The notes below the pieces were generated by a model, which was given only the letters and a program-made list of their open reading frames with translations, was not told the DNA's origin and searched no databases. Shown here piece by piece: positions 1 through 64,000 of a stretch of 64,000 bases of DNA (positions are counted from its first letter, which is position 1; the number at the start of each line of letters is the position of its first letter). The stretch lies in contig NZ_JABEKT010000001.1 in the NCBI RefSeq assembly GCF_013283195.1, positions 2,142,509 through 2,206,508 on the forward strand, written 5' to 3'. Source of the stretch: Ensifer adhaerens. GTDB taxonomy: Bacteria; Pseudomonadota; Alphaproteobacteria; Rhizobiales; Rhizobiaceae. Made by a program: the position numbers and the translations under genes.

Positions 1-651
1 AATATCGGCTATTTCGTCGCCAAGGCGATCGAGGAAAACCAGCCGAGGACCCGCGTCAAGCTGATCGAGAACGATCGAGACCGTGCGGTGATGATGGCCG
101 ACAAGCTCAGCAACACTGTCGTTCTCAACGGTTCGGCGATGGATCAGCGTATCCTGATGCAGGCCGACGTGCAGGATGCAGACCTGGTGGTGGCGCTGAC
201 CAACAACGACCAGATCAATATCCTCGGCAGCATGATGGCAAAACGGCTGGGCGCCAAATCGACGCTCGTTTTGATCAACGAACCGTCCTACCAGGATTTC
301 GCGGGAACGGCCGGTGTCGATGCCTATATCAACCCGCGTGCGGTGACGATCTCGCGCGTGCTTCAGCACGTGCGCAAGGGTCGTATCCGCTCGGTCTATG
401 CCGTCCAGAAGGGCACGGCTGAAGTGATCGAAGCCGAAGCGCTGGAAACCTCGCCGCTGGTCGGAAAAGCACTGCGGGAGCTCGATCTGCCCGATGGCAT
501 TCGCATCGGCGCGCTCTACCGGGACAAGACATTCATCCGCCCGCACGGCGACACCAAGATCAAGGCTAGGGATCGCGTCGTGCTCTTTGCCGCCGCCGAG
601 GCCGTCCGCCACGTCGAACAGCTCTTCCGCGTCAGCATCCAGTTCTTCTGA
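1..651 (+). CDS. trkA: TrkA, K+ uptake regulatory NAD-binding protein (5' end outside window)
   Basis: Only the last 216 residues are present; the frame is open from base 1, so the start lies upstream. TrkA is the cytoplasmic NAD-binding subunit that gates the TrkH/TrkG potassium channel. The visible part covers the end of the second Rossmann-type RCK_N domain (the stretch reading VVLNGSAMDQRIL, then DLVVALTNNDQINI) followed by a TrkA_C domain (about the last 90 residues, including GKALRELDLPDGIRIGALYR). Full-length TrkA is near 458 residues, so about half is missing. It is followed after 15 bases by the D-amino-acid aminotransferase gene and then hfq, the usual rhizobial order downstream of ntrYX. 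Confidence in family is high. Confidence 0.93.
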   Translation, partial: NIGYFVAKAIEENQPRTRVKLIENDRDRAVMMADKLSNTVVLNGSAMDQRILMQADVQDADLVVALTNNDQINILGSMMAKRLGAKSTLVLINEPSYQDFAGTAGVDAYINPRAVTISRVLQHVRKGRIRSVYAVQKGTAEVIEAEALETSPLVGKALRELDLPDGIRIGALYRDKTFIRPHGDTKIKARDRVVLFAAAEAVRHVEQLFRVSIQFF

Positions 652-666
652 GGTCAAACAAACGCC

Positions 667-1530
667 ATGCCGAGAATTGCCTATGTCAACGGCGCCTACG
701 TGCCGCACGCCGATGCTGCCATCCATATCGAAGATCGTGGCTACCAGTTCGCAGATGGGGTCTACGAGGTCTGCGAGATCCGTCATGGCTTCATCGTCGA
801 TCTGACCCGCCATCTCGACCGCCTTGGTCGATCGCTGAGTGAACTTCGCATCGACTGGCCGATGAACCGTGCGGCGCTGACGCATGTCATTCGTGAAGTC
901 GTGCGCCGCAACCGGGTGCGAAACGGCCTGTTCTACATGCAGGTCACGCGCGGTGCCGCTCGCCGCGATCACGTCTTCCCGGCAAAGGGCACCGTGCCGA
1001 CGATCGTGGTGACGGCCAAGCGCACTGATACCGCGGTAATCGCCAGGAAGGGTGCTGAAGGTATAGCGGCCATAACGGTTCCGGAGAACCGCTGGGATCG
1101 GGTCGACATCAAGTCCGTCGGTCTTCTGCCGAACGTGCTGGCCCGCCAGAAGGCCAAGGAGGAGGGCGCCCAGGAGGCGATCTTCGTCGATCCTGATGGC
1201 ACGGTGAAAGAAGGTGCTGCGACCAATGTCTGGATCGTCGATCGCGACGGCGTCCTGCGTACGCGTCCGGCCGATCACGGCATTCTCAGGGGTATTACCC
1301 GCACGACGCTGATGGACGTGGCCAGGCCCCTTGGCATCAAGATCGAGGAACGGGCCTTCTCAGTGGACGAGATGCTCGCAGCGCGCGAGGTCTTCATCAC
1401 GGCCGCAACGAGCATCTGTTTTCCGGTCGTTTCCATCGACGGCAAACCGATCGGCAACGGTCATCCAGGAAGCATAGCACAGAATATTCGTGAAGCCTTT
1501 TTCGACGTTGCGGAAAAGACATTGATTTGA
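667..1530 (+). CDS. dat: D-amino-acid aminotransferase (class IV PLP transaminase)
   Basis: A 287-residue fold-type IV PLP enzyme that interconverts D-amino acids and 2-oxo acids, probably supplying D-glutamate or D-alanine for cell wall or D-amino-acid catabolism. The PLP lysine is K149 in the segment RVDIKSVGLLPN, matching the DIKS motif of D-amino-acid aminotransferases better than the branched-chain IlvE form. Downstream, KEGAATNVWIV is the class IV phosphate-binding region. The length is typical (275-290). It starts 15 bases after trkA, so the two are probably co-transcribed. IlvE or aminodeoxychorismate lyase are the alternatives; the DIKS motif and the position between trkA and hfq favour dat. 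Confidence 0.88.
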   Translation: MPRIAYVNGAYVPHADAAIHIEDRGYQFADGVYEVCEIRHGFIVDLTRHLDRLGRSLSELRIDWPMNRAALTHVIREVVRRNRVRNGLFYMQVTRGAARRDHVFPAKGTVPTIVVTAKRTDTAVIARKGAEGIAAITVPENRWDRVDIKSVGLLPNVLARQKAKEEGAQEAIFVDPDGTVKEGAATNVWIVDRDGVLRTRPADHGILRGITRTTLMDVARPLGIKIEERAFSVDEMLAAREVFITAATSICFPVVSIDGKPIGNGHPGSIAQNIREAFFDVAEKTLI

Positions 1531-1541
1531 TACCAAACTGA

Positions 1542-1618
1542 CAGAGGCGTCGGGGGAAGGGTACTTGTGACGCCTCTGATTGAAAAAATAGACAAAATGC
1601 ACCGGCGCGCGACGCCGG
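1542..1618 (+). promoter_or_regulatory. Two stem-loops in the hfq leader
   Basis: Between dat and hfq there are two inverted repeats: a 9-bp stem (1542-1550 with 1570-1578, CAGAGGCGT/ACGCCTCTG, 19-base loop) followed by A-rich sequence, and a compact GC hairpin (1602-1607 with 1613-1618, CCGGCG/CGCCGG, 5-base loop) ending 22 bases before the hfq ATG. Neither has a downstream T tract, so they look like leader structures rather than simple terminators. Autocontrol of hfq through its mRNA leader is known in rhizobia and E. coli; a role for these hairpins in it is inference. Confidence 0.5.
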
Positions 1619-1640
1619 CAAATAAGAAAGAATCGGCGCG

Positions 1641-1883
1641 ATGGCGGAACGTTCTCAGAACTTGCAGGATCTTTTCCTTAATACGGTCCGCAAACAAAAG
1701 ATTTCTCTGACAATTTTTCTTATCAACGGCGTCAAATTGACGGGCGTTGTCACGTCATTTGACAATTTCTGTGTGTTGTTGCGCCGCGATGGTCATTCGC
1801 AGCTCGTCTACAAGCACGCGATCTCGACCATCATGCCGGGCCAGCCGCTGCAGATGTTCGAGAACGAAGAAGCCGCATCCTGA
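1641..1883 (+). CDS. hfq: RNA chaperone Hfq
   Basis: An 80-residue Sm-like protein that forms a hexamer and pairs small RNAs with mRNAs. The Sm1 motif (residues about 20-45, [19 protein letters not shown]) and the Sm2 motif YKHAIST with downstream IMP are canonical, and Q8 of the U-binding proximal face is present near the N terminus. The C-terminal tail is very short, as is usual in alphaproteobacteria. It sits between dat and hflX, the conserved hfq-hflX pair. The start is the only reasonable ATG. Confidence 0.98.
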
Positions 1884-1961
1884 CGGGACGTAAGGCACAT
1901 TACCAAACGGGATTCAAAGTCGTCGTCGATCATTCCGGAGCTTGAAACGCTCCGCGACGAC

Positions 1962-3287
1962 ATGCGCGCAGTCGTTATTGTGCCGGTCTTGAAAAAGACC
2001 GGCAGGCAGTCGGCTGAAACTCTCTCTGCGACCAGCACCCGCACCGACGAAAGTCGGCTGGAAGAGGCAGCGGGCCTTGCCCGGGCGATCGACCTCAACG
2101 TCGTTCATGGCGCCATCGTATCTGTGGCGCAGCCAAAGCCGGGCACGCTGCTCGGCACCGGCAAGATCGAGGAGATCGGTCACATCCTCGTTGAACAGGA
2201 TGCTGGCCTGGTCATCGTCGACCACCCGCTGACCCCGGTGCAGCAGCGCAATCTGGAAAAGGAATGGAACGCCAAGGTCATCGACCGGACGGGCCTGATC
2301 CTTGAAATCTTCGGGCGCCGCGCCTCCACCAAGGAAGGCACGCTGCAGGTTGATCTCGCGCATCTGAACTATCAGAAGGGCCGGCTCGTCAGGAGCTGGA
2401 CCCACCTCGAGCGTCAGCGCGGCGGTGGCGGCTTCATGGGCGGCCCGGGCGAAACCCAGATCGAAGCGGACCGGCGCTTGCTGCAGGACCGTATCGTCAA
2501 GCTTGAGCGCGAACTGGAACAGGTTCGCCGCACACGGCAATTGCACCGCTCCAAGCGCAAGAAGGTGCCGCATCCGATCGTGGCTCTTGTCGGCTACACC
2601 AATGCCGGCAAGTCGACGCTTTTCAACCGAATGACCGGAGCCGGCGTACTGGCTGAGGACATGCTGTTTGCAACGCTCGATCCGACGTTGCGACGGCTGA
2701 AGCTGCCGCAAGGCCGCATGGTGATCATGTCCGACACGGTCGGCTTCATCTCGGATCTGCCGACGCATCTTGTCGCCGCCTTCCGTGCGACGCTCGAAGA
2801 GGTGCTTGAAGCCGATTTGATCCTGCATGTCCGCGATCTCTCCGATCCGGACAATCAGGCGCAGGCAAGCGACGTTCTGCGCATCCTTGCCGATCTCGGG
2901 ATTGACGAGAAGGAGGCTGCGGCCCGGCTTGTCGAGGTCTGGAACAAGATCGACCGGCTGGAGCCGGAAGCGCGTGAGGCCTTGACGAACAAAGCCGCAA
3001 GCTCTGAGAACACCGTGGCCGTCTCGGCGATTACGGGTGAGGGCGTTGATGGGCTGCTGGCCGAGATCGGCCGTAGGCTTTCCGGTGTCCTGACAGAATG
3101 CACCGTCGTTCTCGGTGTCGATCAGTTGCAGCTTCTGCCCTGGGTCTACGAACATGCCATCGTCGACGGTCGCGAAGATCAGGAGGACGGCAGCGTCAGT
3201 CTCGATCTGCGTCTGACGGAAAACGAGGCTGTGGATCTGGAGCGGCGTCTCGGCAACGGGCCGAAGCCCGCCGCGGAAGACTGGTAA
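1962..3287 (+). CDS. hflX: GTPase HflX
   Basis: A 441-residue ribosome-associated GTPase of the Obg-HflX superfamily that can split stalled 70S or 100S ribosomes. The N-terminal HflX domain contains the glycine-rich GGGGFMGGPGETQIE segment; the G domain has the P-loop GYTNAGKST (about residue 210), the switch DTVGFISDLP and NKID. The ATG at 1962 has no Shine-Dalgarno sequence at good spacing. The same frame is open back to the hfq stop, and an ATT at 1899 behind TAAGG would add 21 residues reading (M)TKRDSKSSSIIPELETLRDD. The true N terminus may therefore be longer and start on a rare codon. Confidence 0.95.
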   Translation: MRAVVIVPVLKKTGRQSAETLSATSTRTDESRLEEAAGLARAIDLNVVHGAIVSVAQPKPGTLLGTGKIEEIGHILVEQDAGLVIVDHPLTPVQQRNLEKEWNAKVIDRTGLILEIFGRRASTKEGTLQVDLAHLNYQKGRLVRSWTHLERQRGGGGFMGGPGETQIEADRRLLQDRIVKLERELEQVRRTRQLHRSKRKKVPHPIVALVGYTNAGKSTLFNRMTGAGVLAEDMLFATLDPTLRRLKLPQGRMVIMSDTVGFISDLPTHLVAAFRATLEEVLEADLILHVRDLSDPDNQAQASDVLRILADLGIDEKEAAARLVEVWNKIDRLEPEAREALTNKAASSENTVAVSAITGEGVDGLLAEIGRRLSGVLTECTVVLGVDQLQLLPWVYEHAIVDGREDQEDGSVSLDLRLTENEAVDLERRLGNGPKPAAEDW

Positions 3288-3317
3288 GCCATTGCACCTG
3301 AGGCGCGGATCGTCGCC

Positions 3318-4151
3318 TCAGGTCAGTTGCCGTTCGATGGCCTTGGCCGCCTGCCACAGCTCTTCCATCCGTTCCAGCGTGGCTTCCTCGAGCGTTTCTC
3401 CGTGCGCTTCAAGCTCGTGCTCGATATGGGCAAAGCGTCGGCGGAACTTGGTATTGGTGCCGCGCAGCGCCATTTCCGGATCGGTGCCGACATGGCGGCC
3501 GATGTTCACGACCGCAAAGATCAGATCGCCGAGTTCATCGGCCACCTTCGCATGGTCCTTCTCCTTCAACGCCTGACGCAACTCTCCGATCTCTTCCTCG
3601 ATCTTGTCGAGGATCGGCTCCGGCTCCGACCAGTCAAAGCCGACCTTGGCGGCGCGTTCCTGCAGTTTAAGCGCTTCCACGAGGGCAGGGAAGCTGCGCT
3701 GGATCGAACCCAGATGACTGGCAGCACCATCGTGCGGCAAACCCCGGTTGGCGCGCCGCGCCTGACGTTCGGCCTTTTCGGCCTGCTTGATCTCGTCCCA
3801 CTGGGCCTTGACTGCTTCCGGAGTGTCCGCGTCCGAACGGGCAAAGACGTGCGGGTGGCGGCGGATCATCTTGGCCGTGACGGCCTCGACGACATCGCCG
3901 AAGGCGAACTCGCCGGCCTCTTCGGCCATGCGGGCATGAAACACCACCTGCAACAGCAGGTCCCCCAGCTCGTCGCAAAGGTCGTGCATGTCGCCGCGCT
4001 CGATCGCGTCGGCAACTTCGTAGGCTTCTTCGATGGTATAGGGCTTGATCGTCTCGAACGTCTGGACGATGTCCCACGGGCAGCCGGTTTCCGGCTGCCG
4101 CAGTGCTTCCATGATATCGAGAAGGCCCTTGATGTCGCGTGATGGTTTCAT
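3318..4151 (-). CDS. mazG: Nucleoside triphosphate pyrophosphohydrolase MazG
   Basis: A 277-residue tandem MazG protein that hydrolyses (d)NTPs to monophosphates and pyrophosphate and helps clear damaged nucleotides. The N-terminal domain carries IEEAYE (E41, E42, E45) and DELGD (E61, D64), the Mg-binding EExxE and ExxD pattern; the C-terminal domain repeats it as IEEEIGE and ADELGD. It converges on hflX with about 30 bases between the two stops. It begins 4 bases after the end of the upstream deaminase gene on the same strand, so the two form an operon that probably maintains the nucleotide pool. Confidence 0.95.
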   Translation of the reverse strand: MKPSRDIKGLLDIMEALRQPETGCPWDIVQTFETIKPYTIEEAYEVADAIERGDMHDLCDELGDLLLQVVFHARMAEEAGEFAFGDVVEAVTAKMIRRHPHVFARSDADTPEAVKAQWDEIKQAEKAERQARRANRGLPHDGAASHLGSIQRSFPALVEALKLQERAAKVGFDWSEPEPILDKIEEEIGELRQALKEKDHAKVADELGDLIFAVVNIGRHVGTDPEMALRGTNTKFRRRFAHIEHELEAHGETLEEATLERMEELWQAAKAIERQLT

Positions 4152-4155
4152 AAGA

Positions 4156-4761
4156 TCAATTCAACGGAATGGCGTTGTCGCTTTTGCCCGACTGGTAACT
4201 GTCGGACAGGCGCTGATAACAGTCACGGATGCGAGCATCCTGGGCTGCAAGCTTCTCCTGCGTTGCCTGGTCGGCGTCCCTGGCGAGCGCTGCGATCGAC
4301 GATGACGTCCAGAACGCATTGTTCTGTGCGTAGCCGCCTGGCTCAAGACGAAACACCTCCTTGAGGATCTTCAGGTCGTGCGGGATGGAAAAGCTGTCGC
4401 GCGAATCTTCGTGGCTGAAGAAGTAGTAGAAATTGTCAAAGCCCGCCCAGGTGATTGCCGACAGACACATCGAGCAGGGCTCGTGCGTCGAAAGGAAGAT
4501 CAAGTCGTGTGTATCAGGTTTTTCCGCCAGCTCGTAGAAACGCTTGAGTGCGTGTACTTCGCCGTGCCAGAGCGGATTTTCCGTCTCGTTGTTCGTCTCG
4601 GCGAGAACGAGAGAAAGATCGGACTTGCGCAGGATCGCCGCGCCAAACACCTTGTTGCCGGCGGCCACACCCTTTTCCGTCAGGGGCAGGATATCCTGTT
4701 CGATCACATCGAGCAGCCGTTCGGCCAGTTCGGATTGCGTCATGTCTTCAGTCTCCGGCAA
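4156..4761 (-). CDS. Cytidine/deoxycytidylate deaminase-family protein
   Basis: A 201-residue zinc hydrolase of the CDA superfamily. The zinc site is complete: H66-G-E68 (LWHGEVHAL) supplies the first ligand and the proton-shuttling Glu, and E94-P-C96-SM-C99 the two Cys ligands. The PCxxC spacing matches guanine/cytosine/tRNA-adenosine deaminases, but the long C-terminal half (residues about 110-200) does not resemble TadA, so the substrate is unclear; a nucleoside or base deaminase is most likely. It is operonic with mazG. M7 (4743) is an alternative start. A separate tadA presumably exists elsewhere in the genome. Confidence 0.8.
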   Translation of the reverse strand: MPETEDMTQSELAERLLDVIEQDILPLTEKGVAAGNKVFGAAILRKSDLSLVLAETNNETENPLWHGEVHALKRFYELAEKPDTHDLIFLSTHEPCSMCLSAITWAGFDNFYYFFSHEDSRDSFSIPHDLKILKEVFRLEPGGYAQNNAFWTSSSIAALARDADQATQEKLAAQDARIRDCYQRLSDSYQSGKSDNAIPLN

Positions 4762-4894
4762 ATGCGTTGCGGCATTTAACGGAGGTTGCCCCTTGGGCGC
4801 AATGGCTGCCGACAGCAGGTATTGCGCAACAGTCCCGGAGATATTTGCTCAAAATGCCGCGTGGTCGAGCAAAACAATACGGGACCTCAAAGCC

Positions 4895-4917
4895 ATTGAA
4901 ATTTCTGTTTCTTCAAT
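4895..4917. promoter_or_regulatory. Inverted repeat upstream of the cys operon
   Basis: ATTGAA (4895-4900) and TTCAAT (4912-4917) form a perfect 6-bp inverted repeat with an 11-base spacer, 59 bases before the cysG start and inside the divergent deaminase/cysG intergenic region. The dyad size and A/T-rich spacer resemble a LysR-type box such as a CysB-like site. This is only a candidate; short A/T dyads occur by chance. Confidence 0.3.
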
Positions 4918-4975
4918 TGCTGTGGGCTATGCGGGATATTGAGCGGAGCCTGTAGAAGGAACAGATTGCAAGACC

Positions 4976-6436
4976 ATGCCGCAGCAACTCTCCGTCTTCC
5001 CCGCATTCTTTCGCGTCGCGCAAAAGCGCGTGGCGGTTTTCGGCAATGGCGACGAGGCCTTTGCCAAGGTGCGTCTGCTGCTCAACACCGAGGCCGCGAT
5101 CGTCGTTTATGCCGATGCACCGGAGGCCGACTTCGCTGCATTTCTGAGCGAGCGCGCGATTGAAACCGTACGCGCCGCCTTCGCTCCGAAACAACTTGAA
5201 GGCGCGATCCTGGCGTTTGCCGCGACTGGCGATGCAGCGCAAGATCGCAGGATCGTCGTTGCCGCGCGCGAACAGAGAATTCCGGCCAACGCCGTCGATC
5301 AGCCCGATTACTGCGATTTCTTTACACCGGCGCTCGTCAATCGTGCCCCGGTCGCCGTTGCGATCGGCACCGAAGGCGCCGGCCCGGTGCTTGCGCAGAT
5401 GATCCGCGCCCAGATCGATCAGATGCTGTCACCGTCGCTCGGGCTCGTGGCAACGCTCGCCGCCAGCTACCGCGAAGCTGTCGATCGGCTCGTGCCGCGC
5501 GGTGTCGCGCGTCGCCTCTTCTGGCGTCGGTTCTTTCAGGGGCCGGTGGCAGACAAGGTTGCGCTTGGCGATGTTGCCGCCGCGCGCAGCGAAGCTTCGC
5601 GCCTGCTCGACACGGCACAGGCAGCCTCCGGTCACGTCTGGCTCGTCGGCGCTGGCCCGGGCGCCGAGGATCTGCTGACGCTGAGGGCGCAGCGGGTGAT
5701 GATGGAAGCCGATGCGATCGTCTACGACGCGCTGGTGCCACAGGCGATCGTCGACATGGGGCGCCGCGATGCCGAGCGCCTCTCTGTCGGCAAGCGCAAG
5801 GGGTGCCACACGAAATCACAGGACGAGATCAACCAGCTGCTGGTGAAGCTTGCAAGTGAAGGCAAGCGCGTCGTTCGCCTGAAATCTGGCGATCCGCTTG
5901 TCTACGGTCGCGCTGGCGAAGAAATGGCTGCGCTGCGCGAGGCTGATATCACCTATGAGATCGTACCGGGGATCACCTCTGCCTTTGCCGCCGCTGCCGA
6001 TTTCGAGTTGCCGCTTACATTGCGCGGCGTTGCATCGTCGCTGGTCTTTACGACCGGCCATGACCTGACTGGAGAAGTGCTGCCGGACTGGGCGCGCCTG
6101 GCCGTGTCGGGCGCGACCATCGCGGTCTATATGGGGCGCACCGTCGCGGCCTCGGTTGCCGGCCGCCTGATGCAGGCGGGCTTGCCCGCGGAAACGACCG
6201 TGGCGGTGATCGAAAACGCCAGCCGCTCCGACCGCCGGCTGTTGCACGGCACGCTCAAGGACCTGCCGGATCTCGAGAGCCGCACCGAACTTTCCGGGCC
6301 GGTCATGGTCATCATCGGCGACGCCGTAGCCGGCGCGAATTTCGAGCGTTCCGAGCCGCTGGTGGCCGGCAAGCGCACAGCAAAGCATAAGAAGATCGAA
6401 GCTGCCGCTGAGCGCAGCGAACAGTTTGTGAATTAA
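4976..6436 (+). CDS. cysG: Siroheme synthase CysG
   Basis: A 486-residue bifunctional enzyme that makes siroheme, the cofactor of the sulfite/nitrite reductase two genes downstream. The N-terminal ~200 residues form the Met8-type precorrin-2 dehydrogenase/ferrochelatase with the nucleotide-binding segment VFGNGDEAFAKVRLLL. The C-terminal ~265 residues are the SAM-dependent uroporphyrinogen-III methyltransferase, beginning at VWLVGAGPGAEDLLTL and containing LKSGDPLVYGRAGEE and the VPGITSA motif. A Shine-Dalgarno AAGGA precedes the ATG. It is the first gene of the sulfite-assimilation operon (cysG-DUF2849-cysI-DUF934). Confidence 0.96.
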   Translation: MPQQLSVFPAFFRVAQKRVAVFGNGDEAFAKVRLLLNTEAAIVVYADAPEADFAAFLSERAIETVRAAFAPKQLEGAILAFAATGDAAQDRRIVVAAREQRIPANAVDQPDYCDFFTPALVNRAPVAVAIGTEGAGPVLAQMIRAQIDQMLSPSLGLVATLAASYREAVDRLVPRGVARRLFWRRFFQGPVADKVALGDVAAARSEASRLLDTAQAASGHVWLVGAGPGAEDLLTLRAQRVMMEADAIVYDALVPQAIVDMGRRDAERLSVGKRKGCHTKSQDEINQLLVKLASEGKRVVRLKSGDPLVYGRAGEEMAALREADITYEIVPGITSAFAAAADFELPLTLRGVASSLVFTTGHDLTGEVLPDWARLAVSGATIAVYMGRTVAASVAGRLMQAGLPAETTVAVIENASRSDRRLLHGTLKDLPDLESRTELSGPVMVIIGDAVAGANFERSEPLVAGKRTAKHKKIEAAAERSEQFVN

Positions 6437-6446
6437 GGGAAACGTC

Positions 6447-6761
6447 ATGGTGAACAAGGTATTGACGGCAAATCGGCTCTCGGATGGCATATCCGTCTGG
6501 CTGGATGCCTCGGGCAACTGGGTCGAGCAGCTCCAGCAGGCCTTCATTGCCCGCCATGCCGAGGCGGTCACCGCGCTCGAAGCGACCGGCAAACTCGCTT
6601 TTGACGACAACAAGGTAGTCGACGCCAACGTCGTCGACGTCGAGGAAGTCAACGGCACGCTGCGGCCGCTGCGCATGCGTGAACGCATCCGCGCCGAGGG
6701 TCCTTCGATCCCCTATGCCGCCGGATATAATGGCCTCGCCGGCCCGAACTTTGCTGCCTGA
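6447..6761 (+). CDS. DUF2849 protein of the sulfite reductase operon
   Basis: A small 104-residue soluble protein matching DUF2849, a family found almost only next to cysI in alphaproteobacteria. Visible features are an N-terminal ANRLSDGISVWLDASGNWVE stretch, an acidic middle and a C-terminal PYAAGYNGLAGPNF tail; there is no signal peptide or membrane segment. It lies 10 bases after cysG and 14 before cysI, so it is firmly operonic. A role in assembling or supplying the siroheme enzyme is inferred from position only. Confidence 0.85.
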   Translation: MVNKVLTANRLSDGISVWLDASGNWVEQLQQAFIARHAEAVTALEATGKLAFDDNKVVDANVVDVEEVNGTLRPLRMRERIRAEGPSIPYAAGYNGLAGPNFAA

Positions 6762-6775
6762 GGAACCGACAAAAC

Positions 6776-8449
6776 ATGTACCGTTACGATGAATTCGATC
6801 ATGCCTTCGTTTCCTCGCGAGTCGATCAGTTCCGCGATCAAGTCGAACGCCGCCTGAGCGGCGAGTTGGCGGAGGATGCATTCAAGCCGCTGCGTCTGAT
6901 GAACGGCGTGTACCTGCAACTGCATGCCTACATGCTGCGCGTCGCCATCCCCTATGGCACGCTGTCGAGCCGCCAGATGCGCATGCTCGCGCACATTGCC
7001 CGCAAATATGATCGTGGATACGGCCATTTCACCACCCGCCAGAACATCCAGTATAACTGGCCGCGTCTTTCCGACACGCCGGATATCCTCGACGAACTGG
7101 CAAGTGTCGAAATGCACGCGCTGCAGACGTCAGGCAATTGCATTCGCAACGTCACGGCTGACCACTTCGCCGGCGCGGCGGCTGATGAAGTCGCAGATCC
7201 AAGGCCTTATGCGGAAATCCTGAGGCAGTGGTCGAGCGTGCACCCGGAATTCTCGTTCCTGCCGCGCAAGTTCAAGATCGCCGTTACCGGTGCCGAGCGC
7301 GACCGTGCGGCGATCCAGGTGCATGACATCGGCCTGCACCTGAAGAAGGATGAGAACGGCCGCATCGGCTTTGCTGTCTATGTCGGTGGCGGACAGGGCC
7401 GCACGCCGATGATCGCCAAGAAGATCCGCGATTTCCTGCCGGAAGAGGATCTTCTGTCCTACACGACGGCGATCATGCGCGTTTACAACCTGCATGGCCG
7501 TCGCGACAACAAGTACAAGGCGCGTATCAAGATCCTCGTCCACGAGACCGGTGCGGAAGAACTCTCCCGTCAGGTCGAAGTGGAATTCGCAGCGCTGAAG
7601 GATACGGAGCTGAAGCTGCCGGAAGCCGATATCCAGGCCATCTCCACCTATTTTGCACCTCCGGCGCTGGAGCCGCGCGCGGAAGGCTGGGAAAGCCTTG
7701 CACGCTGGAAGAAGACCGATGCGGAGTTCTCGCGCTGGGTCCACCAGAACGTTCAGCCGCACAAGCATCCTGACTACGGAATGGTCACGATCTCGCTGAA
7801 GCCGATCGGCGGCATTCCGGGGGATGCGACCGACGCCCAGATGGACGCCGTTGCCGACATCGCCGAGGAATATGCCTTCGACGAAATCCGCGTCAGCCAC
7901 GAGCAGAACCTGATCCTGCCGCATGTGGCGCTGGCGGATCTGGAGCCGATTTACCGGGCGCTCGTCGTTGCCGGTCTGGCGACGGCCAATGCCGGCCTGA
8001 TCACCGATATCATTGCCTGTCCCGGGCTCGACTACTGCGCGCTTGCAAACGCTCGCTCCATTCCGGTTGCGCAGGAAATCTCGACCCGCTTCGGCGCGCC
8101 AGAGCGGCAGGCCGAAATCGGCGAGTTGAAGATCAAGATCTCCGGCTGCATCAACGCCTGCGGCCACCACCATGTTGGCCACATCGGTCTGCTCGGCGTT
8201 GAAAAGAAGGGTTCGGAACTCTATCAGATCACGCTTGGCGGCTCCGGCGATGAGAACACTTCGATCGGCGAGATCATCGGTCGCGGTTTTGAACCGGAGA
8301 AGGTGACCGACGCGATCGAGACGATCGTCGATACCTATCTCGGGCTGCGCAACGACAAGTCGGAGACGTTCCTCGAAGCGTACCGTCGGGTCGGTCCGCA
8401 ACCTTTCAAAGACGCGCTCTATGGCGGCAGCGCACAGGAAGCCGCTTGA
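6776..8449 (+). CDS. cysI: Assimilatory sulfite (nitrite/sulfite) reductase, siroheme subunit
   Basis: A 557-residue siroheme and 4Fe-4S enzyme that reduces sulfite to sulfide in cysteine synthesis. The cluster ligands are C415-x5-C421 (ACPGLDYCALA) and C458-x3-C462 (SGCINACGHH); the second set also bridges siroheme. The ferrodoxin-like half-domains precede each redox half (FTTRQNIQYNW near the N terminus). The operon has no flavoprotein CysJ, so electrons probably come from ferredoxin; the ferredoxin-NADP reductase gene immediately downstream supports this. Dedicated nitrite reductase activity is the alternative, but cysG, DUF2849 and DUF934 are sulfite-assimilation partners. Confidence 0.94.
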   Translation: MYRYDEFDHAFVSSRVDQFRDQVERRLSGELAEDAFKPLRLMNGVYLQLHAYMLRVAIPYGTLSSRQMRMLAHIARKYDRGYGHFTTRQNIQYNWPRLSDTPDILDELASVEMHALQTSGNCIRNVTADHFAGAAADEVADPRPYAEILRQWSSVHPEFSFLPRKFKIAVTGAERDRAAIQVHDIGLHLKKDENGRIGFAVYVGGGQGRTPMIAKKIRDFLPEEDLLSYTTAIMRVYNLHGRRDNKYKARIKILVHETGAEELSRQVEVEFAALKDTELKLPEADIQAISTYFAPPALEPRAEGWESLARWKKTDAEFSRWVHQNVQPHKHPDYGMVTISLKPIGGIPGDATDAQMDAVADIAEEYAFDEIRVSHEQNLILPHVALADLEPIYRALVVAGLATANAGLITDIIACPGLDYCALANARSIPVAQEISTRFGAPERQAEIGELKIKISGCINACGHHHVGHIGLLGVEKKGSELYQITLGGSGDENTSIGEIIGRGFEPEKVTDAIETIVDTYLGLRNDKSETFLEAYRRVGPQPFKDALYGGSAQEAA

Positions 8450-8466
8450 GGGGCTAAGGAACGGAC

Positions 8467-8967
8467 ATGACAAAAATCTGGAAGGAAACCGGTTTCGTCA
8501 GCGACGATCCCTGGATCATCGAAAACGAGGAAACCAAGGCCGGTTCGAACGAAAAGGCGATCCTCGGTCTCGATGCGTTTCTCGCCAAGGTGGCTGAGAC
8601 GGATGAGGTTGGCTTGGGGGTTGTCGTTGCTCCGGCGGATGACGTGACCAAACTGCAGCCCTATCTCGATCGCATCGCGCTGGTCGCCGTCGCATTCCCG
8701 GCTTTCAATGACGGGCGGGCATTCAGCCATGCGTCGCTGTTGCGCGCGCGGCTTGGTTTTGCCGGTGAGGTAAGGGCAGTCGGAGACGTCCTGATCGATC
8801 AGATCCCGTTGATGCTGCGTTGCGGTATCGATAGTTTCGCGGTAACCAATGGAACGGCCCTGAAGCGTCTGACGGAGGGCCGGTTGCCGGGTATCGCCAA
8901 TCATTATCAGCCGACGGCGCGACCCTCTGCAGACGCCAGATCCTATAGCTGGCGGCGTGTTTCTTGA
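8467..8967 (+). CDS. DUF934 protein of the sulfite assimilation operon
   Basis: A 166-residue protein matching DUF934, typically encoded beside cysI and/or cysH. The family signature is visible as NDGRAFSHASLLRARLGFAG then EVRAVGDVLIDQIPLMLRCG. It lies 17 bases downstream of cysI with a GGAACGG element before the ATG. No catalytic motif is evident. No cysH (APS/PAPS reductase) gene is present in this window, so that step must be encoded elsewhere. Confidence 0.87.
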   Translation: MTKIWKETGFVSDDPWIIENEETKAGSNEKAILGLDAFLAKVAETDEVGLGVVVAPADDVTKLQPYLDRIALVAVAFPAFNDGRAFSHASLLRARLGFAGEVRAVGDVLIDQIPLMLRCGIDSFAVTNGTALKRLTEGRLPGIANHYQPTARPSADARSYSWRRVS

Positions 8968-9114
8968 ATGTTGTGCTGACCGCGACAGTGTGAAGCACGC
9001 CGAATTGCGCGAAAGCGACTATATTTGGAAGGGATTTCCTTCCCGTTGAGCGCGGCTTGGAATATCCGCTTATTGTTGATAGACAGGGTCATCATTTACA
9101 GGACTGTAGCCACG

Positions 9115-9927
9115 ATGAATGCTCCGGCAAAAACGGAAGATTTCGCGATCCAGGCACCAGCAGGTGTCTTCGTCGAGACGGTGACGAGCGTCACTCACTA
9201 TACGGATCGGCTCTTCCGCTTCCGAATGACCCGTCCTGCGGAGTTCCGCTTCCGCTCTGGCGAATTCGCGATGATTGGTTTGATGGTCGGGGACAAACCC
9301 GTCTATCGCGCCTACTCGATCGCAAGCCCTGCCTGGGACGAGGAACTCGAATTCTTCTCGATCAAGGTTCCCGATGGCCCGCTGACGTCGCATCTGCAGG
9401 CGATCAAGCCGGGCGACAAGGTGCTGATGCGCAAGAAACCGACCGGCACGCTGGTTCTGGATGCGCTCGTTCCCGGCCGCCGGCTCTACATGTTCTCGAC
9501 CGGCACCGGCATTGCGCCTTTTGCCAGCCTGATCCGCGACCCCGAGACCTATGAGAAGTTCGAGGAGGTCATCCTCACGCACACCTGCCGTGACGTGGCC
9601 GAACTGAAATACGGCTTCGATCTCGTGGACGAGATTCGCAACCACGAATTCCTGAACGAGATTGTCGGTGACAAGCTTCGCCACTATGCGACGGTGACGC
9701 GCGAGGACTACCCGTTCAAGGGCCGGGTGACCGACCTGATGGTCAACGGCAAGTTCTTCGCCGATCTTGGTCTTCCGCCGCTCGATCCGGCGATCGACCG
9801 CGGCATGATCTGCGGCTCGACGGCGATGTTGAAGGACACCAAGGAGATCCTCGAGGCGGCAGGCCTGACCGAGGGCGCTAACAACAAGCCGGCCGAGTTC
9901 GTCATCGAACGGGCTTTCGTCGGCTAA
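9115..9927 (+). CDS. fpr: Ferredoxin--NADP+ reductase
   Basis: A 270-residue FAD enzyme passing electrons between NADP(H) and ferredoxin or flavodoxin. The FAD motif RAYSIAS, the NADP-binding FSTGTGIAPFASL and the late CGSTAML motif are present, and the terminal VIERAFVG is typical of the bacterial Fpr subclass. The ATG at 9115 (MNAPAKTEDF) fits the family; the frame is open further upstream, but that extension has no family resemblance. It follows the cys operon by about 150 bases that include a small GGAAGG/CCTTCC hairpin (9027-9043), so it may have its own promoter. It probably feeds the CysI reductase. Confidence 0.93.
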   Translation: MNAPAKTEDFAIQAPAGVFVETVTSVTHYTDRLFRFRMTRPAEFRFRSGEFAMIGLMVGDKPVYRAYSIASPAWDEELEFFSIKVPDGPLTSHLQAIKPGDKVLMRKKPTGTLVLDALVPGRRLYMFSTGTGIAPFASLIRDPETYEKFEEVILTHTCRDVAELKYGFDLVDEIRNHEFLNEIVGDKLRHYATVTREDYPFKGRVTDLMVNGKFFADLGLPPLDPAIDRGMICGSTAMLKDTKEILEAAGLTEGANNKPAEFVIERAFVG

Positions 9928-9967
9928 CGGGCGACAAGAGACGAAACATCATCGCAACATCTTGAAG

Positions 9968-9992
9968 GGCGCATCACCGGATGCGCCTTTTT
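9968..9992 (+). terminator. Rho-independent terminator after fpr
   Basis: A perfect 8-bp stem, GGCGCATC (9968-9975) and GATGCGCC (9980-9987), closes a 4-base ACCG loop and is followed by five T. It marks the end of the cys/fpr unit. Confidence 0.92.
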
Positions 9993-10050
9993 CGCATCTG
10001 TGCCACAGTCGCGACCGGAGGACGAGCTATGCGTTTCCGGAAGCTCCGCT

Positions 10051-10062
10051 CTGATCAATCAG
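10051..10062. promoter_or_regulatory. Candidate GntR operator upstream of the CoA-transferase gene
   Basis: CTGATCAATCAG is an inverted repeat (CTGAT and ATCAG around 2 bases), 144 bases before the CoA-transferase start. The same half-sites and spacing recur as CTGATATATCAG just before the gntR gene at 12348-12359. FadR/GntR-family proteins bind short dyads of this type. Shared control of the two genes is inferred. Confidence 0.5.
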
Positions 10063-10206
10063 CGTACCGGCGGCTGGCATCAGGCACTATCGTTCCCCTA
10101 GCATTTTGACATGGTGCGCGACCGTAACCAGCCGGAACGAGCGCACCAATAAAAGCGTCCGTGCCGGAGATGTTCCGGCGATGGCGGACCTTGCAGGGAG
10201 TGGCTG

Positions 10207-11709
10207 ATGAGCCTTGAAACCAGAATTCGCCGCAAGTCGTTGCATGACCGGATCGTCACGCCTGAGACGGCGGCGGCGCTGATCAAGGACGGCATGACGA
10301 TCGGCATGAGCGGCTTTACCAAGGCTGGCGATGCGAAAGCCGTGCCGCTGGCCATGGCGCAGCGGGCGGCTAAGGAGAAGTTTCGCATCACCCTGATGAC
10401 CGGAGCGTCGCTCGGGCACGACATCGACAAGATGCTGACGGAGGCGGGCGTTCTTGCGCGCCGCCTGCCGTTCCAATCCGATCCCGTGCTGCGCGCTGCC
10501 ATCAATCGCGGCGAAGTCATGTTCATCGACCAGCATCTCTCTGAAACGGTCGAGCAGCTCCGCTCCGGCCAGATCAGCCCGATCGATTATGCCGTCGTCG
10601 AGGCGGTGGCGATTACCGAGGACGGTGGCATCGTGCCTTCGACGTCGGTCGGCAACTCCGCAAGCTTTGCGATCCTCGCCAGGAAAGTGATCGTCGAGCT
10701 CAATCTCAGCCACAGCCCGGAGCTCGAGGGGCTGCATGACATCTACATTCCGGCCAAGCGACCGTCGCGCACGCCGATCCCGGTCGTCGCCTGCGACAGC
10801 CGCGTCGGCTCACCCTATATTCCGATCGATCCGGACAAGATTGCAGCGATCGTTATCACCGAAAAGCAGGACAGCGCCGCGCGCATCTCGCCACCGGATG
10901 CCGAGACCATCTCGATCGCCGGGCACCTCATCGACTTCCTTCAGGACGAAGTGCGCAAGGGTCGGCTCGACATGACGCTGAACCCGTTGCAGGCGGGTAT
11001 CGGCGTCATAGCGAATTCGGTCTTGAGTGGCCTCGTCGACAGCCCGTTCCACGATCTGCGCATGTACAGCGAAGTGCTGCAGGACAGCACCTTCGAGCTT
11101 TTCGAGGCCGGCAAGCTGAGCTTCGCCTCGGCGGCGTCGATGACGCTCAGCAGCACCTGGGCCGATCGGGTCTTCCGCAATATCCGCGCCTACAAGGACA
11201 AGGTGATCCTGCGGCCACAGGAGGTGAGCAACCATCCGGAGATCATCCGCCGCCTCGGTGTCATAGGCATCAACACCGCGCTCGAGTTCGACATCTATGG
11301 CAACGTCAACTCGACCCATGTCGGCGGTACCGACATGATGAACGGCATCGGTGGCTCCGGTGACTTTGCCCGCAATGCGTTCCTGTCGATCTTTGTTGCG
11401 AAATCGGTTGCCAAGGGCGGCGCGATCTCGTCCGTGGTGCCGATGGTTTCCCATGTGGATCACACCGAACACGATGTCGATATTCTGGTCACCGAGCATG
11501 GGCTCGCCGATCTGCGCGGCCTTGCGCCGCGCGAGCGCGCGCCGTTGATCATCCGCAATTGTTGCCACCCGGCCTATCGCGAGTTGCTGGCGGATTATTT
11601 CAAGCGCGCCGTGGCAACACGGGCAGGGCAGACGCCGCATATCCTGGAGGAAGCCTTCGACTGGCACGTGCGCCGACTGAAGACGGGCAGCATGCTGCCG
11701 GGTGCCTGA
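10207..11709 (+). CDS. Succinyl-CoA:acetate CoA-transferase / acetyl-CoA hydrolase family
   Basis: A 500-residue enzyme of the Cat1/AarC/ScpC group of class I CoA-transferases, exchanging CoA between succinyl-CoA and acetate (or propionate). E289 in MYSEVLQD aligns with the catalytic glutamate of AarC, and GNVNSTHVGGTDMMNGIGG followed by SGDFARNA is the family's oxyanion/CoA-binding signature (glycines near residue 382). A Shine-Dalgarno AGGGAG precedes the ATG. The gene stands alone, convergent with a GntR regulator and separated from it by 4 bases, with a matching operator upstream. The exact acyl pair is not determined by the sequence. Confidence 0.88.
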   Translation: MSLETRIRRKSLHDRIVTPETAAALIKDGMTIGMSGFTKAGDAKAVPLAMAQRAAKEKFRITLMTGASLGHDIDKMLTEAGVLARRLPFQSDPVLRAAINRGEVMFIDQHLSETVEQLRSGQISPIDYAVVEAVAITEDGGIVPSTSVGNSASFAILARKVIVELNLSHSPELEGLHDIYIPAKRPSRTPIPVVACDSRVGSPYIPIDPDKIAAIVITEKQDSAARISPPDAETISIAGHLIDFLQDEVRKGRLDMTLNPLQAGIGVIANSVLSGLVDSPFHDLRMYSEVLQDSTFELFEAGKLSFASAASMTLSSTWADRVFRNIRAYKDKVILRPQEVSNHPEIIRRLGVIGINTALEFDIYGNVNSTHVGGTDMMNGIGGSGDFARNAFLSIFVAKSVAKGGAISSVVPMVSHVDHTEHDVDILVTEHGLADLRGLAPRERAPLIIRNCCHPAYRELLADYFKRAVATRAGQTPHILEEAFDWHVRRLKTGSMLPGA

Positions 11710-11713
11710 CCGC

Positions 11714-12337
11714 CTACTCCTGCGCCAGGTAGGTCATCAGGGCTGACATCGCCGCCGCCGCACCCTCGGCGTCGGCAGACGCGATCGCGTCGATCACCCT
11801 GATGTGGCGCTCGACCGATCCGCGCATTCGCTCGACGGACGCTGCGGCAAACCAGATGCGCCGGGCATGCGTCTGCAGTGGCGCAAGAGCCGCCGTCAGG
11901 AACCTGTTGGGGCAGACTTCCTCCATCAGTTCGTCGAAGACCTTGTCGGCCACCAGGAAGCCTTCCATGTCAGCAGCGTCTGCGCATCGGCTCATTTCCG
12001 CGGCGCATTCCTTCATTGCGCGCCGTGCATCCGTGGTGGCGTGTTCCGCGACCAAGGCGGCTGCAAGCGGCTCCAGCTTCTGGCGAGTTTGCACCACATG
12101 CGCGCGATCGTCCGGCCCGATCGTCGTTATCTGCAGTCCGATGCGCGGACGGACTTCCATCAGTTCCTGCCAGGCAAGCTTCTGGATGGCCTCGCGCACC
12201 GGCGTGCGGCCATGGCCGGCAAGTTCGATCAGTTGTCTTTCCGTCAGCAACATGCCGGGCTCAAGCTTGAGCGTAACGATCAGCCGCTCAAGAGCGAGAT
12301 AGGCGAGGTGGGCCTGGGAGTGAACTGACATGTGCAT
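11714..12337 (-). CDS. GntR-family (FadR/FCD subfamily) transcriptional regulator
   Basis: A 207-residue repressor-type protein. The N-terminal winged helix is typical of GntR (LKLEPGMLLTERQLIELAGH, then RTPVREAIQKL), and the C-terminal ~125 residues form an all-helical FCD ligand domain with metal-site-like His residues (HATTDARR, ERHIRVIDAI). It converges on the CoA-transferase gene. A perfect 14-bp palindrome sits 10 bases before its start codon, which suggests autoregulation, and a related dyad lies upstream of the CoA-transferase. The ligand is probably a small carboxylate or acyl-CoA; that is inference. M3 (12331) is an alternative start. Confidence 0.87.
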   Translation of the reverse strand: MHMSVHSQAHLAYLALERLIVTLKLEPGMLLTERQLIELAGHGRTPVREAIQKLAWQELMEVRPRIGLQITTIGPDDRAHVVQTRQKLEPLAAALVAEHATTDARRAMKECAAEMSRCADAADMEGFLVADKVFDELMEEVCPNRFLTAALAPLQTHARRIWFAAASVERMRGSVERHIRVIDAIASADAEGAAAAMSALMTYLAQE

Positions 12338-12346
12338 CCCACAGTT

Positions 12347-12360
12347 TCTGATATATCAGA
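12347..12360. promoter_or_regulatory. Perfect palindrome, candidate GntR autoregulatory operator
   Basis: TCTGATATATCAGA is a perfect 14-bp palindrome ending 10 bases before the divergently read gntR start. Its CTGAT-N2-ATCAG core matches the dyad at 10051-10062. The location over the leader or promoter of gntR fits repression of its own gene. It could also affect the ferric-reductase gene 230 bases to the right. Confidence 0.6.
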
Positions 12361-12591
12361 GCGTGTCATGTTTTCAGTTTAATGGCAAACGAACTCATGG
12401 CTGCTAATCAGGAATGATTACACTGATCGAAGTGGTAGCCATGGAACGGTAAAAGCCTCAGATTTCAACGGCCTGAATAAATTTGGCTTGCCGCCCGTTC
12501 GAGGGTTGAATGGTGTTGACGAAGAGGAAGCTGCTTGTCAGTCTTCTCTAAAAAGAGCGTCAGACATCGGCGTTGAGGGGCTTGGCTAAAG

Positions 12592-13845
12592 GTGGGTGCG
12601 TTTCTGGTCTGGTCGCTGATTGTTTTTGCGGGTCTGCTTGCCGTCCCGGCAGTCAGCCATACGAACGCGCAGACGACGTTCTCGCTGATGGCCTCCTCGA
12701 TGGCTTTCGTCGGTATGGGCATCGCGCAGTTCATGGCGGCACGCCCGCCGGTCATCGAGCCGTTGTTCGGCGGGCTTGACCGCATTTATCACCTTCACCG
12801 CAAGATCGGCATCAGTGTGCTGGTGCTTATCCTTGTCCACTATTTCCTGACGCCAGATTTCAAGGGGCTGTCATTCACCAGTGGACTGAACCAGCTTGCC
12901 GCCTCCGCCGGGAAGTATGCGTTCTACGGGCTTGTCATTCTGCTTGTTCTCAGCCTCGTCAAAATCATCCCAAAGACGAAGATCAAGATTCCCTACCACC
13001 TCTGGCGCTATACCCATCGCTTCATCGGCCTGCTGTTCGTCCTTGTCGCGTTCCACCAGATGTTCATCAAGCGTCCCTATGACAGCACCGCTCTGCTTGC
13101 GGTGTATCTCAATGTGTTCGCAGCACTCGGGATCCTGAGTTATGCCTATACGCAGCTTCTGCCTTGGCTGAGGACCCGTCGATACGACGTTTCCGAGGTG
13201 GTGAGGCACGATGGAGCGACGATCATTTCGGCGCGGCCAAAAGGTCGGGCGCTGCGGGCCAAACCCGGGCAGTTCGGTTTCCTGCGTGTGTTGAAGACTG
13301 GCCTGCGCGAGCCGCATCCCTTCACCATTGCCGGCATCGATGGCGACGGCACGGTGTGCTTCGCCATCAAGCCGCTCGGTGATTATACGCAGGCCCTGCG
13401 GGATAGCGTTGCCGTTGGCGACCGGCTGAAGCTCGAAGGCGGATACGGTCATTTCAATCATCGACGCGGCGCCAGGAAGCAGATCTGGCTTGCCGGAGGC
13501 ATCGGGGTCACGCCGTTCCTCGCCATGGCCCGCCATTTGACCGGCGGCGAGGGGCAGGACATCCACATGGTCTATTGCGTACGCGACCGAAAGGAAGCGA
13601 TCGGCCTTGAAACCTTCGAGGCGCAGGCGGAAAAGCTCGGCAACTTCAGCTTCGTGCTGCACGATTCGGCCACGGACGGGCGGCTTGATGCGGCCAAACT
13701 GGCGGCGGGCAGTCTCATCGATCCGGGCGAGGCCGACCTTTGGTTCTGCGGTCCGGCACCGCTGAGGGAGGCGATCGTCAAGGGCTTGAAAGAGCTTGGA
13801 AAGAAGCCGCTCCGCGTGGAGTTCGAACAGTTTCAGTTTCGATAG
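12592..13845 (+). CDS. Ferric-reductase-like transmembrane flavocytochrome (COG4097 type)
   Basis: A 417-residue membrane protein. About six hydrophobic helices occupy residues 1-190, with two His pairs spaced as in di-haem b ferric reductases/NOX: H69 and H83, then H142 and H155. The cytoplasmic C-terminal half has the FAD motif HPFTIAG (about 242-248), the NAD(P)H-binding LAGGIGVTPF (about 300-309) and FCGPAPLRE. It should move electrons from NAD(P)H across the inner membrane. The GTG at 12592 is the first usable start after an in-frame stop at 12574, with GAGGGG upstream, and it keeps helix 1. It is the first gene of the cytochrome/OmpA/caspase unit, 39 bases before the cytochrome gene; an electron-donor role to that protein is inference. 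Confidence 0.85.
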   Translation: MGAFLVWSLIVFAGLLAVPAVSHTNAQTTFSLMASSMAFVGMGIAQFMAARPPVIEPLFGGLDRIYHLHRKIGISVLVLILVHYFLTPDFKGLSFTSGLNQLAASAGKYAFYGLVILLVLSLVKIIPKTKIKIPYHLWRYTHRFIGLLFVLVAFHQMFIKRPYDSTALLAVYLNVFAALGILSYAYTQLLPWLRTRRYDVSEVVRHDGATIISARPKGRALRAKPGQFGFLRVLKTGLREPHPFTIAGIDGDGTVCFAIKPLGDYTQALRDSVAVGDRLKLEGGYGHFNHRRGARKQIWLAGGIGVTPFLAMARHLTGGEGQDIHMVYCVRDRKEAIGLETFEAQAEKLGNFSFVLHDSATDGRLDAAKLAAGSLIDPGEADLWFCGPAPLREAIVKGLKELGKKPLRVEFEQFQFR

Positions 13846-13884
13846 CAGTTTAATTGAAGATTTTTCGATTGAGGGAGTACGGCC

Positions 13885-16800
13885 ATGCGCGGTCTGCGTG
13901 AAATGCGAGCAAGCGTCTCGTCAAGTGCCGGCATCCGCACGAGGAACGGATTGGTATTGATTGCCGGTCTGCTCACCGCCACGCTCTGTCCCGGCGCCGC
14001 ATCGGCGCGCGACGCTTTTGCCGAGGACGCCTTCTCGACCTACAAGGCGAATGTCGGGAACGGCAAATACATATTCAACGCAGCCGGCTGCGGCGCCTGC
14101 CACGGATCGGGCGATGAAACCGAGCTTTTGTCCGGCGGCATGGAGATGAACACGGCGATCGGAACCTTCTATGCGCCGAACATCTCGAACCATGCCAACG
14201 GTATCGGCGGCTGGAGCAATGCCCAGTTTCTCAATGCGGTGATGGTCGGGCTCGACCGCGACGGCAACAATCTCTATCCGGTCATGCCCTATACGTCCTA
14301 TGGCGGGATGAGGCCGGAGGACGTGCTTGATATCAAAGCCTATGTCGAGACCTTGCCGCCGTCGGATGCGGCCTCCAAGGAACATGAGATCGCTTTTCCC
14401 TTTAGTCGACAAACGACGATAACTCTATGGAAACGCAGCAATTTCAACGTTCAGGCCTATCAGCCGCGCGAAGAGACGCAGATGGAGCGCGGGCGCTATC
14501 TGGTTGAAAATGTCGGCGGCTGCGGCGACTGTCATACGCCGCGCACGACCACCTACGGGCTCGATCTGGAACGCGCATATCAGGGCGAGAAGGGGCTGAC
14601 GGGTGCGGTCGCGCCCGATATCGGCAAGGCGAAGATGGCGGGTCTGGCCGCGCCCGAAGTCTTTACCACGGGCCTGATCGGCGAAGGCAAGAAGCTGTCC
14701 GGCGCACCGATCAGCGATCCCGTCATGCGACGCATCGTCAAGGGACTTTCGGCGCTCAGCGACGATGATCGTCGCGCGATCTACGCGTTCCTGTCCGATC
14801 GCGAGGTCAAGGCGCCGGCACCGGTGGCGCAATCTGTCACGGCAGTCTGCAAGGAGACCACCGCCTCGACGGCGTTCTCTGGCGACAATGCAGCACTCGC
14901 CCAACAGGCGGATGCATTCATCGGCAAGTATTGCCGCAACTGCCATGGTCCCGGCGAGAGTTCGCAGGGCAGCTACCCCGCAGGCGAACTGACGTCGATC
15001 GCCGCCGATGCCAATTTCGTCACGCCGGGCAATGCCGCGAAATCACGCCTCTTCACCTCGGTCACGAGCGGCCGCATGCCGCTTGGCAAGCGACCAACGG
15101 ATGAAGAGGTCAAGGTGCTCGAAGACTGGATCAATTCGCTCAGTGAAAAGAACCTGCCGCAGACGGCGGCCGCCAAGCCGGATCGATCGCGCCCGATGCT
15201 GTCCTACGACCAGTTCGTCGAAGCGGCGCTCAAGGATATCTCCAAGGTCAGCGCACTCGATCGTCGGCACGTGCGCTACTTCTCTTACCGCGACCAATAT
15301 AACGGCATGATGGGTTGCGAAGACGACGCCACGTTCATGAAGCGGATGGATGTGCTGGCGGGTGGCTTCAAGAAGTTGCTGAACTCCTTGTCTTATGGTC
15401 CGAAGCTGGTGGTGCCGGCGGAGGTGGACGGCACCAATGGCCTGCTCGTGCGGGTCGATCTGCGAGACTTGCAGTGGGATACCGCCGACTATGATTTCCT
15501 GGTCAAGCGCTACTTCTATGGCGTCGATCCGAAGAGCGATGCCTCGCTTCAGGCGCTGTCCACCGAGATGCAGACGCAGCTGCCGATAATGCGCATCGAC
15601 TGGTTCATGAGCAATGGCGCCCGGCCGGAGATTTACAACAGGCTGATGAAGTTGCCGACGCATATCCGAGAACTGGAAACGCGCTTCAAGATCGATGTGG
15701 ACGACAACATCAGGCGGCGCAATGTTCTGCGGGCCGGATTTGCGGATGGCTCCTCTGGTGTTTCGGACCACAACCGCATGCTTGAGCGGCACGATATGCC
15801 GTTTGGCGGATACTATTGGAAATCCTACGATTTCGCTGGTGATCTCGGCAAACAGGTGCTGAAGCGTTTCCCGCATGGGCCCAAGGAACTGGGCACGCTC
15901 GATGCCGGTCTGGTGCCGTTTGAGCACGATGGCGGGGAAATGATCTTTTCGCTGCCCAACGGCTTGCAGGGCTATTACCTGTCGACCGCGGCAGGAAAAC
16001 AGCTCGATGTCGGGCCCACCACCATCGTTTCGTTCCGCGAGCGGCCGATAGGCAAGGGGGTCGAGATCGTCAATGCCCGCTCCTGCTTCGATTGTCATGC
16101 CGATGGCATTCTGTCGAAGCGTGATCAGTTGCGCGACCACATCGCCACGTCGACGCTGTTCAGCAAGGACCAGCAGGATGTGCTGCTGGCGATGTATGTG
16201 AAACAGGCGGAGCTGGACGAGGCCTATCGCAAGGATCGCGAGCGCTTCGTCGGGGCTCTGCAGAAATTGGAAGTAACCGAACCGACACCGGACGGCGGAC
16301 TGCAGAGCAAGCACGCGCCCGGCGACGCGGAGATCGTCACCTATTTCGCCGACAAGTATGAAGACGAACTCGACTTCGACGGTCTGGCGGCTGAATTCGA
16401 CATGACGCCGCAGCAGTTTTCCGAAGCGGTCAAGCGCGTGACGGATGTGAATGTGCTGCGTCTCGGGCTGGATTGGGTCACGACGCTGGAGGCCGGCGGA
16501 ACTGTTCCGCGCAACGAGGTCGAACAGCAATATGCCCTGTTGCTGGAGCCGCTCACCCAGCGTCGCGCCCTCGATACCGGCTTGATCGTGGTCGCCGGCG
16601 ACGGACTGCAGCCGGAGGCAATGCCGCAGTCTGTGGCCGCGGCGGTTCCGGACTACCGCAAACAGGAGGCGACGGACGGCAGCAAGCTGGAGCTCGCGTT
16701 GAAGGTGCCGACGACGACGGCCAAGGTCGGCGACCAACTATCGTTCGAGCTCAGCGCCAATCAGGCCTGCGAATTGCAGATCCTCTATGTCGAGGAAAAC

Positions 16801-17112
16801 GGCAATGTCGAAGTCATCCCGGACGAGATGATCGGCAACACGACGCTGCAGCCCGGCGAACCCAGACTGATCCCGCAGCCCGGGACCGGCACGCTGACCT
16901 TCGATACGGCAGCGCCCGCTGAAACAATGCTTGCCTTCTGCCGGGTCGGTGGCCTGGCGGAGCAGAAGCTCACGCTGGAGAAAGCACGCCAATACGTCGC
17001 CCAATCGAAGTTGCCGCCGACGCGTGGGCTGGCGGTCAACCTCGCCAAGAAGGCGCGGGCGGACAACGGCGCGAGCAGCGTGCAGATGGTAACTTTCGAG
17101 ATCAAGGAATAG
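13885..17112 (+). CDS. Exported tetrahaem c-type cytochrome with C-terminal DUF4384-like domain
   Basis: A 1075-residue protein with an N-terminal signal/anchor (hydrophobic about 23-40, then ASA-R). It has four haem c sites: C69-GA-C72-H73, C213-GD-C216-H217, C350-RN-C353-H354 and C734-FD-C737-H738. The first two sit in class I cytochrome domains like those of membrane dehydrogenase cytochrome subunits. The third resembles planctomycete-type cytochrome domains (SRLFTSVTSGRMP). A long unrecognised region (about 440-720) follows, then the fourth haem (ARSCFDCHADGI). The last ~130 residues (from ELALKVPTTTAKVGDQLSFE) form a beta domain resembling DUF4384 that is also seen in the two caspase homologues downstream. 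A GAGGGAG ribosome site precedes the ATG. The function is unknown; electron transfer in the periplasm is likely. Confidence 0.82.
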   Translation: MRGLREMRASVSSSAGIRTRNGLVLIAGLLTATLCPGAASARDAFAEDAFSTYKANVGNGKYIFNAAGCGACHGSGDETELLSGGMEMNTAIGTFYAPNISNHANGIGGWSNAQFLNAVMVGLDRDGNNLYPVMPYTSYGGMRPEDVLDIKAYVETLPPSDAASKEHEIAFPFSRQTTITLWKRSNFNVQAYQPREETQMERGRYLVENVGGCGDCHTPRTTTYGLDLERAYQGEKGLTGAVAPDIGKAKMAGLAAPEVFTTGLIGEGKKLSGAPISDPVMRRIVKGLSALSDDDRRAIYAFLSDREVKAPAPVAQSVTAVCKETTASTAFSGDNAALAQQADAFIGKYCRNCHGPGESSQGSYPAGELTSIAADANFVTPGNAAKSRLFTSVTSGRMPLGKRPTDEEVKVLEDWINSLSEKNLPQTAAAKPDRSRPMLSYDQFVEAALKDISKVSALDRRHVRYFSYRDQYNGMMGCEDDATFMKRMDVLAGGFKKLLNSLSYGPKLVVPAEVDGTNGLLVRVDLRDLQWDTADYDFLVKRYFYGVDPKSDASLQALSTEMQTQLPIMRIDWFMSNGARPEIYNRLMKLPTHIRELETRFKIDVDDNIRRRNVLRAGFADGSSGVSDHNRMLERHDMPFGGYYWKSYDFAGDLGKQVLKRFPHGPKELGTLDAGLVPFEHDGGEMIFSLPNGLQGYYLSTAAGKQLDVGPTTIVSFRERPIGKGVEIVNARSCFDCHADGILSKRDQLRDHIATSTLFSKDQQDVLLAMYVKQAELDEAYRKDRERFVGALQKLEVTEPTPDGGLQSKHAPGDAEIVTYFADKYEDELDFDGLAAEFDMTPQQFSEAVKRVTDVNVLRLGLDWVTTLEAGGTVPRNEVEQQYALLLEPLTQRRALDTGLIVVAGDGLQPEAMPQSVAAAVPDYRKQEATDGSKLELALKVPTTTAKVGDQLSFELSANQACELQILYVEENGNVEVIPDEMIGNTTLQPGEPRLIPQPGTGTLTFDTAAPAETMLAFCRVGGLAEQKLTLEKARQYVAQSKLPPTRGLAVNLAKKARADNGASSVQMVTFEIKE

Positions 17113-17122
17113 CGCTAAAGCA

Positions 17123-18025
17123 ATGGGCAAGATGATGAAAAGGTTGATCGTCGCTTCCGCAGTGTTGTTGCCGCTCGCCAACCCGGCCAGCGCCTGTGAC
17201 GCGTTGGTCGAAGCCTCTGAAGCTCTCAACAGGGGCGACGAGGCGGGGGCGCGATCGGCTGCCGCGCTGGAACGCACGAAAGCTTGTTCTGATACGGAGG
17301 CAGCGCTTACCCGGCGCGTGGCGGCGCTTGCGACTTTCAACCGCATCGCAAACGCGGCCGGGGGTGGCGCCTCCCTTGAAACGTTCCAAGGCGAGCTTGA
17401 AGCGGCGCGCGACGATGTCGGTGGACCATGGCAAATCCTCGACGCGCTTGGCGATATCGACCGGGCGCGAAAGAAATACGAAAGCGCGGCGACCTATTAC
17501 CAGCAGGCGTTGGAGGATGCGGCCAACGAGCAACTGACCCCGGAGTGGATGGCGCCGGACAACGCCTACATTCTGCGCCTCGATCGGCTTGCTTCCGAGA
17601 TGCGGCTTGCGGCGGCCAGGCCGGTGAAGCTCGCGATGCGCGGCGCCTGCAAATTTTCCTATCGCGGCGTATCGATCCGGAAGAAGGCGACGCCGGTTCG
17701 CTATGTCTTCGGGACTACCGAGTTCACACCTGAAGGGCTGCAGTCAGCAAAGGATCTGTTCGAGTGCCTGAAATCGGCAAAACCCGTGTCGATCACCCTG
17801 ATTGGCCACACGGATCCGGTGGGCGGCACAGAGGCGAACAAGACGCTGTCGTTGGCGCGTGCCGAAGCTCTCGCGCACTATCTCGTGGACGCTGGCTACA
17901 AGGGCACCTGGACCACGGTCGGCAAGGGTGAGGAAGAGCCGTTCAAGCCGGATGACCCGAGCGCCTATGACGAAGCGATGCTGCACCAATTGGATCGCCG
18001 CGTTGAAGTTGATGTGGAGAAATAG
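17123..18025 (+). CDS. Exported OmpA-family (peptidoglycan-binding) protein
   Basis: A 300-residue protein with a signal peptide (about 1-24, ending PASA-C). The middle contains TPR-like helices (about 100-135, ILDALGDIDRARKKYESAA) and the C-terminal ~110 residues are an OmpA/MotB domain. The domain has the conserved GHTDPVGGTEANKTLSLARA segment, with D231 and R246 in the positions that hold diaminopimelate. Cys25 after the signal lacks a good lipobox, so a soluble or wall-bound periplasmic form is more likely than a lipoprotein. M4/M5 are alternative starts. It lies 10 bases after the cytochrome gene and 3 bases before the caspase GTG, so it is tightly co-transcribed and may tether the system to the wall. 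Confidence 0.87.
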   Translation: MGKMMKRLIVASAVLLPLANPASACDALVEASEALNRGDEAGARSAAALERTKACSDTEAALTRRVAALATFNRIANAAGGGASLETFQGELEAARDDVGGPWQILDALGDIDRARKKYESAATYYQQALEDAANEQLTPEWMAPDNAYILRLDRLASEMRLAAARPVKLAMRGACKFSYRGVSIRKKATPVRYVFGTTEFTPEGLQSAKDLFECLKSAKPVSITLIGHTDPVGGTEANKTLSLARAEALAHYLVDAGYKGTWTTVGKGEEEPFKPDDPSAYDEAMLHQLDRRVEVDVEK

Positions 18026-18028
18026 ACG

Positions 18029-19582
18029 GTGCTGCGCGAAGCTCTGATTTCGAGCGTGATCTTTGGGCTATCGGCGCTGCCCGCCATGGCCGCCACGTCA
18101 GCGCTTGTTGTCGGCGTCGATACCTATCCACATGAAGTGAGCCTCGACGGCGCCGTCAAGGACGCACGTGACGTGGCGCAGGCATTGAAGGCGGCAGATG
18201 TCGGCCCTATCCGCGAATTCATCAATGAACAGGCGACCAAGGACGCGATCCGCACGGCCTGGCTGGAGCTTGTCGAGGCCGCAGCAGCCGGCGACACGAT
18301 CATCTTCACCTATGCCGGGCATGGCGCTCAGATGCCGGAGCTTGTTGCCGGCAGCGAGCCGGATGGGCTGGACGAGTTTTTGGAGCTTCCGGGCTTCGAT
18401 CGCAGCCGGGCTGCGGAGACGGCAAGGGAGGTCATCGTCGATAACGAGCTCAATGCCTGGTTCGCCGAAGCAGAGGCCAAGGGCGTTCAGGTGTTGTTCG
18501 TTTCCGACAGTTGCTACTCGGGCGGCATGAACCGGTCGATCTCCGGCAAGACGCGGCTTGCGCCGACGGTGCGGGCGCAGTTGCCGCCGCCGTCGCAAGA
18601 GGCGGTTTCCGGCGCGGCGGTCAAGGACGAGGATCTGGCGCAGGTGACGATCCTTGCCGCATCGCTTGAGAGCCAGCCAACGCCGGAGGTTGTGATCGAA
18701 GGTGAGCCAAGGGGCGCGCTCAGCTGGAGTTTCGCCCGTGCGCTTGAGGGGGCAGCCGATCGTGATGGCGATGGCCTGATCTCAAGGGTCGAGCTTGAGG
18801 ACTACGTCTTTTCCAACGTCAAGCTCCAGTCCGAGGCGCTGCAGGTGCCGAACTTTACGCCGCAGGTTCCGCGATCAGATAGGGAAATCGTCCTGTCCCT
18901 GCCCAGAAGCGCGACGCTGGCAATAGGCAACAGTGCTGCCGCGACCGGCCGGTCGGCAAAGCTGAAACCGGCCCGGGACATGGGGTGGACGGGCAAGCTG
19001 GCGCTCAGCGTCGACGGCGTGGCGCCGACGCTTGAGAATATCGGTGGCAGCGGCGTCCCCTATCGATGGGATGCTACCAGCGGCACATTCTACACGCCAA
19101 ACGGCGATGTTGCCGGCGAACACGTTGCCCCCGATATGGTGCAGGGGGTGGTGGACAAATTCATCGTCCTCGATTTCCTGAAGGCTCTCGCCGCGCAGAA
19201 CCCCGGCAAAGTCTCGCTGACGCCGGCCAAGGACATCTATTCATCAGGGGATCGCCTGAACTTCGATGCGCCGCAATCCGGATACGCGAACATGTTGGTC
19301 GTCAATCTCGCCAATACCGGGGAAGTCCAGCTTCTCGACGCCCAGATAGCAGGCTCCGGCAGCCATGTATTCAAGCTGACGGACCTGGAAGTGGTGAAAC
19401 CCTTCGGCGCCGATCATCTGGTGGTCATCTCGACGAATGCTTCGATCGACGCGGTCGCTGCTGCCCTCGCGGGCCCCGGCGTCGATGCATCGAGGTTTTT
19501 GCGTCTCCTGGAAGAACGGCTTGATGGAACCGACAGTGCCGTCGCGGTCCAGCCGCTCTATACGCGGGAGCGCGGGCAATGA
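18029..19582 (+). CDS. Exported caspase-family (C14) protease with EF-hand loop and DUF4384-like tail
   Basis: A 517-residue protein starting at GTG 3 bases after the ompA-like stop. A signal peptide (1-21, ALPAMA-A) predicts export. The caspase fold follows (about 24-260) with the catalytic dyad intact: H98 in YAGHGAQ and C162 in VSDSCYSGG. An EF-hand-type loop DRDGDGLISRVE (residues 244-255) follows the fold, consistent with Ca2+ dependence as in metacaspases. The C-terminal region (about 390-480) resembles DUF4384 (KVSLTPAKDIYSSGDRL). A periplasmic location is unusual for prokaryotic caspases used in cytoplasmic defence. Its substrate is unknown; neighbouring exported proteins are obvious candidates. 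Confidence 0.86.
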   Translation: MLREALISSVIFGLSALPAMAATSALVVGVDTYPHEVSLDGAVKDARDVAQALKAADVGPIREFINEQATKDAIRTAWLELVEAAAAGDTIIFTYAGHGAQMPELVAGSEPDGLDEFLELPGFDRSRAAETAREVIVDNELNAWFAEAEAKGVQVLFVSDSCYSGGMNRSISGKTRLAPTVRAQLPPPSQEAVSGAAVKDEDLAQVTILAASLESQPTPEVVIEGEPRGALSWSFARALEGAADRDGDGLISRVELEDYVFSNVKLQSEALQVPNFTPQVPRSDREIVLSLPRSATLAIGNSAAATGRSAKLKPARDMGWTGKLALSVDGVAPTLENIGGSGVPYRWDATSGTFYTPNGDVAGEHVAPDMVQGVVDKFIVLDFLKALAAQNPGKVSLTPAKDIYSSGDRLNFDAPQSGYANMLVVNLANTGEVQLLDAQIAGSGSHVFKLTDLEVVKPFGADHLVVISTNASIDAVAAALAGPGVDASRFLRLLEERLDGTDSAVAVQPLYTRERGQ

Positions 19583-21099
19583 GCGTCGACATCAGAGCCT
19601 GGTCATTGCTGTTGCCGTTTGTAAGCTTGGGGATGTGTTCGCCTTCATTGGCTGCGGACAGGGCCTTGCTGATCGGGATCGGAAGCTACCAGAACCTGCA
19701 GCCAAAGCTGTTTCTACACGGGCCGAAAAATGACCTTGTTGCCATGGAGGGGTTACTGGCCGGCACTCTCGGCTTCGATCGTTCTGTCATTCGCGTCCTG
19801 AAGGACGAGCAGGCGACGCGCGCGACCATCCTGTCGTCGATCGAGGAGTGGTTGGTCGCGGGCACGCAGCCCGGCGACCGAGCCTATCTCTATTATTCAG
19901 GTCATGGTCTCCAGGTCGCCGATATCGATGGCGACGAGGAGGATGGTTTGGATGAGGCGCTGGCGCCGTTCGATGTGGTCGCCGGGATCAAGGATTGGGA
20001 CGGTGCCGTCACCGATGACGAGCTCGATGCCATCCTCGACCGTTTGAAGGGCAGGGCGGTGACCCTGGTGATCGACGCCGGTTACTCAAGCACGATTTCG
20101 CGGTCGCTGTCGGGCGAGGTATCCGCCGGTATCGACGGCGCCCGTTTCCTGGCGCGGCCCGAGGCGAAACCGATGGAGCAGGCGCTGACACGTGGGCTTC
20201 GCATCGACCTTGGTGTCGTCGACAAGCCCAGCCGCGTCAAAGAGAGCGGTATCGTCGCCTGGAGTGCAAGCGCACCCTATCAGGTGGCATGGGACGATGT
20301 GAGGCTGCCGATCGAAGGCCGCCAGGGCGTTTTCACGAAGGCCTATGTCGCTGGACAGACGGGGGCGGCGGCGGACGCCAACGCCAACGGGCTGACCAGC
20401 AACGCCGAACTTTTCGAATATATCACCGCGCAATCTGCTGCTTACTGCGCATCGCAGGAGAAATGCGAGACCCTCGACCCGCAACTTGAGACGAAGGCGC
20501 TGAACCTCGGCGCCAGTGCAGTCGTTCCTGTTCAGGCAGGGACTGAAGTGACGGCACGGTATCAGCCCGTTGCCGGCGACGGTGCCGCCCCGGCAAGTTA
20601 TCAGGATGCAGATGCAGTCGATGCGGTCGGCGATATCGTCGGCAAGGCCGATGCTGGCGACGTGCGTATCAGCATCAACCGGCCAACCACGATGAAAGCC
20701 GGTGACGTGTTCAAGTTGACGGTCGCAAGCAAAGCTGCCGGAAGCCTCATCCTCATCGACGTCAATGCGAACGGCACTGCAACCCAGATCTTTCCCAACG
20801 AGTTCGCGCAGAAGATTACGCCGCTCGCCGCCGACGTTCCGTTGACATTACCGGACGAGTATTACGGCTTCGACTTCGAAGCCTCGGGAGAAGGCGACAG
20901 CGCCTTTGTTGCCCTCGTGATCAGCGATGCCGTCGATCTGGCAGACGTTGCGCCGAAAACCAGGGGACTGAAGGTCGAGCTCAGTGCGCGAGAAACGCTT
21001 AGCGAAATTGTCTCGCGGCTGCAGCAGGCCTGGACTGACGACCTGGAGAGACGTGGTATCCGCTGGTCGGTCGGCACGCTACGCTATCACGTCGAATGA
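19579..21099 (+). CDS. Exported caspase homologue lacking the catalytic Cys (pseudo-caspase)
   Basis: A 506-residue paralogue of the preceding gene, overlapping its stop by 4 bases (ATGA). The signal peptide ends near SLA-A at residue 25-26. The fold keeps H109 (YYSGHGLQ) and the acidic DGDEEDGLDEALAPFD segment of metacaspases. The nucleophile motif DSCxSG is replaced by DAGYSS (D166-A-G168-Y-S), so the Cys is Gly and peptidase activity should be absent. A degenerate EF-hand loop DANANGLTSNAE spans 266-277. Residues about 365-455 form a clear DUF4384-like domain (VRISINRPTTMKAGDVFKL, then IFPNEF). It could be a regulator, decoy or inhibitor of the active partner; that is inference. Confidence 0.85.
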   Translation: MSVDIRAWSLLLPFVSLGMCSPSLAADRALLIGIGSYQNLQPKLFLHGPKNDLVAMEGLLAGTLGFDRSVIRVLKDEQATRATILSSIEEWLVAGTQPGDRAYLYYSGHGLQVADIDGDEEDGLDEALAPFDVVAGIKDWDGAVTDDELDAILDRLKGRAVTLVIDAGYSSTISRSLSGEVSAGIDGARFLARPEAKPMEQALTRGLRIDLGVVDKPSRVKESGIVAWSASAPYQVAWDDVRLPIEGRQGVFTKAYVAGQTGAAADANANGLTSNAELFEYITAQSAAYCASQEKCETLDPQLETKALNLGASAVVPVQAGTEVTARYQPVAGDGAAPASYQDADAVDAVGDIVGKADAGDVRISINRPTTMKAGDVFKLTVASKAAGSLILIDVNANGTATQIFPNEFAQKITPLAADVPLTLPDEYYGFDFEASGEGDSAFVALVISDAVDLADVAPKTRGLKVELSARETLSEIVSRLQQAWTDDLERRGIRWSVGTLRYHVE

Positions 21100-21127
21100 T
21101 CGTTTCTGCGACAGGCCGGATAGTAAA

Positions 21128-21158
21128 AAGCCCGCCGAAAAGGCGGGCTTTCTGTTTG
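21128..21158. terminator. Bidirectional terminator between the pseudo-caspase gene and aapP
   Basis: AAGCCCGCC (21128-21136) pairs with GGCGGGCTT (21142-21150) across a GAAAA loop. T-rich sequence follows on the plus strand and a run of A precedes it (T on the minus strand). It can stop both converging transcripts. Confidence 0.9.
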
Positions 21159-21174
21159 AAGTCTTTCGCAATCC

Positions 21175-21951
21175 CTAGTGCAGGATCTGGCTGAGGAAGA
21201 GCTTGGTGCGCTCGTGCTGCGGATTGTCGAAGAACTCGGCGGGCGAGTTCTGTTCGACGATCTGGCCCTGGTCCATGAAGATCACGCGGTTGGCGACCTG
21301 GCGCGCAAAACCCATTTCGTGGGTCACGCACAGCATGGTCATGCCTTCTTCGGCGAGGCCCACCATTGTGTCGAGCACTTCCTTGACCATTTCCGGGTCG
21401 AGCGCCGAAGTCGGTTCATCGAACAGCAGGATCTTCGGCTTCATGCACAGCGAACGGGCAATCGCCACGCGCTGCTGCTGGCCGCCCGAAAGCTGGCCCG
21501 GATACTTGTGGGCCTGCTCGGGGATCTTGACGCGCTTCAGGAAGTGCATGGCGATTTCTTCGGCCTGCTTCTTCGGCATCTTGCGAACCCAGATCGGGGC
21601 GAGCGTGCAGTTTTCCAGGATCGTCAGATGCGGGAACAGGTTGAAGTGCTGGAACACCATGCCGACTTCGCGGCGCACTTCATCGATCTTCTTCAGATCG
21701 TTGGTGAGCTCGATGCCGTCTACGACGATCTTGCCCTTCTGGTGTTCTTCCAGGCGGTTGATGCAGCGGATCATCGTCGATTTGCCGGAGCCCGATGGGC
21801 CGGCAATGACGATTCGCTCGCCCTTCATCACCTTCAGGTTGATGTCACGGAGAACATGGAAGTCTCCGTACCATTTGTTCATTCCGCTGATTTCGACCGC
21901 AACGTCAGTCGCGGATACGGTCATCTTGGAAACAGTGGCTGCATTGGCCAT
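21175..21951 (-). CDS. aapP: General L-amino acid ABC transporter ATPase AapP
   Basis: A 258-residue ABC ATPase powering uptake and efflux of L-amino acids through AapQM. Walker A is GPSGSGKST, the signature [13 protein letters not shown], and Walker [15 protein letters not shown]; the H-loop lies in CVTHEMGFA. It is the last gene of the minus-strand aapJQMP operon, starting 14 bases after aapM, with the shared terminator downstream. The ATPase alone resembles GlnQ, but the adjacent large fused-loop permeases identify the Aap system of rhizobia. Confidence 0.97.
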
Positions 21952-21965
21952 GCGATCTCCCCCTC

Positions 21966-23123
21966 TTATCGTTTATGGCTCGTGTCGAGCACGCGTTCCA
22001 TGAAGCCTGAATAGCGCGACATACCGAAGCAGAAAAGCCAGAATATGAAGCCAGCGAAAATTAGCCCTGAGATCGGCGTCACCGCCGAAGCCCAATTGGC
22101 ATCCGAGAAGTTCAGCCGGACGATACCAAGAAGGTCGAACATCCCGATGATCGAGACCAGCGAGGTGTCCTTGAACAGCCCGATGAAGGTGTTGACGATG
22201 CCGGGGATAACGAGTTTCAGCGCCTGCGGCAGCACGATGAGGTTCATCTTCTGCCAGTAGCTGAGGCCGAGCGAATCGGCGCCCTCATACTGCCCCTTGC
22301 CGATCGCCTGCAGACCGCCGCGCACCACCTCGGCCATGTAGGCGGAGGCGAAGAACGACACGCCGATCAGCGCCCGCAGGAACTTGTCGAAAGTCACCCC
22401 CTGCGGCAGGAACAGCGGCAACATCACGCTCGCCATGAACAGAACGGTGATAAGCGGGATGCCACGCACAACTTCGATGAAGAATGTGCAGAGCATCTTG
22501 ATCACCGGCATGGTCGATCGCCGGCCGAGCGCAAGCAGGATGCCGAGCGGCAACGAGACCGCGATGCCGACGAAGGACAGCACCAGCGTCACCATCAGGC
22601 CGCCCCACAGCGGCGTCTCGACGAACGGCAGTCCGAACCACCCGCCTGGCAGAAGGATGAGCGCCAGGATAGGCAGAACGGCGAGAAGCAGGATCGCGTT
22701 GATGTTCTTGTAGGGAACCTTCGGGATCAGCATCGGGGTCAGGAACAGGACGAACAGGATGCCGACAAGTGCGGGGCGCCAGCGCTCCTCGATCGGGTAA
22801 CGCCCGAAGAGGAACTGGTCGAACTTGGCGTTGACGAAAGCCCAGCAGGCGCCGCTCCAGCCATCCGGTTGCGAGCCACCCTGCGCGACGGTCGCACAGA
22901 CACCACGTCCGCCGCCGGTCCAGGCGGCATCAATGAACAGCCATTGCACGGCCGGCGGGACGAGCCAGGCGAGCACAAGCAGGCTGATGATCGTCAGAGC
23001 CGTATCTTTCGGCGTCGCAAAGAGGTTCTTGCGAAGCCAGTAGGCAAGGCCGCCCGTCTGTATAGGCGCCGGTGCAGCCTCGATCATCGAGGCGCGGACA
23101 AAATTTCCCTGGTGTGAGTTCAT
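21966..23123 (-). CDS. aapM: General L-amino acid ABC transporter permease AapM
   Basis: A 385-residue inner-membrane permease of the HisMQ family with an unusually large periplasmic/loop insertion between helices 1 and 2 (about residues 45-180), a hallmark of AapM. The EAA-type loop near [15 protein letters not shown] contacts AapP. The ATG at 23123 (MNSHQGNFV) is preceded by GGTGGAG at good spacing and lies 4 bases after the aapQ stop; the frame is open 33 bases further, but that would overlap aapQ without a ribosome site. Confidence 0.95.
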
Positions 23124-23127
23124 GATC

Positions 23128-24321
23128 TTATCTCTCCACCAGGGCCATTCGGGCATTGAACCAGTTCATCAGCAACGACGTCGTCAGGCTCAGCGACAGG
23201 TAGACGATGATCCAGATCGATACGACTTCGATCGCCTGACCGGTCTGATTGAGAATCGTTCCGCCGACGGCAACCAGGTCGGCGTAGCCGATGGCAATCG
23301 CCAGTGACGAGTTCTTGGTCAGGTTGAGATACTGGCTGGTGAGCGGCGGAATGATGATCCGCATCGCCTGGGGTACGACGACAAGGCGGGTGGTGAGGCC
23401 GGGCCGGACGCCCAGTGCATGGGCAGCCTCGGTCTGTCCCTTCGAGACGCCACGGATACCGGCCCGAACGATTTCGGCGATAAAGGCGGCGGTGTAGAAG
23501 GAAAGCGCCAGGAACAGCGACAGGAACTCCGGTCCGATGACCGAGCCGCCGGTGAGGTTGAACTTGCCGGCTACCGGGACATCGAAGGTAATCGGCGAGC
23601 CGGTTGCCAGGAAGGCGAGGAGTGGCAACCCGATGACGAGGCCAAGCACGGTCCAGAGCAACGGGAAGCGCTGTCCGGTTGCTTCCTGCTTGATGCGGGC
23701 ATGGTGGGCGACGAGGAAGCTCGCGATCACGGCGATCACGAAGGCATATAAGACATATTGCGAGCCGTCGCCGAAGACCGGCTTCGGAAAGGCGATGCCG
23801 CGGTTGTTGAGGAAGATGTTGAGGGGCAGCGCGGCCGATTCGCGCGGTTGCGGAAGCACGGCCAGAACGCCGCTGTACCAGAAGAAGATGACCAGCAGCG
23901 GCGGGATGTTGCGGAACACTTCGACATAGGCGAGCGACAGTTTCGCGATCAGCCAATTGTGCGAGAGCCGCCCGATGCCGACGATGAAGCCGATGATGGT
24001 TGCGGTGATGATGCCGGTTATCGCCACGAGCAGCGTATTGAAGAAGCCGACGACCAGCGCGCGCCCGTAAGTGGAGTCACTCGTATAGGCGATCAAGGAC
24101 TGCCCGACATCGAAGCCGGCGCGCCCGTTGAGGAAGCCGTAGCCGGACGCGATGTTGGCACGCTTGAGGTTCTCGATCGTGTTGTCCGCTATCCAATAGA
24201 CGACGGCAACGAGAATAATGACGGTTATGACCTGGTAAAATATTCCGCGCACCTGCGGGTCGTTGATGATCGAACCGGAAGGTTTGCTTTTCTCAGGCGT
24301 AGTTGTGACGCCAATCGCCAT
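23128..24321 (-). CDS. aapQ: General L-amino acid ABC transporter permease AapQ
   Basis: A 397-residue HisMQ-family permease, partner of AapM. About eight hydrophobic segments are visible; the C-terminal half carries the ATPase-contact loop around [20 protein letters not shown]. The ATG at 24321 ([11 protein letters not shown]) follows AAAGAGG; the upstream in-frame extension overlaps the intercistronic hairpin and is not credible. The gene is separated from aapJ by 92 bases holding a stable stem-loop, consistent with higher expression of the binding protein than of the permeases. Confidence 0.95.
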
Positions 24322-24372
24322 GCAATGCCTCTTTCCCCTTGTCACCCTTTTGGGTGTTTTTATCGTTGGGAT

Positions 24373-24395
24373 GGGGAAGCGGCGTGCCGCTCCCC
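24373..24395 (-). terminator. Intercistronic stem-loop between aapJ and aapQ
   Basis: On the plus strand GGGGAAGCGGC (24373-24383) and GCCGCTCCCC (24386-24395) form a strong GC-rich hairpin with a 2-base loop and one bulge; there is no T tract directly after it on the minus strand. It probably stabilises the aapJ 3' end or causes partial termination, a common arrangement after a periplasmic binding-protein gene. Confidence 0.6.
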
Positions 24396-24413
24396 CTTTC
24401 GTGTCGGGCCGTA

Positions 24414-25439
24414 TTAGCGGACCGGAGGAGCGTACTGAATGCCGCCCTTGCTCCACAGCGCGTTGAGGCCGCGTTCGATCTTCAGCGGGCTGCCGGCGCC
24501 AATGTTACGGTCGAAGACTTCGCCGTAGTTGCCGACTGCCTTGATGATGTTGACGGCCCATTCGTTGGTCAGGCCAAGGTCGGTGCCGATCTTGCTGTCA
24601 GCTTCGACGCCGAGGAAGCGCTGAACGTCCGGGTTGGTGGACTTCTTCATTTCTTCGATGTTTGCCTGCGTGACGCCGAATTCTTCTGCCTGGATCAGCG
24701 CGTAATGGACCCAGCTGACGATATCGAACCACTGGTCGTCACCCTGGCGAACGGCCGGACCAAGCGGCTCCTTCGAGATGATTTCCGGCAGGATCATATG
24801 ATCGTCGGGCTTGGACAGCGTCAGGCGCAGCGAGTAGAGGCCGGACTGGTCGGTGGTGTAGACGTCGCAACGACCGGCGTCATAGGCCGCGTTCACTTCT
24901 TCGAGCTTTTCGAAGACGACCGGGTTGTACTGCAGGTTGTTGGCCTTGAAGTAGTCGGCGAGGTTGAGCTCGGTCGTGGTGCCGGTCTGTACGCAGACGG
25001 CAGCGCCGGAGAGTTCGAGGGCCGACTTTACGTTCAGGCCCTTGCGGACCATGAAGCCCTGGCCGTCATAGTAGTTGACCGGGCGGAAGTTGAAGCCGAG
25101 AGCGGTGTCGCGGTTGATCGTCCAGGTGGTATTGCGGGCGAGGACGTCGACCTCACCGGACTGAAGGGCCGGGAAACGTTCCTTGGCCGAAGTGGGTGTA
25201 TATTTTACCTTGGTGCCATCCGCGAAGATCGCGGCGGCGATCGCCTTGCAATAGTCGACGTCGAAGCCGCTCCAGTTGCCCGAAGCATCCGGTGCCGCGA
25301 AGCCGGCGAGACCGGTGTTCACGCCGCATTGGACGAAGCCCTTGGCCTTCACGTCATCGAGTGTCGCAGCCGAAGCCGCATGCGCGCCAATCCCCATGAC
25401 AGCAGCGCCAACAAGAGCTGTCAGAATACTTCTTGCCAT
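24414..25439 (-). CDS. aapJ: Periplasmic L-amino acid-binding protein AapJ
   Basis: A 341-residue exported solute-binding protein (family 3) with a clear signal peptide (GAHAASA-A, about residue 24). The mature protein begins TLDDVKAKGFVQCGVNTGLA, and the conserved GFDVDYCKAIAAAIF and TTWTINRD segments are typical of AapJ/BztA. It captures a broad range of L-amino acids and delivers them to AapQM. It is the first gene of the operon, with AAAGG upstream of the ATG. Confidence 0.96.
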   Translation of the reverse strand: MARSILTALVGAAVMGIGAHAASAATLDDVKAKGFVQCGVNTGLAGFAAPDASGNWSGFDVDYCKAIAAAIFADGTKVKYTPTSAKERFPALQSGEVDVLARNTTWTINRDTALGFNFRPVNYYDGQGFMVRKGLNVKSALELSGAAVCVQTGTTTELNLADYFKANNLQYNPVVFEKLEEVNAAYDAGRCDVYTTDQSGLYSLRLTLSKPDDHMILPEIISKEPLGPAVRQGDDQWFDIVSWVHYALIQAEEFGVTQANIEEMKKSTNPDVQRFLGVEADSKIGTDLGLTNEWAVNIIKAVGNYGEVFDRNIGAGSPLKIERGLNALWSKGGIQYAPPVR

Positions 25440-25780
25440 TTTTTAGAACCTTTTTCTGTTGTCGTTAGTTCCCGTCTGCACCAGCGCGTCTCCCTGCGCG
25501 TACAGCCTCCGCCACCCTCATGGCGCGAGTGCAATCTATCTCATGCTCAAAATCCATGGGGGTCAAGAGAGCTTGCCGATTTTCTGAACTTGCGTGTGAA
25601 AAACCTGAAATAAGCCAGAAGTTTAGGCAGGTTTTGCAGGAAACGGGCAATTGCTGAGCGAAAAATCGCCAATCCTCGCTTCATTCGGCCGCAAAGTGTG
25701 TTTGTCGGATTTTGCCACTTGACCCCGGTTGTAGGGCGTTCGAAGAGTTTGGGATCGGTTTTTCAGCATCGGACACTTCA
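25440..25780. promoter_or_regulatory. Divergent intergenic region aapJ / metC
   Basis: This 341-base gene-free stretch separates the divergent aapJ and metC genes and must hold both promoters. The minus-strand AAAGG ribosome site of aapJ lies at its left end. I could not pick out a convincing sigma-70 or sigma-54 promoter or a long dyad, and it contains no plausible small gene. Confidence 0.5.
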
Positions 25781-26971
25781 ATGGCAGACAGCGGCAATGT
25801 GAACGGCAAGATGGGCATCAACACCCGTCTGGCCCATACCGGCAACAAACCCTTCGACTATTTCGGTTTCGTCAATCCGCCGGTCGTTCACGCGTCCACG
25901 GTGCTGTTTCCAAACGCTCAGACGATGGAGACGCGCGCGCAAAAATACACCTACGGCACCCGCGGCACGCCAACGACGGACGCCCTCTGCGACGCGATCA
26001 ATGAGCTTGAGGGGGCCGCCGGCACGATCCTCGTTCCCTCGGGCCTTGCTGCCGTCACCGTGCCGTTCCTGGCCTATCTTTCGTCCGGTGACCACGCGCT
26101 CATCGTCGATTCGGTCTATTTCCCGACCCGCCATTTCTGTGACACGATGTTGAAGCGTCTCGGTGTCACCGTCGAATATTACGACCCGATGATCGGTGCG
26201 GCGATCGAGAGCCTGATTCGCCCGAACACGCGCCTGGTTCACACGGAAGCTCCGGGCTCCAACACGTTCGAGATGCAGGATATCCGGGCGATCGCCGATG
26301 TCGCGCATCGTCATGGCTGCATTGTCACCATGGACAACACGTGGGCGACGCCGGTCTATTTCAAGCCGCTTGACCATGGCGTCGACGTATCGATCCATGC
26401 AGCCACGAAATACCCCTCGGGCCATTCTGACGTGCTGTTCGGCACAGTCTCGGCCAACGCCGCCCACTGGCCGGCGTTGACGAAAGCCATGGTCACGCTC
26501 GGCATCTGCGTTTCGCCGGACGACAGCTACCAGATCCTGCGCGGGCTTCGCACCATGGGCGTCCGTCTCGAGCGGCACCAGGAAAGCGCGCTGTCGCTCG
26601 CCACTTGGCTCGAGGGGCGTGACGAAGTTGCCCGCGTCCTGCATCCGGCGCTGCCGAGTTTCCCGGGCCACGACCTCTGGAAGCGCGACTTTACCGGCGC
26701 GAGCGGCATCTTTTCCTTCGTGCTGCGTGCGGAAAGCCCCGACCGCTTCAGGGCCAAGGCACATGCCTTCCTCGACGCGCTGTCGCTGTTCGGGCTTGGC
26801 TATTCCTGGGGTGGCTTCGAGAGCCTGGCGCTTCACGTCGGTCTGTCGGATCGCAAGGTTGCGTTGGCGCCAACCGAGGGCCCGGTCCTTCGCCTGCAGA
26901 TCGGACTTGAGGATGTTGCCGATATTCGCCGGGATATCGAGGCAGGGCTGGCAGCGGCGAACGCCGTCTGA
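25781..26971 (+). CDS. metC: Cystathionine beta-lyase
   Basis: A 396-residue PLP enzyme of the Cys/Met metabolism family that cleaves cystathionine to homocysteine, pyruvate and ammonia. The PLP lysine is K210 in HAATKYPSGHSD; upstream SGLAAVTVPFLAYL and TMDNTWATPVYF are family motifs. The ATG at 25781 (MADSGNVNG) gives a normal length; a TTG-initiated longer form from 25712 is unlikely. Cystathionine gamma-synthase/lyase are close relatives, but the SYSWGGFESL ending favours MetC. Confidence 0.92.
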   Translation: MADSGNVNGKMGINTRLAHTGNKPFDYFGFVNPPVVHASTVLFPNAQTMETRAQKYTYGTRGTPTTDALCDAINELEGAAGTILVPSGLAAVTVPFLAYLSSGDHALIVDSVYFPTRHFCDTMLKRLGVTVEYYDPMIGAAIESLIRPNTRLVHTEAPGSNTFEMQDIRAIADVAHRHGCIVTMDNTWATPVYFKPLDHGVDVSIHAATKYPSGHSDVLFGTVSANAAHWPALTKAMVTLGICVSPDDSYQILRGLRTMGVRLERHQESALSLATWLEGRDEVARVLHPALPSFPGHDLWKRDFTGASGIFSFVLRAESPDRFRAKAHAFLDALSLFGLGYSWGGFESLALHVGLSDRKVALAPTEGPVLRLQIGLEDVADIRRDIEAGLAAANAV

Positions 26972-26977
26972 CCGTTT

Positions 26978-28144
26978 TCAGCGTTCGGGAGCGCCGTAGC
27001 CGTAGAGCCAATCGAAATCGGCTGCGAGCGCTTCCGGACCCTTCATCGACAGAACGATATTCCGCCCGAGCCGGAACGGACCTCGAGCGTGATAGGCGAA
27101 ACGGTTGAAGGCAGCGCGACGGCGTACCTGGGCGATGCGCGGACGGCGCTTGGCCTCGAAGGCGCCGAGGGCTTGGCCAATATCGCCTGAGCCGGCGAGG
27201 CAAGCCGCAAGCTCATGCGCATCCTCGATCGCCATGGCAGCGCCTTGTGCAGCAAACGGCGTCATCGCATGGGCGGCATCGCCGATGAGAACCGTCTTTC
27301 GCCCACTCTGCCAGGCGCCATCTGTTACCGTGCAAAGCGGCCAATAGGTTGGCGCGTCGGCGTTTTTCAGCAACGTTTGCAAGCCAATGTTCCAGCCGGA
27401 AAAGGCTTCAAGGTAGTCGCGACGTCGATCTTCAGAATCCCTGCCGACCCAGACGCTGTCGGTTTCCTTGCCCTCGATGATCGCAACCAGGTTGAAGCCA
27501 TCGATTTCGCGCAAGGGGTAGGCGACGAGATGCGCCCGTGCGCCAAGAAAGGCGGTGACGCGATCCGGCTGCAGAAGGCCGGCGGCGGCATCGCGCGTGA
27601 CTGTCATGCGCCATGCGACATTGCCCGAAAACTGGACCGTACCGGCACCGGGAATTGCACTGCGCAGGCGCGACCAGATGCCATCGGCGCCGATGATCAG
27701 CGCTGGTGGCCGACCGGTGATGATGGCAATCGCCTGCTCGGCATCTCCATCGATGCGGTGGCCGAGATGGAGGCGGCAGCGCGGTTCGGCGATTACGGCA
27801 GCGATTAGTATCCTTTGAAGGCTTGCCCGGTGCAGCACGCCATAGGGCGCACGCCATCGCTCACGGGCAAAACGGCCTGACGCAACGCTTGCAAGCGAAC
27901 GCAGGGATTTTCCATCGACAAGCGCGATTGCATCAGGCTCTGTCCAGACAGCCTCAAGCGCCTCGGTGAGACCGAGTTCACGCAGGACGCGCGACGCATT
28001 GGGGGAGAGCTGAAGTCCGGCTCCGACCTCGGTCAGAGCGGCTGCCTGCTCGACTATGTCGACTTCAAAACCGCGACGGGCAAGGCTGAGTGCTGCCGTG
28101 AGCCCGCCGACGCCGGCACCGACGATCGCGACCGCCGCTGACAT
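26978..28144 (-). CDS. FAD-dependent monooxygenase (salicylate hydroxylase-like)
   Basis: A 388-residue class A flavoprotein hydroxylase. The dinucleotide site VAIVGAGVGGLTAALSLARR is at the N terminus, the DG motif is IIGADGIWSRLR, and the GD motif is VLIGDAAHAMTPFAAQGAA. Such enzymes hydroxylate aromatic substrates using NAD(P)H and O2; this one resembles UbiH-distant, salicylate hydroxylase-type members common in rhizobia, and the substrate cannot be read from sequence. It converges on metC with 6 bases between stops and lies downstream of the small zinc-finger gene. Confidence 0.85.
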   Translation of the reverse strand: MSAAVAIVGAGVGGLTAALSLARRGFEVDIVEQAAALTEVGAGLQLSPNASRVLRELGLTEALEAVWTEPDAIALVDGKSLRSLASVASGRFARERWRAPYGVLHRASLQRILIAAVIAEPRCRLHLGHRIDGDAEQAIAIITGRPPALIIGADGIWSRLRSAIPGAGTVQFSGNVAWRMTVTRDAAAGLLQPDRVTAFLGARAHLVAYPLREIDGFNLVAIIEGKETDSVWVGRDSEDRRRDYLEAFSGWNIGLQTLLKNADAPTYWPLCTVTDGAWQSGRKTVLIGDAAHAMTPFAAQGAAMAIEDAHELAACLAGSGDIGQALGAFEAKRRPRIAQVRRRAAFNRFAYHARGPFRLGRNIVLSMKGPEALAADFDWLYGYGAPER

Positions 28145-28153
28145 CCGCGTTGA

Positions 28154-28399
28154 TCAGGCTGCCTGGAACGTAAAGAGACAGCCAGGTGGGTTGGTTTCGG
28201 TCGCCTTCAGCTTCGGATTGTAGCGATAGAGCGTCGAGCAGTAGGAGCAGACCTTTTCATTGTCGTCGCCCATGTCGATAAAAATGTGCGGATGGTCGTA
28301 GGGAACGGACGCGCCGGTGCACATGAATTCCTTGACGCCGATCTCGATTGCCTGGTGTCCGCCGTCATTCTGGAAATGGGGGATGCTGTGGCCGGCCAT
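28154..28399 (-). CDS. Zinc-finger domain protein (zf-CHCC, NDUFS6-like)
   Basis: An 81-residue protein with a CHCC zinc site: the Cys of FMCTGAS, the His of DHPHIF and the pair C-SY-C in KVCSYCSTLYRY. This matches the zf-CHCC family, related to the NDUFS6 accessory subunit of respiratory complex I; the standalone alphaproteobacterial form may associate with complex I, but that is inference. The start at 28399 (MAGHSIPHF) has GGAG seven bases upstream; longer in-frame forms have no family similarity. Confidence 0.85.
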   Translation of the reverse strand: MAGHSIPHFQNDGGHQAIEIGVKEFMCTGASVPYDHPHIFIDMGDDNEKVCSYCSTLYRYNPKLKATETNPPGCLFTFQAA

Positions 28400-28575
28400 G
28401 TCATGCTCCGATGTATGCAAGTCTTTGAGGGTCGAATTTGCCGGTACCATAGTGAGCTTTGTTGCAAAAGTGTAGCGGCAAACACGCCGCACCTGTGGTT
28501 TTTGCGGGCTCGGGGTTTCCCTCTTGGGAGCGACAAATTAGGTTGCGCCAAACCGATGCCGCCTCAAGGACTAGA

Positions 28576-29364
28576 ATGATGGATCTCAATCCGCCCCCAT
28601 TTTCGCACTTCACGCATGAGGGGCTGGATATTGCCTTCTTCGACGAAGGTGATCCGTCCGGTCCGCCGATCCTGCTCATTCACGGCTTTGCCTCGAGCGC
28701 CAACGTCAACTGGGTTTTCCCCGGTTGGCTGAAGACGCTTGGCGATGCCGGCTACCGGGTGATCGCGTTTGACAACCGCGGTCACGGCAAGAGCAGCAAG
28801 CCCTATGATCCAGCCGTCTACCATCCCCAGCAGATGGCCGGCGATGCGATCGCTCTGCTTGGGCATCTCGGCATCGCCGAGGCGCATGTCATGGGTTATT
28901 CCATGGGTGCGCGCATCTCGGCGTTCTTGGCGCTGGCTCATCCCGATCGTGTGCGCTCGCTGGTGTTCGGTGGGCTCGGTATCGGAATGGTGACGGGGGT
29001 CGGCGATTGGGACCCGATCGCCGATGCGCTCGTGGCGTCGTCGCTCGACGTCGTGACACATGCGCGTGGCCGCATGTTCCGCGCCTTTGCCGACCAGACC
29101 AAAAGCGATCGTCAGGCGCTGGCCGCCTGTATCTCGACCTCGCGCGACCTTTTGACCGCCGAGGACATGGGGCGCATCGATGTTCCGACCCTGATTGGCG
29201 TCGGCACCAAGGACGATATTGCCGGCTCGCCGCAGGAGCTTGCCGACCTGATGCCGAATGCGCGTGCGCTCGATATTCCGGGCAGGGACCATATGCTTGC
29301 GGTCGGTGACCGGGTATTCAAGAAGGCGGTCCTTGAGTTCCTCGAAGAGGTGGGGCGAGCTTAA
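28576..29364 (+). CDS. Alpha/beta-fold hydrolase
   Basis: A 262-residue serine hydrolase. HGFASSANVNW supplies the oxyanion hole, GYSMGAR the nucleophile elbow Ser, and GRDHML the catalytic His; the acidic residue is probably in GVGTKDDIAGS. AAGGA precedes the tandem ATG at 28576/28579. There is no signal peptide. The substrate is unknown; esters or C-C bonds are possible. It is followed by cysE after about 100 bases. Confidence 0.85.
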   Translation: MMDLNPPPFSHFTHEGLDIAFFDEGDPSGPPILLIHGFASSANVNWVFPGWLKTLGDAGYRVIAFDNRGHGKSSKPYDPAVYHPQQMAGDAIALLGHLGIAEAHVMGYSMGARISAFLALAHPDRVRSLVFGGLGIGMVTGVGDWDPIADALVASSLDVVTHARGRMFRAFADQTKSDRQALAACISTSRDLLTAEDMGRIDVPTLIGVGTKDDIAGSPQELADLMPNARALDIPGRDHMLAVGDRVFKKAVLEFLEEVGRA

Positions 29365-29464
29365 GCGCGTCTACGACCTTTGGTCGAACTGGTTCCAGCC
29401 CATTTATGTCCAGCCTGATTTCCCCTATATTGACGGCATAGACCGATTGAGAAGGAGTGCGACG

Positions 29465-30292
29465 ATGGTCGCGACGACCGAACTTCGTCAGACGGAATCC
29501 CTCAAGCTGATGGATCCGATCTGGAGCAGCCTGCGAGAGGAAGCACGCCTCGCCGCCGAGCAGGATCCGATGCTGGCAGCGTTCCTCTATTCCACGGTCG
29601 TCAACCAGCATTCGCTGGAAGAAAGTGTCGTCTACCGCATCTGCGAGCGCCTCGATCATCCCGATCTGCAGGCGAACCTCTTGCGACAGACCTTTGCTGA
29701 AATGCTGGAGGATTGGCCGGAATGGGGCACGATCCTGCGCGTCGACATCCAGGCGGTCTATGACCGCGATCCGGCCTGCACCCGGTTTCTTGAGCCCGTA
29801 CTTTACTTCAAGGGCTTTCATGCGATCCAGACGCACCGGCTCGCCCATTGGCTCCTGAAGCGCGGGCGCCGGGATTTCGCGTTCTATCTGCAGAGCAGGG
29901 CATCCAGCGTCTACCAGACCGACATCAACCCGGCCGCCCGCATCGGACGCGGCATCTTCCTCGATCACGCCACCGGCCTGGTCGTCGGCGAGACCGCTGT
30001 CATCGGCGACAACGTTTCGATCCTTCACGGCGTCACGCTCGGCGGTACCGGCAAGGAAGGCAGCGACCGTCATCCCAAGATCGCCGACGGCGTTCTGATC
30101 GGGGCAGGCGCCAAGATTCTCGGCAATATCCATATCGGCCACTGCTCGCGCATTGCCGCCGGCTCCGTGGTCCTGAAACCGGTGCCGCCGAAAACGACGG
30201 TTGCCGGCGTTCCGGCCAAGGTCGTCGGCGAAGCCGGATGTTCCGAACCGTCACGCCAGATGGACCAGATCCTGACAAGCTTCGAAATTTGA
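29465..30292 (+). CDS. cysE: Serine O-acetyltransferase
   Basis: A 275-residue enzyme making O-acetylserine, the carbon skeleton of cysteine. The N-terminal helical domain is followed by left-handed beta-helix hexapeptide repeats (DINPAARIGRGIFLDHATG, VSILHGVTLGGTGKEG), with the catalytic His/Asp region around FLDHATGLVVGE. AAGGAG lies 7 bases before the ATG at 29465; the frame is open upstream into the hydrolase end but without relation to CysE. Partner O-acetylserine sulfhydrylase is not in the window. Confidence 0.94.
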   Translation: MVATTELRQTESLKLMDPIWSSLREEARLAAEQDPMLAAFLYSTVVNQHSLEESVVYRICERLDHPDLQANLLRQTFAEMLEDWPEWGTILRVDIQAVYDRDPACTRFLEPVLYFKGFHAIQTHRLAHWLLKRGRRDFAFYLQSRASSVYQTDINPAARIGRGIFLDHATGLVVGETAVIGDNVSILHGVTLGGTGKEGSDRHPKIADGVLIGAGAKILGNIHIGHCSRIAAGSVVLKPVPPKTTVAGVPAKVVGEAGCSEPSRQMDQILTSFEI

Positions 30293-30392
30293 ACCATCGG
30301 GAACCGGTGCGTAGCCGCTTTCGAGGGGTTTACACCCGCCAATGCAGCGTGCGAGAAGCGCCGCACATCAAAAACGGCTACGGAGAAGACAT

Positions 30393-30596
30393 TTGAAGCC
30401 CGAAGAAATCCGCAAGCTTGAAGCCTACCTCAAGCGCACGTTCAACCAGTCGATGGTCGTCAAGGCTCGCCCGAAGAAGGACGAGTCGGCTGAAGTCTAT
30501 CTCGGTGACGAATTCCTCGGCGTCGTCTTCCGCGATGAGGAAGATGGCGAACTGTCCTACAACTTCTCCATGGCGATCCTCGACATCGACCTTTAA
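30393..30596 (+). CDS. DUF3126 family protein
   Basis: A 67-residue small acidic protein of DUF3126, conserved in Rhizobiales downstream of cysE. It starts at TTG (LKPEEIRKLEAYL) 8 bases after GGAG; an ATG-initiated form from 30342 would add 17 poorly conserved, Arg-rich residues. The body shows the family segments VVKARPKKDESAEVYLGDEF and YNFSMAILDIDL. The function is unknown. A terminator follows. Confidence 0.85.
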   Translation: MKPEEIRKLEAYLKRTFNQSMVVKARPKKDESAEVYLGDEFLGVVFRDEEDGELSYNFSMAILDIDL

Positions 30597-30623
30597 GTCG
30601 CCGATCGACCGTTTCAGGAAATG

Positions 30624-30655
30624 ACCCGGTGGCGAGCGATCGTGCCGGGTTTTTC
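30624..30655 (+). terminator. Rho-independent terminator after DUF3126
   Basis: ACCCGG (30624-30629) pairs with CCGGGT (30645-30650) with an internal CGA/TCG extension, followed by a run of T (30650-30654). It ends the cysE-DUF3126 transcript. Confidence 0.75.
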
Positions 30656-30746
30656 TATGCTTTGACGTTTTTTGGGGCGCAAGGCCGAAGAAATTTGCGC
30701 ATCCGTGGCTCTTTTTCATCAAGCTGTTGCAAGTATTGTGTTTTAT

Positions 30747-30791
30747 TGCACTGCACGCTCGACTTGACTTTTTGTGCAGTGCACATAAACT
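30747..30791 (+). promoter_or_regulatory. Phasin promoter with twin TGCA-N-TGCA boxes
   Basis: Two 9-bp near-palindromes, TGCACTGCA (30747-30755) and TGCAGTGCA (30775-30783), start 28 bases apart and are reverse complements of each other. Between and over them lies a -35-like TTGACT (30764-30769) and, 16 bases on, a -10-like TAAACT (30786-30791), so box 2 fills the promoter spacer. TGC/GCA dyads are bound by PhaR/AniA-type repressors of phasin genes in other alphaproteobacteria; PhaR control here is a strong inference. Confidence 0.65.
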
Positions 30792-30829
30792 GAAGCCTCC
30801 AGATCAGGCCGTCACTAAGGAGACACCCG

Positions 30830-31183
30830 ATGTTCAACTTCGATGATGCAAACAAGAAAAGCAAAGAAGCCATTGACGTGGCTGTGAAAAGCTATTCCGC
30901 CTGGACCAAGGGCCTTCAGGCCATTGCGACCGAGGCTGCCGATTTTTCCAAGAAGTCCTTCGAAGACAGCGTTGCGCACGTGGAGAAGCTCTCCAGCGTC
31001 AAGAGCGTCGAGACGGCTTTCGAACTGCAGACCAACTTCCTGAAATCGAGCTACGAAGGCTTCTTTGCCGAGGCGACCAAGATCGGCGAAATGTATGCCG
31101 ACCTCGCCAAGGACGCCTACAAGCCGTACGAAGCGCCGGTTGCCAAGGCGACCGCAGCGGTCAAGGCCGCCGCTGCCGCGTAA
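30830..31183 (+). CDS. phaP: Phasin
   Basis: A 117-residue phasin_2 family protein that coats polyhydroxybutyrate granules. It is helical and amphipathic without a signal peptide: an N-terminal FNFDDANKKSKEAIDVAVKS stretch, a central SVETAFELQTNFLKSSYEGF core typical of phasins, and an alanine-rich tail (VAKATAAVKAAAAA). AAGGAG precedes the ATG. Its location before clpS matches one of the two phasin genes of Sinorhizobium. The upstream TGCA boxes suggest repression when no polymer is present. Confidence 0.93.
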   Translation: MFNFDDANKKSKEAIDVAVKSYSAWTKGLQAIATEAADFSKKSFEDSVAHVEKLSSVKSVETAFELQTNFLKSSYEGFFAEATKIGEMYADLAKDAYKPYEAPVAKATAAVKAAAAA

Positions 31184-31208
31184 CGCAACGGATCATTGCC
31201 GTCATTGG

Positions 31209-31242
31209 AAGGCCGGTCGCCGATACAGCGACCGGCCTTTTT
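31209..31242 (+). terminator. Strong rho-independent terminator after the phasin gene
   Basis: A perfect 12-bp stem AAGGCCGGTCGC (31209-31220) and GCGACCGGCCTT (31228-31239) with a 7-base loop and T tract to 31242. Confidence 0.95.
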
Positions 31243-31422
31243 GCTGTTTCGCACACTTCGCGGTGGATCGAAGAAAGTTGATCAATCTTATGCCTCTCCG
31301 TGCGATTATGATTGCAGTGCGTTGGTTCGGTCTTAAAATCTAGAAACGAACCATTAGATAAAGGGCAAGCACGCCGCGGCACATCAGATGGATCCGCGGC
31401 TTGTACTAAGGAAAAGACACGA

Positions 31423-31776
31423 ATGATCGCCATGCCGGTCCGGATGCAGCAAGGAAGCGACGACGAAGGAGGGGGAAGCAACCGCAGCACCTCCGTCATC
31501 ACGCGCACCAAGCCGAAGACCAAGAAGCCTAGTTTGTATCGCGTTCTGCTTTTGAATGACGATTACACGCCGATGGAGTTTGTCATCCATATTCTGGAAC
31601 GTTTTTTTCAGAAGAATCCGGAAGAGGCGACTCGCATTATGCTCCACGTCCACAATCACGGTGTGGGGGAGTGCGGCGTCTTTACGTACGAAGTCGCCGA
31701 AACGAAGGTGACGCAGGTGATGGATTTCGCCCGCCAGCATCAGCATCCGTTGCAATGCGTCATGGAAAAGAAATGA
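31423..31776 (+). CDS. clpS: ATP-dependent Clp protease adaptor ClpS
   Basis: A 117-residue adaptor that delivers N-degron substrates to ClpAP. The core (from about residue 37) carries [17 protein letters not shown], whose N-D pair binds the substrate alpha-amino group, and the hydrophobic-pocket segment [17 protein letters not shown]. The N-terminal ~35 residues are a flexible Ser/Lys-rich tail needed for delivery. The start at 31423 follows AAGGA. It lies 9 bases before clpA, the standard clpS-clpA pair. Confidence 0.96.
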
Positions 31777-31785
31777 GGAACTAAC

Positions 31786-34305
31786 GTGCCAACATTTTCG
31801 CCCAGCCTCGAAAAGGCGCTGCACCAGGCACTGACTTTTGCCAACGAGCGCCACCACGAATATGCGACGCTTGAGCATCTGCTTCTGGCATTGATCGACG
31901 ATGCCGATGCAGCGGCCGTGATGGGCGCGTGCAACGTCAATCTAGAGACGCTGCGCAAGACCGTGACAGACTATGTCGACAACGAACTGTCAAACCTGAT
32001 TACCGGCTATGACGAGGATTCAAAGCCGACCGCCGGTTTCCAGCGCGTCATCCAGCGGGCCGTGATCCACGTTCAATCGTCCGGGCGCGAGGAAGTGACG
32101 GGCGCAAACGTGCTCGTTGCGATCTTCGCCGAGCGCGAAAGCCATGCCGCCTATTTCCTGCAGGAGCAGGAAATGACGCGCTACGACGCGGTCAACTTCA
32201 TCTCGCATGGCATCGGCAAACGGCCGGGAAGCTCCGAGGCACGTCCGGTGCGCGGGGCAGAGGAACACGAATCCGAGCAGAAGCCTGCACGCGAAAACGA
32301 AGAGGCGAGCGCCAAGAAGCAGCAGGACGCGCTGACGGCCTATTGCGTCAACCTCAATGAGAAGGCGAAATCGGGCAAGATCGATCCGCTGATCGGCCGG
32401 CACGCCGAAGTCAATCGCACGATCCAGATTCTCTGCCGCCGTTCGAAGAACAATCCGCTCTATGTCGGTGACCCCGGTGTCGGCAAGACGGCCATCGCCG
32501 AAGGCCTTGCCAAGCGCATCATCGAGAAGAAGGTGCCGGAGGCGCTTCAGGACGCGACGATCTTCTCGCTCGACATGGGGACGCTGTTGGCCGGTACGCG
32601 CTATCGCGGCGATTTCGAAGAGCGACTGAAGCAGGTCGTCAAGGAACTAGAGGATTATCCGGGTGCGGTGCTGTTCATCGATGAAATCCACACCGTCATC
32701 GGCGCCGGCGCAACATCGGGCGGCGCGATGGATGCGTCGAACCTGTTGAAGCCTGCGCTTTCGTCGGGTGCGATCCGCTGCATCGGATCGACCACCTACA
32801 AGGAGTACCGGCAGTTCTTCGAAAAGGACCGCGCGCTCGTGCGCCGCTTCCAGAAGATCGATGTCAACGAGCCGACGATCGCCGATACGATCGAGATCAT
32901 GAAGGGGCTGAAGCCTTACTTCGAGGACTATCACCACCTGAAATATTCGAACGAGGCGATCAAGGCGGCGGTCGAGCTTTCGGCCCGCTACATCAACGAC
33001 CGCAAGCTGCCGGACAAGGCGATCGACGTGATCGACGAATCCGGTGCAGCGCAGATGCTGCTGCCGATCAGCAAGCGCCGCAAGCTGATCACCGAACGTG
33101 AGATCGAAGCCACCATCGCGACGATGGCCCGCATTCCGCCGAAAACCGTCTCGAAGGACGACGAAGCGGTGCTGGCCAACCTCGAGAAGGAACTGCGCTC
33201 CGTCGTCTACGGTCAGGATCTGGCGATCGAGGCCCTGGCGTCGTCGATCAAGCTCGCCCGCGCGGGTCTGCGCGAACCGAACAAGCCGATCGGCTGCTAC
33301 GTCTTCTCCGGCCCGACCGGCGTCGGCAAGACCGAAGTCGCCAAGCAGCTGGCAACGTCGCTCGGCGTCGAACTTCTGCGCTTCGACATGTCGGAATACA
33401 TGGAACGGCACACGGTATCGCGACTGCTCGGAGCACCTCCCGGCTATGTCGGTTTCGACCAGGGCGGTCTTCTGACCGATGGCGTCGACCAGCATCCGCA
33501 TTGCGTGCTGCTTCTCGACGAAATCGAAAAGGCCCATCCGGACCTGTTCAACATCCTGTTGCAGGTTATGGACCATGGCTCGCTCACGGATCACAACGGC
33601 AAGAAGATCGACTTCCGTAACGTCATTCTGATCATGACGACCAATGCGGGCGCTTCGGAAATGGCACGGGCCGCAATCGGCTTCGGTTCGTCCAAGCGCA
33701 CCGGTGAGGACGAGGAAGCGCTGAACCGCCTGTTCACGCCTGAGTTCCGCAACCGTCTCGATGCGGTCATCCCGTTCGCATCGCTGCCGACACCGGTTAT
33801 CCATCAGGTGGTGCAGAAGTTCGTCATGCAGTTGGAAACCCAGCTTGCAGAGCGCAACGTCACGTTCGATCTGGCACCCGATGCCATCGCCTGGCTTGCG
33901 GAGAAGGGCTACGACGAGAAGATGGGTGCGCGGCCACTGGCCCGCGTCATCCAGGAGCACATCAAGAAGCCGCTCGCCGACGAAATTCTGTTCGGCAAGC
34001 TGAAGAAGGGTGGCGTCCTCAGGGTGACGATCGGCACAAAGCCCGATGGAACCAGAGGGCTGTTGCTTGATGCCGTACCGGAAACGGCGCCGATCAAGCC
34101 GAAGGCGGAAGTGACACGCCCGGCGATGAAGAGCGCCAAGCCGAAGAAGGCCGAGGAAAAGGAAGCCGTCGGCGCTGAGCCCGCACCGAAGGCCAAGCCG
34201 AAGAAGGCTGCCGCCAAGGCGCCGTCTGTCGCCGAAGCCAAGGATACGGGCGCGGCAAGCCCACGAAAGGGCAAGACGGTGCCGAAGGTTCCGCGGAAGA
34301 AGTAG
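31786..34305 (+). CDS. clpA: ATP-dependent Clp protease ATPase subunit ClpA
   Basis: An 839-residue double AAA+ unfoldase. It has an N-terminal Clp_N double repeat (1-145), Walker A1 GDPGVGKTA (about 228) with arginine-finger region VRRFQKIDVNEPT, and Walker A2 GPTGVGKTE (about 509) with Walker B VLLLDEIEKAH. An AIGFGS loop is in the ClpP-contact position. Translation starts at GTG with GAGGA before it. After the D2 domain there is an extra ~65-residue basic tail rich in Lys, Ala and Pro (from about residue 776, ending KVPRKK) that E. coli ClpA (758 residues) lacks. Confidence 0.97.
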   Translation: MPTFSPSLEKALHQALTFANERHHEYATLEHLLLALIDDADAAAVMGACNVNLETLRKTVTDYVDNELSNLITGYDEDSKPTAGFQRVIQRAVIHVQSSGREEVTGANVLVAIFAERESHAAYFLQEQEMTRYDAVNFISHGIGKRPGSSEARPVRGAEEHESEQKPARENEEASAKKQQDALTAYCVNLNEKAKSGKIDPLIGRHAEVNRTIQILCRRSKNNPLYVGDPGVGKTAIAEGLAKRIIEKKVPEALQDATIFSLDMGTLLAGTRYRGDFEERLKQVVKELEDYPGAVLFIDEIHTVIGAGATSGGAMDASNLLKPALSSGAIRCIGSTTYKEYRQFFEKDRALVRRFQKIDVNEPTIADTIEIMKGLKPYFEDYHHLKYSNEAIKAAVELSARYINDRKLPDKAIDVIDESGAAQMLLPISKRRKLITEREIEATIATMARIPPKTVSKDDEAVLANLEKELRSVVYGQDLAIEALASSIKLARAGLREPNKPIGCYVFSGPTGVGKTEVAKQLATSLGVELLRFDMSEYMERHTVSRLLGAPPGYVGFDQGGLLTDGVDQHPHCVLLLDEIEKAHPDLFNILLQVMDHGSLTDHNGKKIDFRNVILIMTTNAGASEMARAAIGFGSSKRTGEDEEALNRLFTPEFRNRLDAVIPFASLPTPVIHQVVQKFVMQLETQLAERNVTFDLAPDAIAWLAEKGYDEKMGARPLARVIQEHIKKPLADEILFGKLKKGGVLRVTIGTKPDGTRGLLLDAVPETAPIKPKAEVTRPAMKSAKPKKAEEKEAVGAEPAPKAKPKKAAAKAPSVAEAKDTGAASPRKGKTVPKVPRKK

Positions 34306-34327
34306 TCCTACTGGACATGATGTTTGG

Positions 34328-34361
34328 CGCTGCCGGATGATCTCATCCGGCAGCGTTTTTC
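34328..34361 (+). terminator. Rho-independent terminator after clpA
   Basis: A perfect 12-bp stem CGCTGCCGGATG (34328-34339) and CATCCGGCAGCG (34344-34355) with a 4-base ATCT loop, followed by TTTTT. Confidence 0.95.
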
Positions 34362-34386
34362 TGAATAGAACATTCCGGAACAGCTG

Positions 34387-35124
34387 ATGAAAAGTGATGA
34401 AAACGACCAGTCGTCGGTCGTCTGGTTTCTGAGCGGCATGCGTGGCCTGTTCAGCCTACCCGCCTTTATCCTGATGCTGTCCTTCGTCGGCTTCTGTTCG
34501 CTGACGGCGCAGGCTGGAATTCCGCCGGAACAAGTCGTGTTCATGACCGGCATGGTCTGGGCATTGCCAGCCAAGGTCATTCTCGTCAGTTCGATGATGA
34601 GTGGCGCAAGCCTGGCGGCCGCCTTCCTTGCCGTCTCGCTCTCTTCCGTCCGTCTGATGCCGATGGTTGCGGCGCTCATTCCCGAATTGCGCACGTCGAA
34701 GACACCGACATGGCTTTTGCTGTTCCTGTCGCATTTCGTCGCGATCACCGCCTGGGTGTTCGCGATGGAGAGGGTGCAGGCGGTGCCGCGCGACAGGCGT
34801 GTCGCCTTCTTCGCCGGTTTCGGCATCACGCTGGTTGTCGCCAATATGGTGCTGGTCGGCGTCGTCTATCACTTCGTCGCTGATTTTCCGCCGATTGTCG
34901 CGGGTTGCCTGTTCTTCCTGACACCGATCTATTTCCTGGCTTCGATCTGGCATTCGGCGCGCCATCCGGTCGTCCATATCGCGCTGCTCATCGGCCTGGT
35001 GGCCGGTCCGTTGTTCTATTGGCTCGTGCCCGAATTCGACATCCTGCTTGCGGGCGTCGGCGGCGGGACGCTGGCCTGGGCCACGGAGCGGCTGTGGCAT
35101 CGGCGCAAGGAAGCCAGCGCATGA
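34387..35124 (+). CDS. azlC: AzlC family branched-chain amino acid exporter, large subunit
   Basis: A 245-residue membrane protein with about six to seven hydrophobic segments and the AzlC pattern (LFSLPAFILMLSFVGFCSL, then FMTGMVWALPAKVILVSSMM). AzlC with a small AzlD partner exports branched-chain amino acids or related compounds in other bacteria. The stop overlaps the azlD start (ATGA), so the two are translationally coupled. It lies directly after the clpA terminator. The substrate is inferred from the family. Confidence 0.85.
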   Translation: MKSDENDQSSVVWFLSGMRGLFSLPAFILMLSFVGFCSLTAQAGIPPEQVVFMTGMVWALPAKVILVSSMMSGASLAAAFLAVSLSSVRLMPMVAALIPELRTSKTPTWLLLFLSHFVAITAWVFAMERVQAVPRDRRVAFFAGFGITLVVANMVLVGVVYHFVADFPPIVAGCLFFLTPIYFLASIWHSARHPVVHIALLIGLVAGPLFYWLVPEFDILLAGVGGGTLAWATERLWHRRKEASA

Positions 35125-35465
35125 CGTGGCAGGATGGTTGGTGGGCCTACGCCTTCATCGCGATTGCCGGATGGCTTGCAACCGACATCTGGCGCTGGCT
35201 GGGTGTCATTGCCGGAAACCGGCTGCGCGACGATTCCGAGGCCCTGAACTGGGTGAGGGCGGTTGCGACCGCGCTCGTCGCGGCCGTCATCGCCAAGTTG
35301 ATCCTCTATCCGACGGGCGTACTTGAACAATCGCCGCTATGGCTGCGCCTGGGGTCGGTGGCGATTGGCGCAACGGCATTCTTCCTGCTCGGCCGCAAAC
35401 CGGCAATCGGCATCGCCACAACGATAGCAGCATTGGCAGCAGGCTTATGGTGGCTAGGTTTCTAG
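35121..35465 (+). CDS. azlD: AzlD family branched-chain amino acid exporter, small subunit
   Basis: A 114-residue membrane protein with four hydrophobic segments (WWAYAFIAIAGWLATDIW; VRAVATALVAAVIAKLILY; LGSVAIGATAFFLL; GIATTIAALAAGLWW). Length and topology match AzlD. It overlaps azlC by 4 bases and is followed immediately by a rhizobial palindromic repeat. Confidence 0.83.
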   Translation: MTWQDGWWAYAFIAIAGWLATDIWRWLGVIAGNRLRDDSEALNWVRAVATALVAAVIAKLILYPTGVLEQSPLWLRLGSVAIGATAFFLLGRKPAIGIATTIAALAAGLWWLGF

Positions 35466-35560
35466 AGCGCCGTTCAGTGGGACGCACCAAGGACGTTCTA
35501 GCACTCTGATTCTAAAGCATCTTATCCGCCTGCAGCGATTGCACTTGAAAGCCAGATGCT
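35464..35560. repeat. Rhizobial intergenic palindromic repeat (composite)
   Basis: Directly after azlD comes a ~50-base head (TAGAGCGCCGTTCAGTGGGA, then GACGTTCTAGCACTCTGAT) that resembles a repeat common in rhizobial intergenic regions. It is followed by a 45-base element bounded by AGCATCT (35516-35522) and AGATGCT (35554-35560). It probably ends up as a stem-loop in azlD mRNA. Recognition is from memory of related genomes, and only one clear copy of the head is present in this window. Confidence 0.55.
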
Positions 35561-35616
35561 CGGGAAATGCGAAGCGTGGCAGGTGACGGCCGCTGGCGCG
35601 ACCGTCAGACTTGCAT

Positions 35617-36036
35617 TCAAAGTGCCTGGCGCACTTTCTCGGCATTGGCGGCCAGCACCGCGCCATCTTCCATCGTACCGGAATGGGGCTTCAGCGGAAC
35701 GCCGTCGCGTCGCGGAATGACGTGGAAGTGCAGGTGGAAGACGGACTGGCCGGCGGGCGCCTCATTGAACTGCATGATCGTCACGCCGTCGGCATCGAAA
35801 GCCTCCTTGGCGGCGACGGCGATTTTCTGAACCGCGGCGATCAGCGCCGGCAGGCTCGCGGCGTCCGCATCCAGCAGGTTGCGGGAAGGTGCTTTGGGAA
35901 CGACCAGCATGTGGCCCTCTGCCTGCGGCATCACGTCCATGAAGGCGATCGTCGCATCGTCCTCGTAGACACGATGCGACGGGATCTCGCCCCGCAGGAT
36001 CTTCGCGAAGATGTTGTTGGTGTCGTAAGCGCTCAT
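35617..36036 (-). CDS. HIT family hydrolase
   Basis: A 139-residue histidine-triad protein with the catalytic HLHFHVIPR motif (H-x-H-x-H) near residue 100. HINT/HIT-type members hydrolyse nucleotide phosphoramidates such as AMP-lysine. The ATG at 36036 (MSAYDTNNIF) has GAGGAAAG upstream; the longer open frame is not conserved. It is the last gene of a minus-strand cluster with the COG3146, GDPD and RidA genes. Confidence 0.92.
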   Translation of the reverse strand: MSAYDTNNIFAKILRGEIPSHRVYEDDATIAFMDVMPQAEGHMLVVPKAPSRNLLDADAASLPALIAAVQKIAVAAKEAFDADGVTIMQFNEAPAGQSVFHLHFHVIPRRDGVPLKPHSGTMEDGAVLAANAEKVRQAL

Positions 36037-36080
36037 TGTCTTTCCTCGTAGATTGGATCCGGCCAAAACCGGAGAGCGGT

Positions 36081-37268
36081 TCAATCGTCCTGGCGCTCAC
36101 CTTTTCGGAAAGGGCCGTGCTCTGCAAGAAACTCAGCCGTTTCCTCCACATCCCTGCGTTCGCGAACGAGATAGTCCTCGACTGCGCGGGCGAGGCCGGG
36201 ATGGCTGATGTAGTGTGCCGAATGGGTTGTGACCGGCATGTAGCCGCGGGCGAGCTTGTGCTCGCCCTGCGCACCGGCTTCCACGCGCTTGAGGCCCTTT
36301 GCGATCGCGAAGTCGATTGCCTGGTGATAGCAGACTTCGAAATGCAGGAAAGGGTGGTCCTCGGTGCAACCCCAGTGGCGGCCATAAAGCGCATCGCCGC
36401 CGATGAAGTTGATAGCACCTGCAATATAGCGGCCATTGCGACGCGCCATCATCAGAACGATGTCGTCTGGCATGCGCTCGCCGATCAGCGAATAGAAGGC
36501 GCGCGTGAGATACGGGCGCCCCCACTTGCGGCTGCCGGTATCCATGTAGAACGTGAAGAACTGGTCCCAGATCGCTTCCGTCAGATCGCTGCCGGTTAGC
36601 CAGTCGATCGTGATGCCATTTTCAAGTGCCGCACGGCGCTCCTTCTTCAGGGCCTTGCGTTTTCTGGATGCCAGCGTTTCCAGGAAGTCGTCATGGGTGC
36701 CATAACCTTCGTTGAGGAAATGGAACTGCTGGTCGGTGCGGTGAAGGAAACCGGCGTTTTCGAAGATTGGCATCTCCGCTTCACGCACGAAGGTCACATG
36801 CGCCGACGAGGCATCGTGCCGTCGCGCCAGTTCCTTCAAGCCTGCCGCAAGCCCATCCTGTACGGGCGAGCCATCGTCCCCCGAAACCGTCAGCAGCCTC
36901 GGCCCGGTTGCCGGCGTGAATGGAATGGAGCCTTGAAGCTTCGGATAATAGCGGCCGCCGGCGCGCTCGAATGCGTCCGCCCAGCCATGGTCGAAGACAT
37001 ACTCACCCTGGCTGTGGTTCTTCAGATAGCAGACGAGCGCCCCGAGAAGTTGTCCATCGGAGCCCTCCATCAGCAGATGTTGCCCGAGCCAGCCGGTTTT
37101 GGCCGTGGCCGAACCCGATTCCTCCAGCGCCGAGAGATAGGCATGCGAGACGAACGGATTGTAGATTGCGCCGCCTCGCCCCTTCGCCGCGCCGGAAAGC
37201 GTATTCCAGCGCGCCGCCGGTATCTCGGCGAAGGATTGCTCTATGCGGATGGTGACGGCGTCGGACAT
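36081..37268 (-). CDS. COG3146 / DUF482 GNAT-fold acyltransferase-like protein
   Basis: A 395-residue protein of the peptidogalycan biosynthesis/DUF482 family, a FemAB-like double GNAT fold. Typical segments are AIYNPFVSHAYLSALEESG (N-terminal half), SRKRKALKKERRAA and GRHWGCTEDHPFLHFEVCYH, and VEAGAQGEHKLARGY. Members are thought to transfer acyl or amino-acyl groups, but the substrate is unknown. It starts 4 bases after the glycerophosphodiesterase gene and precedes the HIT gene by 44 bases. Confidence 0.85.
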   Translation of the reverse strand: MSDAVTIRIEQSFAEIPAARWNTLSGAAKGRGGAIYNPFVSHAYLSALEESGSATAKTGWLGQHLLMEGSDGQLLGALVCYLKNHSQGEYVFDHGWADAFERAGGRYYPKLQGSIPFTPATGPRLLTVSGDDGSPVQDGLAAGLKELARRHDASSAHVTFVREAEMPIFENAGFLHRTDQQFHFLNEGYGTHDDFLETLASRKRKALKKERRAALENGITIDWLTGSDLTEAIWDQFFTFYMDTGSRKWGRPYLTRAFYSLIGERMPDDIVLMMARRNGRYIAGAINFIGGDALYGRHWGCTEDHPFLHFEVCYHQAIDFAIAKGLKRVEAGAQGEHKLARGYMPVTTHSAHYISHPGLARAVEDYLVRERRDVEETAEFLAEHGPFRKGERQDD

Positions 37269-37272
37269 GAGC

Positions 37273-37998
37273 TCAGGAAATCAATGCCTCCCGCGGGTCG
37301 AAGCCCTCGAAGGTCATCTGGTCGGCATGGGCGTAGGTGTATTCTTCAGCCTGCCTGTCGCGAACGGTCCAGGTGATGATCGTCCGGCCGAGGGTGCGTT
37401 CCTTGGTGATGAACGAGTTCGGCAGATGGCCGTAATGGTAGGAGATGAAGTCGAGGCCGAGTTGCATCGCCTCTTCGTGCACGAAGAAGGTTTCCGGTCT
37501 GGCACCTTCGGCGGTCAGGCCGAGCGGGTAGGGCGCATCCAGTGCTTTCAGGTCCTTGAGCAGCCAATGGTCGAAGCTCATCAGGGCGACGTGGCCCTTG
37601 TAGCCTTCGAGCGTTTCGAGGACGGCTGCGGCAAAGCCCTCATCGTCGCCCTTGCGCCCTTTCAGTTCGATGACCAGTGGCACTTGGCCCTTGACGAGCC
37701 GTAGCATCTGCGACAGCGTTGGGACCTTGTCCTTCGTGCCGCCGATCGCCATCAGGCCGAGTTCACCGGCCGTTCTCGCCCGCACGTCGCCCTTGATGCC
37801 GCAGAGCCGCTCGGTGTCGTCGTCATGGAAGACGACAGGCACGCTGTCGGCGGTGTATTGCAGGTCGCATTCGATCGCGAAGCCGGCGTCCGCAGCGCGG
37901 GAAAACGCCGAGAGCGTGTTCTCCCACACTTGCTTGTTCATGTCGTGATAGCCGCGATGGGCGATCGGCTGGGCCTTCAGCCAGGAAAGGTCAGTCAT
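37273..37998 (-). CDS. Glycerophosphodiester phosphodiesterase
   Basis: A 241-residue GDPD with the N-terminal IAHRGYHD, ENTLSAF, FAIECDLQ (metal-binding E-x-D) and VVFHDDDTERLCG motifs of the TIM-barrel family. It hydrolyses deacylated phospholipids to glycerol-3-phosphate and an alcohol. No signal peptide is present, so it is cytoplasmic and UgpQ-like. The ATG at 37998 (MTDLSWLKAQ) fits the family; the open frame upstream overlaps the RidA gene in another frame and is spurious. Confidence 0.92.
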   Translation of the reverse strand: MTDLSWLKAQPIAHRGYHDMNKQVWENTLSAFSRAADAGFAIECDLQYTADSVPVVFHDDDTERLCGIKGDVRARTAGELGLMAIGGTKDKVPTLSQMLRLVKGQVPLVIELKGRKGDDEGFAAAVLETLEGYKGHVALMSFDHWLLKDLKALDAPYPLGLTAEGARPETFFVHEEAMQLGLDFISYHYGHLPNSFITKERTLGRTIITWTVRDRQAEEYTYAHADQMTFEGFDPREALIS

Positions 37999-38011
37999 GC
38001 CTGGCACCTGA

Positions 38012-38479
38012 TCACGCGATCTCGATGACGGCGTCGATCTCGACGGCGGCATTGAAGGGCAGGGCGGCCATGCCGACGGCAGCGCGCGCATGCTTGCCTG
38101 CTTCGCCGAGGACATTGGCCAGCAGGTTGGAGGCGCCGTTGAGCACAAGATGCTGTTCGATGAATTCCGGCGTGGAGGCAACGAATCCGTTGATCTTGAC
38201 CAGCCGGCGGATGCGGCCGAGGTCGCCGCCGAGTGCGGATTTGGCCTGGGCTAGAATATTGATCGCGCAGAGTTCGGCGGCGCGCTGGGCGCCCGCAACG
38301 TCGACGTCCTTGCCAACATGGCCGGTCACTGCGATCTTCCCGCCTTCCATCGGCAGCTGTCCGGAGATGTAGAGCATCGAGCCGCTGATGACGTAGGGTA
38401 CGTAGTTCGCCGCCGGCGCTGCCGCCTGGGGAAGGGTGACGCCGAGGTCCTTAAGGCGCGTTTCGATCTCTGCGGACAT
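38012..38479 (-). CDS. RidA family protein (reactive enamine/imine deaminase-like)
   Basis: A 155-residue YjgF/RidA-like protein of the longer subfamily. Typical segments are YVISGSMLYISGQLPMEGG and HARAAVGMAALPFNAAVEID; the arginine of the ARAAVG segment is the conserved RidA active-site residue. Such proteins hydrolyse reactive enamine or imine intermediates from PLP enzymes. GGAG precedes the ATG at 38479. It is the first gene of the minus-strand ridA-gdpD-COG3146-hit cluster and is divergent from eipB. Confidence 0.9.
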   Translation of the reverse strand: MSAEIETRLKDLGVTLPQAAAPAANYVPYVISGSMLYISGQLPMEGGKIAVTGHVGKDVDVAGAQRAAELCAINILAQAKSALGGDLGRIRRLVKINGFVASTPEFIEQHLVLNGASNLLANVLGEAGKHARAAVGMAALPFNAAVEIDAVIEIA

Positions 38480-38623
38480 GGAAAGCTCCGTTGTTGTCTT
38501 TTGTGTTAAAATCCGGCATTCAGGCCGGATCGCGGTGGGCGACGGCATTTAAATGTGGTGACGCCTCGCTTCTGCCGAAAGCTTGTTTATAGCATTGCCC
38601 GCGAGTCCAACAGGAGGAAACGG

Positions 38624-39451
38624 ATGTTTCGTAAAGGCTTCGGTCTCGCCGGTTTCGGCAGCGCTTGCTTTGCAGCGATGATGGTTTCGGGCCTCAGCGC
38701 CGCGAGCGCAAATGTCCTTGTGCCGCATCGGGCCGTCTACGACCTCGAGCTCAAGGACGCTTCCGACCGATCGGGTATTTCCGGCATGTACGGCCGAATG
38801 GTCTACGAGTTCAATGGATCGGCCTGCGAGGGGTACACGGTCAGTTTCCGCTTCGTGACGCAGGTCAATACCGGCGAAGAAACGCGCATGACCGACCAGC
38901 AGACGACCACCTATGAAGATATGAAGTCCGGCAACTTCCGCTTTTTGACGCGCTCGTTCACCGACGAGAAGCTCGACAAGGAAGTGCGCGGCACGGCCCA
39001 TGACGACAAGACCGGCGTCAAGGTCGAACTGACCGCGCCGGACAAGCGCGAGGTCGAGCTGGCGGCAAGCCGGTTTCCGACCGAACATATGGTCGAGGTT
39101 ATCGACCGTGCCAAGAAGGGCGAAAGCTTCTTCGAGGCGCGGATCTTCGATGGATCCGATTCGGGTGACAAGACGCTGATCACCTCGACCTTCGTCGGCA
39201 AGTCGCGCAAACCGTCGGCCGACGAGCCGGATGCAGGCAAGGCTGGCAAGCTCGGGACCGAGAATTACTGGCCTGTCACCATCTCCTATTTCAACGACGA
39301 CAAGAGCGGCGATGCGCTGCCGATCTACCGCATGTCGTTCAAACTGTACGAAAACGGCATTACCCGCGATCTGACGATGGACTACGGCGACTTCGTGCTG
39401 AGCGGTAAGCTCGCCGACCTCGAAGTCTTCAAATCGGAAGAATGCAAGTAG
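38624..39451 (+). CDS. eipB: Cell-envelope integrity protein EipB (DUF1849)
   Basis: A 275-residue periplasmic protein of DUF1849, named EipB in Brucella, where it supports envelope integrity. The signal peptide ends at SAASA-N (about residue 29). The mature part has the VPHRAVYDLEL start and the two conserved Cys, C68 (NGSACEGY) and C274 (SEECK), that form a disulfide in the Brucella protein. AGGAGG precedes the ATG at 38624. It is monocistronic and precedes rpsB. Confidence 0.9.
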   Translation: MFRKGFGLAGFGSACFAAMMVSGLSAASANVLVPHRAVYDLELKDASDRSGISGMYGRMVYEFNGSACEGYTVSFRFVTQVNTGEETRMTDQQTTTYEDMKSGNFRFLTRSFTDEKLDKEVRGTAHDDKTGVKVELTAPDKREVELAASRFPTEHMVEVIDRAKKGESFFEARIFDGSDSGDKTLITSTFVGKSRKPSADEPDAGKAGKLGTENYWPVTISYFNDDKSGDALPIYRMSFKLYENGITRDLTMDYGDFVLSGKLADLEVFKSEECK

Positions 39452-39631
39452 TCGATATGACAAAAACGGACTCCAAGTCTTGATTTGTCGGGCAGTTGCC
39501 GGTAAGGGGCTGCCCATTCCACACGTGAGGCATGGGATGTTCCGGGAGAAATCCGGATCGTTCCGCCGGTGGGCTTTTCAAAAGAAGAGCTCGACGTCTC
39601 GCGGAGGTTCAACCGGAAAAGGAGAAAAGGC

Positions 39632-40399
39632 ATGGCATTGCCTGATTTTAGCATGCGCCAGCTGCTTGAGGCTGGTATTCACTTCGGCCACCAGACACAT
39701 CGCTGGAACCCGAAGATGAAGCCCTACATCTTCGGCGATCGTAACAACGTTCACATCATCGACCTCGCACAGACCGTTCCGATGCTGTCGCGCGCACTCC
39801 AGGTCGTTAGCGACACCGTCGCCAACGGCGGCCGCGTCCTGTTCGTCGGCACCAAGCGCCAGGCTTCTGAAATCATCGCTGACGCTGCAAAGCGTTCGGC
39901 CCAGTACTACGTCAATGCTCGCTGGCTCGGCGGCATGATGACCAACTGGAAGACGATTTCGAACTCGATCCAGCGTCTGCGCAAGCTCGACGAAATCCTC
40001 GCTTCGGAAGCTTCGGGCTTCACGAAGAAGGAGCGTCTGAACCTTGAGCGCGAACGCGAAAAGCTCAACCGCGCTCTCGGCGGTATCCGCGACATGGGCG
40101 GCACGCCGGACCTGATGTTCATCATCGACACCAACAAGGAATCGATCGCAATCGACGAAGCCAAGCGTCTTGGCATCCCGGTTGTCGCCGTTATCGACTC
40201 CAACTGCGATCCGGACCAGATCGACTACCCGATCCCGGGCAACGACGACGCATCGCGTGCAATCGCTCTTTACTGCGATCTCATTGCTCGTGCAGCCATC
40301 GACGGCATTGCCCGTCAGCAGGGCGCATCGGGCCGCGATCTCGGCGCATCGGCTGAAGCTATGATCGAGCCGGCGCTCGACGAAGCCTCCGAAGCCTGA
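39632..40399 (+). CDS. rpsB: 30S ribosomal protein S2
   Basis: A 255-residue S2 with canonical [51 protein letters not shown] and [12 protein letters not shown] motifs. AAGGAG lies before the ATG at 39632. It is separated from eipB by a 180-base leader region that may carry S2 autocontrol. It begins the rpsB-tsf-pyrH-frr cluster. Confidence 0.98.
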
Positions 40400-40450
40400 T
40401 CGGACGGCGCGGCGGACATAGGATCGCCGCACCAATCTAATGTCGGGACG

Positions 40451-40491
40451 AGGCCGTTTGGGATGAAAGATCTGAACGGCCTTGTTCTTTT
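40451..40491 (+). terminator. Terminator/attenuator between rpsB and tsf
   Basis: AGGCCGTT (40451-40458) pairs with AACGGCCT (40475-40482) around a 16-base loop, followed by a T-rich TTGTTCTTTT. In the 256-base rpsB-tsf gap it could reduce read-through, so that S2 and EF-Ts are made at different levels. Confidence 0.7.
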
Positions 40492-40655
40492 CAGCGAGGG
40501 ATGAAGCGGCTTGGACCGGCGATCCGCGCCCCGGACACGACAGCGGTGGGCGCGTTCATCACGGTGTCACATTCGCAAGCCATTCCCCTGCCAAACCTCC
40601 TGGTGCCGCGCCACTTGCGGGCAGCGCGCCAGCCAAACAGACAAAGAGGCAAAAG

Positions 40656-41579
40656 ATGAGTGTAACTGCAGCAATGGTGAAGGAACTGCGCGAAAAGACC
40701 GGCGCAGGCATGATGGATTGCAAGAAGGCGCTCGCCGAAACCAATGGCGACATGGAAGCTGCGATCGACTGGCTGCGTGCCAAGGGCATCGCCAAGGCCG
40801 ACAAGAAGTCGGGCCGCACGGCTGCTGAAGGCCTCATCGGTATCGTCAGCGGCGGCGTCAAGGCTGTTGTCGTTGAAGTCAACTCCGAGACCGACTTCGT
40901 TGCCCGCAACGAAGCCTTCCAGGAACTGGTTCGCGGTGTTGCCAACGTTGCTCTCGGCACCGACGGTTCTGTCGAAGCCATTGCCAACGCCAACTACCCG
41001 GCAACCGGCAAGTCGGTCGACGACACGATCAAGGATGCGATCGCCACCATCGGCGAGAACATGACGCTCCGCCGCGCAGCCCTGCTGCAGGTCGAGGATG
41101 GCGTCGTTGCCACCTACATCCACAACGCTGCCGGCGACGGCATCGGCAAGCTCGGCGTTCTCGTTGCGCTGAAGTCGATTGGCGACAAGGAAGTTCTGTT
41201 CTCGGTCGGCCGCCAGGTCGCCATGCACATTGCTGCCACCAACCCGCTGGCCATCCGCGCCGACGAAGTCGACGCTGCTGTTGCCGAGCGCGAACGCAAC
41301 GTGTTCATCGAACAGTCGCGCGCTTCGGGCAAGCCGGACAACATCATCGAAAAGATGGTCGAAGGCCGCATGCGCAAGTTCTTCGAAGAAGTCGCTCTGC
41401 TGTCGCAGGCCTTCGTCATGAACCCGGAAATCACCGTCGGTCAGGCCATCAAGGATGCTGAAAAGCTCGCTGGCGCACCGATCGAAGTGACCGGCATGGC
41501 CCGTCTTCTGCTCGGCGAAGGCGTCGAGAAGGAAGAATCGGACTTCGCAGCCGAAGTTGCGGCTGTCGCCAAGGGTTGA
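40656..41579 (+). CDS. tsf: Elongation factor Ts
   Basis: A 307-residue EF-Ts, the guanine nucleotide exchange factor for EF-Tu. The N-terminal UBA-like domain ([17 protein letters not shown]), the SETDFVARN signature and the C-terminal core repeat are all present. AAAGAGG precedes the ATG at 40656; the open frame upstream is not conserved. Confidence 0.98.
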
Positions 41580-41606
41580 TTTCTTCACCCTTGTTTGGAA
41601 AACCTC

Positions 41607-41634
41607 AGGGCATCGCGTGACAACGCGGTGCCCT
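41607..41634 (+). terminator. Stem-loop after tsf
   Basis: GGGCATCGCG (41608-41617) and CGCGGTGCCC (41624-41633) pair fully, with one T-G wobble, around a 6-base loop. The following TTCGTGT is only weakly T-rich, so it may be a partial terminator before pyrH. Confidence 0.6.
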
Positions 41635-41770
41635 TCGTGTATCCGGCTTCGTCAATGCGCCGGACCCGCCGGAAAATGCTCCGCAGCGGTTGAAACCGGG
41701 TAGCGCACTATGTCCTTATACGCAGCGCGCCTTTTTGCGTGCACGCGTACCGATCTGATCAGGAGCGATG

Positions 41771-42493
41771 ATGCCGGCCGAGCCAATCTACAAGCGTGTT
41801 CTACTCAAAGCCTCCGGTGAAGCCCTGATGGGAAGCCAGGGCTTCGGCATCGATGTGGCTGTCGCTGACCGCATTGCGGCCGACATCGCCGAGGCGCGCG
41901 CCATGGGCGTCGAAGTTGGCGTCGTCGTCGGCGGCGGCAACATCTTCCGCGGCGTCGCTGTCGCCTCCAAGGGTGGCGACCGGGTGACCGGCGACCATAT
42001 GGGCATGCTGGCAACCGTCATCAATGCGCTCGCGCTGGCGACGTCGCTGCGCAAGCTCGACATCGACACGGTGGTGCTCTCGGCAATCGCAATGCCTGAG
42101 ATCTGCGAAAGCTTCTCGCAGCGCGCAACGCTCTACCATCTGTCGCTCGGGCGCGTGGTGATCTTTGCGGGCGGTACCGGCAATCCGTTCTTCACGACCG
42201 ATTCTGCAGCCGCGCTGCGCGCCGCCGAAATGGGTGCCGAGGCGATCTTCAAGGGCACGCAGGTGGACGGCATCTATTCCGCCGACCCGAAGAAGGACCC
42301 GACCGCGACGCGCTTCGACCACCTGACCCACAGCGCCGTCCTGGAAAAGGGCCTGGCGGTGATGGATGTGGCAGCGGTGGCGCTGGCGCGCGAGAACGCC
42401 ATTCCGATCGTCGTCTTCTCAATCCACGAGAAGGGCGGCTTTGCCGAAATATTGACCGGTGGCGGCCGCGCCACCATCGTCACGGACAACTAG
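41771..42493 (+). CDS. pyrH: Uridylate kinase
   Basis: A 240-residue UMP kinase of the amino-acid kinase fold, converting UMP to UDP; it is allosteric and essential. Conserved segments are RVLLKASGEAL, VVVGGGNIFRG, GDHMGMLATVINALAL, GTGNPFFTTDSAAALRA and DGIYSADPKKDP. Two ATGs lie side by side; the second (41771) has the better spacing to AGGAG at 41761. Confidence 0.97.
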   Translation: MPAEPIYKRVLLKASGEALMGSQGFGIDVAVADRIAADIAEARAMGVEVGVVVGGGNIFRGVAVASKGGDRVTGDHMGMLATVINALALATSLRKLDIDTVVLSAIAMPEICESFSQRATLYHLSLGRVVIFAGGTGNPFFTTDSAAALRAAEMGAEAIFKGTQVDGIYSADPKKDPTATRFDHLTHSAVLEKGLAVMDVAAVALARENAIPIVVFSIHEKGGFAEILTGGGRATIVTDN

Positions 42494-42545
42494 AAGCTGC
42501 CAGACAGCTATCTGCCGATGAAAGACAGAACGGGAGTTTTCAACC

Positions 42546-43106
42546 ATGAGTGAAGGTGTAGACCTGAAGGAACTGAAGCGTCGCATGGATGGCGCTATCT
42601 CCGCATTCAAGAGCGATATCGCATCGCTACGCACCGGCCGCGCGTCGGCGAATGTTCTCGATCCGGTGACCGTGGAAGCCTATGGCTCGCGTGTTCCGCT
42701 CAATCAGGTGGCAAACATCACTGTGCCAGAACCGCGTATGCTGTCCGTTTCGGTCTGGGACAAGCAGATGGTCGGCGCCGTCGATCGCGGCATCCGCGAA
42801 TCGAACCTCGGCCTGAACCCGATCATCGACGGCCAGAACCTGCGCATCCCGTTGCCGGAACTCAACGAAGAGCGTCGCAAGTCGCTGGTCAAGGTTGCGC
42901 ACGACTATGCCGAAAAGGCCAAGGTCGCCGTGCGGCACGTTCGTCGCGATGGCATGGACGACCTGAAAAAAGCCGAAAAGGATGGCGACATCGGGCAGGA
43001 TATCAGCCGTGCTCAGTCCGAGCGGGTGCAAAAGATGACCGATGAAACGATTTCCGATATCGACCGCTTGCTCGTCGATAAGGAAAAGGAAATCATGCAG
43101 GTCTGA
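42546..43106 (+). CDS. frr: Ribosome recycling factor
   Basis: A 186-residue RRF that, with EF-G, splits post-termination ribosomes. The N-terminal [25 protein letters not shown] region, [13 protein letters not shown] and the conserved C-terminal helix ending DKEKEIMQV are all present. It stands between pyrH and uppS, as in most proteobacteria. Confidence 0.98.
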
Positions 43107-43146
43107 TCTGCCCCTGATCCTTTGAGTCTCCTTTCGCGGACGCCTT

Positions 43147-43890
43147 ATGCAAACTCTCCTCCCGATCACCGTTCCGGAACACGTTGCCATCATCATGGAT
43201 GGCAACGGGCGCTGGGCGAACGCGCGCGGACTTCCGCGCACGATGGGGCACCGCAAGGGTGTTGAGGCGGTTCGCGACGCCGTGAAGACGGCGGCGGAAG
43301 CCGGGGTTCGCTACCTCACGCTCTTTGCGTTCTCATCGGAAAACTGGAACAGGCCGCAGGCCGAAGTGACGGATCTGATGGGCTTGCTCAAGGCCTTCAT
43401 TCGCCGTGACCTTGCCGATCTGCATCGCGAAAACGTCCGCATCCGGATTATCGGAGAGCGGTCGAACCTGCGAGGCGACATCCTGCCCCTGCTGATCGAG
43501 GCCGAGGAGACGACGAGCGGAAATACCGGCATTACGCTGGTGATCGCCTTCAATTACGGTGCGCGTGACGAGTTGACGCGCGCCATGCGACGCCTGGCGA
43601 CGGAAGTCGCCGAGGGGCGCCTGCGGCCCGAGGACATCACGCAGGAGCGTATTGCCGCTTCGCTCGATACGGCCGGGATACCCGATCCGGATCTCATTCT
43701 TCGCACCAGCGGCGAAGAGCGGCTTTCAAACTTTCTGTTGTGGCAGGGCGCCTATTCGGAACTGCTGTTTGTTCCCGAGCTTTGGCCAGACTTCACACGC
43801 GAGACGTTCCTGTCCGCGCTCGAGAAATTCGCCTGCCGCGAGCGTCGCTTCGGCGGTCTGGCGCAGCCGACGTTAGCGGTTGGTTCGTAA
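43147..43890 (+). CDS. uppS: Isoprenyl (undecaprenyl) diphosphate synthase
   Basis: A 247-residue cis-prenyltransferase making the C55 carrier for peptidoglycan and O-antigen. D18 in [11 protein letters not shown] is the catalytic Asp; [11 protein letters not shown] and the C-terminal [17 protein letters not shown] motif are canonical. The stop overlaps the cdsA start by one base (TAATG), so the two are translationally coupled. No dxr gene is present between frr and uppS, unlike E. coli. Confidence 0.97.
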
Positions 43891-44723
43891 TGCAAACAGA
43901 ACTCAAGCTTCGCATCGCTTCCGGAGTGGTGCTCGCGGCGGTCGCCCTTGGCGCGACCTGGTTCGGTGGCCTGGCCTTCCAGCTGCTTTCGGTGGCGATC
44001 GCCTTGCTCGTCTACTACGAATGGTCGACGATAACAGGCCTTGCGGAACGTGATTTCCAGGGCAACGCCTTCGGTTGGCTGTCTCTGGCGACAATCGCGG
44101 CGCTCATTCTTCTCGGAAACATCGGCTACAGTCTGCCGGCCCTGCTCCTTGCCGTCGTAATAGCGGTGCTCTGGGTGTCGCTCAAAAAGGGGAGCTGGTG
44201 GCTGCCGGGTGGGATTGTCTACGCCGGATTGACGGGTATCTCGTTGGCTGCCCTGCGAGGCGCCGACAACCCTGGCCTGGTGGCGACGTTGTTCGTTTTC
44301 GCCGTCGTCTGGGGAACCGATATTCTTGCCTATTTCGTCGGCCGCGCCCTCGGCGGACCCAAGCTGGCGCCGCGCATTTCGCCCGGCAAGACCTGGTCCG
44401 GTGCGATTGGTGGCACCGTCTGCGGTGTTCTAGCCGGAACGGCCGCTTTTATGGCATACTTCCCGCTGCAAGACCTGCGTATCCCGATGTTGGCGCTGGT
44501 TCTCTCCGTCGCGAGCCAGATCGGGGACCTCTTCGAATCCTTCATAAAGCGCCGCTTCGGCGTCAAGGATTCGAGCCATCTCATTCCTGGGCATGGCGGG
44601 GTCATGGATCGGGTCGACGGTCTGGTCTTCGCCTGTATCGCCACGCTGGTCCTTGTCCTGATACAGTATGTCGTCAGCGATGGGCGTCAGATCGCCTTCG
44701 GTTCGGTCCTGCTCGGCCTGTGA
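43890..44723 (+). CDS. cdsA: Phosphatidate cytidylyltransferase
   Basis: A 277-residue membrane enzyme making CDP-diacylglycerol, precursor of all phospholipids. It has about seven to eight hydrophobic segments and ends in the CDS signature FIKRRFGVKDSSH, then PGHGGVMDRVDG, with the catalytic Asp residues. The ATG at 43890 overlaps the uppS stop; the longer open frame lies inside uppS in another frame. Confidence 0.96.
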   Translation: MQTELKLRIASGVVLAAVALGATWFGGLAFQLLSVAIALLVYYEWSTITGLAERDFQGNAFGWLSLATIAALILLGNIGYSLPALLLAVVIAVLWVSLKKGSWWLPGGIVYAGLTGISLAALRGADNPGLVATLFVFAVVWGTDILAYFVGRALGGPKLAPRISPGKTWSGAIGGTVCGVLAGTAAFMAYFPLQDLRIPMLALVLSVASQIGDLFESFIKRRFGVKDSSHLIPGHGGVMDRVDGLVFACIATLVLVLIQYVVSDGRQIAFGSVLLGL

Positions 44724-44752
44724 TGCTGGTGGCAGGCACTTAAGGAAAGTCC

Positions 44753-45886
44753 ATGACATATCTGCTTGATGCCCTGCAATTCGTGACCGGCTATATCGTT
44801 CCATTCCTGCTGGTTCTGACCCTCCTCGTCTTCGTGCACGAAATGGGACACTACCTGGTCGGCCGGTGGTCGGGCATTCGTATCCTCGCATTCTCGGTTG
44901 GCTTCGGACCGGAACTGTTGGGCTGGACCGATAAGCATGGCACCCGGTGGAAATTCTGCGTGATACCGCTTGGCGGCTACGTCAAGTTCTATGGCGACGA
45001 GGATGCGGCCAGCACGCCGGACTACAAGCGGCTCGAGACGATCTCGCCGCAAGAGCGGGCGCAAACCTTTCTCGGGGCCAAGCTGTGGAAGCGGGCAGCG
45101 ACGGTGGCCGCCGGCCCCATCGCAAATTTCATCCTTGCCATCGCCATTTTTGCCGTTCTCTTCGCCGTCTACGGGCGTTCGGTGGCAGACCCCGTCGTCG
45201 CTCAGGTCAAGGAGAACAGCGCCGCGGCCAAAGCCGGCATTCTGCCGCGCGACCGGTTGATCGCTATTGACGGGACCCCGGTGGCGACGTTTGACGATGT
45301 TCGTCGCTATGTCAGCGTGCGGCCGGAACTCGAGATCAAGATCCGGATCGAGCGGGACGGTGCATTCCTGGATCTTCCCATGGTGCCGCAACGGACCGAG
45401 ATTTCCGACCAGTTCGGAAACAAGATGGAGATTGGCATCATCGGTATCGTAACCGATCAGGATGCCGGTAATTTCCGTCTGGTCACCTATGGCCCGATCG
45501 AGGCGATCGGGCAGGGTGCGCTGCAGAGCTGGCACATTGTTACCGGTACGTTCGACTATCTGGCGAATCTCGTTACCGGGCGGATGAAGGCGGATCAGCT
45601 TGGCGGCCCCATCCGTGTGGCCCAGGCGTCGGGTCAAATGGCGACCCTGGGTGTTGCAGCCGTGCTGCAGCTTGCGGCTGTCCTGTCAGTTTCCATAGGA
45701 TTGCTTAACCTCATGCCCGTTCCGGTGCTTGATGGCGGCCATCTGATGTTCTATGCGGTTGAGGCCTTGCGCGGAAAGCCGGTTGGAGCCGCCGCGCAGG
45801 ATGTCGCCTATCGGATTGGCTTTGCCATGGTGCTGATGCTCATGGTTTTTGCCACCTGGAACGACATTTCGATGTTCTTCGGCTAG
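44753..45886 (+). CDS. rseP: RIP zinc metalloprotease RseP
   Basis: A 377-residue site-2 protease. The zinc motif is H29-E30-MG-H33 (FVHEMGHYLVGR) in the first membrane helix, and the third ligand is in NLMPVPVLDGGH near the C terminus. One PDZ domain (about 130-210, KAGILPRDRLIAIDG) separates the membrane parts, whereas E. coli RseP has two. It cleaves membrane-bound regulators and signal-peptide remnants; the rhizobial targets are not shown. It lies 29 bases after cdsA. Confidence 0.96.
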   Translation: MTYLLDALQFVTGYIVPFLLVLTLLVFVHEMGHYLVGRWSGIRILAFSVGFGPELLGWTDKHGTRWKFCVIPLGGYVKFYGDEDAASTPDYKRLETISPQERAQTFLGAKLWKRAATVAAGPIANFILAIAIFAVLFAVYGRSVADPVVAQVKENSAAAKAGILPRDRLIAIDGTPVATFDDVRRYVSVRPELEIKIRIERDGAFLDLPMVPQRTEISDQFGNKMEIGIIGIVTDQDAGNFRLVTYGPIEAIGQGALQSWHIVTGTFDYLANLVTGRMKADQLGGPIRVAQASGQMATLGVAAVLQLAAVLSVSIGLLNLMPVPVLDGGHLMFYAVEALRGKPVGAAAQDVAYRIGFAMVLMLMVFATWNDISMFFG

Positions 45887-46131
45887 CGTTCGGCCGGGGA
45901 GTGTTTGGGCGGATACGACGACCGATACTGTGAACGATAGGATTTCAATGGCTTGTGCAGCAAGGATTTGTTTACGATAACTCGAATCTGTAGTGGCCGT
46001 TAAGCCACGGTTCGAATTGAAGTAAACAGAAATTAACGAGCTGGCTTGCTTGTATGGGAAAAGCGGGTAAAACGGCAACCGTGACCGGAGTCGGCACGAA
46101 ATTGCCGCGCGACGTTGGGAAAAGGTAAGAT

Positions 46132-48474
46132 TTGAACATGAAAGCTGGTTCAAGGTTTTTGAACGCGGTGTCTGCGTTTGCGCTATCCACGAGTATTGTG
46201 GTTTCTGGCGCTGGTGTTGGATTGCTCGCAGGCGCTTCCGTCGCAGAGGCCGCCACCATCAGTCGTGTTGAAGTTCGCGGAGCCACGCGCGTCAGCGCTG
46301 AGACGGTGCGCGCGAACATCACGATTGTTCCCGGTAAGAGCTTCAGCAATGCCGATATCGATGCTTCCGTGAAGCGTCTGTACTCGACCGGCTATTTCTC
46401 TGATGTCAGCATCAATATTGCCGGTGGGACGCTCGTCGTTACCGTCAGCGAGAATCAGCTGATCAACCAGGTTGTCTTCAACGGCAATCGGAAGATCAAG
46501 GACGACAAGCTGCAAGGCATCGTCCGCACCCAGCCGCTCGGTCCCTACAGCGAAGCAACCGTCGAAACCGATATTCAGTCGATCAAGGACGCCTACGCGG
46601 CGATCGGTCGCAGCGATATCACGGTGACGACCCAGGTTGTTCCGATCGCCGAAGGTCGTGTGAACCTTGCCTTCGTGATCAACGAAGGTGAGCGTACCAA
46701 GATTTCGCAGATCAATTTCGTCGGCAACGAAGCCTACAGCGACGGTCGTCTGCAGTCGGTGATCGCGACGAAGGAATCGGGCATCTTCTCGTTCCTGACC
46801 CGCAAGGACGTTTACAACCCGGACAAGCTGCGCGCCGACGAAGAGCTGCTGCGCCAGTTCTATTTCAACCGTGGCTACGCTGACTTCCAGGTCATTTCGT
46901 CCGAGGCTACGCTGAACGAAGCGACCAACGAGTACACGGTGACGGTCACCGTCGAAGAAGGTCCGCGTTACGACTTCGGTGCGGTGACGGTTGAATCGAC
47001 GGTCGAAGGTGTGGATGCTGAATCACTGAAGGGTGTTGTCCTCAGCCGCGAAGGATCGGTCTACAAGGCCAAGGATATCCAGGAAACGATGAGCGAGATT
47101 TCGAAGCGCGTCGCTTCGGCTGGCTACCCGTTTGCGCGCGTCACCCCGCGCGGTAACCGCGACCTCGGCAATCATACGATCGCAGTCGATTATCTCGTCG
47201 ACCAGGGCGAGCGCGCCTATGTCGAGCGCATTGAAATCCGCGGCAATACCCGCACACGTGACTACGTTATCCGTCGCGAGTTCGATATGGGCGAAGGCGA
47301 TGCCTTCAACCAGGAAATGGTAGCGCGTGCCAAGCGTCGCCTTGAGGCTCTTGGCTACTTCTCAACCGTCAACGTCTCGACGGCTCCCGGCAGTGCTGCC
47401 GACCGTGTCGTGGTTATCGTTGACGTTCAGGATCAGTCGACCGGTTCGTTCGGTATTGGTGCCGGTTACTCCGCTGGCAGCGGTGGCGGCTTCCTCGTCG
47501 AAGCCTCGATTGAAGAAAAGAACTTCCTCGGTCGCGGTCAGTACATTCGCGTCGCTGCAGGTCGCGGCGATGAGAGCCGGACTTACAACGTTTCGTTCAC
47601 CGAGCCGTATTTCCTTGGTTACCGTCTGGCCGCCGGCTTCGACGTCTTCAAGAACGAAAACGACTTTGATGACGACAACTACAGCTATGAAGACCAGGGT
47701 TTCAGCCTGCGCATAGCGGCGCCGATCACCGAAAACCTTTCGACCACGCTGCGGTACAACTATACGCAGTTCGACTATAGCAGCGGCAATCTCGCAGATC
47801 TGTCGTCGCCTTACGTTCGCGCAGTTGAGGGTGGAAATTGGCTCCGCTCGTCGGTATCGCAGTCGGTCACCTACAACACGCTGGATGACGCGCAGCTGCC
47901 GCATGACGGTATCCTGGCAACGTTCACCCACGAGTTCGCGGGCCTCGGCGGTGATTCCGACTTCTACAAGATGACCGGTAAGGCCAAGTGGTACTACACC
48001 GTGAACGACGAAGCGGACATCATTGCCTCGCTTAGCGGTGGTGCTGGTCATATCTTCGAAACCGGCAGCGACCTGCAGGTCTTCGACCAGTTCCAGCTCG
48101 GCAGCAACGATATTCGCGGCTTTGAGCGTAACGGTATCGGCCCGCGCGACCAAAGAACGGGCGACGCGCTTGGCGGCACAACGTACTTCACGGCTTCGGC
48201 AGAAGCGACGTTCCCGCTTCCGGGTATCCCGCGTGACAGCGGTTTCCGCGGCGCGGTCTTTGCCGATGCGGGTACGCTCTATAGCAACAAGGTCGCCATG
48301 TTGCCTTCGGAAACGGTCCAGGGCAACGGTTCCTCGCTGCGTGCGTCGGTCGGTCTCGGCTTGATCTGGGCTTCGCCGTTCGGTCCGCTGCGTGTCGACT
48401 ACGCCTGGCCGATCGCGAAGGAAGATTTCGACAAGGTTCAGAACCTGAAGTTCGGTATTTCCTCGTCGTTCTGA
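46132..48474 (+). CDS. bamA: Outer membrane protein assembly factor BamA
   Basis: A ~780-residue Omp85 protein that inserts beta-barrels into the outer membrane. The signal peptide (SVAEA-A near residue 37) is followed by five POTRA domains (about 40-430) and a 16-strand barrel ending in the required C-terminal Phe (KFGISSSF). The AAAGG at 46121 is spaced 6 bases from a TTG at 46132 and 12 from the ATG at 46138, so the start may be TTG-Asn-Met or the ATG. The barrel contains the conserved GSNDIRGFERNGIGPRD lid-lock segment. It follows rseP by 245 bases without obvious dyads, and no skp follows. Confidence 0.97.
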   Translation: MNMKAGSRFLNAVSAFALSTSIVVSGAGVGLLAGASVAEAATISRVEVRGATRVSAETVRANITIVPGKSFSNADIDASVKRLYSTGYFSDVSINIAGGTLVVTVSENQLINQVVFNGNRKIKDDKLQGIVRTQPLGPYSEATVETDIQSIKDAYAAIGRSDITVTTQVVPIAEGRVNLAFVINEGERTKISQINFVGNEAYSDGRLQSVIATKESGIFSFLTRKDVYNPDKLRADEELLRQFYFNRGYADFQVISSEATLNEATNEYTVTVTVEEGPRYDFGAVTVESTVEGVDAESLKGVVLSREGSVYKAKDIQETMSEISKRVASAGYPFARVTPRGNRDLGNHTIAVDYLVDQGERAYVERIEIRGNTRTRDYVIRREFDMGEGDAFNQEMVARAKRRLEALGYFSTVNVSTAPGSAADRVVVIVDVQDQSTGSFGIGAGYSAGSGGGFLVEASIEEKNFLGRGQYIRVAAGRGDESRTYNVSFTEPYFLGYRLAAGFDVFKNENDFDDDNYSYEDQGFSLRIAAPITENLSTTLRYNYTQFDYSSGNLADLSSPYVRAVEGGNWLRSSVSQSVTYNTLDDAQLPHDGILATFTHEFAGLGGDSDFYKMTGKAKWYYTVNDEADIIASLSGGAGHIFETGSDLQVFDQFQLGSNDIRGFERNGIGPRDQRTGDALGGTTYFTASAEATFPLPGIPRDSGFRGAVFADAGTLYSNKVAMLPSETVQGNGSSLRASVGLGLIWASPFGPLRVDYAWPIAKEDFDKVQNLKFGISSSF

Positions 48475-48522
48475 TAAAGAAGCAGTCCAGAACTGCCGAA
48501 AGTTGATTGTTCTGGAGTGTCC

Positions 48523-49587
48523 ATGGAACAGAACTGGTTTTTTCCGCCCCATAAAGGGATTCGTTTGGGTGACCTCGCGGATCAAATTGGGGCGGAGTTG
48601 TCGGATGGCGCGGTTGCAGATCGCGCTATCCATTCCGTAGCACCTGTCTATCGGGCAAAGCCCGGCGACATTTGCTATATGCTCTCGCGCAAGTACCGCG
48701 CCGAACTGGAGAGCTGTCAGGCCTCCGCGATTATCTGCGACAAGACGATCGCTCCGCTCGTGCCGCCTCACATTCCCATTCTCCTGACTGGACGGCCGCA
48801 TACGGCCTTTGCCTTGGCTGGCACGCTGTTGCACGAGGTGGCGATGCGCCCGTCGCGCAATACCAGCCTTGCTGGCGTCTCGCCGGCTGCTTTCGTCGAT
48901 CCGTCCGCGCGTCTGGAAGAGGGCGTTGAGGTCGAGCCGATGGCTGTGGTCGGGGCCGATGCGGAGATTGGTAGCGGCACCCGGATTGCTGCCGGCGCGG
49001 TGATCGGCCCCGGCGTTCGTATCGGGCGCGACTGCACGATCGCGGCAGGCGTCAGCGTTCTTTGCGCTCTTGTTGGCAACAACGTCATCATCCATCCCGG
49101 TGCACGGATCGGCCAGGACGGGTTCGGCTACGCGCCGGGTCCCAAGGGTGGAATGATCAAGATTGTCCAGGTCGGGCGTGTGATCATTCAGGACCATGTC
49201 GAGATCGGTGCAAACACGACGATTGATCGTGGCACCATGGACGACACTGTCATCGGCGAGGGCACGAAGATCGACAACCTCGTGCAGGTGGGCCACAACG
49301 TCCGCATCGGCCGCTATTGCGGTATTGTCAGCCAGGTTGGTATCGCCGGCAGCACCAGAATTGGTGACGGCGTGATGATCGGCGGTGGCAGCGGCGTCAA
49401 CGGCCACATCACCGTGGGCGACGGCGTGCAGATTGCCGCGATGAGCGGCGTTGCAAGCGACGTGCCTGCGGGCGAGCGTTATGGCGGTATTCCAGCGCGT
49501 CCGATGCGCGATTTCCTGCGCGATGTCGCCGAAATGGCGTTGCGCGCAAGTGACAGACAGAAAAAGAAGGGTGGCACGAATGAGTGA
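48523..49587 (+). CDS. lpxD: UDP-3-O-acylglucosamine N-acyltransferase LpxD
   Basis: A 354-residue trimeric hexapeptide acyltransferase, the third step of lipid A synthesis. The N-terminal uridine-binding domain is followed by many hexapeptide repeats; the catalytic His is H258 in [10 protein letters not shown]. The ATG at about 48523 (MEQNWFF) is preceded by TGGAG; a GTG two codons earlier is also possible. It ends 8 bases inside fabZ. Confidence 0.96.
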
Positions 49588-50044
49588 GGCGGCAACGGTT
49601 CTGGGTACGGCGGATATTCAGGAGATCCTGAAGCTTCTCCCGCATCGCTACCCCTTCCTGCTCGTCGACCGGATCATCGAGATCGACGGTGACAATTCGG
49701 CGATTGGCATCAAGAATGTCTCGGCGAATGAGCCGCACTTCACCGGCCACTTCCCGGAAAAGCCGATCATGCCGGGCGTATTGCTGATTGAAGGCATGGC
49801 GCAGACCGCAGGCGCGATCTGTGCGCGCAAGACTGCTTCGGGCACCAACCTCGTCTACTTCATGACCATCGACAATGCGCGGTTCCGCAAGCCGGTTGTT
49901 CCGGGCGATCGTGTCGAGTTTCATGTCGTGAAGCAGAAGCAGCGCGGCAATATCTGGAAGTTTCATTGTGACGCAAAAGTTGACGGGCAACTTGTCGCGG
50001 AAGCTGATATCGGCGCGATGATTGTCAGCACGGAAGACGCTTGA
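49580..50044 (+). CDS. fabZ: 3-hydroxyacyl-ACP dehydratase FabZ
   Basis: A 154-residue hot-dog-fold dehydratase of fatty-acid synthesis. H57 in [13 protein letters not shown] and E71 in LLIEGMAQ form the active site. It overlaps lpxD by 8 bases and is followed directly by lpxA. It uses the same hydroxyacyl-ACP pool that LpxA/LpxD draw on. Confidence 0.97.
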
Positions 50045-50046
50045 AC

Positions 50047-50856
50047 ATGATTGCAGCAACAGCGAAGATCCACCCGTCCTCGATCATCGAAGATGGGGCG
50101 ACGATCGGCGAGAACGTCAAGATCGGCCCGTTTTGTTACATCGGGCCGAAAGTCGTTCTCGGCGACGATATGGAACTCAAGAGCCACGTCGTCGTGGACG
50201 GCCGTACGACGATCGGCAAGGGCTCCAAGATTTTCCCGAATGCCGTCATCGGTGGAGATTCGCAAAGCGTGCATCACAGCACGGTCGACACCATCCTGCA
50301 GATTGGCGACAACTGCACGATCCGCGAAGGCGTGACGATGAATGCAGGCACCGTCGAGTATGGCGGCGCGACGATCGTCGGCAATAACAATCTGTTCCTC
50401 GCCTATTCGCATGTGGCGCATGATTGCCGCCTCGGCGACAATATCATCATGTCGAACAACGTGATGTTGGCAGGCCACGTAACGATCGGGGACCGGGCAA
50501 TCCTCGGCGGCGGCTGTGCCGTGCATCAGTTCACGCGCATCGGCCGGCAGGCGTTCATCGGCGGTCTTTCGGCCGTCAGCTACGACGTCATTCCCTATGG
50601 TATGCTAAACGGCAATCCCGGCGTCCTGAGCGGGCTCAACGTGGTGGGCATGACTCGCGCGGGCATCGAGCGTGCAACCATCCACGTGGTGCGTCGCGCC
50701 TACAAGCAGATCTTCGAAGGGCCGCAATCGGTTCGCGCCAATGCAGCCGCGATTCGCGCTGATTATGCGGACTGTGTACCGGTCGTCGAAATCCTCGATT
50801 TCATTGCAGCCGAGAGCGACAGGGCACTGTCGTCGCCAAGCCGCGGCAAGGCCTGA
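50047..50856 (+). CDS. lpxA: UDP-N-acetylglucosamine acyltransferase LpxA
   Basis: A 269-residue left-handed beta-helix enzyme, first step of lipid A synthesis. H125 ([10 protein letters not shown]) is the catalytic His at the same number as in E. coli. The C-terminal helices start around [20 protein letters not shown]. The ATG at 50047 has GGAAG 10 bases upstream; a TTG at 50041 overlapping the fabZ stop is an alternative. Confidence 0.97.
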
Positions 50857-50858
50857 GC

Positions 50859-51749
50859 GTGACGTCGGCCGGGGCGAGCCGTGCGGCAAAAGGCGGCCGG
50901 CTCGCGATCATCGCCGGAGGCGGCGCTTTACCCCACCACGTGGCCGAGGCGGTTCGCGCCCGGGGAGAAGATCCCTTTATCATTGCGCTCTCGCGCGAAG
51001 CAGAAGAGAGCGATTGGCTTGAGTTTGACCACTCCGTTCTCCCTATCGGTGATTTCTCCGCAATCAGCCGCACCTTTAGGGATGAAGGTATCGACCGGGT
51101 CGTGCTTTCGGGTTGGGTTCGCCGGCGGCCGGAATGGCGCGATATTCGACCAACGCTGAAAACGCTTGCCAAGGTCCCGAGCGTGTTGAGGACGCTGGTG
51201 TCCGGCGGAGACGATGCCGTCTTGCGCATGGCGATGCAACTCATCGAAGCGAGCGGCGCGCATGTGATCGGCGTGCACGAGGTTGTTCCGAACCTTCTGG
51301 CAGATCCGGGGCCCATAGGCGCCCTTGCTCCATCAAGCGATGATCGACGCGATGTTGAGGCGGGTATCGCTGCCGCCAACGCGCTCGGTGCTCTTGATGT
51401 GGGGCAGGGCGCCGTCGCCGTCGGTGGCCGAGTGGTTGCGCTGGAGGGTGCTGAAGGCACCGATGCGATGCTCGAGCGCGTAGCGACACTCAAGGCGGAA
51501 GGACGGGTCTCGGCGCGCCGCCGCGGGGTGCTGGTCAAGCTGTGCAAGCCGGAACAGGATTTGCGTGCAGATCTGCCGTCGATCGGTCCATCGACAGTTG
51601 CCGGCGCTGTCGCTGCGGGGCTTGCCGGAATTGCCGTCGAAGCCGGCCGCGCCCTGGTGCTCGAGCGTGCCGAGGTGATCGAGGCCGCCAACCGGGCAGG
51701 GCTGTTTGTCATCGGCGTCGAGCGCAGCGATTACCGGGGAAGGGCATGA
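50859..51749 (+). CDS. lpxI: UDP-2,3-diacylglucosamine pyrophosphatase LpxI
   Basis: A 296-residue DUF1009 protein. LpxI replaces LpxH in most alphaproteobacteria, hydrolysing UDP-diacylglucosamine to lipid X. The N-terminal LAIIAGGGALPHHVAEA and the C-terminal GIAVEAGRALVLERAEVI segments are characteristic. It starts at GTG 2 bases after lpxA and overlaps lpxB by 4 bases (ATGA). Confidence 0.95.
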   Translation: MTSAGASRAAKGGRLAIIAGGGALPHHVAEAVRARGEDPFIIALSREAEESDWLEFDHSVLPIGDFSAISRTFRDEGIDRVVLSGWVRRRPEWRDIRPTLKTLAKVPSVLRTLVSGGDDAVLRMAMQLIEASGAHVIGVHEVVPNLLADPGPIGALAPSSDDRRDVEAGIAAANALGALDVGQGAVAVGGRVVALEGAEGTDAMLERVATLKAEGRVSARRRGVLVKLCKPEQDLRADLPSIGPSTVAGAVAAGLAGIAVEAGRALVLERAEVIEAANRAGLFVIGVERSDYRGRA

Positions 51750-52924
51750 GCGGACAAGGCTATAGGCTGGCGGTGATTGCCGGCGAGGTATCGGGTGATC
51801 TGCTTGGGACAGATCTGGTACGGGCACTGCGCATCCAGTGCGGCCGTGATGTCGAGTTGGTCGGCGTCGGCGGGGACGGCCTGGAGGGCGAAGGTCTGAA
51901 ATCGCTGTTCGACTACTCCGAACTGTCGATCATGGGCTTTTCGCAGGTGCTGGCGCGTCTGCCGAAGCTGATTCTGCGCATCCGGCAGACTGCCAATGCT
52001 ATCATTGCGGCGCGCCCCGATGCCCTGCTGATCATCGATAGTCCGGATTTCACCCATCGTGTGGCGCGTCGCGTGCGTGCCGCATTGCCGGATCTGCCCG
52101 TCATCAACTATGTCTGCCCGAGTGTATGGGCGTGGAAGCCGGAACGTGCGCCACGCATGCGCAGCTATGTCGACCACGTGTTGGCGGTTCTGCCGTTCGA
52201 ACCCGAGATCATGCGCAAGCTCGAGGGCCCGCCGACGACCTATATAGGCCATCGCCTGGCCTCGGACGCCAATGTGCTTGCCGTTCGCGCCAGCAGGCGT
52301 GAGAAATTGCGCGAGGAGAATGGCAGTTCCGTTTCGACCTGCCTGCTTCTGCCGGGCTCTCGGTCGAGCGAGATCGGGCGACTGCTGCCGATTTTTGGAC
52401 AGATGGTTGACGAACTCGCGGCCCGGCATCCGGGCGTCCGGTTCCTGTTGCCAACGGTTCCTCGCCAGGAAAAACGCGTGCGCGAGATCACGTCCGGTTG
52501 GAAGGTTCAGCCCGAGATATCCGTCGGCGCTGCCGAAAAATGGGCGGCCTTCGACAAGGCGGATGCTGCAATCGCCGCGTCGGGCACAGTCATTCTTGAA
52601 CTCGCGCTTGCCGGCGTTCCGGTCGTCTCGACCTATGATGCCGATTGGCTCGTGCGGTTGCTGCATAACCGCATCCGAATCTGGAGCGGGGCACTTCCCA
52701 ATCTGATCGCCGATTTCCCGATCGTGCCGGAATATTTCAACCAGAGCATTCGGCCGGGCGCCCTGACCCGTTGGGTCGAGCGGCTGTCTGCCCCGACCGC
52801 CCAGCGCGCATCAATGCTCGATGGCTACGCGCTCGTGCAAGAGCGCATGGCGACAAGCAGACCGCCCGGCCAACTGGGCGCTGAGATCGTCCTTGCGCAT
52901 ATGCAGGACAAAAACGTCCGCTAG
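51746..52924 (+). CDS. lpxB: Lipid-A-disaccharide synthase LpxB
   Basis: A 392-residue GT19 glycosyltransferase condensing lipid X with UDP-diacylglucosamine. Conserved motifs include AGEVSGDLLGTDLV at the N terminus, NYVCPSVWAWKPERA, FLLPTVPR and KADAAIAASGTVILELAL. It is the last gene of the envelope cluster; no rnhB follows. A rhizobial palindromic repeat lies directly after the stop. Confidence 0.97.
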   Translation: MSGQGYRLAVIAGEVSGDLLGTDLVRALRIQCGRDVELVGVGGDGLEGEGLKSLFDYSELSIMGFSQVLARLPKLILRIRQTANAIIAARPDALLIIDSPDFTHRVARRVRAALPDLPVINYVCPSVWAWKPERAPRMRSYVDHVLAVLPFEPEIMRKLEGPPTTYIGHRLASDANVLAVRASRREKLREENGSSVSTCLLLPGSRSSEIGRLLPIFGQMVDELAARHPGVRFLLPTVPRQEKRVREITSGWKVQPEISVGAAEKWAAFDKADAAIAASGTVILELALAGVPVVSTYDADWLVRLLHNRIRIWSGALPNLIADFPIVPEYFNQSIRPGALTRWVERLSAPTAQRASMLDGYALVQERMATSRPPGQLGAEIVLAHMQDKNVR

Positions 52925-52928
52925 TTAC

Positions 52929-52972
52929 GCATTTCCCGACGGAAAACCGCTCCGCACATTTCCTGGAAATGC
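52929..52972. repeat. Rhizobial palindromic repeat after lpxB
   Basis: A 44-base element bounded by GCATTTCC (52929-52936) and GGAAATGC (52965-52972) around GGAAAACCGCTCCGCACATT. The layout matches the common rhizobial palindrome class GCATxxx...AAAACCGCxxCACA...xxxATGC and the element after azlD. It starts 5 bases after the lpxB stop and probably forms a stem-loop in the mRNA 3' end. Confidence 0.6.
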
Positions 52973-53075
52973 TTTGGCGACCGATCTCCTTGGGCATTCG
53001 ATCTTTCGGTGCAGCGATCACCACGGCAATAGAGTAGACCGGAACATCGTCGCGATGGTCCGGTCTCCAAATGAA

Positions 53076-53107
53076 AAAAAGCCCGGTCATTTCTGGCCGG
53101 GCTTTTT
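53076..53107. terminator. Bidirectional terminator between lpxB and gltA
   Basis: AAAAAGCCCGG (53076-53086) pairs with CCGGGCTTTTT (53097-53107) around a 10-base loop, with A runs on one side and T runs on the other. It serves both convergent transcripts. Confidence 0.93.
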
Positions 53108-53124
53108 CATTTTATATCAAGATC

Positions 53125-54414
53125 TTAACGCTTGGAGACCGGCACGTAGTCGCGCTGCGGAGCGCCGACATAGAGCTGGCGCGGGCGGCCGATGCGCTGT
53201 TCCGGATCTTCGATCATCTCGTTCCACTGGGCGATCCAGCCGACGGTGCGCGCGAGCGCGAACAGCACGGTGAACATGGTGGTGGGGAAGCCCAGCGCCT
53301 TTAGCGTGATGCCGGAGTAGAAGTCGATGTTCGGGTAGAGCTTCTTCTCGATGAAGTATTCGTCGGTGAGCGCAATACGCTCGAGTTCCATCGCCACTTC
53401 GAGAAGCGGATCGTCCTTGTGGCCAAGTTCCGCGAGGACTTCATGCGTGGTCTTCTGCATGATCTTGGCGCGCGGATCGTAGTTCTTGTAGACGCGGTGG
53501 CCGAAGCCCATCAGGCGGAACGGGTCGTTCTTGTCCTTGGCCTTGGCGATGAATTCCGGAATACGGTCAACCGAGCCGATTTCGGCCAGCATGTTGAGCG
53601 CAGCCTCGTTGGCGCCGCCGTGAGCAGGCCCCCAGAGGCAGGCGATGCCGGCGGCGATGCAGGCAAACGGATTGGCTCCGGACGAACCGGCAAGGCGCAC
53701 GGTCGAGGTCGAGGCGTTCTGCTCGTGGTCGGCATGCAGGATGAAGATGCGATCCATTGCGCGCGACAGCACCGGGTTGACCACATACTCCTCGCAAGGC
53801 ACGGCAAAGCACATGCGCAGGAAGTTGGAGGCGTAGTCGAGGTCGTTCTTCGGATAAACGAAGGGCTGGCCGATATGGTACTTGTAGGCCATGGCGGCAA
53901 TCGTCGGCATCTTTGCGATCATGCGCAGCGAGGCGACCATGCGCTGGTGCGGATCGGTGATGTCGGTCGAGTCGTGATAGAACGCCGAGAGGGCGCCGAC
54001 GCAGCCGCACATGACGGCCATCGGGTGGGCGTCGCGGCGGAAGCCGGTGAAGAAGCGCGACATCTGCTCGTGCACCATGGTGTGGTGCGTGACGCGATAG
54101 TCAAAGTCAGCCTTCTGTGCCTTCGTCGGCAGTTCGCCGTAAAGCAGCAGGTAGCAGACTTCGAGGAAATCGCCATGTTCGGCAAGCTGCTCGATCGGGT
54201 AGCCGCGATGCAGGAGCACGCCTTCATCACCGTCGATATAGGTGATTTTGGATTCGCACGACGCCGTCGAGGTAAAGCCCGGGTCGTAGGTGAACATCTT
54301 GGTCTGCTTGTAGAGCGAACCGATATCGACCACATCAGGACCGATGGACCCCGATCGCACTGGTAGTTCCGCCGACTTTCCATCGAGTGTTACGACCGCG
54401 CTTTTTTCTGTCAT
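53125..54414 (-). CDS. gltA: Citrate synthase
   Basis: A 429-residue hexameric, NADH-type citrate synthase. Active-site segments are [15 protein letters not shown] (first His), [18 protein letters not shown] (second His) and [12 protein letters not shown] (Asp). The C terminus [17 protein letters not shown] is typical of type II enzymes. GGAGGGT precedes the ATG. It enters carbon into the TCA cycle. It is monocistronic, convergent with lpxB and divergent from comEC. Confidence 0.98.
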
Positions 54415-54730
54415 GGGGACCCTCCGTCTTATGGCAACGTGGCACAGAGATATGCCACGAAAATGAACGTTGCGAAGTTGCTATATGATTTATTTTCGGC
54501 TGCCAAGCTGTACGAAAGGCAAATTGTGCGATGCGAAAATGTGCATATGGCGACGCAATAATCGCACGTTAGGGCAATATGTCCAACGGGATCAATGGCG
54601 GTCAAAGCAATGGTGGGGGACCATTCCATATAGGATTGCCGCTTTTTTCGGCAGATAGCGTCCTGGTTGCGGATCTGGCGTGTTGGTTGCATCATCGATG
54701 TCGACTGTCTTCGGGGGGAAGTGCCGTACG
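54415..54730. promoter_or_regulatory. Divergent intergenic region gltA / comEC
   Basis: This 316-base gap holds the gltA promoter and ribosome site (GGAGGGT on the minus strand) and a small hairpin TGCCG/CGGCA with a T6-containing loop (54637-54653). The sequence is more A/T-rich than its neighbours by eye. I see no convincing small gene. No lexA is present here, although many alphaproteobacteria have one near gltA. Confidence 0.45.
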
Positions 54731-57214
54731 ATGAGCGAGATCGAGGCCCGGTCTTCGATGCAGGATGGAGTTCGCGCCGCTCCGGCGCTACCCGCGTCGG
54801 TTTTGGCCGACGGTGCGCCTGCAACGCCTGCGAACAGGCGCGCCAAGCTCGTCTTTCGCTTTTTGAAGTCTATGGCAATGGCTGCGCGCATGCGCCTGCG
54901 ACCGGCTGCCATTGCTTCATCCTGGCGCAGCGCCATCGAGGAAGAGGCGACGTTCGGCCACGGATTGGTCCTCGTCCCGGTGCTGCTTGCCGCCGGTGTG
55001 CTGACGTGGCTTTCGCTGCCTTATGACCTCGGACTCGTCAAACTTGCACTGCTGCCTTGCGTTTTCAGTATAGCCGCCTTGTCGTGCAACGGGGCCGTGC
55101 GCGCCATTCGCCCGCTGATGATCGCCGCCGGGTTGTTCAGCGCGGGCATGGTGCTTGTCGCGGCCGAAACGGCGCGCATCGACACGGTCGTGCTCGACGG
55201 CCCGGTAACGACCAATCTGCGCGGGAAAGTGTTTTCACGCGAGAAGAATGATCGTGAGCATTGGCGCTACGGCGTTCTTATCGAGCAAACCACCGAGCCG
55301 ACGCTGCGGCGGCCACCGCTCAAGGTCATGGTACTGTCACGCAGCCCGCACACACCGTTGTCGATCGGAGCCACGATCGAAGGCAGGGCACGCCTTTCTC
55401 CACCTTCGGGCCCCGCGCTACCGGGTCTCAACGATTTCGCATTTGACGCATACTTCCGGCAGATTGGCGCCGTCGGCTATTTCTACGGTGCGCCGCATAG
55501 CCCTGCGGTCGATGCTGGCGCCGCGAAGGAGGACCCTTCGCTTTGGGCGCAAATGGCAGAAGGTCTGGCCGCGATGCGCGCAGCGGTCGGCGAGCGGATC
55601 CGCGGGGTGATCGGGGGCGACACCGGTGCGCTCGCCGCGGCCCTGGTGACAGCCGAGGAGAGAGCGATCGGTCGCGACACCGTCGAGATGCTGCGGCAGG
55701 CAGGCCTCGCCCACGTGTTGGCGATTTCCGGTCTCAACATGGTGCTCGCCGCGGGAACCTTCTTGATCGGGGCTCGAACGATCCTGAGCGCGGTTCCCGG
55801 TTTGGCGCAGCGGGTGGCGATCAAGAAGATTGCCGCTGCCGGTGCGCTGGCCATGGTCTTTCTTTACATCCTGATTTCCGGCGGCGCTGTTTCCGCGGTG
55901 CGAGCGTGGATCATGATCTCGATCATGCTGGTGGCGGTGTTTTTCGATCGTATGTCGATCAGCCTGCGAAACATCGCGCTGGCTGCAATTGTCATCATCG
56001 TGATTACGCCATCTGCCGTTGCGGGGCCGGGCTTCCAGATGTCTTTCGCCGCCACGCTGGCGTTGGTTGCCGGTTACGCACGCTGGCGTGAGCGTGCGCA
56101 AGCTGATGAGCTGGCAGCCGCCGGACGCTGGTGGGGCAGGCGGCTCGTCGTGGGCTTTGTCATCGGCGTACTTGCGACCTCGCTGATCGGCGGCCTTGCG
56201 ACGTCCGTCTACTCCGCCGCCTATTTCCAGCGCCTGCCGGCCTACGGCCTGCTCGCCAACATACTCGCAGCGCCTCTGATCAGCATTGTCATCATGCCGT
56301 TCGGTCTCTTCGCCATGTTGCTGATGCCCTTTGGTCTCGAACAGTATCCGCTTGCCGTGATGGCATGGGGGCTCGATGGCATGCTGGTGATCGCCCGTTT
56401 CGTGACGTCGCTCGACGGCGAATTCCTGACGGGCCGAGTCGGGCCTTTGGCTTTCCTGCTTATTGCCTTTGGCGGCATCATACTGTGCGTGTTGCGGACC
56501 TGGCTTGCGGCTCTGGGTGGCGTCGTGTTGCTCGTCGGTTTGATGTGTCTCGTCGTCGAGGACAGACAGCTGCCGGCGGTTGTGGTGTCGGAGGACGGGC
56601 GTCTCGTTGGATTGGTCACTGACGCCGCCATTGCGACGAACCGGGATCGGCCCTCGGATTTCCTTTTTTCACAATGGCAGCGCGCATTGGCGGTCGAGAG
56701 CCACGTCGCTCCAATGCCTGCGCTTGGGGCGGTAGCCGAAGGCCTCTATCCCGAAGCCAAACGCCAATCCGGCAAGGCAACGCCGCGGGTGTTCGATCCA
56801 GCGGCCGCCGCCACCATCCGCAAGGATTTCAACGCCGCGCTCAGTAACGCGTCGCCCAATGTCTTTTCATGCCGCGAGAAGCAATGGTGCGTCGCCCGAA
56901 GCAATGCCGGATGGATGGTCGCCCTCATCGAAAATCCCAACCTGTTCGAGGTGCTGTGCGATCAAGCCGATCTGTTGATCGTGCCCGGAAGCTTTAGCGA
57001 GCGGACCTGTTCATCCGGTCAAGCGCGGATACTGAATGGACGCCTGCTGCGGTTGACAGGTGCGGTCGAGATTTTCGCGGAGCCGACCCTAGGCAATCAG
57101 CGTTCGGACATGCGTTTCAAGACGTCGTTTACGTCCCTGCAACGCCCCTGGGAGCGTCACCGTGCTTATGACTGGCGGCGGGACGACTTTGGCGATGATC
57201 CGCCACTGCTCTAA
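54731..57214 (+). CDS. ComEC/Rec2-family membrane protein
   Basis: An 827-residue inner-membrane protein with an N-terminal DUF4131 region (about 80-260) and a Competence domain of about eight or more helices (about 290-560) containing LRQAGLAHVLAISGLNMVLA. ComEC forms the channel for single-stranded DNA uptake. The C-terminal ~230 residues sit where the metallo-beta-lactamase-like nuclease domain of full ComEC lies, but no HxHxDH motif is visible. The start at 54731 (MSEIEARSSM) follows GGGGGAAG; earlier in-frame starts at 54680 or 54698 are possible. Competence genes are otherwise absent from the window. Confidence 0.85.
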   Translation: MSEIEARSSMQDGVRAAPALPASVLADGAPATPANRRAKLVFRFLKSMAMAARMRLRPAAIASSWRSAIEEEATFGHGLVLVPVLLAAGVLTWLSLPYDLGLVKLALLPCVFSIAALSCNGAVRAIRPLMIAAGLFSAGMVLVAAETARIDTVVLDGPVTTNLRGKVFSREKNDREHWRYGVLIEQTTEPTLRRPPLKVMVLSRSPHTPLSIGATIEGRARLSPPSGPALPGLNDFAFDAYFRQIGAVGYFYGAPHSPAVDAGAAKEDPSLWAQMAEGLAAMRAAVGERIRGVIGGDTGALAAALVTAEERAIGRDTVEMLRQAGLAHVLAISGLNMVLAAGTFLIGARTILSAVPGLAQRVAIKKIAAAGALAMVFLYILISGGAVSAVRAWIMISIMLVAVFFDRMSISLRNIALAAIVIIVITPSAVAGPGFQMSFAATLALVAGYARWRERAQADELAAAGRWWGRRLVVGFVIGVLATSLIGGLATSVYSAAYFQRLPAYGLLANILAAPLISIVIMPFGLFAMLLMPFGLEQYPLAVMAWGLDGMLVIARFVTSLDGEFLTGRVGPLAFLLIAFGGIILCVLRTWLAALGGVVLLVGLMCLVVEDRQLPAVVVSEDGRLVGLVTDAAIATNRDRPSDFLFSQWQRALAVESHVAPMPALGAVAEGLYPEAKRQSGKATPRVFDPAAAATIRKDFNAALSNASPNVFSCREKQWCVARSNAGWMVALIENPNLFEVLCDQADLLIVPGSFSERTCSSGQARILNGRLLRLTGAVEIFAEPTLGNQRSDMRFKTSFTSLQRPWERHRAYDWRRDDFGDDPPLL

Positions 57215-57395
57215 ATCTTGAGGCCGGGTGGGTTGAAATGCAGGCGCGAAATTATTCTTGATTTATATACTCCACAAATCCTTGTGTTTCGGTCATAGTT
57301 TGTCGTAAAGAGCGGCCAATGCACGTTGAGGTGGCTCGAATTCCGGCTGCCAGTGATTTTGTGATGGCGAAACGGACCAGTACGCGAGGAACAAG

Positions 57396-58517
57396 ATGCC
57401 CAACCGAACCCGATCGAAGCTGAGTTTTTTGGCGGCAGCGACATTGGTGCTGGCTTGCAGTGTTTCCTCAACGGTCGTCTTGGCTCAGGCCACTTCAATC
57501 GAGACAGCAACCCCGACCATCGGTCAGGTTCAGAGCGCCGAACCGGCGGCAACGGCACCGAGCAACGCAGGCACTGCGACCCAAGGCGAGCAGCCCGCGG
57601 ATTCTGGGGCAGTAACGTCGCAGCCCGTGGACGCTCAACCGGCTGCCGGTACGCAGCCGACGGAGAACGGAATTGCAGTGACTGGAGCAGATACCGGCGG
57701 ACAAACCCCGCCCGTATCGGTTGATACCCCCGCAGTCGAAGCGCCGTCGGAAGTCGCCGCCAACCCCATTCTGCCGCATGATCTCTCGCCGATGGGTATG
57801 TTCCTTGCTGCCGACATGGTGGTGAAGGCCGTGATGATCGGACTTGCGCTTGCCTCGGTGATCACATGGGCGATTTTCGTGGTCAAGACGTTCGAGCTCT
57901 TTGCCGCAAAGGCACGCCTTGGCCGTGCTGTCCGTCAACTCTCGGCTGCAAACGGATTGGCTGAGCTTAAGTCCACATTCGACGGCAGGTCGGGGCCTGC
58001 CGCGGAAATGGTTGCCGCTGCGATCGATGAGATGGTGCGTTCCGAGGCTGTGCTCGATCACGCGCCGGCGGCAGGTCTCAAGGAACGCGTCGCATCGCTG
58101 CTGACGCGCATCGAAGTTCGCGCCGGCAAGCGCATGACCAGCGGTACGGGCATTCTTGCCTCGATCGGATCCGTCGGTCCGTTCGTCGGCCTGTTCGGAA
58201 CCGTCTGGGGCATCATGAACTCCTTCATCGGCATCAGCAAAGCACAGACGACCAATCTGGCGATCGTTGCCCCCGGCATTGCCGAAGCGCTGCTGGCGAC
58301 CGCAATAGGCCTCGTCGCCGCAATCCCAGCAGTTATCATCTACAACTACTTTGCCCGCTCGGTGGGCGGCTACAAGGTGGTCCTCGCTGACGCGGCAGCC
58401 GCTGTCGAACGGCTTGTCAGCCGTGATCTCGATCATCGCCTGGTGCGCAAGGCACAACCGCGTCGCCAAGAGGGCTTCGCCCATCCGGCAGAAGCATCCA
58501 TCGCAAGGATCGGGTGA
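57396..58517 (+). CDS. exbB: ExbB, TonB-system proton channel component
   Basis: A 373-residue protein. The last ~240 residues form the MotA/TolQ/ExbB channel: SPMGMFLAADMVVKAVMIGL (TM1), then TSGTGILASIGSVGPFVGLF, GTVWGIMNSFIGIS and AEALLATAIGLVAAIPAV (TM2/TM3). The N terminus has a signal peptide (VVLA-Q, about residue 30) and a ~95-residue Ala/Thr/Gln/Pro-rich periplasmic stretch that E. coli ExbB lacks. It lies 3 bases before exbD. The pair energises outer-membrane iron-siderophore receptors; tonB is not in the window. Confidence 0.93.
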   Translation: MPNRTRSKLSFLAAATLVLACSVSSTVVLAQATSIETATPTIGQVQSAEPAATAPSNAGTATQGEQPADSGAVTSQPVDAQPAAGTQPTENGIAVTGADTGGQTPPVSVDTPAVEAPSEVAANPILPHDLSPMGMFLAADMVVKAVMIGLALASVITWAIFVVKTFELFAAKARLGRAVRQLSAANGLAELKSTFDGRSGPAAEMVAAAIDEMVRSEAVLDHAPAAGLKERVASLLTRIEVRAGKRMTSGTGILASIGSVGPFVGLFGTVWGIMNSFIGISKAQTTNLAIVAPGIAEALLATAIGLVAAIPAVIIYNYFARSVGGYKVVLADAAAAVERLVSRDLDHRLVRKAQPRRQEGFAHPAEASIARIG

Positions 58518-58520
58518 GAC

Positions 58521-58946
58521 ATGGCCGGCAAGGTTAGCGATAGCGGCGGCGATCTCGACGAAAACAGCGAGATCAACGTCACTCCTTTCATCGACGTCAT
58601 GCTCGTCTTGCTCATCATCTTCATGGTGGCAGCACCGCTTGCGACCGTGGACATGAAGGTTGATCTGCCGCAGTCAGTCTCCAAACCGACGCCGCGTGAC
58701 GACAAGCCGGTGTTCGTGACGCTCAACGCCGATCTTGGCTTGGCGATCGGCAATGAGGAAACGGCCCGCGAAGAGTTTGCGGCGGAGCTTCAGCGCCTGA
58801 CCGAAGGCAACACCGAGACACGCGTCCTGCTGCGTGCGGACAAGGCCGTCGACTACGGCGAGCTGATGACGGTCATGAACCTCATCCAGAACGCCGGTTA
58901 TGCCAAGATTGCCCTTGTTGGGCTGGAGGGTGCGCCTGGCCGCTGA
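58521..58946 (+). CDS. exbD: ExbD, TonB-system proton channel component
   Basis: A 141-residue protein with a single N-terminal membrane helix carrying the essential Asp, D25, in NVTPFIDVMLVLLIIFMVAA, and a periplasmic domain (VLLRADKAVDYGELMTVMNL). It follows exbB by 3 bases. The next gene is 240 bases further, so exbBD is a two-gene unit without tonB. Confidence 0.95.
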   Translation: MAGKVSDSGGDLDENSEINVTPFIDVMLVLLIIFMVAAPLATVDMKVDLPQSVSKPTPRDDKPVFVTLNADLGLAIGNEETAREEFAAELQRLTEGNTETRVLLRADKAVDYGELMTVMNLIQNAGYAKIALVGLEGAPGR

Positions 58947-59186
58947 GTCGGGCGTTAGCCGTTCGGGTGTCGGCCGGCCGCATGTCTGGCGCATTTATCG
59001 GGGCGCGCAATCGCCGAACCCGCTTTTCCGGTTTCCTTTTTCCGCTGCAAGATGTCGCTGTCGCTTGAAACCGGCGGGGCGGCGATTTATGAGCTTATGG
59101 AAAGGCTGCGCATCGGCAGCCGTATGACGACTGCGCGGTTTTCCGGGATGCCGGTACCGCGCCCATCCGGACACGAGGGCAGTATG

Positions 59187-59852
59187 ATGAATTTCGAAGC
59201 GGCGCGCACCAAGATGGTGGACAATCAGATCCGGACGACGGATGTCACGTCCCACGCGATCTTGTCCGCTTTCCTTTCCGTACCGCGCGAAGAGTTCGTG
59301 CCCGCGCGCATGAGGGAGCTTGCCTATATCGACGCCGACATCGAGCTCGACGGAACCAAGGGCGTTGGCCCACGGTACCTGATGGAGCCGTCGCCGCTCG
59401 CCAAGCTGTTGCAACTCGCCGAAATTTCGAAGTCGGACGTTGTGCTGGAGATCGGTTGTGGCACCGGCTACGCCTCCGCGCTGCTTTCGCTGATCGCCGG
59501 CTCGGTCGTCGCACTTGAAAGCGATGAGGCGCTTGCCGCCACGGCGACGGAAACGCTGGCCCGGCTCGGTTATGACAATGTTGCCGTCGTCACAGGCGAT
59601 CTTGGCAAGGGCTATGCCGCCGAAGCACCCTATGACGTGATCTTCGTTAACGGGTCCGTGGAGGTGCTTCCTGCGGCATTGTTCGAGCAGCTGCGCAACG
59701 GCGGCCGGCTGATTGCGGTCGAAGGCTTCGGTAATGCTTCGCGTGCTAAGCTCTATGTCCATGAGCATGGGAAGACGTCCGAAAGGGCGGACTTCAACAC
59801 TGCGGTAAAGCCGCTTCCCGGTTTTCGCCGCGAGCAGACTTTTGTTTTTTGA
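59187..59852 (+). CDS. Protein-L-isoaspartate O-methyltransferase-like SAM methyltransferase
   Basis: A 221-residue class I methyltransferase of the PCMT family. The SAM-binding motif is VLEIGCGTGYASALLSLIAG, with the family-typical VPREEFVPARMRELAY upstream. The region that binds the isoaspartyl substrate is less conserved than in E. coli Pcm, so activity on isoaspartate is uncertain. GAGGG is spaced 7 bases from the ATG at 59187 (and 4 from the ATG at 59184). It precedes tolC, a conserved rhizobial arrangement. Confidence 0.85.
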   Translation: MNFEAARTKMVDNQIRTTDVTSHAILSAFLSVPREEFVPARMRELAYIDADIELDGTKGVGPRYLMEPSPLAKLLQLAEISKSDVVLEIGCGTGYASALLSLIAGSVVALESDEALAATATETLARLGYDNVAVVTGDLGKGYAAEAPYDVIFVNGSVEVLPAALFEQLRNGGRLIAVEGFGNASRAKLYVHEHGKTSERADFNTAVKPLPGFRREQTFVF

Positions 59853-59905
59853 GGTGCCACTTATTGAGGTATCTCAACATTTGATTGTGCTGCTAAAATA
59901 GCAAT

Positions 59906-59921
59906 GTTGCCAATTGGCAAC
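59906..59921. promoter_or_regulatory. Perfect 16-bp palindrome upstream of tolC
   Basis: GTTGCCAATTGGCAAC is a perfect palindrome in the 287-base gap between the methyltransferase gene and tolC, 218 bases before the tolC start. Size and symmetry suit a dimeric repressor site such as TetR/MarR-type control of an efflux channel. No regulator gene is adjacent. Confidence 0.5.
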
Positions 59922-60139
59922 GAACCACCTGTTTCTTTTTGAAATGATCGTGCGCAGTATCGGTGTACAGTTGTGATCGTGCCGATTCCGGGTTTCAAAG
60001 AGTGCTGAGGTAGTGATTTGCTCACCGGTGGGCGGTGTGAGCGCTTCATCGCCGTATTTATGGCGGCTCGGTTTCGACTTCGGAATGGTGCCGCAGGAAA
60101 TAGTGGGCTGGCTTTGCCGCCCCGATCGGAGAGGGAAGT

Positions 60140-61510
60140 ATGGTGTCGATTGTCCGCAAAGCAGCCTTTTGGGCTGCCGTCTCGACGAGTGTACTGCTTG
60201 CGCCGCAGGCCGTGCTGGCGGAGACGATCTTCGGCGCAATGGCCAAAGCCTATGAGAATAACCCGGATCTGAACGCCGCGCGCGCCGGTCTTCGGGCGAC
60301 CGACGAAGGGGTTCCGATCGCGAAGTCCGGGTTTCGCCCACAGGTTTCGGCGTTTGCAAACGGAACGCTTTCCAATGTCCAGAACGACGTTATCGGAAGC
60401 CGGAACTTTCACCAGGGGCAGATCGGTGTCACCGTAACCCAGATGATTTTTGACGGCTTTCAGACGTTGAACAACGTTCGCGCCGCCGAATCGAATGTCT
60501 TCGCCAACCGCGAAGGGCTTCGGGCGAACGAAATTCAGATTCTGCTGGCAGCAGCGACATCATACGCCAACATCGCACGCGACCAGCAGATCGTTTCCAT
60601 CCGTCGACAGAACATCGCCTTCCTCAAGGAGCAGCTGAACGCGTCTCAGGCCCGCCTCGACGTCGGTGAAGGCACGCGGACTGACGTGAGCCTTGCTGAA
60701 GCATCGCTCGCCAACGCTCAGTCGCTTCTGATCAGCGCCATCGCGCAGCTGAAGCAGAGCGAGGCGGTTTATGTTCAGATCGTCGGCGTGGCGCCGACCG
60801 GCATCAAGCAGCCGGCACCTGCCTCAAAGGGGCTTCCCCGGTCGCTCGATCAGGCTGTTGCCCTTGGGCTGCGCCAGCATCCGACCATTCTCGCCGCGCA
60901 ATACAATGTCGATACGGCCGGCTTCCAGGTGAAGTCAGCTGAAGGCACGATGCTCCCCGGCGTGACTATCCAGGGCCAGGTTGGGCGCACGACGGGTAAT
61001 TCCGGTGACGGTGTCGTCAGCGACACGTCGAGCGTCACGGCTCGCTTGACGGTGCCGATCTATCAGGGCGGTGCAGAATATGGTCAGATTCGTCGGGCCA
61101 AAGAGACTCTCGGGCAGCAGCGTATTCTGGTCGATTCGCAGCGTGCAGCCGTTCAGCAGAACGTTGTGACGGCTCATGCCCAGCTTGAGGCGGCGATCGC
61201 CCGCATCGGCGCCAACAAGACCCAGATCTCGGCGGCCAACATGGCGCTCGCCGGCGTCATCGAAGAGCGCAAGGTCGGCCAGCGCACGACGCTCGACGTC
61301 CTCGACTCGCAACAAACTGTGCTGAATGCGCAGGAACAGCTGGCGATTGCCCAGCGCGATGCTGTCGTAGCGAGCTACGGTCTGCTCGCCGCCACCGCGA
61401 TCTTGAGCGTCAAGAGCCAGGGCCTGCAGGTTGCCGAATACCGTGCCGAAGAGCACTACGAGGCGGTCAAGGACAAGTGGTTCGGACTTCGAACCGTCGA
61501 CGGCCGCTGA
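60140..61510 (+). CDS. tolC: Outer membrane efflux channel TolC
   Basis: A 456-residue outer-membrane/periplasmic trimeric channel for type I secretion and RND efflux. The signal peptide ends at AVLA-E (residue 27). The two homologous coiled-coil halves are visible: IFGAMAKAYENNPDLNAARA starts the first and LDQAVALGLRQHPTILAAQY the second; VGQRTTLDVLDSQQTVLNAQ is the family hallmark. It is monocistronic, with a terminator after it. Confidence 0.97.
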   Translation: MVSIVRKAAFWAAVSTSVLLAPQAVLAETIFGAMAKAYENNPDLNAARAGLRATDEGVPIAKSGFRPQVSAFANGTLSNVQNDVIGSRNFHQGQIGVTVTQMIFDGFQTLNNVRAAESNVFANREGLRANEIQILLAAATSYANIARDQQIVSIRRQNIAFLKEQLNASQARLDVGEGTRTDVSLAEASLANAQSLLISAIAQLKQSEAVYVQIVGVAPTGIKQPAPASKGLPRSLDQAVALGLRQHPTILAAQYNVDTAGFQVKSAEGTMLPGVTIQGQVGRTTGNSGDGVVSDTSSVTARLTVPIYQGGAEYGQIRRAKETLGQQRILVDSQRAAVQQNVVTAHAQLEAAIARIGANKTQISAANMALAGVIEERKVGQRTTLDVLDSQQTVLNAQEQLAIAQRDAVVASYGLLAATAILSVKSQGLQVAEYRAEEHYEAVKDKWFGLRTVDGR

Positions 61511-61517
61511 TCAAAGA

Positions 61518-61545
61518 AAACGCCTCGGGAAACCGGGGCGTTTCT
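61518..61545 (+). terminator. Rho-independent terminator after tolC
   Basis: AAACGCCTCGG (61518-61528) pairs with CCGGGGCGTTT (61533-61543) around a GAAA tetraloop, with a T-rich tail. Confidence 0.88.
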
Positions 61546-61694
61546 GCTTCTGCCGGCAAAAACAAATCTGTGCAACAATCCAAGTGTCTGATTCGCGGCG
61601 TATGTTTCGCCCGCGAACTCACTTAAGGTTTGTTTGCAATCGGCACATGCGTCGTTTCGGGACACATGCTCGGCCGCGTCAAACGGGGATAGAA

Positions 61695-62525
61695 ATGGCA
61701 CAGCTCAATGTCGCGCGTGAACCTTCGATGGATGAGATTCTTGCATCCATTCGTAAGATCATCGAGAGCAACGAGCCGGGGCAGATCGATTTCTCCTCGC
61801 AGGATCACTACGAGGACGATGCGTCCGACGAAATCGAGCTGACGATCGACAGCGAAATCGAAGCAGCGGCTTTCGGCGGGCGCGACGAGAGCCTCGAAGC
61901 GCCAAAGCCAGCAACGCCTGCGCCGGCGATCGAGGTGGCCGTCATCCCTTCGGAGCCGCATGCAAACATCGCGCAGCCGCCGCTTTCCCTGGCCGATGTC
62001 GCTGCCCGGGTGCGGGCGGCCTCCGAGCGTCATACCGTGAGCTATACGACGAAAGCGAACGCCGGCGACGAACCGCCGCGTAGTGTTCACGATAGCCCGG
62101 TGATCACGTCGCGAATGGCTGCCGTCTCGTCGCCGCAAGCGCCGGCTGGTCGTCTCCCGCTGAGCGAGGCCCAGCAGCCCGGCAACGAGAGTGTCGCGGT
62201 TGAAACGCCGGTAGCGGCGCCGAAGCTGGTAGAGCCTGTGGCCGTCGCCGTTTCGGCCGGTCCGGTGGCGCTTGTCGCTGAAGAACCTGTGGTCGAAAAA
62301 GCCGCACCTGCGATCATTTCGGCCGAGGTCGGTCGTCAGGTTGCGCAGTCCTTTGACAATCTTGCCCAGGCGGTCGACCTTAGCACGCGTCGGTCGTTCG
62401 ATGAAATTGCCGAAGAAATGTTGCGTCCGATGCTGCAGGAGTGGCTGGACGACAACCTGCCGACCTTGGTGGAACGGCTCGTGCGGGAAGAGATCGAACG
62501 CGTCGCGCGCGGCCCCCGACGCTAG
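61695..62525 (+). CDS. popZ: PopZ-like polar organising protein (DUF2497)
   Basis: A 276-residue protein with the two conserved ends of PopZ: the N-terminal helix EPSMDEILASIRKIIES, which recruits clients, and the C-terminal oligomerisation region EEMLRPMLQEWLDDNLPTLV followed by ERLVREEIERVARGPRR. The ~170-residue middle is acidic, Pro/Ala/Val-rich and disordered. PopZ organises the growing pole and anchors the chromosome origin in Caulobacter and Agrobacterium. GGGGAT precedes the ATG at 61695; the open frame runs back to 61431 without conservation. It lies directly before valS, as in other Rhizobiaceae. Confidence 0.9.
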   Translation: MAQLNVAREPSMDEILASIRKIIESNEPGQIDFSSQDHYEDDASDEIELTIDSEIEAAAFGGRDESLEAPKPATPAPAIEVAVIPSEPHANIAQPPLSLADVAARVRAASERHTVSYTTKANAGDEPPRSVHDSPVITSRMAAVSSPQAPAGRLPLSEAQQPGNESVAVETPVAAPKLVEPVAVAVSAGPVALVAEEPVVEKAAPAIISAEVGRQVAQSFDNLAQAVDLSTRRSFDEIAEEMLRPMLQEWLDDNLPTLVERLVREEIERVARGPRR

Positions 62526-62548
62526 TACCTGAGCCTTTCCGACACAGG

Positions 62549-62574
62549 GGCCGCGGAACAGTCGCGGCCTTTTT
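62549..62574 (+). terminator. Rho-independent terminator after popZ
   Basis: GGCCGCG (62549-62555) pairs with CGCGGCC (62563-62569) around a 7-base loop, followed by TTTTT. Confidence 0.92.
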
Positions 62575-62647
62575 GCGTTCGTGTTGACTTGCACCGGTCG
62601 TTCCGGTTTACAAGACATAGATATCAATCTCCAAAATTGGCTTCAAA

Positions 62648-64000
62648 ATGCTTGATAAGACCTACGATTCCGCATCCGTCGACCCGCGTATCGCCAAGAA
62701 GTGGGACGAAGAAAACGCGTTTCGTGCAGGTGCGGGAGCAAAGCCCGGCGCCGACAGCTTCTGTATCGTGATCCCGCCACCGAACGTGACGGGCTCGCTG
62801 CACATGGGCCATGCGCTGAACAACACGCTGCAGGACGTCCTGGTGCGGTTCGAACGCATGCGCGGCAAGGACGTGCTGTGGCAGCCCGGCATGGACCATG
62901 CCGGTATCGCCACGCAGATGGTCGTCGAGCGCAAGCTGATGGAACAGCAACAACATCGCCGCCAGATGGGCCGCGAAGCCTTCATCGAGAAGGTCTGGGA
63001 GTGGAAAGCCGAATCCGGCGGATTGATCTTCAATCAGTTGAAGCGCCTGGGCGCTTCCTGTGATTGGTCGCGCGAGCGCTTCACCATGGACGACGGCCTG
63101 TCGGAGGCTGTGCTCGAAGTCTTCGTTTCGCTCTACAAGGAAGGCTTGATCTACAAGGACAAGCGTCTGGTCAACTGGGATCCGAAGCTGCTGACGGCAA
63201 TTTCCGATCTTGAAGTCGAGCAGCACGAAATCAACGGAAACCTCTGGTATCTGCGCTATCCGTTGGAGCCGGGCGTCACCTATCAGCACCCTGTTGCCTT
63301 CGATGAAGACGGCAAGGCGACGGATTGGGAAACCCGCAACTATCTGGTCGTTGCCACCACGCGACCGGAGACGATGCTTGGCGATAGCGGCATTGCCGTC
63401 AATCCGGAAGACGAGCGCTACAAGCCGCTGATCGGCAAACACGTTATCTTGCCGATCGTTGGCCGACGCATCCCGGTCGTTGGCGACGACTATGCCGATC
63501 CGACAGCAGGAACAGGTGCCGTCAAGATCACGCCGGCGCACGACTTCAACGACTTTGACGTCGGCAAGCGTGCCGGCCTTGCCGCCATCAACATCCTGAC
63601 GATCGAAGGCCGGATCACCATCAAGGACAACGAGGAGTTCCTCGAGGGCCTCAGCGATCCCGCCGCCCTGCATGGCGCTTGGGACGAGCTGGAAGGCAAG
63701 GACCGATTCGAGGCGCGCAAGATCATCGTCCGGATTTTCGAGGAAGCCAGTCTGCTCGACAAGATCGAGCCGCACAAGCACATGGTTCCGCATGGCGACC
63801 GCGGCGGCGTGCCGATCGAGCCGCGCCTGACGGAGCAATGGTATGTCGATGCAAAGACGCTGGCAAAGCCCGCGATTGCATCGGTCAAGGAAGGCCGCAC
63901 CAACTTCGTTCCGAAGAACTGGGAGAAGACCTATTACGAATGGATGGAGAACATCCAGCCGTGGTGCGTCTCGCGCCAGCTCTGGTGGGGACATCAGATT
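62648..64000 (+). CDS. valS: Valine--tRNA ligase (3' end outside window)
   Basis: The first 451 residues are present; ValS is about 950. The class I HIGH signature is H52-MGH55 in [14 protein letters not shown], and the editing domain begins around [18 protein letters not shown]. The reading frame is open from the ATG at 62648 to the end of the window. The ribosome site is weak. The KMSKS motif lies beyond the window. Confidence 0.97.

Follow-up and report, generated by a model that had tools for sequence, protein, structure and literature searches.

Gene content and domain architecture

Five intact open reading frames, here termed A to E, lie on the + strand at 12592..21099 of the window, i.e. 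the whole 64,000-nucleotide stretch of Ensifer adhaerens DNA that was analysed. Three of their junctions are short gaps of 39, 10 and 3 bases, and the fourth is a 4-base ATGA overlap; the ORF coordinates thus bear out the same-strand, five-gene packing described in an earlier note on this DNA. With start codons picked to match the gene lengths of the window, similarly tight spacing was observed in 15 other genomes of the genus (A-B 38-47, B-C 6-10, C-D -4 to 3 and D-E -4), the exception being the D-E junction of one genome, where the E frame is split. The dN/dS values among the genus genomes placed all five genes under purifying selection. Upstream of A, alignment of 16 upstream regions from the genus revealed a conserved block (12515..12549, + strand), which is a possible promoter or operator. 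Within 12300-21300, the sigma-70-type consensus gave 0 matches against 2.1 expected, and terminator-like sites were rarer than in shuffled sequences (3 vs 7.8).

Gene A (12592..13845, + strand; 417 aa) encodes a homologue of SpNOX-type NAD(P)H oxidases, predicted to span the membrane from its Pfam match to Ferric_reduct, a transmembrane component. Pfam assigned it PF01794 (Ferric_reduct), PF08022 (FAD) and PF00175 (NAD); the FAD- and NAD(P)H-binding domains scored above the cut-off and share one chain as in prokaryotic NOX proteins. Phmmer matched A to chains 8qt6, 8qq7 and 8qta with E-values of 2e-42 to 6e-42, and the alignment with SpNOX ran across residues 27-416 up to the C-terminal aromatic residue. 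The b-haem ligands His69, His83, His142 and His155 follow NOX haem spacing (His69-X13-His83 and His142-X12-His155). Two His-X12/14-His haem motifs are the mark of prokaryotic NOX proteins in the available part of PMC5676040. The four haem histidines and His242 were identical in 97/97 aligned rows, second copies from some genomes counted. The former description of A as a ferric-reductase-like flavocytochrome agrees with its Pfam superfamily, but the phmmer result makes SpNOX-type NADPH oxidase homologue the better name.

Gene B (13885..17112, + strand) encodes an exported c-type cytochrome of 1075 aa, and its CXXCH motifs at residues 69, 213, 350 and 734 confirmed that it is a tetrahaem protein. 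Residues 39-366 (13999..14982, + strand) form a fructose dehydrogenase-type cytochrome module, which matched 7w2j_C with an E-value of 1.2e-37 (phmmer) and carries the haems at 69, 213 and 350. The motif at 350 was present in 131/131 rows; those at 69 and 213 were present in 107/131 and 106/131, because shorter relatives of B do not contain that part. Residues 430-905 (15172..16599, + strand) make up an unannotated 476-residue haem domain with the CXXCH at 734; it was confidently predicted, and a search of the PDB returned no fold match for it. A DUF4384 domain follows at residues 947-1016 (16723..16932, + strand; PF14326, 28.7 bits against a cut-off of 27).

Gene C (17123..18025, + strand) encodes an exported OmpA-family protein of 300 aa with a weak TPR match. 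Its PF00691 domain, spanning residues 194-279, supports the OmpA-type wall-binding protein proposed before. Asp231 and Arg246 sit at what we take to be the peptidoglycan-contact positions of OmpA, and with this Asp and Arg inside an OmpA domain, C is a probable peptidoglycan binder.

Genes D and E both encode caspase homologues. D (18029..19582, + strand; 517 aa; PF00656) was expected to be an exported caspase with an intact dyad, and the Peptidase_C14 domain with His98 and Cys162 agrees with this. Of the rows that align at both sites, 84/84 retained the dyad; roughly 10 of these come from second copies within the same genomes, and one additional row is only a fragment. E (19579..21099, + strand; 506 aa; PF00656 and PF14326) retains His109 and has Gly168 in place of the catalytic cysteine. 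A DUF4384 module is common to B, E and, weakly, D: the C-terminus of D was related to the DUF4384 of B with a probability of 87 by hhalign, while Pfam gave no DUF4384 match in D. By a heuristic scan, B, C, D and E carry an N-terminal hydrophobic stretch and B, C and D an A-x-A motif, which was not found in E. Export signals in four of the five products, as claimed earlier, hold for the hydrophobic N-termini, but not for an A-x-A motif in E.

The catalytic dyad of E

The earlier note listed E as an exported caspase homologue without its Cys. The dyad was kept in 55/63 distinct E rows and gone in 8/63, with at least 5 changes on the tree. Hence, the absence of Cys is particular to the lineage of the window strain and is no family trait. 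Within the genus, E is also damaged by different routes: Gly replaces Cys here, Gln or Arg replaces His in two others, and the frame is split in E. sesbaniae.

Such varied damage would suit an E that is no more than a surplus protease undergoing decay, with no role as a regulatory pseudo-caspase, and in the three close pairs of the subclade to which the window belongs the caspase part of E showed dN/dS of 0.20-0.24 compared with 0.08-0.10 for D. The relaxed caspase part is nevertheless weakened as a proof of decay, since the excess was confined to these three closest pairs and was reversed against the next relative L077, where the caspase part (0.11-0.13) was tighter than the C-terminal part (0.14-0.18). 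Moreover, 15 of the 16 genus genomes have a full-length E, and the gene is constrained overall (dN/dS 0.12-0.19 against the 14 genus genomes with a whole E). Loci L049, L050, L054 and L060, which belong to one group, keep a dyad-less E beside D and B, which indicates that a non-catalytic E can persist. On balance, we regard decay of E in this strain as close to an even call.

Conservation of the gene neighbourhood

B was carried by 16/16 genus genomes, the own genome included. Counts across the loci were taken from six-frame profile searches. Among 79 named loci, the arrangement was A-B-C-D-E in 47, A-B-C-D in 7 and A-B in 22, and the contig begins at B in 3; the named loci are not independent, as 46/47 of the five-gene loci belong to Rhizobiaceae or Rhizobiales isolates. 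A adjoined B in 76/76 named loci having sequence upstream of B. A stricter distance rule gave 75/79, missing L149, whose frames overlap. An OmpA gene lay within 5 kb of B in 75/79 named loci. A caspase was found near B in 63/69 fully flanked loci and in 3/19 controls (Fisher p 3.9e-10); the control, drawn up for caspases alone from loci around diheme-only homologues of B, is small and not genome-matched, and its 3 positives all come from one genus. The background density was about 1.6 caspases per Mb (227 matches in 27 B-bearing genomes, about 146 Mb).

Gene order varies in distant relatives. Neorhizobium has the order caspase-OmpA-A-B, and independent annotation of a Neorhizobium plasmid lists a caspase, an OmpA protein, a ferredoxin reductase family protein and a c-type cytochrome consecutively; some relatives have the order diheme gene-D-E-B-C. 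At L048-L050, L052-L054, L060 and L064, the C-terminal part of B was found with D, E and C, and A was not detected. A-B without a nearby caspase was seen in Roseibium (L139, L141), Hoeflea (L140, L143, L154) and L144. In L037-L042, L044 and L045, all from one small-genome genus, B was present with neither caspase nor A nearby. The existence of B alone and of caspase-free A-B loci implies that the A-B pair has a role of its own.

A pattern scan of 84,980 species genomes gave 523 stretches related to the C-terminal part of B, and such relatives occurred in 36 order-sample loci as well as the 79 named loci. With the B C-terminal profile at 1e-40, 2/385 class genomes and 3/398 phylum genomes were positive, own genome counted, so no wide spread is claimed. 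One plasmid record and one weak match (21% identity) in an unannotated 595 kb phage record also contain a relative of this domain.

Caspases of other kinds were frequent beside B. In 23/79 loci, 41 caspases other than D and E were found, all 41 with the H/C dyad by profile alignment; 14 loci contain caspases of other subfamilies only, D and E both being absent. Nine other-type caspases were examined with Pfam, and several of them carry SH3, Sel1, PG_binding or LprI domains. DUF4384 was found in 0/9 of these, nor was it found by Pfam in one further D-type caspase. DUF4384 docking can thus not be general, and the idea of DUF4384 as a universal dock is weakened.

The earlier note had held that co-occurrence in this strain only, or in unrelated orders in relatives, would speak against it. 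The presence in 16/16 genus genomes together with the 79 named loci excludes a strain-specific oddity, and 47/79 loci share the same order, even if the order varies among more distant relatives. A chance neighbourhood is excluded by the synteny, the caspase control and the background caspase density. The flanking genes aap and GntR were retained in 15/15 genus loci fetched, and a mobile or phage element was therefore rejected for this genus. The five-gene set is a conserved envelope unit in Ensifer and many relatives, which supports the earlier interpretation apart from its Cys-less E.

A proposed redox-caspase module and known systems

As the preferred explanation we tentatively propose, with somewhat less than even confidence, that the products of the five genes work together in the envelope as a module linking a redox chain with periplasmic caspases, through which the envelope redox state may control protein cutting. 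A would carry electrons from cytosolic NAD(P)H over the inner membrane by way of FAD and two b-haems and pass them to B in the periplasm, where the first three haems would act as a fructose-dehydrogenase-type relay and the fourth-haem domain as a sensing or catalytic head. C would tie the assembly to peptidoglycan, and the DUF4384-type modules of B, E and, weakly, D would serve to attach the caspases to B. How active D is could then depend on the redox state of B or on contact of B's fourth haem with O2, peroxide or NO; E would be a further caspase, reduced in several lineages to a non-catalytic partner. The data show the gene content and its conservation, the identities of the domains, the intact catalytic and haem residues and the constraint on all five genes, whereas the transfer from A to B, the docking, the gating and the nature of signal and substrate are what we infer.

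The proposed module is favoured by the constant A-B synteny, the OmpA gene close to B in most named loci, the annotated gene row of the Neorhizobium plasmid and the enrichment of caspases near B over the controls. It is also favoured by the non-orthologous replacement of caspases beside B, the NOX haem spacing and SpNOX alignment of A, and the purifying selection on all five genes. B or A-B without a caspase, the C-terminal part of B without A, the lack of DUF4384 in the other-type caspases examined, the relatedness of the loci and the small, unmatched control set count against it. A bolder version, an alphaproteobacterial pathway from redox state to caspases, appears unlikely: a NOX feeding a giant cytochrome c, whose fourth-haem domain of unsolved fold would switch wall-anchored periplasmic caspases, with E as a repeatedly dead, cFLIP-like regulator.

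The caspase-free A-B loci, the loci of B with an OmpA gene only and the frequency of OmpA near B make A-B look like the older core. They would suit envelope redox maintenance, with A-B as a periplasmic reductase or peroxidase chain that, like MsrPQ or cytochrome c peroxidase, repairs damage or removes oxidants, and the caspases as a separate quality control of oxidised envelope proteins under a shared promoter. This reading seems rather unlikely: a shared promoter alone would not need different caspase subfamilies to adjoin A-B, and Pfam found no Mo-enzyme or known peroxidase domain in the five genes.

An oxidative burst for death or defence, in which A releases periplasmic superoxide and the caspases kill the cell under phage or stress, is quite improbable. 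The nearest solved relatives of A are SpNOX structures, reported as a superoxide producer in the accessible text of PMC5676040, and a cyanobacterium deprived of a pseudo-orthocaspase tolerated H2O2 better (PMC7889975, available part). However, a dedicated cytochrome beside A would speak against O2 as the main acceptor. No known anti-phage system was matched by PADLOC, which returned only a generic model, that for caspases, with D and E, while C gave weak matches to generic TPR/MotB models. Mobile defence islands usually lack the kept flanks and genus-wide presence seen here. The programmed wall damage once suggested for the unit found no support in any result of the analysis.

Still less probable is a role of A-B in the periplasmic reduction of metals or of a terminal acceptor, with the caspase genes as passengers: the ferric reductase superfamily of A and the likeness of the first part of B to dehydrogenase cytochrome subunits would fit, but passenger genes would not be expected to accompany B so regularly (63/69 vs 3/19) and no porin or outer-membrane conduit was found among the five genes by Pfam.

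In the open-licence literature, no named system combining a NOX, a multi-haem cytochrome, a wall anchor and caspases was found, in agreement with the earlier note; nor is the unit named in the available parts of PMC11031084, PMC7159879 and PMC8195603. The kinship of A with SpNOX, that of the first part of B with the cytochrome subunit of fructose dehydrogenase, the additional haem domain of B and the sharing of DUF4384 were all missed in the earlier reading. The 2012 metacaspase operon survey reported OmpA in 14/217 metacaspase operons, as well as operons with several metacaspases in groups that include Alphaproteobacteria, and the word cytochrome is absent from its main text as available, where no NOX-cytochrome-caspase unit was seen (PMC3501461). 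The main text of the pseudo-orthocaspase survey, in its available form, mentions DUF4384 once and cytochromes never (PMC6426788). An NnrR-controlled Bradyrhizobium caspase is listed in PMC6710368; we draw no link from it to the five-gene unit.

The individual parts have known counterparts. A aligns with SpNOX of Streptococcus pneumoniae over both the membrane and the dehydrogenase part, and the two have in common the four haem histidines, an HPF(T/S) motif for flavin and an aromatic residue at the C-terminus; in the accessible reports SpNOX is a stand-alone superoxide producer, whereas A adjoins a c-type cytochrome gene. B resembles the three-haem FdhC-type subunits of fructose, aldehyde and alcohol dehydrogenases over residues 39-366, but is fused to a fourth-haem domain and DUF4384, and the five genes contain no flavin or quinone dehydrogenase large subunit. 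In MsrPQ, a periplasmic partner is likewise fed by a membrane protein that binds haem and belongs to the ferric reductase superfamily. MsrQ has no FAD or NAD domains and is encoded with the molybdoenzyme MsrP; A, in contrast, includes both domains, and the five genes contain no molybdoenzyme, which sets the unit apart from MsrPQ. D is akin to the bacterial caspase homologues with Peptidase_C14 and an intact dyad. E lacks Cys as pseudo-orthocaspases do (PMC6426788, available part), but here the loss is recent and repeated, and the same redox operon also encodes an intact paralogue. With D unchanged alongside, the repeated loss of the E dyad provides a natural experiment in pseudo-protease evolution. 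If the proposed chain is functional, the unit would also suggest a testable role for caspases that bacteria export, for DUF4384 and for the haem domain of B, to which no solved relative was found.

Mitochondria are held to derive from Alphaproteobacteria. An alphaproteobacterial origin of caspases was proposed earlier, as cited in the available part of PMC6426788. If the proposed chain is functional, it would provide a genetically simple bacterium for studying the control of caspases by cytochrome redox state, so far a mitochondrial question. The bolder version, if true, would mirror in the bacterial envelope the link between cytochrome c and caspases known from mitochondria, and would do so in their presumed class of origin.

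Gene order and spread of the unit

The five genes were found on the forward strand of the window, within a genome of 7.07 Mb: A (12592-13845), with the Pfam Ferric_reduct, FAD and NAD domains of an oxidase homologue; B (13885-17112), a tetrahaem protein with cytochrome c domains and DUF4384; C (17123-18025), an OmpA-family wall binder; D (18029-19582), an exported Peptidase_C14 caspase; and E (19579-21099), a second homologue with Peptidase_C14 and DUF4384. The successive gaps measure 39, 10, 3 and -4 bases. The order, spacing and Pfam domains of these frames confirmed the five packed same-strand genes described in the earlier note. The same tight spacing was repeated in the 15 other genus genomes fetched, save the last junction in one. 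At the N-terminus of C (17123-18025), ASA followed by Cys lies close to the likely cleavage site, and a lipoprotein form of C is therefore possible.

The C-terminal part of B is 97% identical to that of both Sinorhizobium sp. A49 and Ensifer oleiphilus, the nearest named relatives of the window's genome. When 397 genomes of the order were searched for B at 1e-10, 285 gave a match; among the matches listed, 36 loci held the C-terminal part of B, all of which were fetched, and the remaining ones covered its N-terminal cytochrome part. B was carried by all 16 genus genomes (own included), and the 15 others fetched held A to E in order, with E split in one. The C-terminal family was rare in the class sample (2/385 genomes) and the phylum sample (3/398), own genome included.

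Pattern scanning across 84,980 species genomes gave 523 stretches encoding relatives of the B C-terminal part, and the best 80 of these yielded 79 named loci. The conserved neighbourhood for which the earlier note had proposed a search was recovered, as the order A-B-C-D-E occurred in 47/79 named loci. Seven loci read A-B-C-D, and 22 had A-B without D/E-type caspases. Because the other three start at B with a contig edge there, A adjoins B in 76/76 loci able to show it. All but one of the 47 five-gene loci came from Rhizobiaceae or Rhizobiales isolates, the remaining one being Cucumibacter. Split frames in single genomes (A and C in L111; C and D in L153) could be assembly errors or real.

A block upstream of A (12515-12549) is conserved across 16 genus genomes and contains no sigma-70 consensus; it is a possible regulator site. 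The flanking genes (10207-12337 and 21175-23156) presumably encode a CoA-transferase-like protein, a GntR-type regulator and two amino-acid ABC transporter components. The GntR and both transporter genes stay beside the unit in 15/15 genus loci, and the CoA-transferase-like gene in 12/15.

The oxidase homologue A and the two caspases

The top solved relatives of A were chains 8qt6, 8qq7 and 8qta (E 2e-42 to 6e-42), which we take to be SpNOX because 8qq5 and 8qq1 from the same match list are named in the available text of the SpNOX paper (PMC11031084); entry 8qt6 does not appear by name in that searched text. The alignment spans the haem, flavin and nucleotide parts up to the C-terminal aromatic, and the haem residues His69, His83, His142 and His155 are invariant in 97/97 rows. 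Their His-X13-His and His-X12-His spacing is accommodated by the published bacterial NOX filter, as given in the accessible part of PMC5676040. Judged by this alignment, the histidines and their spacing, A is a SpNOX-type enzyme.

The intact dyad that had been noted in D was borne out, as His and Cys were retained in 84/84 rows spanning both sites (window included; about ten are second copies, and one additional row is a fragment). For E, the reported loss of Cys holds in the window and does not extend to the family, since 55 of the 63 distinct rows still have both residues. The other eight lost the dyad through at least five changes on a quick tree, in which the position of deep branches is uncertain owing to some long branches. 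The three losses within the genus fall on separate branches with intact neighbours: Cys to Gly in the window, His to Gln in Ensifer sp. LC163 and His to Arg in E. adhaerens ST2. In E. sesbaniae (L087; same genome as L129), the coding sequence of E is divided between separate open frames, with A-D intact.

Purifying selection acts on each of the five genes, with dN/dS versus the genus of 0.05-0.11 (A), 0.08-0.11 (B), 0.09-0.18 (C), 0.08-0.14 (D) and 0.12-0.19 (E). Within the window's subclade, the three closest pairs gave 0.20-0.24 for the caspase part of E versus 0.08-0.10 for that of D, and 0.13-0.15 for the C-terminal part of E. Against L077 the order within E was reversed (caspase part 0.11-0.13, C-terminal part 0.14-0.18), so these values give just a hint that E may be shedding protease function while its body is maintained. 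E could be either a regulator or a decaying gene.

Caspases beside the redox pair

With a caspase profile built in this analysis, at least one caspase was detected in 70/79 named loci, and in 63 of the 69 whose flanks exceed 5 kb upstream and 4 kb downstream. Loci around B's diheme-only homologues in the same order had one in 3/19 (Fisher p 3.9e-10), a control that is small and unmatched by genome, the B loci themselves being interrelated. Fully flanked loci with no profile match were those of Roseibium (L139, L141), Hoeflea (L140, L143, L154) and L144; L135, L136 and L164, likewise caspase-free, have incomplete flanks. When the loci are grouped by the families in their record names, 9/10 named families have a caspase close to B, Stappiaceae being the exception (Roseibium, 0/2); 13 loci bear no family name. 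B-bearing genomes hold 3 to 23 caspases each (227 summed over 27 genomes), a background of about 1.6 per Mb or roughly a 3% chance per 20 kb.

Beside A-B, 41 caspases other than D and E were spread over 23 named loci, and every one of the 41 has the His/Cys dyad; D and E are missing from 14 of these loci. A Pfam scan of nine non-D/E caspases (from six loci of the named set and two others) found SH3, Sel1, PG_binding or LprI domains in several and DUF4384 in none. Independent annotation of a Neorhizobium plasmid places caspase, OmpA, ferredoxin reductase family and c-type cytochrome genes consecutively. An OmpA-type gene lies within 5 kb of B in 75/79 named loci; the control set above covers caspases.

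These differing caspase subfamilies beside one redox pair are the best indication of a functional link, which is limited by the occurrence of both caspase-free A-B and B alone. The latter was seen in L037-L042, L044 and L045, of a genus with genomes of roughly 2.4-3.6 Mb, where neither A nor a caspase was found close to B; an OmpA-type gene is on the opposite strand in 7/8.

As a separate observation, six caspase domains occur in about 24 kb (G564 contig C1, 975686-999700) around a B relative at 982889-984451. Beyond the unit, the window's own genome contains at least four more caspase genes (C1 1581206, C1 2797733, C14 667932, C14 685088).

Proposed mechanism and relation to metacaspase operons

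Families, residues, conservation and linkage were established in this analysis. As the most likely mechanism, based on family knowledge, we infer that A would pass electrons from NAD(P)H through FAD and two b-haems and then outward to the haems of B. C would fix the assembly at the wall, and the state of B would gate D, with E as partner; docking through DUF4384 and a signal are likewise envisaged. In the available text of PMC5676040, the outer haem of SpNOX is considered potentially within reach of cytochrome c, and this makes direct A-to-B transfer plausible. A cyanobacterial pseudo-orthocaspase mutant survived H2O2 better, according to the accessible part of PMC7889975, a hint that caspase homologues elsewhere may have a redox role.

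We regard the unit as a new system with a proposed function, built of known part types and one domain for which no fold was found. The earlier note knew of no named system of this composition, and indeed no paper naming the wider oxidase-cytochrome-OmpA-caspase combination was found in the literature searched. Its OmpA-caspase part was nevertheless known before, since a 2012 survey reported OmpA in 14/217 metacaspase operons (PMC3501461, main text), where cytochromes are not mentioned.
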